A stretch of DNA of 39,408 nucleotides from Luteolibacter sp. (lineage in GTDB: Bacteria > Verrucomicrobiota > Verrucomicrobiia > Verrucomicrobiales > Akkermansiaceae), in NCBI GenBank assembly GCA_030828305.1, contig JAURCU010000012.1, forward strand, positions 1 to 39,408, written 5' to 3'. Positions within the stretch are counted from its first letter, which is position 1, and every line of letters begins with the position of its first letter. The notes under the pieces were generated by a model that saw only the letters and a list, made by a program, of their open reading frames with translations, was not told the DNA's origin and made no database searches. A program made the translations under genes and the position numbers. This document shows, one piece after another, positions 1 through 39,408 of this stretch.

Positions 1-334
<334 letters not shown>

Positions 335-341
<7 letters not shown>

Positions 342-355
342 TGTTTTTGGAATCA
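335..355 (+). repeat. Hairpin at 23S 3' end (arms TGATTCC / GGAATCA)
   Basis: A perfect 7-bp inverted repeat: TGATTCC at 335-341 and GGAATCA at 349-355, with a T-rich 7-nt loop. The left arm overlaps the end of 23S. The same arms recur at 488-507 just before 5S. It could be part of the pre-rRNA processing stem region, but the partner strand 5' of 23S is not in the window. Confidence 0.45.
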
Positions 356-487
356 GAAATGTTCAAGTTCACACGTAGAATTTGTAGTCATACGAAGGAC
401 TTTCTCCATATGGATGTCAGGGAGCGGCCGTTGCTCTCAAGACAACTGAATGCGACACGCATACTGAGGCCCCCAGAGCCCCGTTGC

Positions 488-507
488 TGATTCCCCGCAA
501 GGAATCA
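488..507 (+). repeat. Second copy of the TGATTCC / GGAATCA hairpin before 5S
   Basis: TGATTCC at 488-494, loop CCGCAA, GGAATCA at 501-507. It is identical in both arms to the hairpin at 335-355 and sits about 13 nt upstream of the 5S gene. The 23S-5S spacer between them (about 342-519) holds no tRNA that I can fold. Confidence 0.45.
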
Positions 508-519
508 ATCAGCACCGAC

Positions 520-635
520 CTCTGGTGACCACAGCGCAGTGGAACCACCCGGTCCCATCCCGAACCCGGAAGTGAAACGCTGCAGCGCCGATGGTAGTGG
601 GGCGATAGGCCCTGTGAGAGTAGGTCGTCGCCAGG
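520..635 (+). rRNA. rrf: 5S ribosomal RNA
   Basis: A gene of about 116 nt with a terminal helix between CTCTGGTGAC at the 5' end and GTCGCCAGG at the 3' end. The conserved 5S core CGGTCCCATCCCGAACCCGG occupies 550-569, followed by AAGTGAAACGCTGCAGCGCCGATGG-type sequence and the 3' GAGAGTAGGTCG element. It follows 23S in the usual order and is followed at once by an intrinsic terminator. Ends are good to within one or two bases. Confidence 0.95.
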
Positions 636-640
636 TATTT

Positions 641-678
641 GCCCCGCATCATGGAAACATGGTGCGGGGCTCTTTTTT
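641..678 (+). terminator. Intrinsic terminator of the rRNA operon
   Basis: A 13-bp stem (641-653 with 658-670, one G-U wobble) closed by a GAAA tetraloop at 654-657 and followed by TCTTTTTT at 671-678. It lies five bases after 5S, so it ends the rRNA transcript. Confidence 0.93.
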
Positions 679-730
679 GCGCGGGATTCGCGTTCTCAAG
701 GATGACGAACCAGCGTCAGCTCCTTCGTGG

Positions 731-1582
731 TTAAACCCCCAATAAATCATGACGCTGATCTTTCTGTGGCGTAACCGTACCCTTTTTACGGGCTTCGCGT
801 AATGCCCCGATGTCGAGATCGGCGAAGAGGATGGTTTCGATATTGGGGTTGGCAATGGCGGCGATACCGTCTTCGGCAAAGTCTATATCCAGCGGCGTGA
901 ATACCGCGGTCTGAGCATCGTGGGCGCTCATCGAATCGATACCGGGCAATACGCCAACCAGGCCCGCCGCTGCAACATAGATTTGGTGCTCTACCGTGCG
1001 GGCCTGGCAGCAGTAGCGCACCCGTAGCATGCCCTGACGGTCATCCGTGCAATAGGGCACGAAGAGGATGTCGATTCCTTCATTGGCAAGTAGTTGGCTG
1101 GCTGCGGGAAACTCGACATCGTAGCATATCTGAACGCCGATGGTCGCCTTGGGGGTCTTGACGACCACCAGCTCTTTGCCGCCGACAATGTCCCAGTCGT
1201 TGCGCTCGAAGGGAGTGATATGCAACTTGGGTTGTGCGATGTGATTTCCTTCCGTGTCGAACACGAAACTTTTATTAAAGAGCTTCCCGTCTTCCTCAAC
1301 CGGATGGCTGCCGGCGATGATGTGCAGGCTGTGTTGGCTTGCCAGAGAAGAGAAGAGCTCGATGAAGGGAGCGCTGAATTCCCGTGCGATCCTGAGGATG
1401 CCTTCCGTGTCCGGGATGTCGCGGAGGCTCGAGAGCAGTTGGATGGAGAAGAACTCGGGGAAGATTACGAAATCCGCCTTCTGGGAGGCCGCCGTGGTGA
1501 TTTGGGTGGTCACCTTGTTCGCAAATTCGTCAAAGCCGGAGATTTCGCTCAGCTGATACTGAATACAAGCGACGCGTACCAT
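731..1582 (-). CDS. Carbon-nitrogen hydrolase (nitrilase superfamily)
   Basis: A 283-aa protein with the Glu-Lys-Cys catalytic triad of the nitrilase/amidase superfamily: Glu43 in FPEFFS, Lys119 in QPKLHITPFE, and Cys153 in QICYDVEFP. It should hydrolyse a C-N bond of an amide or carbamoyl substrate in the cytoplasm; the substrate cannot be told from sequence. The reading frame is open upstream to 1714, but I chose the ATG at 1582 because residues before it look like argB read in another frame and MVRVACIQYQ is the typical first strand of the family. Its first 53 bases overlap the argB 3' end, so the two are probably translationally coupled and last in an operon with argB. A link to arginine or polyamine chemistry is an inference from position only. 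Confidence 0.88.
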   Translation of the reverse strand: MVRVACIQYQLSEISGFDEFANKVTTQITTAASQKADFVIFPEFFSIQLLSSLRDIPDTEGILRIAREFSAPFIELFSSLASQHSLHIIAGSHPVEEDGKLFNKSFVFDTEGNHIAQPKLHITPFERNDWDIVGGKELVVVKTPKATIGVQICYDVEFPAASQLLANEGIDILFVPYCTDDRQGMLRVRYCCQARTVEHQIYVAAAGLVGVLPGIDSMSAHDAQTAVFTPLDIDFAEDGIAAIANPNIETILFADLDIGALREARKKGTVTPQKDQRHDLLGV

Positions 1583-2462
1583 GAGAAGTAGGTTCAGTGG
1601 TGACCTCGGTGCCGATGCCGCTCTGGGTGAAGATCTCGAGCAGCAGGGCATGGGGACGGCGGCCATCGATAAAGTGGACCTTGCGCACCCCTGCATCCAG
1701 CGCATCGATGGCACTGTTGATCTTGGGAATCATCCCGCCCGAGATCGTGCCGTCCGCAATCAGTCTCCTTGCTTCCTCGCGGTTGACCGAGTTGATCAGG
1801 GTTTCGGGATTCTTGGGGTCGGATAGAAGTCCGGGAACGTCGGAAAGATAGACCAGCTTGGAGACTTTCAGCTCCTTGGCCAGGGCTGCGGCGGCTAGAT
1901 CTGCGTTGATGTTGAGGGGCTTGCCAGTGGACAGTTCGGAGGCAAGGGGCGAGATGACGGGAACAATGGCCGCCTGGTGGGCGCTGCCCGTATGGCCGAG
2001 TTGGCAGGCGACGACTTCGCCGACCCGGCCGATATCGATCTTCTCGCCGTTTTCATCCGTGCCCTGGATGCGCTCACCCAGAAAGACGTCGGTGCCGGGA
2101 ATGCCGACCGCCTTGCCGCCGAACACCCGGATCATCTGCACCAGCTTGGGGTTGATTTGCTCGGAGAGCACCTTGCTGACGATGTCGATGGCCTCGGGGG
2201 TGGTGACGCGGAAGCCTCCAACAAATTTTGCTTTGAGACCCGCCTCCTCCATCGCAGCCGAGATCGCCTTGCCACCACCGTGGACCACGACAGGGTTGAT
2301 TCCGGCAACCTCGAGAAAAACAATGTCGCGCATTACCTGAGCCACCAGTTCGGCATCCTCCATGGCTGACCCTCCTATCTTGATGAGGAAGGTTTTACCC
2401 CGAAAGTCCTGCAGGTAAGGCAGGGCCTCGATGAGGGCAGCGGCTTTATCAGTCGGATTCAT
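1530..2462 (-). CDS. argB: Acetylglutamate kinase
   Basis: Catalyses ATP-dependent phosphorylation of N-acetyl-L-glutamate, the second step of arginine synthesis in the cytoplasm. The 310-aa product has the amino acid kinase fold signatures: KIGGSAM near residues 28-34, VVHGGGKAI near 59-67, and the C-terminal IPKINSAIDAL and KVHFIDGRRPHALLLEIFT segments. Family members usually stop shortly after the last of these motifs with IGT followed by one or two residues. Here about 23 further residues are added, and these are encoded by the stretch that also starts the downstream hydrolase. It overlaps the upstream CHASE2-like gene by 14 bases. argD and argF lie elsewhere in the window (21709-23861). 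Confidence 0.96.
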   Translation of the reverse strand: MNPTDKAAALIEALPYLQDFRGKTFLIKIGGSAMEDAELVAQVMRDIVFLEVAGINPVVVHGGGKAISAAMEEAGLKAKFVGGFRVTTPEAIDIVSKVLSEQINPKLVQMIRVFGGKAVGIPGTDVFLGERIQGTDENGEKIDIGRVGEVVACQLGHTGSAHQAAIVPVISPLASELSTGKPLNINADLAAAALAKELKVSKLVYLSDVPGLLSDPKNPETLINSVNREEARRLIADGTISGGMIPKINSAIDALDAGVRKVHFIDGRRPHALLLEIFTQSGIGTEVTTEPTSHGTRRLYSVSAERNLRL

Positions 2463-3843
2463 GTCTTGATTCTAGGCCGAGCTCCTTTGGGGCCAAGGCA
2501 TAATCCTGATCTTCATAGGGATCTTTTGCCTCCTCGAGGGCATCGAACTTCAAGCGGTCAAGCCTTGGCATGGAGGTGGTGGTGCGTTTGCGCCCCAGCG
2601 TGGGAATGATGGAGCAGGCCCATGCAGTGGCAACAATCACAAGCGTGGCCAGTATGGGTAGCCATTGTTCGTTCTGAAGGCCGAGCCATGTAGCCGTGGA
2701 GCATCCGCCCAATACAAGCAGGCAGATCATACTCATTTTGACCCGCCCCAGCAGGCCCGCGAAAGACAAGGCCAGAGCGAGAACCAGCAGCAGCGGTAAT
2801 TCCACGGAGCTGCCGAGACGCTTGAAGGTGAGTTGTTCGGATATGCCCTGGCCTTGCAGCAACTTCTCCATGCACGATGGAATCAAGCGGTTGAAATCGC
2901 GCTTGGCGACATCGGCATGGCTGCGCAGGTCGCAAAGGATGACCTGCTTGAGATCAGGCAGTTTGCTGTCGCCGACTTCGGCATCGATGAGTTCAATGGC
3001 TGAGAGATCGGTTTTTGGACTCACCGACAACGACTCGATGGCGATGCGCCCGAATTCATCAATGGGGATGCAGGGTCCCGCCAAACCCAGCTGCAGATGG
3101 CTTCCAACCTCAATCTTCAGGTCGTCAGGATTTAGCCCCAGTTGTCGGAGGGTGGCGATCACGGGGAAGGAGAATATCACGCGGTCATCCCAGCGCGCCA
3201 TCAGGTGTAGGTGCTCCGCGGCAGGTTCGGAGTCGATGACCTCGAATCCGGCCATGGCATTCTCGCCGCCATGAATGATGGAGGGAATGGAAACCCGGTT
3301 GACCACCGGTATTGAAGATGGATCACCGCTGAGTTTTTCCAGGGCAATGGATGCTCGTCTGAAGTTCGCCGGCATGGCTTCCATGGTGGGGCCCCGAGTT
3401 ACCGGTGCGGCGAGAACGACAGATTCGAAATCCAATAGAGTGCCCTCGAGGGCGGTGAGTGCGATAGGGTCAGGTTCCTCCCAGGAGAGCAGCACCGAGC
3501 AGGCAAGATGCTTGGTTCCGAGGCGCTGCAGGTTCTTGAAAATCACCGCCATGTCGATGGGTGAATGCGGAGAGCTCTGGAAGATGTTCTCATGGTTGTC
3601 CTTGAGTATTACAGTGCCAGGCATGTTGTTGCCGCCAGCCGGGTTGCTCCTGAAACTCATTTGCCACGGGTCGGCATGGCTGCCCGCGCCCGAAATTTCG
3701 ACGGGGGACCCTGCCATGCGGTGGGCAAGCGCTTTAAAGGTATTGTCCTCTAGCTTACTTCCCGGGATCACAAGCCAAACCGCAATCGCCACCAAGGCGT
3801 TGACGATCCAGCTGATTAGCAGGGATGTGGGGATACGGGTCAC
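2449..3843 (-). CDS. CHASE2-like sensor membrane protein without output domain
   Basis: A 464-aa membrane protein. One transmembrane helix lies at about residues 7-26, then a large extracytoplasmic region (about 30-345), then three closely spaced helices at about 349-366, 370-388 and 394-413, and a charged cytoplasmic tail of about 50 residues. The order TM, periplasmic domain, three TMs is that of CHASE2 sensors, and segments such as SSPHSPIDMAVIFKNLQRLG (91-110) and EFGRIAIESL resemble CHASE2 strands. CHASE2 proteins normally continue into a kinase, cyclase or GGDEF domain; nothing like that follows here. The assignment is by architecture and weak similarity, so moderately sure. The gene lies 33 bases after the kinase gene and overlaps argB by 14 bases, suggesting co-translation. 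Confidence 0.6.
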   Translation of the reverse strand: MTRIPTSLLISWIVNALVAIAVWLVIPGSKLEDNTFKALAHRMAGSPVEISGAGSHADPWQMSFRSNPAGGNNMPGTVILKDNHENIFQSSPHSPIDMAVIFKNLQRLGTKHLACSVLLSWEEPDPIALTALEGTLLDFESVVLAAPVTRGPTMEAMPANFRRASIALEKLSGDPSSIPVVNRVSIPSIIHGGENAMAGFEVIDSEPAAEHLHLMARWDDRVIFSFPVIATLRQLGLNPDDLKIEVGSHLQLGLAGPCIPIDEFGRIAIESLSVSPKTDLSAIELIDAEVGDSKLPDLKQVILCDLRSHADVAKRDFNRLIPSCMEKLLQGQGISEQLTFKRLGSSVELPLLLVLALALSFAGLLGRVKMSMICLLVLGGCSTATWLGLQNEQWLPILATLVIVATAWACSIIPTLGRKRTTTSMPRLDRLKFDALEEAKDPYEDQDYALAPKELGLESRHESD

Positions 3844-3876
3844 TGAGTTGGATCACCCTAGAGAGTCTGCCATGAT

Positions 3877-4833
3877 CTAGCAAGACCCGGCGGCGTCCAG
3901 AATCTCAGCGAGTGGAGCTTCCAGATCCGTTCCTTCCACCACCGCGCCCAGCATGCGAGCTGCCGTTGAAATGTGTTGGCGATACCATTCATCACCACCA
4001 CTACTCAGGATCTTGCCATAAGCCCCCATGGCCTGCATCAGGCGTTGGCTTGCGCATTTGTGAAACAGACTGGTCTCGGGGCGCTCATCCGAAACGTCCT
4101 CCCACAGGTCGAGGAGTTGCTCACGCTCATCGGCGGAGTGATCCATGTAGGGATCGAAGATGAGTGAGGCGAGATCGTATTCCTGACGGCCCCGGCGCAG
4201 GCCCTGAAAGTCGATGAGGTAGAGCTCGCCATCGTGGATCATCAGGTTCTGCGATTGGAAGTCGCGGTGAACGAGGTGACGGGCCACCGTGCCGAGTTGT
4301 TTGGCCTGGTCGGCAAAGGCTTGGTTGTCACGCAGTTCGGCCGCACTGATGCCGAGCACGCCCTCGACCAGATATTCGAAGAAGTATTCCTGCTCCCAGG
4401 TGTAGAGTTCGGCGTCGAATTCGGGCATCAATTCCAGGTCCTCGGGAACTCGAGCGAAGAACAAACGGTCAATCTGTTCAAAAGCCGAGCGATAGTAGGG
4501 GAGGCGCTTCTCGAAGGGCTCGTCCTTCATTGAAAGCAGGTCGGTGTCACCGAGATCCTGCACCAAGGCCACGCGGTGGTGGGAACGGTCGTGGAGGATT
4601 TCCGGAACGCGCAGGCGCGATTTCTTGAGGAATTGAGCCACCGGCACGAAGTGGTCATTGTCTTCGCGCTCCTCGGTCCAGTGAATGCCGATGAAGTCCT
4701 CATGCACGGGCGACTTCACTCGGACAATGGTGCGCTCCGACGCACCTTTGGTAATGGGTACCATGGTAATGGGCACGCTTGGATTCACGTCGAGGAACTG
4801 GCGGGCGGTGTGGAGGATGGCTTCGGTGGACAT
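3877..4833 (-). CDS. APH-fold phosphotransferase (AmgK-like sugar kinase candidate)
   Basis: A 318-aa aminoglycoside phosphotransferase-fold kinase. The catalytic loop is VHRDFQSQN (188-196; Asp191 as base, Asn196 as metal ligand), followed by the DFG-equivalent IDFQGLRRG with Asp208. The glycine-containing strand ITKGASERTIVRV is near residues 27-39. The combination HRDFQSQN, DFQ and YDLASLIFDPY is the form seen in anomeric MurNAc/GlcNAc kinases (AmgK) of peptidoglycan recycling and their relatives, rather than in drug-modifying enzymes. A cell-wall sugar is therefore a reasonable guess, but no MurU partner is nearby. It leads a minus-strand run with the CHASE2-like gene, argB and the hydrolase. 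Confidence 0.8.
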   Translation of the reverse strand: MSTEAILHTARQFLDVNPSVPITMVPITKGASERTIVRVKSPVHEDFIGIHWTEEREDNDHFVPVAQFLKKSRLRVPEILHDRSHHRVALVQDLGDTDLLSMKDEPFEKRLPYYRSAFEQIDRLFFARVPEDLELMPEFDAELYTWEQEYFFEYLVEGVLGISAAELRDNQAFADQAKQLGTVARHLVHRDFQSQNLMIHDGELYLIDFQGLRRGRQEYDLASLIFDPYMDHSADEREQLLDLWEDVSDERPETSLFHKCASQRLMQAMGAYGKILSSGGDEWYRQHISTAARMLGAVVEGTDLEAPLAEILDAAGSC

Positions 4834-4905
4834 CGCGGGGAAAAACTGGGTTCAAAACTGCCCAGCTGCCAAGGGCAAAAACCTCTACAATCCGCACATC
4901 TGCCT

Positions 4906-5121
4906 TCAATCGTGCCGATACACCCAAATGAGGCCTACGAGAGCAACTCCCAGCACCCAGACCAGGATGTGATGGCTTATCAGATACGGGTAAATAATCA
5001 GTGCGACACCGATAAACTTTGGTTTGTCCAGATCGAGCCTTCTTCCATAGATGAAAGCCCCCCAGCCAATCGTGCCGAAGATCAGGCCAGCCAGCAGGTT
5101 GTACGGATTGAAATTGAGCAT
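4906..5121 (-). CDS. Small conserved membrane protein, function unknown
   Basis: A 71-aa, very hydrophobic protein with two or three membrane-spanning segments: LLAGLIFGTIGWGAFIYG (about 9-26) and, after a short charged loop with RRLDLDKP, IGVALIIYPYLI and LVWVLGVALVGLIWVY (about 37-67). The NLLAGLIFGTIGWGAFIYG start is a pattern I know from short uncharacterised membrane proteins in several Gram-negative phyla. No function can be given. It precedes the kinase gene by 72 bases on the same strand and may be the first gene of that run. No convincing ribosome binding site is seen. Confidence 0.65.
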   Translation of the reverse strand: MLNFNPYNLLAGLIFGTIGWGAFIYGRRLDLDKPKFIGVALIIYPYLISHHILVWVLGVALVGLIWVYRHD

Positions 5122-5213
5122 GGGTGGATGGAACCCATAACAGGCTAAAGCCAGGGTGTCGATGGGGCTTCATGTGCAAGTTTGATTGATTTCCCCTGCA
5201 CGCGTGGTTCCTT

Positions 5214-5217
5214 GGAG
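5214..5217 (+). promoter_or_regulatory. Shine-Dalgarno GGAG before the SDR gene
   Basis: GGAG lies 5 nt upstream of the ATG at 5223. It fixes that start and is one of the few clear ribosome binding sites in this window. Confidence 0.6.
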
Positions 5218-5222
5218 TTCGC

Positions 5223-6029
5223 ATGAATTTGTTACTGGTGGGACATGGCTATCTTGGTGAGGCGGTGGCAGCTCGCTTTCGCGAGCAAGGCTGGGAAGTG
5301 GTGACGGTTTCCCTCTCGGGTGGTGGAGATTCCATCGCCTGCGACGTCAGCGACCGTGATGCGGTGATGGCGTTGCCCAATGCCGATGCTGTGGTCCACT
5401 GCGCAGCATCCGGCCGAGGTGGGGGAGCCGAGGCTTACCAGAAGGTCTATGTCGAGGGCTGCAGTAACTTGGTGGAACGCTATCCGGGCAAGCCCCTGTG
5501 CTACACATCCAGCACTTCGGTCTACGGCCAGACCGATGGTTCGATCGTTACTGAGGACAGCCCTGCCGAGCCTGATCGTGAGACCAGCAAAATGCTGCTT
5601 GCGGCCGAGGCTATCGTGATTGAGGCCGGGGGAGTGGTGGCGAGATTGTCTGGCATCTACGGGCCCGGACGCAGTGTGATTCTCAAGAAGTTCCTCGGTG
5701 GGGAAGCGGTCATTGAGGAGGACGGTTGCCGTTTTCTCAATCAGATCCACCGCGATGATGCTGCCGAAGCCGTGTTTCAGCTCATCAAGTCCAAGGCTGC
5801 AGGGATATTCAACGTCTGCGACTCCAAGCCTCTGACCCAGCGGGAATGCTACGAGGCACTCAGTGAGCTCTTTGAGCGGCCCGTGCCACCCACGGGCCCG
5901 CGTGACCTCAATCGCAAGCGCGGCTGGACCCACAAGCAGGTGAGCAACGCCAAATTGCGGGCAAACGGCTGGAAGCCGGAGTTCCCCTGCTTTCTGGATG
6001 CGGTGCGCTCGGTTGCTCAAACCCTTTGA
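5223..6029 (+). CDS. NAD(P)-dependent epimerase/dehydratase, atypical SDR (YeeZ-like)
   Basis: A 268-aa Rossmann protein. The N-terminal nucleotide-binding motif is LLVGHGYLGEAVA (GxGxxG at residues 7-12). TSSTSVYGQTDG in the middle carries the Ser/Tyr region, and ARLSGIYGPGRS matches the C-terminal substrate side of extended SDRs. Overall length and the ending CDSKPLTQRECYEALSELF-type region fit the YeeZ-like atypical SDRs, whose substrate is not known. The start is supported by GGAG five bases upstream. It lies 82 bases before pheS on the same strand; any link to pheS is likely only positional. Confidence 0.85.
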   Translation: MNLLLVGHGYLGEAVAARFREQGWEVVTVSLSGGGDSIACDVSDRDAVMALPNADAVVHCAASGRGGGAEAYQKVYVEGCSNLVERYPGKPLCYTSSTSVYGQTDGSIVTEDSPAEPDRETSKMLLAAEAIVIEAGGVVARLSGIYGPGRSVILKKFLGGEAVIEEDGCRFLNQIHRDDAAEAVFQLIKSKAAGIFNVCDSKPLTQRECYEALSELFERPVPPTGPRDLNRKRGWTHKQVSNAKLRANGWKPEFPCFLDAVRSVAQTL

Positions 6030-6111
6030 CCCACAGGCGTTTTCGGGATAGTAAGCACGCCCTCCCATTGTCCAAGCCCACCGGCTCCCACCGTGCGGGA
6101 CCATTACACTC

Positions 6112-7128
6112 ATGAAGGATCAGATTCCTACCATCCAGACCGAGGCCATTGCGCTGATTGAGGCCGTTGCCGATGCCCGCGCTTTTGAAGACGCCCGTGT
6201 CGCCGTGCTCGGCAAGAAGGGAAGCCTCAGCCAGTTGGCCACCGCCATGAAGGATGTGGCCAAGGAGGACAAGGCCGAGGTGGGCCAGTTGCTCAACGCG
6301 GCTCGTCAGGCCATCACCGCGGCTCTCGAGGCCAAGCAGGCAGCCCTACAGGCCGAAGCCGACAAGCAGGCGCTTGAGGGCATTGATGTCACTCTGCCCG
6401 CCCGCCCCCTTGCCTTGGGTGGCCTGCATCCGCTCACCCTCATTCGCGATGAGGCCATCCAGATCCTTCGCCGCATGGGCTTCGCCCTTGCCGACGGTCC
6501 CGAAATCGAGGACGAGTTTCACTGCTTCGATGCGCTCAATACTCCGGCCGACCACCCGGCCCGCAACGAGAAGGACACTTTCTACTTCGACAGCGGCAAG
6601 TTGCTGCGCACCCACACGTCCAGTGTGCAGATCCGCACCATGGAGACGGCTGTTCCCCCGATCCGTATCATTGCACCCGGCTCGGCCTACCGCCGCGACG
6701 AGATTGATGCCACCCATCTTTCGGTCTTTAACCAGCTTGAAGGTCTCTATGTGGCTGAGGATGTTTCGCTTCCCGATCTCAAGGGCACGCTTGAATACTT
6801 CTTCCACGAGCTTTTTGGGCCCGAAACGGCAGTCCGTTTCCGCCCCCACTTCTTTCCCTTCACCGAACCGAGTTTTGAGATTGATGTGAAGTTGACCGTC
6901 AAGGGTCAGCAGCCGCGTTGGATCGAGGTTGCGGGTTGCGGCATGGTGGACCCCGCCGTGTTTGAATCCATCCATGGCCAACGCAAGGATGATGCCTTTG
7001 CTGCGGAAAAGGTCACCGGTTTCGCCTTTGGCATGGGACTCGATCGCCTCGCCATGATTCGCTGGGGCATCAGGGATATTCGCCTTCTCATCGAAAATGA
7101 CGTCCGCTTCCTTTCTCAATTCGCCTGA
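6112..7128 (+). CDS. pheS: Phenylalanine--tRNA ligase alpha subunit
   Basis: A 338-aa class II aminoacyl-tRNA synthetase subunit, forming the alpha2-beta2 enzyme with PheT. The N-terminal 85 residues are an Ala/Glu/Lys-rich coiled coil that binds tRNA. The catalytic core begins around HPLTLIRDEAI. HTSSVQIRTM, motif 2 FRPHFFPFTEPSFEID (from residue 243) and motif 3 GFAFGMGLDRLAMIRWGI (from residue 303) are all intact. The stop codon overlaps the pheT start by one base (TGATG), so translation is coupled. Confidence 0.98.
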   Translation: MKDQIPTIQTEAIALIEAVADARAFEDARVAVLGKKGSLSQLATAMKDVAKEDKAEVGQLLNAARQAITAALEAKQAALQAEADKQALEGIDVTLPARPLALGGLHPLTLIRDEAIQILRRMGFALADGPEIEDEFHCFDALNTPADHPARNEKDTFYFDSGKLLRTHTSSVQIRTMETAVPPIRIIAPGSAYRRDEIDATHLSVFNQLEGLYVAEDVSLPDLKGTLEYFFHELFGPETAVRFRPHFFPFTEPSFEIDVKLTVKGQQPRWIEVAGCGMVDPAVFESIHGQRKDDAFAAEKVTGFAFGMGLDRLAMIRWGIRDIRLLIENDVRFLSQFA

Positions 7129-9506
7129 TGAATACCTCACTCAACTGGCTCTCCACTCACTTGGATCTCGGCGGCAAGTCCACCGAGGAACTCGACGATT
7201 TGCTGACCTTTGCCGGCGTCGAAGTCGAAGGCATCCGAACCAAAGGCATTAGCTCTGATAAGATCATTGTCGCCGAGATCAAGGAAGCGGTGCAACACCC
7301 CGACGCGGATCGTTTGAAAGTCACCCAGGTTGACTGCGGTGAAGATGGCCTGCGCCAGATCGTCTGCGGTGCCACCAACTACAAGGTGGGCGACAAGGTG
7401 CCCTGCTGTTTGCCCGGTGCCGTCCTCGGTGCTGGCTTCACCATCGCCGAAACCAAGATGCGTGGCGTCGAATCCAAGGGAATGCTGGCTGCCTCTGAGG
7501 AGATCGGCCTTCCGAAGGGTGAAGATGGGCTGATGATCCTCCCCGCCGATGCGCAAATTGGAAAGCCAGTGAAGGAAATGTTCGATTCCGACACCCTGCT
7601 GGAACTCGAAGTCACTCCCAACCGTCCCGACCTGCTCAGTCATCGCGGCATGGCGCGTGAACTCGCTGCTCTGCTGAAAACCGAACTCAAGCCGCTCGAG
7701 ATTCCTGCGGCAAACACCGGCTCCGCCAGCGAAGTGTCTATCGAAGCACCCGATGCCTGCCCGATGTATTCGGCCATTCGTGTCTCCGGTGTCAAAGTGG
7801 CCGAAAGCCCGGCTTGGCTCAAAGGCCGGCTCGAGTCCATCGGTCTGCGTCCGATCAACAACATCGTTGATGTTACCAACTTCGTGCTCCACGAGCTCGG
7901 TCAACCGCTGCACGCCTTCGACGCCGCCAAGCTGAGTGGAGGCATTATTGTGCGACAGGCTCAAGCAGGGGAGAAATTCGCTGCGCTCGACGAAAGCGAA
8001 CACGAGCTCACCACCGACGACCTGCTCATTTCGGATGAATCCGGCGCGGCTCTCGCGCTTGCGGGCGTGATGGGGGGTCTGGATTCCGGTGTGACCGAAG
8101 CCACCACCGACATCCTGCTCGAGTCCGCCTATTTCACGCCACAGGGCATCCGCCGCACCTCGCGTCGCACCGCCTTGATGTCGGACTCCTCCTACCGTTT
8201 CGAACGCGGAGTCGACCCCCAAGGCGTGCTGCCGGCTTCTTCATTGGCAGTGAAGCTCATCCTCGAGTTGGCAGGAGGCTGCGCCGAGCAACTTACTCAG
8301 GTCGCCGGTGAACTGCCGACCCTGACCCAGCCCGTCACCCTCGACTCCGCCAAGCTCGATCAACTCATGGGTGGCTCCATTTCTCTCGAAGATGCCGAAG
8401 CCATCCTCCGAGGTCTCGGCCTCGGCAAGCTCGATGGCGGTCGGTGGGAAATTCCCTCCTTTCGCGCCGACCTACAGCGCCACATCGATCTCGTAGAGGA
8501 AATTGCCCGTGTGCATGGCCTCGATAACGTTGCTTCCCGTTCGCTCGGTGCCTATGTGCCCAGCAGCAAGGTGGATGCCGACTATGACGCCGACATGGCA
8601 TTGCGCCGCCGTCTTGCCGCGATGGGCATCTTCGAATGTCAGACCATCAAACTCATTGCCGATGGCCAGATGGCCGATGCCCTTCCACTGCGTCCGCTGC
8701 AGGATGGCGACGTCATCCGCGTCAAGTCACCACTGAGTGAAGACCACGCGGTGATGCGCCCGAGCCTGGTGCCCGGTCTGGTGCAGAGTGCCGCCCGCAA
8801 CGTCCGCCAGCAGGCCAAGGCCCTGCGCCTCTTCGAAATGGGCCGCGTCTTCCGCAACGTTGGTGGCGGCAAGGCCATTGACCAAGAGAGCGATAATTTG
8901 GGCATTCTATTGGCTGCCGATGCCGCACCTTCTGCCTGGAACCAGATCGCCCGCGAGAGTGATCTTTACGACATCAAGGGCCTGATTGCCGCTTTGCTTC
9001 CCAAGCAGGTCATCCGCTTCGCTCCACGTGAGCGCGACGGCTTTGCCATCGCCTGCGACATCAAGGCTGGCACCCAGAACATTGGCGTCTTCGCCCGTCT
9101 CTCTCCTGCCCGCGAGCGGGCCTTGGACTTCGAATCGCCTGTCTACGTCGCCGAACTTGACCTTGGCAAGTTGCGCAAACTGCTCGCCGGCATCGAACAC
9201 GTGGAAGACCTTCCCCAATTCCCCGGCTCCTCGCGCGACGCCGCGATGGAGATGGATGCCATTGTGCCCAACGCCGACATCGAGGCGGTGCTCGACAAGC
9301 TCAAAGAGCCGCTGCTGGTCAGCTACGAATGCTTTGATGTGTTCCGTGATCCAAGTGGGGAGAAGCTTGCCGCCGACCGCAAGTCGGTGGCCTACCGCTT
9401 CACCTATCGTGATGCCGAGAAGACTCTCAAGGCCAAGGAGGTCGATGAGGCTCACCAGCGCATACTTGAGGCGCTCAGCAGCAAACTGGAGCTGAGCTTC
9501 CGCTGA
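7128..9506 (+). CDS. pheT: Phenylalanine--tRNA ligase beta subunit
   Basis: A 792-aa subunit of full bacterial length. In order it has: an N-terminal tRNA-binding EMAP-like domain (IVAEIKEAVQHPDADRLKV, CGATNYKVGDKVPCCLPGA), the B3/B4 editing domain including ELEVTPNRPDLLSHRG and IGLRPINNIVDVTNFV, the B5 domain, the catalytic-like core around SPLSEDHAVMRPSLVPGL, and a C-terminal ferredoxin-fold anticodon-binding domain ending SVAYRFTYRDAEKTL. Everything expected is present. It is coupled to pheS. No clear terminator is visible in the 145-base gap before the convergent TonB receptor gene. Confidence 0.98.
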   Translation: MNTSLNWLSTHLDLGGKSTEELDDLLTFAGVEVEGIRTKGISSDKIIVAEIKEAVQHPDADRLKVTQVDCGEDGLRQIVCGATNYKVGDKVPCCLPGAVLGAGFTIAETKMRGVESKGMLAASEEIGLPKGEDGLMILPADAQIGKPVKEMFDSDTLLELEVTPNRPDLLSHRGMARELAALLKTELKPLEIPAANTGSASEVSIEAPDACPMYSAIRVSGVKVAESPAWLKGRLESIGLRPINNIVDVTNFVLHELGQPLHAFDAAKLSGGIIVRQAQAGEKFAALDESEHELTTDDLLISDESGAALALAGVMGGLDSGVTEATTDILLESAYFTPQGIRRTSRRTALMSDSSYRFERGVDPQGVLPASSLAVKLILELAGGCAEQLTQVAGELPTLTQPVTLDSAKLDQLMGGSISLEDAEAILRGLGLGKLDGGRWEIPSFRADLQRHIDLVEEIARVHGLDNVASRSLGAYVPSSKVDADYDADMALRRRLAAMGIFECQTIKLIADGQMADALPLRPLQDGDVIRVKSPLSEDHAVMRPSLVPGLVQSAARNVRQQAKALRLFEMGRVFRNVGGGKAIDQESDNLGILLAADAAPSAWNQIARESDLYDIKGLIAALLPKQVIRFAPRERDGFAIACDIKAGTQNIGVFARLSPARERALDFESPVYVAELDLGKLRKLLAGIEHVEDLPQFPGSSRDAAMEMDAIVPNADIEAVLDKLKEPLLVSYECFDVFRDPSGEKLAADRKSVAYRFTYRDAEKTLKAKEVDEAHQRILEALSSKLELSFR

Positions 9507-9651
9507 GGCTTTGATTGGATTGAAATACGTGGGGGCGTGTAGCGCAAAGCAGCTCGCCGATTGGTGAATGTTTGTGGGCGAATGTTTTGGAAATCGCGGA
9601 TTTCTCAAATCAGGAAATGAGTCCGTTTCGGCCTCTGTGATCCGGGGGTGT

Positions 9652-11601
9652 TTAGAATGACATCTTCGCGCCGAAGTAGGCGGCACGGCCGAGAGCGGGG
9701 TAGCCTTTGGCGGAGGAGTAGTTCTCATCGAGCAGGTTTTCGATGCGGCCGGTGATGGACCAAGTGTCATTGATTTTGAAGTTGGCGACCATGCGCCAGA
9801 CCATGAAGTCCTCGGCCTCCTCCTGAAGGTAGGTGGTCGGGTTGATGTCTTCGCGGTTGAGCTGAGCAATGGCTTGGACTCCTAGCAAGAGGTCCTCGTG
9901 GGGCTGCCACCAGAGGCCGGCCTGGACCAGATGGCGCGGGCGGCGGGCGAGGGGAACGTTCGAGGCGGGATCCGCCACGAAACCGCCGCTTCGGGGGTCA
10001 TTCAGGCGATCGGAAACGGCGCGTAGGTAGGTGTAGCCGAGGCCGAATTCCAGGGTGTCAGTGGCCTGGTAGTTGGCGGCGAGTTCGATGCCTTCGGTCG
10101 TGGCTTTCTCAATATTGAAGGTGTCATAGGTGGTGGGCTCGTAGCTCAGGAGATCATCGATCTTGTTGCAAAAGAGCACGAAGGAAAGATCCAGTTTGCC
10201 CTCCATGAGTGCCTGCCGGATGCCGAGTTCATAGGACAGGCTGCTCTCGGCACGGAGTGCGGTACTGGTGTCGGAATCGTAGGCCAGATCCACCGGGCTG
10301 GGCGGGGCATAGGATGTCGCCATCTTGGCGTGCAGCGAAGTGTTCTCGTTTAGCTGATGCAGTAGGATGATGTTGCCCGTAGTCTCGTTGTCGTAGTCGG
10401 AGTAGTCGTCATGGCGCAGGCCGAGGCGTAGCTCGGTCTGATCACCCAACATCCATAGCAACTGCGCGCATAGTCCGAGTTGCTGGAAGCTCTCGTTGTA
10501 AGGCACGGGCGCGGCGAGTGGACTGAAGGTGTTGATGTTGGTGTTCTGCAATTCATCGTTACGAAAGACCACGCCCAAACTAAGCAGCGAATCATGGGGC
10601 AAAGAGTAGTCGACCTGCAGGTTGAGTTCGTCGCTGAGGATCTCGATGGAGTTGCTGATGGGGTAGTTGCCCAGGTAGTTCGACATGGTGTCGAAGGCTG
10701 CGTTGACCTCGAAGATGTCCGAGTTTCTCTCAGTCCTCGAGTAAAACAAATGCACCGAGATCTCATCGCTGAGGTAACGAATGCCGGGCGAGAGCAGCCA
10801 GCTGCTGGTGTCCTGGGTGTCGAAGGGCGTGGGGCTAGAGACGAAGCCAGGAAGTGCTTTGTTGTTGTCGAAACCAGTGGCGATGAGCTCCAGAAGTAGA
10901 TTGTCGGCGAGTTGGTAGTCAAAGCGTGATGTGAGGCCGAACTGTTTGTAGCTATCGTTGGCGCGCTGGTTGTCAGTGCTCAGGTGTGTGGTCGAGAGGC
11001 TGAGGCCTAGCGCATCCGAGCCAGTCCGGTAGTCCAAGCTCGAGCGCGAGAAGTCATTGAACCCGGCTTCCGCCCCCAGGCTGCCTTCGCTGCCGCCCAG
11101 GCCAAGACCGGAACGCAAACGGCTATCGATAACGCCGCCGATGTTGCTGCTGCCATACTGTACGCTGGAGGGACCACGCTGGATTTCCACGCGGCTGGCA
11201 TTGGCGGGGCTCAGGAAGCCAAGGTCGTATTCGTTGCCGAAGCCGGGGCTGAGCCGGCGCCCATCCATGAAGAGGGAAGTGTGGTTGCTCTCGGTTCCGC
11301 GAATGGACAGAGAGCTGATGTTGCCTAGGCCGCCATATGACCACAACACCATGCCGGGCTTGCGACTGATGATGTCGATTAGTGAGTGGTGGTTGTAGCG
11401 CTCAATGTCCTCGCGCGTGATGACATCCACTGAGGCGGTGACGCGACCCATCCCGAGTGGAGTCCGGGTGCTGACCACCACGGTCGGTTCGAGTAGGGGA
11501 AGGCTTTCTGAGGCTCTTGCCGCACTCCCAACAAATGGTGTCGCCGCCAACAGGACGACGCTCCAATGGAGGCCTCTTTGAGGCTTGGGGTGTTTCTTCA
11601 T
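9652..11601 (-). CDS. TonB-dependent outer membrane receptor, BtuB-like (cobalamin)
   Basis: A 649-aa outer-membrane receptor. It has a signal peptide (about residues 1-30, ending in SAARASE), a TonB-box-like stretch EPTVVVSTRT, and a plug domain with DVITREDIERYNHHSLIDI, GLGNISSLSIRGTESNHTSLFMDG and RVEIQRGPSSVQYGSSNIGGVI. A 22-strand-type barrel follows, ending in a terminal Phe after YFGAKMS, as expected for BAM targeting. Length and plug sequence fit the BtuB group. The substrate call rests mostly on the cobalamin riboswitch directly upstream. No BtuCDF, cobalamin salvage gene or TonB is in the window. Confidence 0.9.
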   Translation of the reverse strand: MKKHPKPQRGLHWSVVLLAATPFVGSAARASESLPLLEPTVVVSTRTPLGMGRVTASVDVITREDIERYNHHSLIDIISRKPGMVLWSYGGLGNISSLSIRGTESNHTSLFMDGRRLSPGFGNEYDLGFLSPANASRVEIQRGPSSVQYGSSNIGGVIDSRLRSGLGLGGSEGSLGAEAGFNDFSRSSLDYRTGSDALGLSLSTTHLSTDNQRANDSYKQFGLTSRFDYQLADNLLLELIATGFDNNKALPGFVSSPTPFDTQDTSSWLLSPGIRYLSDEISVHLFYSRTERNSDIFEVNAAFDTMSNYLGNYPISNSIEILSDELNLQVDYSLPHDSLLSLGVVFRNDELQNTNINTFSPLAAPVPYNESFQQLGLCAQLLWMLGDQTELRLGLRHDDYSDYDNETTGNIILLHQLNENTSLHAKMATSYAPPSPVDLAYDSDTSTALRAESSLSYELGIRQALMEGKLDLSFVLFCNKIDDLLSYEPTTYDTFNIEKATTEGIELAANYQATDTLEFGLGYTYLRAVSDRLNDPRSGGFVADPASNVPLARRPRHLVQAGLWWQPHEDLLLGVQAIAQLNREDINPTTYLQEEAEDFMVWRMVANFKINDTWSITGRIENLLDENYSSAKGYPALGRAAYFGAKMSF

Positions 11602-11639
11602 GGGTGTTCACTGTCCGTAGATCGCAGACGGTTGAATCT

Positions 11640-11790
11640 CCTCTCCTGGCTGGCATTCTGGCTGCCCGGGGTTTTTAGGCTCAGGGGTCACAGTGGCGAT
11701 ACCGCGCTGGAATTTCACCAGCTTTCCCATCAATTTCCTGCCCTTGGTCAGGGCCTCCGAGTGAGGGCCAGCATCTCTGCCGACATCGGT
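11640..11790 (-). promoter_or_regulatory. Cobalamin (B12) riboswitch
   Basis: Read on the minus strand, the leader of the TonB receptor gene carries the conserved core in the right order. GGGAAAGCTGGTGAAATTCC (11709-11728) comes first, then a GC-rich turn and CGCCACTGT (11690-11698), and then the B12-box-like CAGCCAGAATGCCAGCC ending near 11645. GCTGG and CCAGC pair around the GGTGAAATT loop. The peripheral extension between the CACTGT core and the B12 box is short, so this is a compact variant. No U-tract terminator lies between it and the ATG, so control of translation initiation is more likely than attenuation. The ends are approximate. Confidence 0.9.
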
Positions 11791-11929
11791 GCTGATAGGG
11801 CCAGACTGCCAGCTGGGCAAGCCCCATTCTTACCAATTCGGGTGGCTTGTGGCTTGACCTTGCTGCATTACCAGCGTTCCTTCCCCACCCATCAGGTCCC
11901 AGTTTCAGTCTCAGTGCCTCACACCTGCC

Positions 11930-12277
11930 ATGCTGCGCCACGTTCTCAAGTCCAAGCTCCACCGCGCGGTGATCACCGATGCGGATGTGAACTATGAGGG
12001 TAGCATTGAAATTCCCCGCGACTTGATGGATGCGGCTGATTTGTGGCCTGGCGAGAAGGTCTTGGTGGCGTCCATCACGACGGGTGCGCGCCTGGAAACC
12101 TACGTGCTCGAGGGTCAACGCGGCACCGGCAAGATCCTGATCAATGGGGGCGCGGCCCATCTCATCCGCGAAGGCGAGCGGGTGACTATCATGGCCTTTG
12201 CCATCACCGACTCACCTCCTGACGCCAAGTGTTTTCTGCTCGACGACCACAATCAGATTGTGCGTGAAGCTCAGTAG
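11930..12277 (+). CDS. panD: Aspartate 1-decarboxylase, pyruvoyl-dependent
   Basis: Makes beta-alanine for pantothenate. The 115-aa zymogen cleaves itself between Gly24 and Ser25 (YEGSIEIP) to form the pyruvoyl cofactor; Arg54 and Tyr58 of the active site (ARLETYVLEG) and the substrate-binding stretch TGKILINGGAAHLI are present. The length is slightly below the usual 120-130 residues but no motif is lost. panB lies at 35373-36140, while panC is not in the window. The gene begins 140 bases from the divergent B12 riboswitch. Confidence 0.97.
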   Translation: MLRHVLKSKLHRAVITDADVNYEGSIEIPRDLMDAADLWPGEKVLVASITTGARLETYVLEGQRGTGKILINGGAAHLIREGERVTIMAFAITDSPPDAKCFLLDDHNQIVREAQ

Positions 12278-12337
12278 GTCGCAATTCCAAGCCTCTGCCA
12301 TTGACCCTGACCGCCCTCATTCCATAGGCTGTTCGCC

Positions 12338-12787
12338 ATGAAACGCTTACTGTGCCTTTTGCCCATTGGCATCGTGCTTGCCAGCTGCCTACCCATTGAG
12401 CGCGGCCCCGTGCATGGCCAAGGCTGGGGTGGTGGAGCCCTTCAGGCCGGGCAGTTTGCCCGCACCATCATCGACAACACTTCCTTTTTCCGACAGCTGC
12501 CACTCTCGGGCGCGCAGGCCGACCTCTTGCTCCAGCGCCACACTTCGGTGCGCCTGATCCAGGTGGATGGCGGCTACAGCAAGGTGGAGTTGGACAACGG
12601 CGAGATCGGCTTCGTTCTAACCGCCATGCTGGAGCCCAACGCGCCAAGGCTTCCCGATGCCTCGAAAGGGTTCGCCTATCCCGATGGCGCGGGAGTGGAT
12701 GCGGGTGCTGATGACCGGAATGCATTGCCGCCAGTCGGCCCGGGCATGCCGGATATGCTGCCACCGACCATCGATCCGGAGCCCTGA
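12338..12787 (+). CDS. Small lipoprotein with SH3-like segment
   Basis: A 149-aa predicted lipoprotein. The signal peptide ends in the lipobox LASC with Cys17 as the lipidated residue. The region VRLIQVDGGYSKVELDNGEIGFVLTAML (about residues 71-98) has the strand pattern and the closing Gly-phi-Val of bacterial SH3-like domains, which usually bind cell-wall peptides. A Pro/Asp-rich tail follows. Function unknown; the family assignment is a pattern match, not a firm hit. It stands alone between panD and the convergent phoH. Confidence 0.7.
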   Translation: MKRLLCLLPIGIVLASCLPIERGPVHGQGWGGGALQAGQFARTIIDNTSFFRQLPLSGAQADLLLQRHTSVRLIQVDGGYSKVELDNGEIGFVLTAMLEPNAPRLPDASKGFAYPDGAGVDAGADDRNALPPVGPGMPDMLPPTIDPEP

Positions 12788-12804
12788 GCGATGGTCATCT
12801 GAAG

Positions 12805-13755
12805 CTACTGCCTGTATGAATCGTAGGCTTGGACGATGCGGGTAACCACCGGATGGCGTACGATGTCCGCTCCGGTGAAATGTTGAAAGGCCACGCCCTC
12901 CACCCCTTGAAGGGCGTGCTCAGCTTCCTGCAGTCCGGAGCGCACACCCGGCTTGAGATCGATTTGTGAGCTGTCGCCTGTGACCACGATGCAGGAATCC
13001 TCCCCGAGGCGGGTAAGTGCCATCAGCATCTGCTCGCGGGTCGTGTTTTGAGCCTCATCCAGAATCACGAAAGAGCGCGACAAGGTGCGTCCACGCATGA
13101 ATGCGAGAGGTGCGATCTCGATGGTGCCCTCTTCAAGATAACGCTGGCCCTCCTCGGGATCAAGCATGTCGTGAATAGCGTCGTAGAGGGGCCGCAGATA
13201 GGGCGCTACTTTCTCCTGCAGGTCGCCAGGAAGGAAGCCTAGGGCTTCACCGGCCTCAACTGCGGGCCGGGTGAGGATGATGCGGTTGACTTGCTTGCGT
13301 TTGAGCAGGGTGAGTGCCATGGCCATGGCGAGGTAGGTCTTACCGGTGCCTGCTGGCCCGAGCCCGAAGACCACATCATGGCTCTCAATGGCGCGGATAT
13401 ATTCCAGCTGGGCAGGCGTGCGCGGGACCACGGGTTGGCGACCGCGAGAGCCCACCAGTTTGACCTGGGCCAGATCGGTGATCTTGATGGCACCCGCATG
13501 CGCTGCGATATCAATCGCTAGTTTGAAGTCGCGGGATTTGATGGTGCCGCCTTTGCGTTTGGCGTTCTCGAGGTCCTGAAACACGGCGCGAGCCAACCCG
13601 ACAGCTTTCTCGCTTCCGGTGAGACGTAGCCAACCGTCACGAGTAAATGCTTCCACCCCCAAAGTAGCCTCCAAGTGGTTCAGGTTGGTGAGATCATTGG
13701 CGAAGAGGTCGTGCAGGAACTGCGGAGTGTCGAAATCGATCTTGATGTCGGTCAT
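12805..13755 (-). CDS. PhoH-family ATPase
   Basis: A 316-aa cytoplasmic P-loop protein. Walker A is GPAGTGKT at 133-140 and Walker B is FVILDEAQN at 229-237. The conserved PhoH segments ILTRPAVEAGEALGFLPGDL, LAFMRGRTL and VTGDSSQIDL are intact. An N-terminal KH-like portion (about 1-90) precedes the ATPase, as in the long PhoH-like (YbeZ-type) proteins linked to ribosome and RNA quality control. In many genomes it sits beside ybeY, which is not seen here. I prefer the ATG at 13755 (MTDIKIDF), with GGAAG about 7 nt upstream, over the in-frame ATG at 13785. Confidence 0.93.
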   Translation of the reverse strand: MTDIKIDFDTPQFLHDLFANDLTNLNHLEATLGVEAFTRDGWLRLTGSEKAVGLARAVFQDLENAKRKGGTIKSRDFKLAIDIAAHAGAIKITDLAQVKLVGSRGRQPVVPRTPAQLEYIRAIESHDVVFGLGPAGTGKTYLAMAMALTLLKRKQVNRIILTRPAVEAGEALGFLPGDLQEKVAPYLRPLYDAIHDMLDPEEGQRYLEEGTIEIAPLAFMRGRTLSRSFVILDEAQNTTREQMLMALTRLGEDSCIVVTGDSSQIDLKPGVRSGLQEAEHALQGVEGVAFQHFTGADIVRHPVVTRIVQAYDSYRQ

Positions 13756-13870
13756 GGAGCGCTTCCGGAGCTGGCCGGGCTGCAAATCGTGGTAGTTTGG
13801 CCGCTCAGGTAAAGGTGAAAAGTGCAGTTGAGAGCCCTTGGTTCTTGAATCCTATACGCTCTCCGCTTGA

Positions 13871-14341
13871 ATGGCTCCTGTGAAACGTCTTGCCCTCGCC
13901 CTGCTTGCATTTCTTCTCGCCAATTGCGCGCGACCCGATGAAAACCTCACAGTTCGACAGTTTCAGCTGCGTGATCAAGAAACCGGCAGCCTTGGAGAGG
14001 AGCCCATGGTGCGTATGGAAAAACTGCGCCGCTTGCATGGCGCGGTTAGCATGGAGGAGCGGCGTCAGCGTTTGGGCCAGTATTACACGCTCCGATGGCA
14101 GGATCGCCAGGGGGTGGGAAGTGGTCCGGTTGAGGTTCGTTTGGAATACCAGCAGGGCAAGACTGCCAGTGAAATCAAGAGCATGAGCGAGTTTTATCCG
14201 CCCGAGCAAGCCGAGGGCGAGGTCGAGTTTGCGGTGATTGGCGACAACTACTTCGACAATGGAAAGGTGCTCGCTTGGCGGGCCTCGGTCAATCGTGCAG
14301 GTCGGGAGTTGGCTTCCAAACAATCTTTCCTGTGGGAGTGA
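13871..14341 (+). CDS. Predicted lipoprotein, function unknown
   Basis: A 156-aa protein with a typical lipoprotein signal, LLAFLLANC, in which Cys19 would be lipidated. The mature part is charged and soluble, with RMEKLRRLHGAVSMEERRQRLGQYYTLRW and then beta-rich sequence ending SLW-like KQSFLWE. It is not a family I can name. It is divergent from phoH with about 115 bases between starts. Coding potential is supported by the clean lipobox and by the absence of a better frame on either strand. Confidence 0.7.
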   Translation: MAPVKRLALALLAFLLANCARPDENLTVRQFQLRDQETGSLGEEPMVRMEKLRRLHGAVSMEERRQRLGQYYTLRWQDRQGVGSGPVEVRLEYQQGKTASEIKSMSEFYPPEQAEGEVEFAVIGDNYFDNGKVLAWRASVNRAGRELASKQSFLWE

Positions 14342-14467
14342 GTCGTCGCCACGATTTGCGCTCTATCGGGTTGCGTCGAAAAGTTGTGACGGCCCACATG
14401 CTCGTTGACCGGCGCTTTTCCAAATGATAAATTTTCAAACCATTCGCGCATCTACCCTTCGAGAAAA

Positions 14468-15025
14468 ATGCCCATGGATGTGCCCATACCTGTGACTGCG
14501 GATCATTCAATCACCTGTGGTATATTCAAAGGATTCAGCTGGATCCGTTGCGAAGGCAAAGGTTCCTTCCTGAACAGCCCCCTGATGAAGTCATTTGGCG
14601 AGAGCCGTGTGAGCGAGGGTGAATCCCTCCTTGTGGTGGACCTGACTTCTTGCAGTGGCATGGACTCGACTTTCATGGGGACTCTGGCGGGCATGGCAAC
14701 GCGCCTGGCGACAAAAGATGGTGGGGCACTGCAGATTGCGGGTGCGGATGAACGAAACCGGCGCTCACTGGAGGACCTGGGGCTCGACTTCCTGATGCAG
14801 ATCAATCCGGATGCGGGACCTTGGCAGGGCCAGTTGGATGAAATCCGATCTTGCCTCCAGCCGGCGCAATTGAACGAATCGCTCAATCAGCGGCAGCGGG
14901 CGGAACACGTGTTACAGGCTCATGAGAAGCTTTCCGAAATCAACGACAAGAATGCTCGCGAATTCAATCAGGTCGTGGATACATTGAAGCGACAGACCAC
15001 GGATGAGCCGACTTCTGAGTCCTGA
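14468..15025 (+). CDS. STAS-domain protein (anti-sigma antagonist-like)
   Basis: A 185-aa protein whose first 120 residues form a STAS-like domain. The strand SLLVVDLTSCSGMDSTFMGTLAGMA (53-77) corresponds to the DLS...DSSG loop of SpoIIAA/RsbV proteins, where Ser67 or Thr68 would be the phosphorylated residue. The C-terminal part (about 135-185) is charged and helical, probably a coiled coil. The ATG at 14468 is chosen over an upstream TTG at 14405. The last 23 bases overlap the next gene, a PP2C phosphatase, so the two form a partner-switching pair: the phosphatase would dephosphorylate this protein. The cognate anti-sigma kinase is not in the window. Confidence 0.82.
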   Translation: MPMDVPIPVTADHSITCGIFKGFSWIRCEGKGSFLNSPLMKSFGESRVSEGESLLVVDLTSCSGMDSTFMGTLAGMATRLATKDGGALQIAGADERNRRSLEDLGLDFLMQINPDAGPWQGQLDEIRSCLQPAQLNESLNQRQRAEHVLQAHEKLSEINDKNAREFNQVVDTLKRQTTDEPTSES

Positions 15026-16511
15026 TTTCCAGACCGAGATGCCACCTTTTGAAATCCCATCGCTGCTCTATTACCTGACATGGGCGTTGGCAGGTTTCAT
15101 GGCGCTTTGCGTCCTGGTTCTCATCTTTGCCATACGCAACCAGCGCCGGCGCAACCGTCGGATACGCAACCGCTTCCGTGATTTTGAGGTCGAGGAGCAG
15201 CGCATGTTCAGCTTTCTGCACGATCTGAGTGTGGCCATCGAGGTGGAGCCCTCTCACTCAGCCCTTGCACGCATTATTGTTGATGGCATTTCCGAGGTGG
15301 TCAACGCACATGGAGGAGCGATCTACTTCCTCAATGAAGAGGGCGACTCGCTGGTGCCCGCCTACATTTCCCCCAAATGCCCGCCTTTGGTCGGCATTCC
15401 CTACGAGGTCCGCAAGAAGGCAACGCGGGACTCTCGGGCCCTCGAGAGCCACATTCGTCTATCTCGGGTGGCAGTGGATGAGGGAATTCTCGGCTACAGC
15501 CTGTCGGTGGGAACTCCGATTCATGTCAAGGACATCAAGAGTCACCCATCGATGAGCGATGGACTCGTCGAGTATGCCTATGATGTTTCGGTGCTGGCAG
15601 CTCCTCTGCGGCATGCGGGCAAGGATCTTGGAGTGCTTGCGGTGGCACGCATGCATGAGGTAGGAGAATTTAAGGCTAATGACTTCGACGTGTTCAGTTC
15701 GGCTGCCGAGCAATCTTCGTTTGCAATCGGCAATGCCCAAGTGCACCGGGATGCGCAAGAGAAGCGCCAGATGGATACCGAATTGCGTAACGCCCGCGAG
15801 GTGCAGCGCGTGCTGCTGCCTCAGGAGGAGCCGGTGATTACCGGTTACCGGATCTGTGGTGTCAATGTGCCTGCCCGGGTAATCAGTGGCGACTATTACG
15901 ATTACATAGACCTGGGTGATAATCGCCACGGCATCGTGATTGCGGATGTTTCTGGCAAGGGGGTTCCGGCGGGCCTGTTGATGGCCATGTGTCGCAGTTC
16001 ATTGCGTTCAGTTGCGCAAGGCCTGTCTTCTCCTGCCGAGATTCTGTCGGCGGTCAATCGTCAGCTCTTTCCTGATATTCGTGAAGACATGTTCATCAGC
16101 ATGGCCTTCTACCTCATCGATGAACAAAGCGGACGGGTGGTCATGGCCCGCGCCGGACATGATCCCGCACTGTGGTATCGCAATGAAGCAAAGCAAGTGG
16201 AGCAGCTGCGCACTCCCGGCATGGCCCTTGGGGTTGACGAGGGTGATGTCTTCGAGCGGGTGATCAAGGATCACGAAATCCAACTGGAATCGGGTGATTG
16301 CCTGCTCTTGCACACGGATGGCGTGCGCGAGGCGCTCAATGAGAAAGAGGAGGAGTTTGGAATGGAGCGTATGTCCAAGAGCTTCAGGGAATCCGCGATG
16401 CTGGGTGCACAGGCCGTGCTCGACCGGATCCAGGAGGAGCTTGGTCAGTTCACGGGTGAAGACCGCCAGATGGACGACATCACCCTCGTGGCGATCGAGA
16501 AGAAGTCCTGA
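15003..16511 (+). CDS. Membrane GAF-PP2C (SpoIIE/RsbU-type) phosphatase
   Basis: A 502-aa serine phosphatase. A single transmembrane helix lies at about residues 21-45 and a basic stop-transfer NQRRRNRRIRNR follows. A GAF sensor domain spans about 65-250, with SPSM-type SHPSMSDGL and a closing EQSSFAIGNAQVH. A short linker holds NAREVQRVLLPQEEP. The SpoIIE-type PP2C domain spans about 285-500, with metal-binding Asp in SGDYYDYIDLG, IVIADVSGKGVPAGLLMA, ARAGHDPALWY, LLLHTDGVREA and DRQMDDITLVAI. All metal-ligand aspartates are present. It overlaps the STAS gene by 23 bases. An alternative start is the ATG at 15039. Confidence 0.92.
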   Translation: MSRLLSPDFQTEMPPFEIPSLLYYLTWALAGFMALCVLVLIFAIRNQRRRNRRIRNRFRDFEVEEQRMFSFLHDLSVAIEVEPSHSALARIIVDGISEVVNAHGGAIYFLNEEGDSLVPAYISPKCPPLVGIPYEVRKKATRDSRALESHIRLSRVAVDEGILGYSLSVGTPIHVKDIKSHPSMSDGLVEYAYDVSVLAAPLRHAGKDLGVLAVARMHEVGEFKANDFDVFSSAAEQSSFAIGNAQVHRDAQEKRQMDTELRNAREVQRVLLPQEEPVITGYRICGVNVPARVISGDYYDYIDLGDNRHGIVIADVSGKGVPAGLLMAMCRSSLRSVAQGLSSPAEILSAVNRQLFPDIREDMFISMAFYLIDEQSGRVVMARAGHDPALWYRNEAKQVEQLRTPGMALGVDEGDVFERVIKDHEIQLESGDCLLLHTDGVREALNEKEEEFGMERMSKSFRESAMLGAQAVLDRIQEELGQFTGEDRQMDDITLVAIEKKS

Positions 16512-16662
16512 ACACCCTGTTAGGATCAGTCAAGGGCGGTAAGTCCAAAATTGATCAGTGCTGATTAAAAATATCGCACGCTCCTACCTGTGCCCATATG
16601 GGTACGGTGCCTCACGAATTTGTAGGTTGCCCGTGGTCGCAAGATGCCATCAACTCTTGGCC

Positions 16663-17961
16663 ATGCGTTTTGAATCCATCCCTTCTGGTCTTTTCGAGAG
16701 CAATCGCAAACGTCTGGCCAGCTTGCTCAAGCCAGGTAGCATGGTGATTCTCCACGCCAACGACGTCTATTCCACCAACAACGATGGGACTCTGCCCTTC
16801 AAGCAGAACGCGAATCTTCTGCATCTGAGCGGTATCAATCAGGAGGAAACCATCCTCCTGCTGTTTCCGGACGCTCCCGATCCCCGCGACCGTGAGATCC
16901 TCTTCGTCAAGGAGACCAATGAATTCATGGCGATCTGGGAGGGAGCCAAGTTCACGAAGGAAAAAGCCCGTGAGCTCTCCGGTATCGAGCGAGTCGAGTG
17001 GCTCAGTGCCTTCGAGGGCAACTGGCACCGACTTGCTGCCCTTGCTGAGAACTTCTGCCTGGAAACCAACGAAGGCAACCGGGTGAACAATCTCAACTTC
17101 ATGGAGACTCGCAACAGTCGCTTCATCGAGGAATGCAAGAGGCGCTACCCACTCCACAACTACGAACGCCTCACCAAACTGATGGAGGCGATCCGGGTCA
17201 TCAAGGATCCAGAGGAAATCAAGATCATCCAAAAGGCCTGCGACATTACCGAAGCCGGCTTCCGACGCATTCTGCCTTTTATCAAGCCCGGCGTGGGTGA
17301 ATGGGAGATTGAGGCCGAGTTGCTGCACGAATTCGTGCGCCGAGGTTCGCGTGGCTTTGCCTACCCGCCCATCATTGGTTCGGGCTCCAGCAACTGCGTG
17401 CTGCATTATGTGGAGAACAACAAGCGTTGTCAGGATGGTGAATTGGTTCTTCTGGACACGGCTGCCGAATACCTTGGCTGGGCTTCCGACCTGACCCGCA
17501 CCGTGCCGGTCAATGGCCGCTATACCGATCGTCAGCGCGACGTTTACAACGCCGTGCTGCGCGTCTACCGCGCGGCCAATGAAATCCTGCGCCCGGGAAC
17601 CTGCATCATGGACTTCCAGAAGCAAGTCATCGAGATCATGGAGGGCGAACTGGTCGGGCTGGGCTTGTTCAGTGCCAAGGAAGCCAAGGCCCAGGGCAAG
17701 GACAAGGCTCTGGTGAAGAAATACTTCATGCACGGCACCTCTCACCACATGGGAATTGATGTGCACGATGTGTTTGGCGGCCCTGCTGAAATTCTCAAGG
17801 AGGGCATGGTCTTCACCATCGAGCCCGGCATCTATATCCAGGAGGAAGGCTTCGGTGTTCGCCTAGAAGACGATGTGGTTCTGGGTAAGGATGGCAATTT
17901 CAACCTGATGGAAAACATTCCAATCGAGATTGAGGAAATCGAGGAGTTGATGAATTCCTAG
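16663..17961 (+). CDS. pepP: Xaa-Pro aminopeptidase (aminopeptidase P, M24B)
   Basis: A 432-aa metallopeptidase removing N-terminal residues before proline. The N-terminal creatinase-like domain (about 1-165) includes FKQNANLLHLSGINQEETILLL. The C-terminal pita-bread domain carries the dinuclear metal ligands Asp265 and Asp276 (LLDTAAEYLGWASDLTRTV), His361 (GTSHHMGIDVHDV), Glu387 (FTIEPGIY) and Glu402 (GVRLEDD). The frame is open to 16558, but the ATG at 16663 gives the normal family start MRFESIPSGLF. Monocistronic and convergent with hemW; no clear terminator is visible in the 34-base gap. Confidence 0.93.
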   Translation: MRFESIPSGLFESNRKRLASLLKPGSMVILHANDVYSTNNDGTLPFKQNANLLHLSGINQEETILLLFPDAPDPRDREILFVKETNEFMAIWEGAKFTKEKARELSGIERVEWLSAFEGNWHRLAALAENFCLETNEGNRVNNLNFMETRNSRFIEECKRRYPLHNYERLTKLMEAIRVIKDPEEIKIIQKACDITEAGFRRILPFIKPGVGEWEIEAELLHEFVRRGSRGFAYPPIIGSGSSNCVLHYVENNKRCQDGELVLLDTAAEYLGWASDLTRTVPVNGRYTDRQRDVYNAVLRVYRAANEILRPGTCIMDFQKQVIEIMEGELVGLGLFSAKEAKAQGKDKALVKKYFMHGTSHHMGIDVHDVFGGPAEILKEGMVFTIEPGIYIQEEGFGVRLEDDVVLGKDGNFNLMENIPIEIEEIEELMNS

Positions 17962-17995
17962 CAAGCATCCGTTCTCGCAGAGATCTGAACACGAC

Positions 17996-19081
17996 CTAAA
18001 TCAGTTCCGCCACGATGGGGTCGACGAGTGCTCGCCCGACCCCGGAGAGAATCAGACGGCCTTTTGCAATGGTCGCCATTCCTTGCTCCAGGAGTGGCTC
18101 GGTGAGCTTGCGCCCGGCTTCATCCAGCAAATCCAGTGAGATTCCATCGCGTGTTCGTAAGCCCAGAGCAATGCGTTCAATGCGCCACTGTTCATCGTCG
18201 AGATGTTCTGATTCATCGATGGCGGTGCCGATAATCTTGATGCGCTGGGCATAAGCCGCGGTATCGGCAACATTCATGCTGCGGATTCGGGACAGCGTGC
18301 TCACCGCCGAAGGCCCAAGGCCGAGATAATCTTCACCCTGCCAGTAGCCACGGTTGTGGGTTGAATCGTGACCCACTTGCGCGTAATTGGAGGTTTCGTA
18401 GTGATCGAAGCCGGCTGCGCAGAGCACTTTGTCGGCCAAATGGAATTGTCCCGCATCGCGGTCTTCGTTCATGTCCATCTCACCACGCTGGAGACTCTCG
18501 AAGAAAGTGGTGTCCTCCTCGTAGGTCAGGTTGTAGGCCGAGATGTGATGAGGCTTGAGGGCAATGCTGCGCTCGAGGCTGCCCTGCCAGTCGGTCTTGC
18601 TCTGGCCGGGAATGGAAAACATCAGGTCGATGTTGATTTCAGAAATCCCGGCCTCGCGCAGGACATGCACAGACTCGTCGGCCTGTTCGGGGTCGTGCTC
18701 CCGACCCAGGGTTTCCAACACGTGAGGATTGAAGGACTGGATACCCAGAGAGACACGAGTCACACCGAGTTGCTTGAAGAGCTCCGCCTTCTTTAGATCA
18801 AAGGTGGCGGGGTTGGCTTCCAGGGTGACTTCCTCGAGTTGCTCGAAGTTGATGATGTCGTGAAGTTGGCGGAAGAGACGCTCCAGATGGCCAGGCGAAA
18901 GCATGCTCGGCGTGCCCCCACCGAGATAGAGCGTGCGTGGCTGACGGGTGATGCGTCGTCTGGCTTCCTCTCCCAGTGCGTCGATGAATTCACCGATAGG
19001 AGTGCGCCCGGGCGTGTGCTTGTAAAACGAGCAATAGGGGCAGACCCGGTGACAGAAGGGAATGTGGAGGTAGAGCAGCAA
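17996..19081 (-). CDS. hemW: HemW-like radical SAM heme chaperone
   Basis: A 361-aa radical SAM protein. The 4Fe-4S cysteines are Cys10, Cys14 and Cys17 in FCHRVCPYCSF at the very N-terminus, followed by LYLGGGTPSML and the glycine-rich SAM-binding strands. GVTRVSLGIQSFNPHVLETLGR and the HNRGYWQGEDYLGLGPSA segment are the HemW signatures that part it from true coproporphyrinogen dehydrogenase HemN. HemW inserts heme into respiratory enzymes. It starts only 19 bases after arsC and is on the same strand as the whole ars cluster, so it may be co-transcribed with it. Confidence 0.93.
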   Translation of the reverse strand: MLLYLHIPFCHRVCPYCSFYKHTPGRTPIGEFIDALGEEARRRITRQPRTLYLGGGTPSMLSPGHLERLFRQLHDIINFEQLEEVTLEANPATFDLKKAELFKQLGVTRVSLGIQSFNPHVLETLGREHDPEQADESVHVLREAGISEINIDLMFSIPGQSKTDWQGSLERSIALKPHHISAYNLTYEEDTTFFESLQRGEMDMNEDRDAGQFHLADKVLCAAGFDHYETSNYAQVGHDSTHNRGYWQGEDYLGLGPSAVSTLSRIRSMNVADTAAYAQRIKIIGTAIDESEHLDDEQWRIERIALGLRTRDGISLDLLDEAGRKLTEPLLEQGMATIAKGRLILSGVGRALVDPIVAELI

Positions 19082-19100
19082 GCTGCTGCCAAACTAGCGA

Positions 19101-19535
19101 TCAAGCCTTGAGTGCGTCCAGCCTGCCGTCGGCATAAGCGCCAAAGACCGCTTGGATCTCGTCGCGAACACGACGAAAGACCTTGAATTGCTCCTCCTCG
19201 CCGCCCTCAGCGTGGGCCGGATCGTCAAAGGGCCAGTGGTGGCGGTTGATTTGGCCGGGAAAGCTCGGGCAGGCCTGATCGGCATTGCCGCAGACAGTGA
19301 TGACGGTTTCGATGTCATCCTCCAAGAATTCATCGAGGTGCTTGGAGGTGTGCGCACTGATGTCGATGTCGATTTCCGCGAGCGCCCTGATCGCGAGCGG
19401 GTGGACGTAGCCGGCCGGCTTGGATCCGGCGCTGACCACACGAAAGCCTTCACCGATGGCCTTGCGCAGGATGCCTTCGGCCATGTGTGAGCGGCAGCTG
19501 TTGCCGGTGCAGAGAACCAGGATGGTGGGTTTCAT
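19101..19535 (-). CDS. arsC: Arsenate reductase, thioredoxin-coupled (LMW-PTP fold)
   Basis: A 144-aa enzyme reducing arsenate to arsenite. The phosphatase loop CTGNSCRS gives Cys9, Arg15 and Ser16. The redox relay cysteines Cys82 and Cys89 ([10 protein letters not shown]) are at the spacing of the Staphylococcus-type thioredoxin-linked enzyme, and [11 protein letters not shown] supplies the general-acid Asp. It is therefore not the glutaredoxin-type ArsC. It lies 22 bases after acr3 and passes arsenite to that exporter. Confidence 0.95.
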
Positions 19536-19557
19536 GTCATCGGGGGTGAGGGGTATG

Positions 19558-20610
19558 TTAGCTGGGGGCGAAGAGTTTGCGTTTCAGCCAGAAAGAGACG
19601 TGAACCAGCCCGATGAGTGCGGGGACTTCAATCAGAGGGCCGACAACGGCGGCAAAGGCAACGCCGCTCTCGAGACCGAAGACCGCAATGGCGACGGCAA
19701 TCGCCAGCTCGAAGTTGTTGCCGGCCGAGGTGAAAGCGATGCTTGCGCTTCGCGGGTAATCCGAGCCGAGTTTGGCCGCCATCACAAAGCTGATCAGGAA
19801 CATGACGGCAAAGTAGATCAACAGAGGAACCGCAATGCGCAGCACATCCAGCGGCAGTTGGACGATAGCCTCACCTTTGTAGGTGAACATCACCACGATG
19901 GTGAAGAGCAATGCAATCAGGGTCAGGGGGGAAACCTTGGGGATGAACACCGTTTCATACCACGCTTGCCCCTTGGCACGCACCAGCAGCACACGGCTCA
20001 AGATGCCGGCCGCGAAGGGAATTCCCAGATAGATCAGGACGCTGTGCAAGATATCGTTCATCGAGACATCAACGATCACGCCCTCGAGACCGACCAAGGG
20101 AGGCAGGACTGTGATGAATAGCCAAGCATAAGCGCTGTAGAACAGGATTTGGGCCACGCTATTGAGGGCGACCAGGCCAGCTGCATATTCGCTGCTGCCC
20201 TTGGCCAGTTGGTTCCAGACCAACACCATGGCAATGCAGCGTGCCAGACCCACCAGGATCAGGCCCACCATGTAGTCGGGTTTGTCGTGAAGGAAGACAA
20301 CGGCCAGTGCCCACATTAGCACCGGTCCAATGACCCAGTTCTGGACGAGCGAGAGCGATAGAATACGGGTATTTGCGAATACTTTGGGCATCTCGCCATA
20401 GCGCACTTTGGCCAGTGGTGGATACATCATGACAATCAAGCCAATGGCAAGCGGCAGATTGGTGGTGCCGATGGTCATCGGCGCAAAGAAGGCAGCCGGG
20501 TCGGCAATCATCCAGTTGCCGATTGCCACGCCAATGAGCATGGCAGCAAAGATCCAGACCGTAAGGTAGCGGTCGGCAAAGGACATGTTCTTGGCGACTT
20601 GATCGCTCAT
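19558..20610 (-). CDS. acr3: Arsenite efflux permease, Acr3 family
   Basis: A 350-aa inner-membrane exporter with about ten transmembrane helices. The Acr3 signature [16 protein letters not shown] contains the essential Cys125, and [20 protein letters not shown] near the C-terminus holds the conserved Glu of the second half. [19 protein letters not shown] is also typical. Many genomes label this product ArsB, but it belongs to the Acr3 (BART) family, not the ArsB permeases. It lies between the DUF6428 gene and arsC with gaps of 41 and 22 bases. Confidence 0.96.
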
Positions 20611-20651
20611 GGTGAATCAGGCTTGTGTTTCTGGAAGTTGAGCAAGTGAGC

Positions 20652-21161
20652 TTAGCAGCAACCGCTTGGCCCGCAGCAGTTCGAGGATTTAACGTCGATG
20701 GCGGGTAGGCCCAGGTCTGGCATCTCCAGGCCGCAGAGTTCAGGCGCCAGGCATTCGGTGTGCTTGTGGGCGAGTTGCAGGGTCACCACATCGTCGCTCA
20801 CTTCGTGACCTTCGATGGTGTATTGCGAGATGACCTTGTCCTCGTATTCGATTTCCACCGGAACGGTTTCATCGGTCAGCAGTTCAGAGCCCTTCTTGAG
20901 AATGCCTGCCATCTTTTGGGTCTCGATGCGGTGCGCGTAGTCCTTGCCGACCCAGACCTGCAGTTGGCAGGTGGTTTTCTCGCGGCGCGTGCCACCACAA
21001 TCGAGGAAGGTCTTGTCCACGCGGCCCACTTCCGTGATGTGGAAGGAGACGGGTACATCCGAGGAGTCCGGAAGCCGTAGGCGGAAGTGGTGCTCCTGAT
21101 GGTTGGTGAGCAGTTGCTTGAGTTCGGCGAGGGTCATGGTTTTTTGTTCTTCGTGCTTCAT
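20652..21161 (-). CDS. DUF6428-family ars-operon protein with Cys-rich tail
   Basis: A 169-aa soluble protein I recognise as the DUF6428 type found beside arsR and acr3. No activity is established. The body (about 9-140) is beta-rich, for example HHFRLRLPDSSDVPVSFHITEVGR and VPVEIEYEDKVISQYTI, and has an internal Cys in KTFLDCGGTRREKTTCQLQVWVG. The end is unusual: NCCGPSGCC gives Cys162, 163, 168 and 169 as the last nine residues, after two further cysteines in ECLAPELCGLE. Such vicinal cysteines suit binding of trivalent arsenic, so a carrier or chaperone role is possible; this is inference. It lies 20 bases after arsR and 41 before acr3. Confidence 0.85.
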   Translation of the reverse strand: MKHEEQKTMTLAELKQLLTNHQEHHFRLRLPDSSDVPVSFHITEVGRVDKTFLDCGGTRREKTTCQLQVWVGKDYAHRIETQKMAGILKKGSELLTDETVPVEIEYEDKVISQYTIEGHEVSDDVVTLQLAHKHTECLAPELCGLEMPDLGLPAIDVKSSNCCGPSGCC

Positions 21162-21181
21162 TGGCGGCCGGCGCCGCGTTC

Positions 21182-21574
21182 CTAGCTCTTAGTTGGAGCT
21201 CTGCGTGCTGCCTTCAGTTTGATGGGGCCGGGGCAGCAGCTCTTGGCGCGGTCGGCGAGGCGTTGTTCGCAGCCTTGCTGATCGGAGATGTGGATGGCTT
21301 CGGTGGGAAAGGACTTGAGTAGGCTGCGCATGAGCGGCACGTGTTGGCGATGGATGCGGTAGTAGGTCCACTTGCCGCAACGCTCGCTTTCGAGCAGGCC
21401 CGCCTTGCGGATAATCTGCAAGTGGCTGGAGCAGGAGGAGTGGGGGAGGCCGAGGATGTCGGCCAGTTCGCAGACGCAGAGGGCCCGCTCCATCACCAGT
21501 CGCACCATGCGCCAACGGGTGGCATCTCCAAGGGCTCGGAAATACTGTGGAGCGGTGGTCTCCGTCGAAATCAT
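21182..21574 (-). CDS. arsR: ArsR-family arsenic-responsive repressor
   Basis: A 130-aa winged-helix repressor. The metal box ALCVCELADIL places Cys33 and Cys35 at the start of the recognition region, the same CVC layout as the As(III)-binding ELCVCDL motif. The helix-turn-helix is LPHSSCSSHLQIIRKAGLL, with extra Cys48, and Cys66 lies in ESERCGKWTYYRI. A C-terminal KSCCPG adds two more cysteines. The frame is open to 21961, but the ATG at 21574 gives the normal family length. A promoter-like pair and a palindrome place the transcription start at or beside this ATG. An in-frame ATG at 21598 would lie upstream of the -10 and is less likely. Confidence 0.93.
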   Translation of the reverse strand: MISTETTAPQYFRALGDATRWRMVRLVMERALCVCELADILGLPHSSCSSHLQIIRKAGLLESERCGKWTYYRIHRQHVPLMRSLLKSFPTEAIHISDQQGCEQRLADRAKSCCPGPIKLKAARRAPTKS

Positions 21575-21594
21575 AACGAGATATTTCGTTATGA
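21571..21594 (-). promoter_or_regulatory. ArsR operator (palindrome over arsR start codon)
   Basis: A perfect 9-bp inverted repeat, TCATAACGA at 21571-21579 and TCGTTATGA at 21586-21594, with a 6-bp spacer GATATT. It covers the arsR start codon and the proposed -10 element, which is where an autoregulating ArsR repressor would bind. The 24-bp size and AT-rich centre fit known ArsR/SmtB operators. Confidence 0.75.
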
Positions 21595-21609
21595 ACATGG
21601 GGCTGTAAA
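21581..21609 (-). promoter_or_regulatory. Proposed ars operon promoter (-35 TTTACA, -10 AAATAT)
   Basis: On the minus strand TTTACA (21609-21604) is separated by exactly 17 bases from AAATAT (21586-21581). A start about seven bases downstream falls on the A of the arsR ATG at 21574, so the mRNA may be leaderless. The -10 lies inside the operator palindrome. Matches to consensus are partial. Confidence 0.45.
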
Positions 21610-21708
21610 GGACGAATCTGTCCGGATCTTCAGGGCAGAATCGTTGCATTTCTGCCTTTTTTATCCACCTCAATGCCTGTAGTCTCCGCCTCTTTCCCCG
21701 AGAATTTA

Positions 21709-22968
21709 ATGAACACCACCGAGCTTTACCAAGAATACGTGCTGCCGACCTATGGGCGTTTTTCCCTGGTGCCGGTGCGCGGTGAGGGCACGTACTTGTG
21801 GGACGAGGACGGCAAACGCTATCTCGATTTTTGCAGTGGCATCGCCGTCTGCTCTCTGGGCCATTGCCATCCGGTGCTGGTGGAAGCCATCCGGAAACAG
21901 GCCTCCACGCTGATCCATGTGTCCAACCTCTACCAGCCTCCCTCTCAGGCGGAACTGGCACAGGAGATCGTGGAGCATCATGTCGGCATTGCCGGCAAGG
22001 TCTTCTTTGCCAACTCGGGCGCGGAGGCCAACGATGGCCTGATCAAATCAGCGCGGCGCTACGGCCAGAGGAGGCCCGCCGCCAATGGCGAGGCTCGCTA
22101 CGAGGTCATCACTTTTAACATGTCTTTCCATGGTCGGACCCTCGGCTCGATGGCTGCCACCGGTCAGGACAAGATCAAGCAGGGCTTCGATCCCATGCTT
22201 CCGGGTTTTCGCCACCTGCCTTTTGACGATGTGGCGGCCCTCGAGAGCGCGGTTGCACCCGAAACCGTGGCCATTTTGCTAGAACCCATTCAGGGCGAGG
22301 GTGGCATCAATGTCGCCAGCTCCGAATTCCTGCGCGCCATTTCGGCACTCTGCAAGAAGCACGACTTGTTGCTCTTCTTCGATGAAGTGCAAGCCGGTTT
22401 TGGTCGCTGTGGCCAGGCCATGGCTTGGCGCGCGATTGCTCCCGAGATTGAGCCAGATGGCATTTCCTGGGCCAAGGGCATGGGTGGGGGAGTTCCGATT
22501 GGTGCATTCTGGCTCAGGGACAAGCTCGTTGATGATGTCACGCTGCCCTCGCTGATGGGCCCGGGTTCGCACGGCTCTACTTACGGAGGCAACCCTCTGG
22601 TCAGCGCGGCCTCGCTTGCCGTGCTCAAGCAGATCCGCGAACAGGACCTGGGTGCCCATGCCCTGGCCATGGAAGCGCACATCCGCCAAACGATCAGTTC
22701 CTGGAATTTGCCTGCCATCACCGAGGTGAGAGGCCTTGGTTTGCTCCTGGGCATCGCATTGGACGCCACCAAGTTTGACGTCCCGGAGGGCAAGACCGCG
22801 GCCTCGGTGGTCGTCACCGAACTGATGCAGCGGGGGCTCTTGTGCCCACCGGCGGGTCCTGCGACCTTCCGGCTTCTGCCCCCACTGACCGTAACCGAAG
22901 CCGAGGTCGATGAGGCTCTGGCCATGGTTCACGAAACCCTGCAAACCCTTACCCAATCGCAATCATGA
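21709..22968 (+). CDS. argD: Acetylornithine aminotransferase (class III PLP)
   Basis: A 419-aa class III aminotransferase converting N-acetylglutamate semialdehyde to N-acetylornithine. ANSGAEANDG (101-110) binds the PLP phosphate, FFDEVQAGFGRCG has the PLP-pyridine Asp225, and ISWAKGMGGG carries the Schiff-base Lys256. LEPIQGEGGI is also conserved. The specific ArgD call is supported by the four-base overlap with argF downstream and by argB in the same window. I take the ATG at 21709 (MNTTELYQEY) over the one at 21673. It is divergent from arsR, about 135 bases between starts, but nothing suggests arsenic control. Confidence 0.94.
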   Translation: MNTTELYQEYVLPTYGRFSLVPVRGEGTYLWDEDGKRYLDFCSGIAVCSLGHCHPVLVEAIRKQASTLIHVSNLYQPPSQAELAQEIVEHHVGIAGKVFFANSGAEANDGLIKSARRYGQRRPAANGEARYEVITFNMSFHGRTLGSMAATGQDKIKQGFDPMLPGFRHLPFDDVAALESAVAPETVAILLEPIQGEGGINVASSEFLRAISALCKKHDLLLFFDEVQAGFGRCGQAMAWRAIAPEIEPDGISWAKGMGGGVPIGAFWLRDKLVDDVTLPSLMGPGSHGSTYGGNPLVSAASLAVLKQIREQDLGAHALAMEAHIRQTISSWNLPAITEVRGLGLLLGIALDATKFDVPEGKTAASVVVTELMQRGLLCPPAGPATFRLLPPLTVTEAEVDEALAMVHETLQTLTQSQS

Positions 22969-23861
22969 AAAACCTGCTCTCCATTGAAGAACTCACGGCA
23001 GCCGAGATTGGAGACTTGCTTGCCGCTGCGGCCATGCTCAAGGAACACCGGGGTTCGGATCCCAACCCGCTTGAGGGCCAGACTTGGGCGATGATCTTCA
23101 CCAAGTCCTCGACGCGCACTCGCGTGTCTTTTGAGGTCGGCATCCGCGAGCTTGGCGGCTTTCCAATGTTTCTCTCCAGCAACGACATTCAGTTGGGCCG
23201 TGGTGAGTTGATTAAGGATACCGCTCGCGTGCTTGGACGCATGGTCCATGGAGCGATTATTCGCACCTACGCCCAGCAAGACGTGGTCGAGTTTGCCGAG
23301 TTCTCCAAGATCCCCACCATCAACGCCCTCACCGACGACGAGCATCCCTGCCAGATCCTGGCCGACTTGCTGACCGTGCGTGAAAAGCTGGGTGGCTGGG
23401 ATGACAAGAAGGTGGCCTTTATCGGCGATGGGTTTTCCAACATGACACGCTCCTGGATGTGGGCGGCCAAGCATCTCGGTTTTGAGTTGGTCATCGCCTC
23501 GCCGGTGTCATGCCAACCAACTGCCGATTTCATGGAGCAGCTTGCCGCACCCAATGTCTCGGTTACCCAGAACCCCGCAGATGCCGTGAGCGGTTCGCAT
23601 GTGATCAACACGGATGTCTGGCTGTCCATGGGCCAGGAGGACCAGAAAGACAAGGAACTGGAGTTCGCTGGCTTTCAGGTGAACGCCAACCTCTTGGCCG
23701 CTGCTGCACAAGGCCATCTCGTGCTCCACTGCCTGCCCGCTTACCGGGGCAAGGAGATCAGCGAGGAAGTGCTGGAGTTGCACGCGGACACCATCTTTCA
23801 GCAGGCCGAGAACCGCCTTCATGCCCAGAAGGCGGTGTTGATGAGTTTGGCGATGGGGTGA
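22965..23861 (+). CDS. argF: Ornithine carbamoyltransferase
   Basis: A 298-aa enzyme making citrulline from ornithine and carbamoyl phosphate. The carbamoyl phosphate loop STRTR is at 49-53, HPCQILADL follows at mid-protein, DVWLSMGQE carries the SMG ornithine motif that sets it apart from aspartate carbamoyltransferase, and HCLPAYRGKEI is the C-terminal catalytic Cys motif. It starts inside the argD stop codon (ATGA), so translation is coupled. Convergent with the transketolase gene; the 47-base gap has no evident terminator. Confidence 0.97.
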   Translation: MKNLLSIEELTAAEIGDLLAAAAMLKEHRGSDPNPLEGQTWAMIFTKSSTRTRVSFEVGIRELGGFPMFLSSNDIQLGRGELIKDTARVLGRMVHGAIIRTYAQQDVVEFAEFSKIPTINALTDDEHPCQILADLLTVREKLGGWDDKKVAFIGDGFSNMTRSWMWAAKHLGFELVIASPVSCQPTADFMEQLAAPNVSVTQNPADAVSGSHVINTDVWLSMGQEDQKDKELEFAGFQVNANLLAAAAQGHLVLHCLPAYRGKEISEEVLELHADTIFQQAENRLHAQKAVLMSLAMG

Positions 23862-23908
23862 GTCGGACCGTCCAGGGCGGGGCCGAGCGGTAGGGAGGCC
23901 AGTCTACA

Positions 23909-25882
23909 TTACCTGGCAGCTTCCACCACCTTGTCGGCGGTCATGCCAAGTTCGGCCATCACGGTGTCGCCGGGCGCACTGATGCCGAAGCGGTCGATGC
24001 CAAGCACCTTGCCCTCACTGCCGACATATTTCCACCACAGGCCGGTGACGCCGGCCTCGATGGCCACGCGCTTGGTGCAGGTCTTTGGCAGCACGCTTTC
24101 CCGGTAGTCCGCACCTTGGCGCTCGAAGAGTTCAAAGCTTGGCATGGAGACTACGCGCACACCGTCGCCAAGTTGCCCTGCGGCACTCATGGCGTGTTGC
24201 AACTCAGAACCCGAGGCCATGAGGATGGTGGTAAGCTCACCACTTTCCCTCTTGGCAATGTAGCCGCCTTTGCGGGCACCATCGCGGCGCTCCTTGGCGG
24301 AAAGTTGGTTCATTAGGGGTAGCTTCTGGCGGGTGAGGATGAGCGCGGTGGGGCCGTCGGTGCGATTCATCGCGGAAAGGTAGGCGCCTGCTGTTTCCTC
24401 GGCATCGCCCGGACGAATCACATCCAAGTTGGGGATCACGCGCAGACCACTGACGGTTTCCACAGGTTGGTGGGTCGGGCCGTCCTCGCCAACTCCAACG
24501 GAGTCATGGGTGAAGATGTAGGTGACGGGCAGGCCGGCGAGGGCGGCAAGACGGATGGAGCCGCGCAGGTAGTCGGCAAATACCAGAAAGGTCGCGCCAC
24601 TGATGCGGAAGAGACCATCGTAAGCCACACCGTTGCAGATGGCACCCATGGCGTGCTCGCGGATGCCAAACCAGATATTGCGGCCGGTGGCGTCCTTGGC
24701 GGAGAAGTCGCCTTGCTCCTTGAGGTAGTTTTTGGTCGAGCCGTAGAGGTCGGCACTGCCCGTGATCACCTGGGGCATGGCCTTGGCGATGGCGTTGAGG
24801 ATGACACCACCCGCACCGCGAGTGGCATCGCTGTAGTCCTCGGCAAATTCGGGAATCTGGGCATCGAGGTCGGTGGGAACCGCGAAGGCAAGGCCTTCGG
24901 TGAGTTGCTTGGCCAATTCGGGATTGGCGGCGGCCCAGGCATCGTAGGTTTCTTGCCAAGCATCAAAGGTGGCCTTGGCGGCAGCTTTCTTCTCTGCAAA
25001 GAAGGCCTTGGTCTCTTCGGAGACGAAGAACTTTTCTTCGGGAAGGCCGAGGGCCTTGCGGGCTTCGTCCACGAACTTGGCACCACCTTCGCCGTGACCT
25101 GCGGCAGTGCCAGCGACTTCCGGAATTCCCTTGCCGATGGTGGTCTTGGCAATGATGACCTTGGGCTTGCCGTTGTCATCGGCCTTGGCTTTTTCAATCG
25201 CAGTTGCAATGGCCTCAAGATCGTGGCCGTCGATGGTCACCGCGTCAAAACCTTGGGAGGTGTAATAGGCTTCGGCGTCCTCGCTTTGGGTAATATCCGC
25301 CATGGCGTCGAGGGTGACGTCATTGGAGTCGTAGATAAGAATCAGGTTGTCCAAGCCGTTGTGGCCGGCAAAGGCAATCGCTTCCTTGGCGACGCCTTCC
25401 TGGAGACAACCGTCGCCGTGCAGCGCAATCACATGGTGATCGAAAAGAGTGTGCTCGCTTGTGTTGAAGATGGCAGCGGCACGCTTTCCGGAGAGAGCGT
25501 AGCCGACGGCATTGCCGATGCCCTGGCCGAGTGGGCCGGTGGTCGCTTCGATGCCGGGGGTCTCATGGAACTCGGGGTGGCCTGGAGTGATGGAGTGGAG
25601 TTGGCGGAAGTTTTTCACCTCTTCAATGGAGATGTCGTAACCCGCCATGTGTAGCCAGGCGTAGGGGAACATGGAGCCATGACCGGCAGAGAGAATGAAA
25701 CGGTCGCGGTTGAGCCATTTGGGTGCATGCGGACAATAATTGAGAGATTCGCCGAAGAGAACGGCGCCGATTTCGGCACAACCGAGTGGCAGTCCGAGGT
25801 GGCCGGAACTGCAAGCGTGGATGGCATCCATCGCGAGGCCGCGGGCTTCAGTGGCAGCTTGGGAGAGAACGGTGGTATTCAT
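23909..25882 (-). CDS. tkt: Transketolase
   Basis: A 657-aa thiamine diphosphate enzyme of the pentose phosphate pathway, full length. The N-terminal TPP domain has [13 protein letters not shown] and the GDG motif at 156-158 ([10 protein letters not shown]). The pyrimidine domain has [19 protein letters not shown] with the catalytic His region, and the C-terminal domain follows from about 530. Near the N-terminus the usual SGHPGAPMG reads SGHLGLPLG, a conservative departure from the common form. Two small hairpins lie in its 5' leader (25950-26001). Confidence 0.96.
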
Positions 25883-25949
25883 GGCGAACTATTGGGGCGG
25901 CAGCGGGGGATTCGGGTGCTGCGGGTCGACAGCCTAGGAATCAGGGAAC

Positions 25950-25968
25950 GCATGACAAGTCGTCATGC
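25950..25968 (-). repeat. Hairpin in transketolase leader (7-bp arms)
   Basis: GCATGAC at 25950-25956 and GTCATGC at 25962-25968 pair around a 5-nt loop, 68 bases upstream of the tkt start. It could be a protein-binding site or an mRNA leader hairpin; there is no evidence for either beyond symmetry. Confidence 0.35.
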
Positions 25969-25978
25969 CCCAATACAT

Positions 25979-26001
25979 GCAAAAAACGCGCCAAGTGGCG
26001 C
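25979..26001 (-). terminator. Terminator-like hairpin upstream of tkt
   Basis: On the minus strand GCGCCA-CT-TGGCGC is followed by GTTTTTTG, which has the form of a short intrinsic terminator. It lies about 100 bases before the tkt ATG with no complete minus-strand gene between it and the tRNA, so it may be an attenuator in the tkt leader or a remnant. The two-base loop makes the stem as written tight; five pairs with a four-base loop is more realistic. Confidence 0.35.
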
Positions 26002-26145
26002 ACATCAAAGGCTCATTTTGAGTGTTAAAAAACAAGGATGCGAGTTTCTTGCTTGCGGTTCGCTTCAGATTGCCCGAATCCCCCAAAAAATACTTGCCAT
26101 CCCCCTGTGCATCTTGTCTCTTTCCCGCCCCACCGCAAAACCAAC

Positions 26146-26221
26146 GACCCGTTCGTCTAGCGGTCTAGGACTCCGCCCTTTCACGGCGGCAACACGGGTT
26201 CGAGTCCCGTACGGGTCGCCA
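26146..26221 (+). tRNA. tRNA-Glu (UUC)
   Basis: A 76-nt tRNA with the CCA encoded. The acceptor stem is GACCCGT with ACGGGTC (26211-26217), discriminator G26218 and CCA 26219-26221. The anticodon stem CCGCC/GGCGG (26173-26177 and 26185-26189) holds loop CTTTCAC with anticodon TTC at 26180-26182. The T loop GGGTTCGAGTCCC is standard. Its 3' end is repeated downstream at 26478. Confidence 0.97.
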
Positions 26222-26226
26222 AACCC
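26211..26226 (+). repeat. att-like direct repeat, copy 1 (tRNA-Glu 3' end)
   Basis: The 16-bp sequence ACGGGTCGCCAAACCC covers the acceptor 3' strand, CCA and the first bases of the terminator. It is repeated exactly at 26478-26493. Duplication of a tRNA 3' end is the usual mark of integration by a tyrosine recombinase. Confidence 0.7.
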
Positions 26227-26256
26227 CCTCCTAATACGAGGGGGTTTTGCTTTTTT
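26222..26256 (+). terminator. Intrinsic terminator of tRNA-Glu
   Basis: AACCCCCTC at 26222-26230 pairs with GAGGGGGTT at 26238-26246 around a 7-nt loop, followed by TTGCTTTTTT. It begins at the base after the tRNA CCA. A degenerate second copy lies at 26488-26517. Confidence 0.9.
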
Positions 26257-26477
26257 GGGAATCGGCATAGTCCTCAAACGGAGGGGCTCGAACCCGTAGG
26301 GTTTGAACGCCCGTAGGATCGGCGCAACGAAGTGAGCCGATAAATCATTCTATCCGGCCCCGGCTGGGGCCGCACCCCGCGTGGATCGAGTGGAACGAGA
26401 TCAGTCCCATACGGGTGCTGACGAGTCGCCAGCGCGCCCAACTCATCACAACCCTGCTGCCATCATCCATCCACTGC
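26257..26477. other. Non-coding spacer between the two tRNA-Glu 3' ends
   Basis: No credible gene. It holds a perfect 7-bp hairpin with GGCT loop (CGGCCCC at 26355-26361, GGGGCCG at 26366-26372), a short palindrome AACCCGTAGGGTT near 26291, CCCGTAGG repeated twice near 26293 and 26310, and a degenerate tRNA 3'-end copy near 26403-26430. The content fits scars of repeated integration and loss at the tRNA. Confidence 0.5.
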
Positions 26478-26493
26478 ACGGGTCGCCAAACCC
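26478..26493 (+). repeat. att-like direct repeat, copy 2 (tRNA 3'-end remnant)
   Basis: An exact copy of ACGGGTCGCCAAACCC, 267 bases downstream of copy 1. No anticodon arm precedes it, so this is a tRNA fragment, not a second tRNA gene. A third, more degenerate copy (AGTCCCATACGGGT followed a few bases later by AGTCGCCA) lies near 26403-26430. Confidence 0.7.
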
Positions 26494-26517
26494 TCTCAAC
26501 ACATGAGGGGGTTTTGC
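26488..26517 (+). terminator. Degenerate second copy of the tRNA-Glu terminator
   Basis: CCCTC at 26491-26495 pairs with GAGGG at 26505-26509, followed by GGTTTTGCTT. The layout and flanks match the terminator at 26222-26256, but the loop is longer and the T-tract is lost after GCTT, so it is probably weak. Confidence 0.5.
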
Positions 26518-26540
26518 TTGTACAAGAAGTGGCGAAGGGA

Positions 26541-26717
26541 GTGACATTCAGCGTAAGTGGAGTTCCTATCTCAGCGGGTTTCGTGGAGCGTGACCCGAAT
26601 GGTCATCTGATCTGTTGCGGTAGGTCAGATGGTTTGGGGCTGGAGTGTGATCCAGAAGACGCAGTGAAGCTTGGCGCATGGCTGAAATCGCTTCCCAAAC
26701 GAGACACGGAAATCTGA
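26541..26717 (+). CDS. Small ORF, function unknown
   Basis: Encodes about 58 residues from GTG 26541, with an alternative GTG at 26529. The product has FVERDPNGHLICCGRSDGLGLECDPEDAVKLGAWLKSL, a mixed polar sequence that looks protein-like rather than a shadow, and no gene lies opposite. AAGGGA sits directly before 26541, which is too close to be a normal Shine-Dalgarno for that start but suits neither start well. It is not a family I can name. It lies just after the duplicated tRNA end, inside the suspected element remnant. Confidence 0.4.
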   Translation: MTFSVSGVPISAGFVERDPNGHLICCGRSDGLGLECDPEDAVKLGAWLKSLPKRDTEI

Positions 26718-26720
26718 GCG

Positions 26721-26816
26721 ATGACAGACCAAGAAAAGTATGCAGACCTATTGCTCGAAGTGCTTTCATTGCGGGGTGAGCAACTTCCAACCAAGCCCCA
26801 GTCAGATGGGAAATAG
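26721..26816 (+). CDS. 31-residue ORF following the small ORF
   Basis: An ATG at 26721, three bases after the stop of the previous ORF, opens a 31-codon frame ending TAG at 26814-26816 (product begins MTDQEKYADLLLEVLSLRGE). The start spacing suggests translational coupling, and the first 20 residues would form an amphipathic helix. Too short to judge by composition; it could be chance. Confidence 0.3.
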   Translation: MTDQEKYADLLLEVLSLRGEQLPTKPQSDGK

Positions 26817-26926
26817 CCATTTATGACAACCCGCTTGCGCCAGCTGGCTTGCAATCTCCTGCGCAATAGGCATGATAGATCTGACATCGCGAGTGTCCGC
26901 TAGCATGGTGGACCAGCAACCGATTC

Positions 26927-27059
26927 GAGACATTAACGGTGCCCCCGGGAGAAATCCCGCATGTGCCGGTTAGGATCCAGACAGCCTGCCGGAAAAACGT
27001 CTCCCTGAAACTAGATATTTACGCCCATCCGATGTCATCGGCATGGGCGTTTTGTTTTT
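26927..27059 (+). ncRNA. Candidate structured RNA (three-way junction) with terminator
   Basis: No gene fits here, but nested complementarity is clear. P1 is GAGAC (26927-26931) with GTCTC (26999-27003). Inside it, P2 is CGGGA-GAAA-TCCCG (26946-26959), a stem capped by a GNRA tetraloop. P3 is CCGG (26966-26969) with CCGG (26989-26992), continued across a small internal loop by AGG with CCT, closing a 10-nt loop. A strong intrinsic terminator follows 17 bases after P1. The shape fits a small RNA or a riboswitch-type leader ending in a terminator. The P3 side, GATCCAGACAGCCTGCC, loosely recalls a B12 box, but the cobalamin core is missing. Confidence 0.45.
27021..27059 (+). terminator. Intrinsic terminator after the structured RNA
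   Basis: ACGCCCAT (27021-27028) pairs with ATGGGCGT (27043-27050), and CCGA/TCGG (27029-27032 and 27038-27041) extend it past a one-base bulge to a 5-nt loop. TTTGTTTTT follows. A strong terminator that needs a transcript coming from upstream on the plus strand. Confidence 0.85.
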
Positions 27060-27069
27060 CAGGAATCGC

Positions 27070-27097
27070 GATGTCGTGAACCCCAAACCACGACATC
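27070..27097. repeat. 9-bp perfect inverted repeat before the integrase fragment
   Basis: GATGTCGTG at 27070-27078 and CACGACATC at 27089-27097 around a 10-nt spacer, ending three bases before the ATG of the integrase fragment. Its place suits an operator or a ribosome-site-masking hairpin. Confidence 0.45.
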
Positions 27098-27099
27098 AA

Positions 27100-27336
27100 A
27101 TGCAACAAATACCGACATTGTCCCGCCGGCAGAAATGCGCCGGACCCAACCACAACCTGTGGAATAATCACGGAACCTGGTGGTTTCATGGAACAGAGCA
27201 CCTGCCAGACGGCACGTCTCGCCGAATCCGGGTCAGTCTCAAGACCCGTGATCAGGATCAGGCACGTTTACAACGGGATTTCATCCTCTGTCGATTCGGT
27301 CGGAAAGCCTCCAACCTCCAAAGCTGCCATGATTGA
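27100..27336 (+). pseudogene. Tyrosine integrase N-terminal fragment
   Basis: Encodes 78 residues. The part around NLWNNHGTWWFHGTEH, then LPDGTSRRIRVSLKTRDQDQ and ARLQRDFIL has the three-strand Arm-DNA-binding pattern found at the N-terminus of phage-type tyrosine integrases (WW..H...PDG..RR.R.SLKTRD...A...RD). A full integrase would continue for about 300 residues with the core-binding and RHRY catalytic domains; here the similarity stops after about 65 residues, and no frame downstream carries the rest. It may instead be a stand-alone DNA-binding protein, but with the duplicated tRNA end 0.6 kb away a relic integrase is the simpler reading. Confidence 0.55.
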
Positions 27337-27393
27337 TCCGAGTATATTGAACGCGGATTGTGTGCTGCTTCTGAAGTTCGTGCCGCATGAATC

Positions 27394-28032
27394 ATGAAAC
27401 GTAGAAGCTTTTTATCTATTATCTCCGGAGCATTTGGTTCCTGCCTGATTTCTCCTGAAACCGCGATTCGCATCCATGAAATCGCCATGGGCAATGCAGA
27501 CCCGAGAATCCTCGCCCCACTGAATCCCAGCACCTCCCTCCTGGCAGTGGAAAGTTGTGGCCGCTACATCTTGCATCTCGGAGATCCATACGCAGAGCCT
27601 GACTACCCCTCCCTTCGTGAATTCATCGAAGGCAAGGGCTTCTATCCTGATGACGATGAATCCGCCCGGGCTTATCTGGAAGAGACCTACCTCGCCGGAG
27701 ACGAGAGTGAGCGTGAAATCCGCGCGCATTTGAAAAGCCTCCGTCTGGAGCTCGACAACCCGATTGACGGTTCTGAGCGAGACCAGTGGCTGGAATGGGA
27801 ATACACCCTGCAGGAATGTACGATGGCTGCCGCCTTTCGCTATCTGGAACTCCTGCCTCTCAAGGATGGAGGGAGCTCAGAAGGAGAAAGACTGGGTCAA
27901 GTTTCCTTCATTGAGGGCCCCCATCCCGGTTCCAACAGCACCTATGTTGAGGTCGATGGCTTGGAGGGAATTGCCAGCCTCCAGCATCGGCTCAATCAGC
28001 TGGGAGAAGGCGTCAGGATTGAGGTAGAATGA
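27394..28032 (+). CDS. Unrecognised 212-aa protein in tRNA-Glu island remnant
   Basis: I do not recognise this gene. The product starts MKRRSFLSIISGAF, which has twin-arginine-like character, but the hydrophobic stretch is short and a signal is doubtful. The body is acidic and mostly helical, with runs such as DDDESARAYLEETYLAGDESEREIR and LKSLRLELDNP, and a C-terminal strand region YVEVDGLEGIASLQHRLNQLG. No cysteine or histidine cluster suggests an enzyme. It is the only full-size ORF between the tRNA-Glu and the potassium channel gene and lies on the opposite strand to the latter. No opposing frame is as good, so I think it is real; it is probably accessory cargo. Confidence 0.55.
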   Translation: MKRRSFLSIISGAFGSCLISPETAIRIHEIAMGNADPRILAPLNPSTSLLAVESCGRYILHLGDPYAEPDYPSLREFIEGKGFYPDDDESARAYLEETYLAGDESEREIRAHLKSLRLELDNPIDGSERDQWLEWEYTLQECTMAAAFRYLELLPLKDGGSSEGERLGQVSFIEGPHPGSNSTYVEVDGLEGIASLQHRLNQLGEGVRIEVE

Positions 28033-28062
28033 GCCATTTTTGTGACCCTTTTAGCCCATTTT

Positions 28063-29769
28063 CTAGCCTTCCAGCTCCGGCTTGAATTTCTCCAGAAACT
28101 CGCGCTCGGCCTCCAGCGTGCCTATCAGGAACAGTCGACTGTCCTTGGGAAGTGGATCGAATGGATCCGGACTGATGTCGCGCTCGCCGTTGCACTCGAG
28201 CGCAAGCACGGAGCAGCCGGTGCGAGAACGCACGGCCGAATCGGCGAGGGTTTTGCCGACCAGTGAATCCGGCACGTTGACTGAAAAGATGTTTACCCCT
28301 TCGGCCAAGAGCAGCGTGTCATTGCTGCGCAGCAGGTTGAAGATGGTGTTCGCGCCCATTGAGGCGTAGGAGAGTGTGACATCTGCGCCCGCGCGGTGCA
28401 GGCGTGAGGCGTTACTCTCATGGGTGCAACGGCTGATGATTTGCATTTTCTGGCGCAGGCGGCGGTAGAAAATGGTGAGGAAGATGTTCAGGTCATCTTC
28501 GTGGGTGGTCACAATCACCGAAGCGGCATCCTGCATGCCGGCTTCGACCAGCACGTCGAAGTCCGAGGCGTCACCGATGATGGTGCTTTTCATGTGGGCG
28601 ACCCGCTGTGGAAGTTTTTCGATCAGGGTCCATTCAACCCCGGCTTCGGTGAGGGCCTCCGCGGTGGCACGGCCGACGCGGCCACCCCCGGCAATCACCA
28701 CCTTGTTCTGCTCGTGAACCTCGTGCTTGCCGAAGAGTTCGTCGTATTTCTCAAACTGGTCCTTGGAGCCGGCCATCACCAGCACGGTGTGCGAGTGGAT
28801 CTCGGTGTCGGGTTCGGCCGGCACGAACTGTCCGCGCACCCAGAGGCCAACCACGGTGACGCCGGTGTAGCCGCGCAAGTTGCTGGTGGCGATGGTCTTG
28901 CCCGCCAGTGGTGTGTGAGCGGCACTCGCCTCGGCTATGATCAGGCCATCGAGCTCACCAATGATGTGGGCCTTGGCATCGTTGCCAATGACGCGCCGTG
29001 CCAAGGTTTGGCCCATCATTTCCTCGAGACGCAGGATGTGGGTGACTCCCGCCAGCTCGAGCGCGTTGCGCACCATTTCGGTGGTGGCAGAGGCAACGAT
29101 GGGAATGTTTTCAGAGAGTTCGCGGACGGTGAAGCAGACATTGGTGTTGGTGACGTCGTCCAGCGTGGTGACTACCATGGCCGCCTTGTCGATGTTGAGG
29201 CGGCGGTAGGTTTCCGGATCACTGCGGTCACGCATGATCACGGGCACGCCTTCGCTGCGGAGTCGCAGGGCCTCCTCCAGAGTGGGCACGAGTACATACC
29301 AAGGGTGGCCGTATTCCTCGAGCAGGCGGCTGAGCATCTGGGCTACCGGTCCGTAATGGGTGAAGATGACATGGCGCTCGGTGGCGGCAGGGACCTTCGT
29401 GGGTGCCTTGGATTTCTCCTGGGCCCTCATCCAAGGCGCATAGAAGAATTCGATGAAGGTGAAGGGCAAGATGACCAGCAGGAAGATGATCCCGGTGACC
29501 AGCACCAGGATGGAAAAGAGGCGGCCCGCGTCGGACTCGAAGGTGATGTCGCCGAAGCCCAAGGTCGACATGACGGTGAGCGTCCAATAGAAGCCCGTCA
29601 TCCAGCTGTGGTGCTGGTCCTCACGCTCCATCAGCCAATGGAAGACAACACTGTAGGTGGTGATGAGGATGACCAGAATGGTCAACAGGCGGGCCAGCGC
29701 CGTCAGGTTGGTGCGGTTACTATTGCGCGGATGAATCGACGCGCTGACGACGGAGATGAGGGATTTCAT
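28063..29769 (-). CDS. Potassium channel with two RCK (TrkA-N/TrkA-C) units
   Basis: A 568-aa membrane protein. TM1 is at about 25-45, the pore helix and selectivity filter TLGFGD at 69-74, and TM2 at about 83-108, forming a two-TM (KcsA/MthK-like) pore. The cytoplasmic part has a first Rossmann-like TrkA-N domain from about 133 (HVIFTHYGPVAQMLSRLLEE) with a TrkA-C domain, then a second from about 353 (NKVVIAGGGRVGRATAEAL, a full GxGxxG) with another TrkA-C at the end. The first Rossmann motif is degenerate (HYGPVAQ), the second intact, so nucleotide may bind only the second unit. Ungapped tandem RCK in one chain is known in bacterial K channels. Confidence 0.92.
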   Translation of the reverse strand: MKSLISVVSASIHPRNSNRTNLTALARLLTILVILITTYSVVFHWLMEREDQHHSWMTGFYWTLTVMSTLGFGDITFESDAGRLFSILVLVTGIIFLLVILPFTFIEFFYAPWMRAQEKSKAPTKVPAATERHVIFTHYGPVAQMLSRLLEEYGHPWYVLVPTLEEALRLRSEGVPVIMRDRSDPETYRRLNIDKAAMVVTTLDDVTNTNVCFTVRELSENIPIVASATTEMVRNALELAGVTHILRLEEMMGQTLARRVIGNDAKAHIIGELDGLIIAEASAAHTPLAGKTIATSNLRGYTGVTVVGLWVRGQFVPAEPDTEIHSHTVLVMAGSKDQFEKYDELFGKHEVHEQNKVVIAGGGRVGRATAEALTEAGVEWTLIEKLPQRVAHMKSTIIGDASDFDVLVEAGMQDAASVIVTTHEDDLNIFLTIFYRRLRQKMQIISRCTHESNASRLHRAGADVTLSYASMGANTIFNLLRSNDTLLLAEGVNIFSVNVPDSLVGKTLADSAVRSRTGCSVLALECNGERDISPDPFDPLPKDSRLFLIGTLEAEREFLEKFKPELEG

Positions 29770-29877
29770 GCCGGTGGGTCGGCCCGGGGCTGCCGACCGA
29801 CGTCAGCATGCTAGGACAGGATCTCTCCAGTCGCCAAGGGGGGAATGCCCAGCGCCCTGTTTCCGGGCATTGCCGCC

Positions 29878-30480
29878 TCAGAACTTGTCTTGAATCACCA
29901 CCGTGCTGTCGGGCAGGCGTTCGCCTCGGGGCCAGGCGTCTTGGATTTCCTTACCCACGGCGATCATGAAGCTGAGCGCGTGGTTTTCAGGAAGGTTGAT
30001 GAGCTTGGCGACGGCATCGGCGTCGAAGCCGACCATGGGGCAGGAAGCGTAGCCCATGCCCTTTGCGGCTAGCATCAGGGTCATGCCTGCAAGGGCGCTG
30101 GAGCGCATGCCCTCGTCGCGGGTCAGCTGGGGATTGCCATCATAGAAAGGCTTGAGGGCGGGGCCCAGGATGTCCTGAACCTCCTGCGGGGCGTGACCCC
30201 AGTAGAGTTTGGGATCGGCCTCGTGGGCGGTGAGGTCGGCGCACATGATGAAAAGCACACTCGCGTCGGTGACCTGTGCCTGATCCCACGCAACTTTTCG
30301 CAGCTGTTTGCGCAGCTCCTTGTCGCACACCACCACCAGGCGGTAATTCTGCATGTTGAAGGAGGAGGGGGCGAGCTTGGTCAGGCGGATGAGCTCCTTG
30401 AGATCCTCCTCGGGCATCTCGTGCTCGGGGTCGTAATGCTTGACGGAACGGCGGGCATCAATGGCTTCGGTGACGGTCAT
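29878..30480 (-). CDS. Nitroreductase-family flavoprotein
   Basis: A 200-aa FMN-dependent oxidoreductase. The N-terminal FMN motif is DARRSVKHYDPE (8-19), followed by LAPSSFNMQNYRLVVV, and the C-terminal part has GMGYASCPMVGFDADAV and a closing WPRGERLP. The arrangement is that of NfsB/YfkO-type nitroreductases using NAD(P)H on nitro compounds or quinones; the natural substrate is unknown. A 7-bp inverted repeat (AATGCCC 29844-29850, GGGCATT 29865-29871) just after the stop may help end the transcript, though it has no T-tract. Confidence 0.92.
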   Translation of the reverse strand: MTVTEAIDARRSVKHYDPEHEMPEEDLKELIRLTKLAPSSFNMQNYRLVVVCDKELRKQLRKVAWDQAQVTDASVLFIMCADLTAHEADPKLYWGHAPQEVQDILGPALKPFYDGNPQLTRDEGMRSSALAGMTLMLAAKGMGYASCPMVGFDADAVAKLINLPENHALSFMIAVGKEIQDAWPRGERLPDSTVVIQDKF

Positions 30481-30558
30481 GGTGTAGGTGTTTGAGTTGA
30501 ATGGATATCGCTAAAACTGAATCCGAGGGGCGCAACTGAAAGTTTGGTGCCCGCCCGC

Positions 30559-33500
30559 TCACTGCATGGGGTGCTGCTTGAGCAGGTCCTCGACCTGATA
30601 GAAGAGTTGGCGATTCTTTGTAGCCTCGCGAACCTTGTTGACCAACTGGGCTTTGACCACCGGCGCCTTGTTGCCAAAGGAATTGCGCACGAAGGTCAGC
30701 ACGTCCGCAATTTCCTGGTCGCTGAGCATCTTGAAGGCGGGCATGGGAACGGCACCCGGATACACCTTTCCCTTCACCTCAATCGGGCCCATCAGGCCGT
30801 GGAGGGTGAGTTTGATCAGGCGTTCCTCGCTGCCAGTGATCCATTTGCTGCCGGCAATCGGCGGGAACTGAGCCGCAGGAAGACCGTTTCCATCGTCTTG
30901 GTGGCAGGTGCCACAGTGGCCTTCTTTGTGATAGACCTCCGCACCCCGAAGAAAGGATTTCTTGTCGTCTCCCTTGAGCTCGGTCTTGTAGGTGACCGTG
31001 GGCTCGCCTTCGATGGCCTTGCCCTCCAAGTGAGCTTTTGCAGCCTTGAAGGTGGTCTCTATGGTCTTGTCGATACCGACGGCCTCGGCCTTCATCAGCA
31101 CGGCCAATCCTTCGGACTTGCCGAGCCAGGAGGCCGCGACGATGGCTTCGAGGCGCACCCGGCCGTGAGCATCTCCGGCAGCCTCTTCGAGCAGTTTGGC
31201 CTGACTGGCAATGCGGTGGCCGTTGTAGCGCAGTGCGCGCACCGCGACGCAGCGAGCGCGGTGATCCTTGGCCTTGAGGAGTTTGAGCACAATTGCTTCA
31301 TCAATGCGGTCGATTCCCCAAGTCACCCAAAGGGCCTCACAAAGGTGGTGCTCGTAGTTGGCGTCCTTGGCATCCAATGAGGCGGTCCACTTCTTGATCG
31401 CTGAGACGACTTCGTTGTGATCGCGGCCGCGCAGTTCGCGCTTGCTGCGGTAGCGGGCACGGTATTCGGGTAGTTTCAGGTTCTCGAGCAGTTCGGCAAT
31501 GCTCGCGCCGGCCACCCGGGCCGGCTTGACCAGTGGACGAGCGGGGTAGGTGACGCGGTAGATGCGCCCGTGGGCGTGGTCGCGGTTGGGGTCGCGCGCG
31601 TTGTGCTGCATGTGACCGATCAGCGGGTTGTGCCAGTCCACCACGTAGAGCGAGCCGTCCGGCGCAAACTCCATGTCCACGGGGCGGAAGTTTCCTTCAT
31701 TGCTCTTGATGAGATCTTGGCGAAACTTGCTTTTGAATCCGGTGCCCTCGTCTTGCATGGTATGCTGCTTGGTGCCGAGAAAACCGATGGTGTTGTTGAT
31801 CAGGATGTCGCCCTGGACTTCATCGGGGAAGTGGCGGCTGGAGACAAACTCGAGGCCTGAAGTCGGGCGCACGCGCACCTCCAGCAGGTTGGGCGGATTG
31901 GGGGCGAAGTTGCCGTAGCCGACATTGATGGAGCCGGGTAGCATCCAGCGCATGTCGGGGCCGGAGGTGTCGGCGAAGAAGTCCTGACCCCAATCATCGA
32001 ATGCGATGCCCCAGGGGTTTGGGATTTCGAGACGCGCGACACGTTCGAGGTGGCGGCGTGCCGGATTATAGCGCCAGAAGCCACCGTTGAAGCTACGCTC
32101 GGGTCCGTAGGCGGTTTCCACGTGGCTGTGCAGAAAGACACCCTCACCCATGAGGAAGGCGCCCGACGGGTCGGCGCAGAAGGCGGAAATGGCATGATGC
32201 GTGTCGTGATCGTCGAAGCCGCTCATCACCACTTCGCGGACGTCGGCCTTGTCGTCGCCATTGGTGTCGGCCAGCAACATCAGGCGGTAGCCTTGAGAGA
32301 CATAAACCCCATCTTGCGAGAACTCGAAGCCCATGGGCAAGTGGAGTTTGTCGGCGAAGACCGTCTGCTTATCGGCCATGCCGTCGCCATTGGTGTCCTC
32401 GAGGATGAGCAGCTTGTCGTCGGGAAAGGGCCCGCCGGGTACGTAATGCGGATAGCTCGGCATGGTGGCCACCCATAGGCGGCCCTTGTTATCGAAGGAG
32501 AGTTGCACCGGATTGGCGAGATCGGGGAAGCGGCTCTCATCGGCAAAGAGCTCAATCTTGTAGCCCTCGGGAACTTCAAGGGATTTGAGGACTTCACTGC
32601 CGGAGCGGAAGTCCAAGGCGCCATTCTTGCCACTGGGCTTGAAATTGGTTTTCACTACTGGCAATTCGCCGGTTTTGGCATCAGCTAAAGCGAGATCGAA
32701 GGGATTGCCGGCGAGTGCGGCCCAGATGGCCTGGTCGCGCACCTCCACCATCTTGGCAAGCTTTTCCAGCTCGAAGGGGTAGTTGTCGGGACCGTAGGGC
32801 TTGTGGCGACGACCAAAGACATGCACGCCATTGGGAATCTTGTGGTAGTTCAGCCACAGCCAGTTCTTGTCCATGACCGCCTTGTGGATCACGGCCCTCT
32901 TGTCTTGAGCGGACTTGCTCTTGCCAAAGAGACTGTCGGCAAGCAGTGGCGTCAGCTTGCGGTAACCGGCTTCGGTGAGAAGCGCGCCATCGCGGGTGAG
33001 GGGAGTCTTGTCCTCTGTGAACCATTGGCTGGTGGGGGCATACAGGTTGACGAAGGAAAGTTTGTTGGCCGCGGCGACTTGCTCCATGGCTTTGGTGTAG
33101 AGCGCGAGATTGGCGTTTTCGGCAACCCCGTCCGGAGTTGCGTAGAGTGCGGACAGGTTCTGGAAGGCGGTGGGCGAAACCAGAGCCAGCTGAGGCGCAG
33201 ACTTGCCGTTGTAATTCTGCTTGAGAGTGTGCTCGATGAAGCCGGTGAGTTCTTGCTTGAAGGCGTCCAGGCCGCCAGGGCCATTGAAGGACTCATTGTA
33301 GCCGAAGAAGGCGAGGATGATGTCGGCTTTCACTTCGTTTAGCCAGGCATCGGGGGTCTTTTCAAAACCATTGCCAACACTGCTGGTTCCCCATTTGTAT
33401 TTGGTGTTGGGTAGGGATAAAAACTTCTCTGCTCCCGGGAAAGCATAGGGGTTGTCACGGCCGGAATGGGGGCGGAAGCCGGGGGTGTTGCCCTCGTCGC

Positions 33501-33696
33501 AGAGGTTGCGGATGGTCAATTGATGATGCGGGTAGCGGAGATGAAGCTCGGTCTCGAAGTGACCGTAGTTCATCATGCGTGAGCCGAGGCCGTTGCCGAC
33601 CAGCGTGATGCGACTACCTTTTTCCAGGGTCAGTTCGGCATGGGTGCTGCCGATGAGCAACAGCGAGGCGAGGAGGGTGGATAGTCGTATGTGCAT
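30559..33696 (-). CDS. SGNH-like / PVC membrane-bound dehydrogenase / HEAT / cytochrome c fusion
   Basis: A 1045-aa exported protein. A signal peptide covers about 1-20. An SGNH-hydrolase-like domain spans about 28-255. A PVC-type dehydrogenase beta-propeller spans about 370-720, with VPEGYKIELFADESRFPDLANP and LWVATMPSYPHYVPGG. Helical HEAT-like repeats follow at about 740-890, then a class I cytochrome c with heme site CGTCH at 928-932 and axial Met985 in VPMPAF. This is the classic PVC heme-binding dehydrogenase layout, expected to oxidise a sugar-like substrate in the periplasm. In the SGNH part the nucleophile block reads VGNGLGSR instead of GDS, and the His of the last block is replaced by Leu (DGALLTEAG), so that domain seems catalytically dead. 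Divergent from a sulfatase. Confidence 0.92.
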   Translation of the reverse strand: MHIRLSTLLASLLLIGSTHAELTLEKGSRITLVGNGLGSRMMNYGHFETELHLRYPHHQLTIRNLCDEGNTPGFRPHSGRDNPYAFPGAEKFLSLPNTKYKWGTSSVGNGFEKTPDAWLNEVKADIILAFFGYNESFNGPGGLDAFKQELTGFIEHTLKQNYNGKSAPQLALVSPTAFQNLSALYATPDGVAENANLALYTKAMEQVAAANKLSFVNLYAPTSQWFTEDKTPLTRDGALLTEAGYRKLTPLLADSLFGKSKSAQDKRAVIHKAVMDKNWLWLNYHKIPNGVHVFGRRHKPYGPDNYPFELEKLAKMVEVRDQAIWAALAGNPFDLALADAKTGELPVVKTNFKPSGKNGALDFRSGSEVLKSLEVPEGYKIELFADESRFPDLANPVQLSFDNKGRLWVATMPSYPHYVPGGPFPDDKLLILEDTNGDGMADKQTVFADKLHLPMGFEFSQDGVYVSQGYRLMLLADTNGDDKADVREVVMSGFDDHDTHHAISAFCADPSGAFLMGEGVFLHSHVETAYGPERSFNGGFWRYNPARRHLERVARLEIPNPWGIAFDDWGQDFFADTSGPDMRWMLPGSINVGYGNFAPNPPNLLEVRVRPTSGLEFVSSRHFPDEVQGDILINNTIGFLGTKQHTMQDEGTGFKSKFRQDLIKSNEGNFRPVDMEFAPDGSLYVVDWHNPLIGHMQHNARDPNRDHAHGRIYRVTYPARPLVKPARVAGASIAELLENLKLPEYRARYRSKRELRGRDHNEVVSAIKKWTASLDAKDANYEHHLCEALWVTWGIDRIDEAIVLKLLKAKDHRARCVAVRALRYNGHRIASQAKLLEEAAGDAHGRVRLEAIVAASWLGKSEGLAVLMKAEAVGIDKTIETTFKAAKAHLEGKAIEGEPTVTYKTELKGDDKKSFLRGAEVYHKEGHCGTCHQDDGNGLPAAQFPPIAGSKWITGSEERLIKLTLHGLMGPIEVKGKVYPGAVPMPAFKMLSDQEIADVLTFVRNSFGNKAPVVKAQLVNKVREATKNRQLFYQVEDLLKQHPMQ

Positions 33697-33869
33697 GGCG
33701 TTTGAACGGGGGCACAGGTCAATCCCATATACTCCTACGCATCACAAGCAGAGAATCTTGTGGCCCGATGACCAGATTGACGCAAATCTTTGTTCTGCTC
33801 GGGAGTAGCGACAGCCCTTCGATCCCTTGGGCTTGGCAAGGGTGGAGAGTTATGGTCAGTATCCTTGCC

Positions 33870-35324
33870 ATGATTCGGATCCATGCTTTTCTGATGTTTG
33901 GCCTGCTTTTTTCGGCGCCGGGTGTTGCCGCTGAGAAACCCAACATCGTTCTCCTGCTGGCCGACGACCTGGGTTACGGCGAATTGGGCTGCCTCAACCC
34001 CGAGGGCAAGATTGCGACGCCTCAACTTGATCAACTGGCCAAGCAAGGGATGGTTTTCACCGACGGCCATTCCGGCTCCTCGGTCTGCACGCCCACCCGC
34101 TACGGGCTTCTCACCGGCCGCTACGCCTGGCGCACCCGCTTGCAGAATGGAGTGCTGACGGGTGGTGAATCGCTCATCGCCAAGGAAAGGCTGACCCTGC
34201 CCGAGTTGCTCAAGGGCCAAGGCTATCACACCTGCATCGTGGGCAAGTGGCACTTGGGCATGCTCTTTGACGGCAAGAAGAACTCGGGAAGCAAGGTGCC
34301 GGTTGGAGCCAAGGTGACCCACGGGCCCATCGACTTCGGTGGCTTCGACGAGTTCCACGGTTTCCACCACGCCGGCCAGATGTACCTGTGGATCGACAAC
34401 GATCAGATCACCCGCCACATCCAGCACGTGGACATGCTGCCGGATCTGACCAAGGCGGCTGTCGACTACATTGCCTCGCGCAAGGGCAAGGAGCAACCCT
34501 TCTTCCTTTATGTGCCGTGGAACTCGCCGCACTCGCCAGTGGTGCCCAACGAGAAGTGGAAGGGCAGGAGCGGCATCAACGCCCATGCCGACTTCGTGAT
34601 GCAGACCGATGACAGTTGCGGACAGGTGATCGAAGCTTTGGAGGCAAATGATTTTGGCGAAAACACCATCGTCATTTTCTCGAGTGACAACGGCACTTCT
34701 CCCCAAACTTCGGGCCGTGATCAGTTGCTCAATGCCGGCCATCATCCGAGTGGCAAGTTGCGCGGCATGAAGGCCGATTTCTGGGATGGCGGCCACCGCG
34801 TGCCCTTCATCTTGCGTTGGCCGGGCAAGGTGAAAGCAGGCACCACGAACAATGATTTGGTCTGCCTCAACGACATCTATGCCACCATGGCTGACGTGCT
34901 GGGAGTGGACTATCCCGAGACCGAAGGCGTCGATTCGGTTTCATTTCTGCCGACCCTTTTGGGCAAATCCGAAGAGCCTGCCCGCAAAGATGTGATCAGC
35001 GCCTCCATTTCGGGCATGTTCGCCATTCGCCAGGGTCATTGGAAGCTGCTTTGCGGTCCGGGTTCTGGGGGGTGGGGTGATCCCAAGCCGGCCGAGGCAC
35101 TCAGGCAAGGTGAGCCAGTCATCCAGCTCTACCACATGAAGAAGGACATTGGGGAGAAGCACAATGTGCAGGCCGAGTTTCCTGACAAGGTCAGGGAATT
35201 GCGGGCGCTTTTGGAAAAGCAGATTGCCGATGGTCGCAGCACCCCGGGCCCCAGGCAAAAGAACGATGCCGAGGTGGTGATCGACAAGATGGCCAAGGCT
35301 AGCAAGGCCAAGAAGGCCAAATGA
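33870..35324 (+). CDS. Sulfatase, formylglycine type (arylsulfatase-like)
   Basis: A 484-aa secreted hydrolase of sulfate esters. The signal peptide is about 1-21 (LLFSAPGVAAEK). Metal ligands Asp32 and Asp33 lie in LLADDLGYGELG. The catalytic Cys73 is in VCTPTRYGLLTGR, a full CxPxR motif that an FGE enzyme converts to formylglycine. KWHLG, NSPHSP and SSDNGTSPQT carry the remaining metal and sulfate contacts. It ends in a Lys/Ala-rich tail. The frame is open to 33702 but the ATG at 33870 gives a proper signal peptide. It diverges from the dehydrogenase-cytochrome gene with 173 bases between starts. The natural substrate is unknown, probably a sulfated glycan. Confidence 0.93.
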   Translation: MIRIHAFLMFGLLFSAPGVAAEKPNIVLLLADDLGYGELGCLNPEGKIATPQLDQLAKQGMVFTDGHSGSSVCTPTRYGLLTGRYAWRTRLQNGVLTGGESLIAKERLTLPELLKGQGYHTCIVGKWHLGMLFDGKKNSGSKVPVGAKVTHGPIDFGGFDEFHGFHHAGQMYLWIDNDQITRHIQHVDMLPDLTKAAVDYIASRKGKEQPFFLYVPWNSPHSPVVPNEKWKGRSGINAHADFVMQTDDSCGQVIEALEANDFGENTIVIFSSDNGTSPQTSGRDQLLNAGHHPSGKLRGMKADFWDGGHRVPFILRWPGKVKAGTTNNDLVCLNDIYATMADVLGVDYPETEGVDSVSFLPTLLGKSEEPARKDVISASISGMFAIRQGHWKLLCGPGSGGWGDPKPAEALRQGEPVIQLYHMKKDIGEKHNVQAEFPDKVRELRALLEKQIADGRSTPGPRQKNDAEVVIDKMAKASKAKKAK

Positions 35325-35372
35325 GCTTCACGGCTTGATTGCAGGCCGCTCAGGGCATTAAGTGGCAGCCGC

Positions 35373-36140
35373 TTGACCGCTCATCAAAAAGCCGAAGCTC
35401 TCCGCCAGCGCAAGGGTGGACGCCGAATTGCCGCGCTCACCGCCGACGATTATCCGACGGCGCGCCTGCTTGATGAAGCCGGCGTCGACCTGCTCTTGGT
35501 GGGTGACTCGCTGGGCATGGTGGTGCTCGGCTTTGAGGACACCACGCATGTCACCCTCGACCACATGATCCATCACGTCGCAGCCGTGGCCCGTGCCAAA
35601 CCCAAGGCGCTCATTGTCGGTGACCTGCCCATTCACACTTATGACAATCCCGAACAGGCGCTCGAATCCGCCAAAGCTCTCGTCGCTGCCGGAGCTGAAG
35701 CGGTGAAGCTCGAAGGGGGTGTGCGCCAGGCGGGCAAAGTGAGGGCCATTGTCGACGCAGGTATTCCGGTGGTCGGCCACTTGGGTATGCTGCCCCAACG
35801 CGTGATTGAGGAAGGCGGCTACAAGAAGAAAGGCAAGACGCCTGAGCAGGTGGATGACATTCGCGAGGGGGCTGGCGCACTCAGTGATGCAGGAGTTTGT
35901 GCCATCGTCTTTGAATCCATCATCAAGGATACGGCCGACTCTATTTCCAAAGAGCTCTCGGTGCCGACCATCGGCATCGGTTGCGGTGAGAACAGCTGTG
36001 ACGGCGAAGTGGCCGTGGTCACCGACCTGCTCGGCTCCTATCCTTGGTTTGTGCCGCCCTTTGCCAAGCCCGAAGCCAACCTGGCATCCGCCACACGAGA
36101 AGCGGCGCATGCCTATGTGAAGAGGGTTGCGGGAGCGTGA
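35373..36140 (+). CDS. panB: 3-methyl-2-oxobutanoate hydroxymethyltransferase (TTG start)
   Basis: The first committed enzyme of pantothenate synthesis, 255 aa, slightly short for the family (about 260-270) because the N-terminus begins close to the conserved core. Magnesium ligands Asp45 (LLVGDSLGMV) and Asp84 (IVGDLPIHTY) are present, as are Lys112 and Glu114 (VKLEGG) and GHLGMLPQ. The only reasonable start is a TTG at 35373: no ATG or GTG lies in frame nearby upstream. It follows the sulfatase by 48 bases but is unlikely to be functionally linked to it. Confidence 0.95.
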   Translation: MTAHQKAEALRQRKGGRRIAALTADDYPTARLLDEAGVDLLLVGDSLGMVVLGFEDTTHVTLDHMIHHVAAVARAKPKALIVGDLPIHTYDNPEQALESAKALVAAGAEAVKLEGGVRQAGKVRAIVDAGIPVVGHLGMLPQRVIEEGGYKKKGKTPEQVDDIREGAGALSDAGVCAIVFESIIKDTADSISKELSVPTIGIGCGENSCDGEVAVVTDLLGSYPWFVPPFAKPEANLASATREAAHAYVKRVAGA

Positions 36141-36156
36141 GCGTTCATCGATTTGA

Positions 36157-36438
36157 CCGTTCGAGCTCGATGAGTCCGGCGCCTATGCGCGCAACTGCCT
36201 ACTCGCCCGCCGCATGGCCGAGCGCGGCGTGCGCTTCAACCAGCTCTTGTATCGCGTTTGGGACCACCACTCCAAAGTGCCCGACAACTACGGTCGCGAT
36301 CACCATCCGCGTTGCTTCTCGGGCTGGCTGGCCGGCGGCGGCATCAACCACGAACGCCTGTCTTTCCCCTTCCAGGGTCTGGATCAACGCCTCACCGGCG
36401 TGAATCAATGTAAGGTCATCAGGGACTTCCCGACATGA
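36157..36438 (+). pseudogene. DUF1501 pseudogene, collapsed by internal deletions
   Basis: The frame from 36157 to the TGA at 36436-36438 reads as three separate pieces of a DUF1501 protein joined in frame. The first is ESGAYARNCLLARRMAERGV with RFNQLLYRVWDHHSKVP. The second is DNYGRDHHPRCFSGWLAGGG. The third is the C-terminal RLSFPFQGLDQRLTGV with VIRD. In intact DUF1501 proteins the first and second are about 60 residues apart and the second and third about 30-40; both intervals are missing, as is the N-terminal 250-300 residues. DUF1501 genes in PVC bacteria usually pair with a DUF1549/DUF1553 cytochrome gene, which is absent here. Confidence 0.75.
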
Positions 36439-37464
36439 TCACTTCTCCGGATGCTGCAACTCCTTAAAGGGGATGCTATGGCGGAGGTGGATTTCGCCCT
36501 CGCCGTTGAGGATCTCCAGATGGAGCGTGGCCTTTTCCCAGTCGATGACGATGCCACCGAAGTTGAGGGTATTGATGAGCGACTGGCCGATCTGAAGCTG
36601 ATCGGGCTGTGCCTTGCCGGCGTGGGGGTGAACCTGGTCCAGGCCACTCGCGGTGATGTCGTAGAGCGGGTAGGAGGTGCCAGCAGTCTTGTAGATTTCG
36701 CCGAAGTGCATGTCGCCGCTGATGAAGACTACACCATCGGCCCTGGTGCTCTCAATGAGATCGAAGAGGCGTTTCTTTTCGCTGGGGTGGTGGCCCCACA
36801 TCTCCCATTTCTCGCCGTTGGCGTTGAGTTTGACCACCTGCACACCTGAGCAGATCACGCGCACATCCGCCGGGCGCTCGAGCACTTCTTCCAGCCAGGA
36901 CCACTGCGCCTTGCCGAGGTAGCTGTCTTTGGCCCCGGGGTTTTGCTTGTCGAGGAACCAGCGGCCATCGAGCAGGATCATCTGCACCTTGCGGCCCGGC
37001 TTGCCATACTCGACGCAGCGGTAAATGCCCTCGCGGTTCCAGAAAGGGGAGGTGGCCGGCACATCCCAGAACTTGCCGAAAGCGACCTTGGACAGGCCCT
37101 TGAGTGGGTAGTCCTTGTGGTGGTTGTCCATGCCGTAGTCGTGATCGTCCCAGATCGCGAGCTGGGGGCAGGCCGCTTTGAATTTTTGATAGCGGGGATT
37201 GGCGCCGAGTTGGCCATAGAGTTGCTCAAAGCGCTCGGGCTTGTCGTAGGTGTCGACGTAGATGTTGTCGCCAAGCCAGACGAAGAGGTCGGGCTTGTAG
37301 TCCATGATCTTGCCAAGAATTTCTGCCCCGGCCGGCTGTCTCAGGCAGGAGCCGAAGGCGATGCGACCGACGGCATGGTCCTCGTGCAACTCTGCGAGTT
37401 TGTTTTCTTCGGCAAAAACCAAGCCGGCCAAGCACAAGCCGATGAACAAGCAGGGGCGCATCAT
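36439..37464 (-). CDS. PhoD-like metallophosphatase, secreted
   Basis: A 341-aa protein with a signal peptide (about 1-18, ending VFAEE). The PhoD-like phosphatase motifs are in order: FGSCLRQPAG near 38-47, LFVWLGDNIYVDTYDK (metal-binding Asp), IWDDHDYGMDNHHKD, LDGRWFLD, and SGDMHFGEIYKT near the end. Family members are calcium/iron phosphodiesterases or phosphatases acting outside the cytoplasm. Its stop codon abuts the stop of the DUF1501 pseudogene. The SGNH hydrolase gene lies 27 bases upstream on the same strand, so they likely form a two-gene unit. Confidence 0.9.
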   Translation of the reverse strand: MMRPCLFIGLCLAGLVFAEENKLAELHEDHAVGRIAFGSCLRQPAGAEILGKIMDYKPDLFVWLGDNIYVDTYDKPERFEQLYGQLGANPRYQKFKAACPQLAIWDDHDYGMDNHHKDYPLKGLSKVAFGKFWDVPATSPFWNREGIYRCVEYGKPGRKVQMILLDGRWFLDKQNPGAKDSYLGKAQWSWLEEVLERPADVRVICSGVQVVKLNANGEKWEMWGHHPSEKKRLFDLIESTRADGVVFISGDMHFGEIYKTAGTSYPLYDITASGLDQVHPHAGKAQPDQLQIGQSLINTLNFGGIVIDWEKATLHLEILNGEGEIHLRHSIPFKELQHPEK

Positions 37465-37491
37465 TGTTGAAATGGATTGAGTTTGAATTGC

Positions 37492-38250
37492 CTAAATTCC
37501 TACTGCCCTTCGCCACACCTGACTCATCAGGGCATGACCGGCGGTGCTGGGGTGGATGCCATCCCAGAGCCAAAACTTGCCCGGAGCGGCTTTGCAGGCC
37601 TTGTCGAACTCGGTCTGGAAAGCAACAAAGGTCAGCTTCATGTCATCGGCGATTCTTTTGGCGACCACCGCATAGTCCGCTGCCGTCTTGCCCTCCCTGC
37701 TCTTGAAATTCTCGCGCGTGGTGAAGGGCTCGCAGATCACGATGCGGGTGTCTGCCTTGGCGGCAAGGGTGTCTTTGATGAGTTGGCGATAGCCCTCTTC
37801 GTAGTCGGCGATCGTTCCCTGGTAGTTGGCGCCGAAAGCGATGGTGTGCCAGATGTCGTTGATGCCGATCAGAATGCTGAGGATGTCGGGCTTGAGCTCG
37901 ATACAGTCCTTCTGCCAGCGCGCGGCCAGGTCGGGGATCTTGTTGCCGCTGATACCCCGGTTGTAGAATTGCAGGCCGAGCTCGGCGTTGTCGCCAAGGA
38001 TCTCTCCGGCGGCGTTGGCGGCATAACCCTTGCCCAAGGCGCCGCTGTCGTTGGCTTCGAGGATGTCCTTCTTGCGGCCTTCGTCGGTGATGGAGTCACC
38101 CTGGAAGAGAATCACGCTGCCTTTTTTGAGCTCCGTTTTGGTGGGGGCTTTGTCTTGTGCATGAGAGGTGCTGGTGCCGAGTGCGCCGAGAGCGGTGAAT
38201 GAGGCGGCTCCCTGCAGAAGGCTGCGTCGCGAGATTGAAGGCTGATCCAT
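37492..38250 (-). CDS. Tat-exported SGNH/GDSL hydrolase
   Basis: A 252-aa esterase-like enzyme. The N-terminus ISRRSLLQGAASFTALGALG is a clear twin-arginine signal. The catalytic set is complete: Ser53 in FQGDSITDEG, block III GINDIW, and Asp230/His233 in DGIHPSTAG. It therefore differs from the SGNH-like domain at the N-terminus of the big dehydrogenase, where these residues are lost. The likely role is deacetylation or de-esterification of a polysaccharide; the substrate is unknown. Leads a unit with the PhoD-like gene. Confidence 0.92.
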   Translation of the reverse strand: MDQPSISRRSLLQGAASFTALGALGTSTSHAQDKAPTKTELKKGSVILFQGDSITDEGRKKDILEANDSGALGKGYAANAAGEILGDNAELGLQFYNRGISGNKIPDLAARWQKDCIELKPDILSILIGINDIWHTIAFGANYQGTIADYEEGYRQLIKDTLAAKADTRIVICEPFTTRENFKSREGKTAADYAVVAKRIADDMKLTFVAFQTEFDKACKAAPGKFWLWDGIHPSTAGHALMSQVWRRAVGI

Positions 38251-38349
38251 GCCCCAGCTTGGCTTGAGCCGCCGCGCCAGGTCAATGCCCCGGCTTTTTT
38301 TCTAAGACAATTGCTCGGGATGTGTCACAGTGCGTGAAAGCTTCCGAAT

Positions 38350-38892
38350 ATGAAAATTCTACTGACGCTCGCCACCTGCGGCATCATTGCCGCCACCACT
38401 TCCACTCTCAAGGCCCGCGACCTTGATGTTGCCGATGTGAAGAAACAGGAAATTCGCTACGGCCAGATGGGCCCACGCGACACCATCGTCTTCTACACTT
38501 TTGGTGATCAGGACGCCGTTTTGCAGCTCAACATCAAGCACGCCGAGGGCAAGTTCAGCGTCTCGGGCAAGATGCAGCTTTTCAAGGAAGGCACCGGTGC
38601 TGATGGCATGGGCAAGTGGATCAACAACCAGCACTCCTGCGGCTTGTTTCCCGATGTGCCCAAGCCGACTACGGTGGCACTGCCGGCCGAGGCCTGCATG
38701 GTAATGGAAAGCAAGTTAGTAGGAGTCAAAGCCGGCGGCGGTGGCCGGGTTGAGTTGGATCCTGCTCAAGCGCCCAAGTTCGAGGATTATGCGCTCAAGA
38801 TCCAAGTCAGTGAGCTCAAGATGGAGGGCTTTCGCTTGAAGAGTTTCACCACGGATACCGGCGCCTTTGTCAAACTTGGCCCTGCGAGCTGA
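38350..38892 (+). CDS. Exported protein of unknown function
   Basis: A 180-aa protein with a signal peptide (MKILLTLATCGIIAATTSTLKA) and a soluble beta-rich mature part, for example TIVFYTFGDQDAVLQLNIKHAEGKFSVSGKMQLF and YALKIQVSELKMEGFRL. Three cysteines lie at residue 10 (inside the signal), in HSCGLF and in AEACMV; the last two could form a disulfide. I do not recognise the family. It stands alone, divergent from the Tat-exported hydrolase, with about 100 bases between the starts. Confidence 0.7.
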   Translation: MKILLTLATCGIIAATTSTLKARDLDVADVKKQEIRYGQMGPRDTIVFYTFGDQDAVLQLNIKHAEGKFSVSGKMQLFKEGTGADGMGKWINNQHSCGLFPDVPKPTTVALPAEACMVMESKLVGVKAGGGGRVELDPAQAPKFEDYALKIQVSELKMEGFRLKSFTTDTGAFVKLGPAS

Positions 38893-38904
38893 GGGGCAAC
38901 GTTC

Positions 38905-39408
38905 TCACGTCGCCTCGGCGGTCGTCAGCGGCTTGGTCTGCTTGCGTTTGATGCGCTCGCGCACCAGTCGCACGATGAGCGAAGTCCAGCCGGTCTGGTG
39001 AGAGGCACCCAGGCCCTCACCTGTTTCGGCGTGGAAGTATTCGTGGAACAGCAGCAGATTCTGCCAGTCCTCACGGTCGCGGTAACGGGTTGCCGTGCCA
39101 AAGCAGGGTCGCCGACCATCCTTGCCAGGCATCAGAAGGCCAATCAGACGGTCACTGAGGTCTTCGGTGACCTTATCTAGGGTGGCCATCTGTCCCGAAC
39201 CGGTGGGGTATTCGATTTTGAACTCCTCACCGTAAAAGTGATGGTAGCGCTCAAGGGCTTCAATGATGAGGAAGTTGATGGGGAACCAGATGGGTCCGCG
39301 CCAATTGGAGTTGCCGCCGAACAGCCCGGTGCGGGAGTCGGCCGGCTGGTAGCCGATGGTATGGGCCTGGCCATCTACGTGGAAGGTGTAGGGATGGTCT
39401 TGGTGAAA
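38905..39408 (-). CDS. GH63-like glucosidase, C-terminal part (cut by window end)
   Basis: The last 167 residues of a large glycosidase whose N-terminal part lies beyond 39408. GLFGGNSNWRGPIWFPINFL followed by ALERYHHFYG, YPTGSGQMATLDKV, LLLFHEYFHAETGEGLGASH and QTGWTSLIVRL are the typical C-terminal segments of the bacterial MGH1/GH63-type alpha-glucosidase group, including the Glu of HAETG and the HQTGWT stretch near the active site. The frame runs open to the window edge. Probably cleaves an alpha-glucoside or mannosylglycerate-like substrate; the exact specificity cannot be judged from the tail. Confidence 0.9.
   Translation of the reverse strand, partial: FHQDHPYTFHVDGQAHTIGYQPADSRTGLFGGNSNWRGPIWFPINFLIIEALERYHHFYGEEFKIEYPTGSGQMATLDKVTEDLSDRLIGLLMPGKDGRRPCFGTATRYRDREDWQNLLLFHEYFHAETGEGLGASHQTGWTSLIVRLVRERIKRKQTKPLTTAEAT

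Follow-up and report, generated by a model that had tools for sequence, protein, structure and literature searches.

A very probable SAM-I/IV-class riboswitch leads a conserved small-protein gene in Verrucomicrobiota

A structured RNA at positions 26927-27059 of a 39,408-nt stretch of Luteolibacter DNA (the window) had been described in an initial annotation as a compact three-way junction that matched no known class, lying in a gene-free stretch and ending in an intrinsic terminator. We asked to which class this RNA belongs and which gene, if any, it serves. The comparisons described here make it very probable that the region is a SAM riboswitch of the SAM-I/IV class, forming the 5' leader of a small gene at 27100-27336 that is probably transcribed together with the 212-aa gene behind it.

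A permissive Rfam scan of 26700-27150 returned a single riboswitch match, SAM-I-IV (RF01725) at 26879-27008. This covariance search, proposed with the initial annotation, thus supplied a class, although the match covered the whole model length (1-99) at 24.4 bits and did not reach the curated cut-off of 41.1 bits. RF01725 missed the site in a search of the entire own genome because the match is sub-threshold at genome scale; the SAM-I model (RF00162) gave zero matches in this genome at E 0.01, and the nucleotide-level search for homologues that had also been proposed found nothing convincing besides the window itself. Genomes of relatives from the same family contain RF01725 matches at 41-62 bits, above the cut-off, and these relatives have the anatomy of the window. 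They are connected to it by R2, a covariance model of relatives that leaves out the window and the four sequences nearest to it. R2 matched the window at 26883-27019 with 48.7 bits (E 2.1e-12, E-values from home-made covariance models being rough) and found no second match in the 39 kb. A known class can therefore be masked by a sub-threshold Rfam match combined with the fold of a truncated sequence.

The aptamer occupies 26883-27003 on the forward strand, and its topology is P1, an unbroken P2, P3, P4, P5 and a pseudoknot that joins the P3 loop to the 3' tail. The 5' strand of P1 (26884-26887, within a switching strand of 26883-26892) pairs with 26961-26964, as placed by alignment and fold. 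P2 is a hairpin at 26895-26913 (strands 26895-26898/26910-26913), and P3 (26916-26942, GCAACCG/CGGTGC) contributes the ligand-pocket strands. P5 lies at 26966-26992 (strands 26966-26969/26989-26992). The true start is about 26883, 44 bases upstream of that first annotated, and this upstream part contains P1, P2 and the 5' half of P3; the stems first seen are the 3' half to two thirds of a longer RNA. Among these stems, the GNRA hairpin CGGGA-GAAA-TCCCG at 26946-26959 is P4, the second stem is P5, and the terminator hairpin is present at 27021-27050 with a T-run to 27059. The GAGAC/GTCTC pairing is also real (26927-26931, inside the P3 loop, with 26999-27003), but it is the pseudoknot helix PK2 and not an outer stem. 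Folding 26920-27065 by itself does draw it as an outer stem, because a nested fold cannot show pseudoknots, and this stretch is more stably folded than 200 dinucleotide shuffles (z -3.7); the three-way junction is what the truncated sequence forms as a competing fold.

Loss of pairing in homologues had been set beforehand as the refutation test for a structured RNA, and we found the pairing conserved. In an alignment of 44 leaders from relatives, 82% of cells were paired and 24 of 31 pairs showed two-sided changes. The covariation score of the 44 aptamers was 0.457; shuffling lowered it to 0.189, and sliding the partners gave no more than 0.149. All eight pairs of P2 had two-sided changes; in P3, five of eight pairs covaried and three were invariant. 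For the pseudoknot, 32 distinct P3 loops matched their own 3' tails with a mean complement of 5.56 nt, compared with 4.35 nt after permutation (0 of 2000 permutations as high), through helix variants that include GAGAC/GTCTC, GAGAT/ATCTC, GGGAGA/TCTCCC, GGAAAA/TTTTCC, TGAAG/CTTCA and CGGGAGCG/CGCTCCCG. Kinship among the sequences inflates permutation tests of this kind, yet the slid-partner control retains kinship and still separates clearly; the MAG labels of some records are unreliable. The view of the region as a riboswitch-like structured RNA ending in a terminator is borne out by this conservation of architecture and pairing.

Comparison with the published SAM riboswitch classes makes SAM-I/IV recognisable where no class had been matched before. 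SAM-I/IV RNAs have an undivided P2, P4, P5 and PK-2 and do not have PK-1, whereas in SAM-IV P2 is split into P2a/P2b, PK-1 is present and P4 is missing (PMC6890682). Weinberg et al. 2010 describe the SAM-I/IV variant as one without the P2 internal loop (PMC2864571), and the sequence of the crystallised aptamer 4L81 has the element order of the window (PMC5393176). The window has every structural feature of this class: a single-hairpin P2, P4 between P3 and P1, P5 after P1, and PK-2. With RF01725 and 4L81 it has in common P1, the unbroken P2, P3 with GCAACC/GGUGC, P4, P5 after P1 and the P3-loop/3'-tail pseudoknot, and differs in its sub-cut-off Rfam score, a C-C mismatch atop P1, a longer P5, an orphan small-protein target and a P1 5' strand that appears to switch through two complementary sites. 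SAM-IV (RF00634) resembles the window in P5 and PK-2 (PMC6890682), but the window has P4 and a single P2. The SAM-I class (RF00162) agrees in the P1-P3 core, the ligand-pocket letters and P4, but carries a P2 internal loop/kink-turn and PK-1 and has neither P5 nor PK-2, while P2 of the window is unbroken with a short loop. A cobalamin riboswitch was considered as well, as the 3' part of P5 (AGACAGCCTGCCGG) looks like a B12 box by eye; Rfam yielded no such match there.

The SAM-I-like core of the window comprises P1, a GAG joiner and a P3 of the form GCAACC...GGUG. In the SAM-I structure the ligand contacts are U7, G11, C44, A45, C47, U57, G58 and U88, and the letters matching them are retained at 26887, 26891, 26917, 26918, 26920, 26940, 26941 and 26962. 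P1 is short, with about 4 bp plus a mismatch. At its top, adjacent to the ligand pocket, a C-C (26888 and 26960) occupies the position of the SAM-I pair C8-G86; the mismatch also occurs in L048, L049, L050, L066 and L102. The ligand is most likely S-adenosylmethionine.

The stretch downstream of the RNA had been taken for gene-free apart from an integrase fragment, and the RNA for a possible leader that had lost its gene. It contains instead an intact 78-aa ORF (27100-27336, beginning MQQIPTLSRRQKCAGPNHNLWNNHGTWWFHG), which encodes a member of the small-protein family NN[HN]GTWW, and a 212-aa gene with no Pfam match (27394-28032), both on the forward strand. The small protein stands alone and is conserved, with 17 invariant residues among 50 diverse members and 338 relatives in the genome collection. 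Leader association was counted over the 80 best loci, 71 of which were testable, having at least 280 nt upstream. R2 matched upstream of the small ORF in 69 of the 71, three of these matches being weak and about half of the 69 loci having also seeded R2. In the sister branch NNRG[VI]WW, R2 matched upstream in 0 of 33 loci. The leader and its intact gene recur as a pair across Verrucomicrobiota chromosomes, and a cultured relative, Luteolibacter marinus NBU1238, has the leader too. Among the open-access papers searched, we found none joining this leader to the small protein.

Most genomes of the family have a single copy of the sister branch (members L144, L146-L157, L230-L249), which in complete genomes of one genus directly follows what reads as a ribosomal protein gene.

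At 78 aa and without a catalytic Pfam match, the small protein has no R-H-R-Y tyrosine recombinase domain. The AlphaFold model consists of three strands and one helix, with pLDDT about 90 in the core. A Foldseek search gave no confident match, which we do not count as a sign of a new fold. The best low-rmsd solved match, 3jtz (Z 4.4, rmsd 2.1, 50 residues, 20% identity), stood among unrelated structures; it is the arm-type binding domain of the HPI integrase. Weak Pfam matches to DUF6538 were found in 48 of 50 members and to Arm-DNA-bind_3 in 6 of 50. The predicted three-strand sheet plus helix resembles the arm-type domains with which tyrosine recombinases bind DNA (DUF6538, Arm-DNA-bind_3, 3jtz), but the small protein stands alone at 65-90 aa and has no catalytic domain. 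The models suggest an integrase-arm-like nucleic-acid-binding fold, and the protein probably binds nucleic acid.

Upstream of the aptamer lies a putative promoter, with a -35-like TTGCAA at 26849-26854, whose sequence and position are common to relatives, and a -10-like CATGAT at 26871-26876, 16 nt from the -35. It is preceded by a box, TTTATGACAACC (26820-26831), a 12-mer with one exact occurrence in the own genome. Boxes of this ATGACA type were present in all 75 riboswitch promoters (69 with ATGACA/TGTCAT and 6 with the variant ATGTCAC, seen in one genus) compared with 3.9% of 95-nt background windows. Where measured, the distance from box to -35 was mostly 16 nt or 26-27 nt. Because these two distances differ by one helical turn, the box looks like a candidate protein-binding site. 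We considered it as an autoregulatory site of the small protein. However, genes of the riboswitch-free sister branch (NNRG) mostly lack it (6 of 32 upstream regions have a box), so the box tracks the promoter and not the protein family. A regulon-wide site was set aside as well, there being no excess over a reversed-pattern control in nine genomes.

Downstream, the 5' strand of P1 has a complement at two sites: 18-35 nt ahead of the ATG, and within the tip of the terminator. In the window, these are an anti-P1 element near the start (TCGCGATGTC, 27066-27075), with 10 bp of complementarity to 26883-26892, and the tip CGATGTC (27030-27036) of the intrinsic terminator (27021-27059). Over 65 loci, start-proximal complementarity scored 10.28 for own pairs against 7.87 with P1 strands permuted (maximum 8.56 in 300 trials), and terminator-tip complementarity 6.30 against 5.13 (maximum 5.52 in 300 trials). 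The P1 strand variants ACATCGCGA, GCATCAGGA and GCATTCCGA track the complement variants TCGCGATGT, TCCTGATGC and TCGGGATGC. From these covarying complements, SAM is predicted to turn the gene OFF, at two levels, and the P1 5' strand apparently serves two decision points, the terminator and a start-codon hairpin.

Transcription would begin near 26880. Once SAM is bound, P1 would form (26884-26887/26961-26964), held by P3, P4, P5 and the P3-loop/3'-tail pseudoknot, and the strand 27070-27078, left free, would pair with 27089-27097 ahead of the ATG in a start-blocking hairpin (27070-27097) that is mutually exclusive with anti-P1 pairing. The terminator would form too, and the gene would be OFF. 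In the absence of SAM, 26883-26892 would pair at first with the terminator tip and later, more stably, with 27066-27075, thereby freeing the start and turning the gene ON. Folding gave these states: in the ligand-free minimum fold (-81.4 kcal/mol) 26883-26892 pairs with 27066-27075 and the start is exposed; with the aptamer enforced, the start-blocking pairing appears (-75.6, pseudoknot and ligand energies excluded); and in the RNA out only to 27040, the terminator tip is the partner of the P1 strand. The energies favour the ligand-free fold, so that switching would depend on binding and pseudoknot energy. At equilibrium, the predicted folds of both states contain the terminator, which outcompetes the antiterminator; antitermination would thus have to be kinetic, and is the weaker half of the switch because the full terminator is more stable.

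The genes behind the small ORF bear on the ligand. Among 85 downstream proteins scanned were nine SAM synthetases and four radical-SAM proteins, the radical-SAM genes occurring in a marine group. A bona fide metK overlaps the small ORF by 4 bases in L051, whose aptamer is among the closest to that of the window, and in L109. About ten loci carry a MoxR-like ATPase, then a VWA protein, then a divergent MetK, and the gene behind the RNA in L219 reads by sequence as O-acetylhomoserine sulfhydrylase (metY). The 212-aa gene of the window has homologues behind the equivalent leader in L183 (46% identity) and, similarly, in L098.

These observations allow us to weigh other explanations. The pocket could have drifted to SAH or another adenosyl compound while the RNA still controls the small gene, as might be read from the C-C that replaces C8-G86 in the clade of the window and from the divergent Rfam score. 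We consider this improbable: the remaining SAM-I contact residues are all retained, the L051 aptamer, a close relative, lies ahead of a bona fide metK, and relatives with and without the mismatch have genes and anatomy in common. That the window holds a decayed, non-functional copy is very improbable; it does belong to the lowest-scoring group of the family, with P1 down to about 4 bp plus the mismatch, but nothing is broken in its ligand-pocket letters, pseudoknot, switch elements, promoter box or ORF, and L049, L050, L051, L054 and L102 have these features as well. We give hardly any credence to a stand-alone, trans-acting small RNA of a mobile element, as the initial annotation had suggested. 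A terminator about 20 nt past the aptamer and, a few hundred nt upstream, a second copy of a tRNA-Glu 3' end would suit it, but a conserved ORF follows in nearly all relatives, the covarying start-codon elements make sense only in cis, and the leader-gene pair is chromosomal, with the protein very rare in viral sequence (4 matches in 2.9 million viral contigs).

A SAM-I/IV riboswitch acting in cis could also work with the opposite polarity, SAM turning the gene ON, or by translational control only, with the terminator acting as constitutive attenuation. The prediction of the terminator in both states points this way, as do several relatives, such as L051, without an obvious T-run terminator. 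On the other side stand the strong covariation between the P1 5' strand and the anti-P1 element near the start, from which SAM is expected to turn the gene OFF, and the metK cargo, which is consistent with repression by SAM. We therefore regard such schemes as unlikely, though worth keeping in mind, and retain SAM-dependent repression as the preferred reading.

What appears new here is a proposed SAM regulon that extends across Verrucomicrobiota and has at its centre a small protein with a predicted integrase-arm-like fold. Many copies of this phylum-wide regulon lie under or near the Rfam cut-off, and the riboswitch would offer a first way into the physiology of a strongly conserved, unstudied small protein. 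More tentatively, leader, box and small ORF may form one two-input SAM-homeostasis module of Verrucomicrobiota, in which the riboswitch would meter the small protein, an integrase-arm-derived regulator acting on DNA, and which would be placed before metK, MoxR-VWA-metK-like, radical-SAM and occasional defence cargo, all turned ON as SAM falls. We hold this possible rather than probable.

Several further arrangements were seen. The order riboswitch, small ORF, MoxR ATPase, VWA and divergent MetK was found in L052, L053, L054, L060, L066, L074, L079, L100 and L111, and looks like a conflict-system-type module using SAM. In L055, the type III-B CRISPR genes Cmr2 and Cmr3 begin about 0.65 kb past the small ORF on the same strand. 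We did not adopt a reading of the cargo as a defence island: single cases of Cmr2/Cmr3, HsdM and Fic and four weak viperin-type (radical-SAM) matches are too small a sample to weigh without matched controls. In L209, L210 and L211, riboswitches of the same type stand before another conserved small ORF (MVITPNLPQNVVNWLICRNR or MICTPNVPPAVRNWAVCERR at its beginning), and in L213, L215 and L218 before a gene reading as N-formylglutamate amidohydrolase-like. Some genomes have two copies within a few kb (L115, 448-586 and 4686-4825; also L121, 7133-7272 on the reverse strand).

Elsewhere in the window, the 3' end of a tRNA-Glu with its terminator (26211-26252) is duplicated 267 nt downstream (26478-26519, 86% identity), which is a footprint of integration or of local duplication. 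A cobalamin riboswitch just above the Rfam cut-off (11642-11724, reverse strand) precedes a TonB-dependent receptor gene (9652-11601, reverse strand), whose product is likely a B12 transporter.
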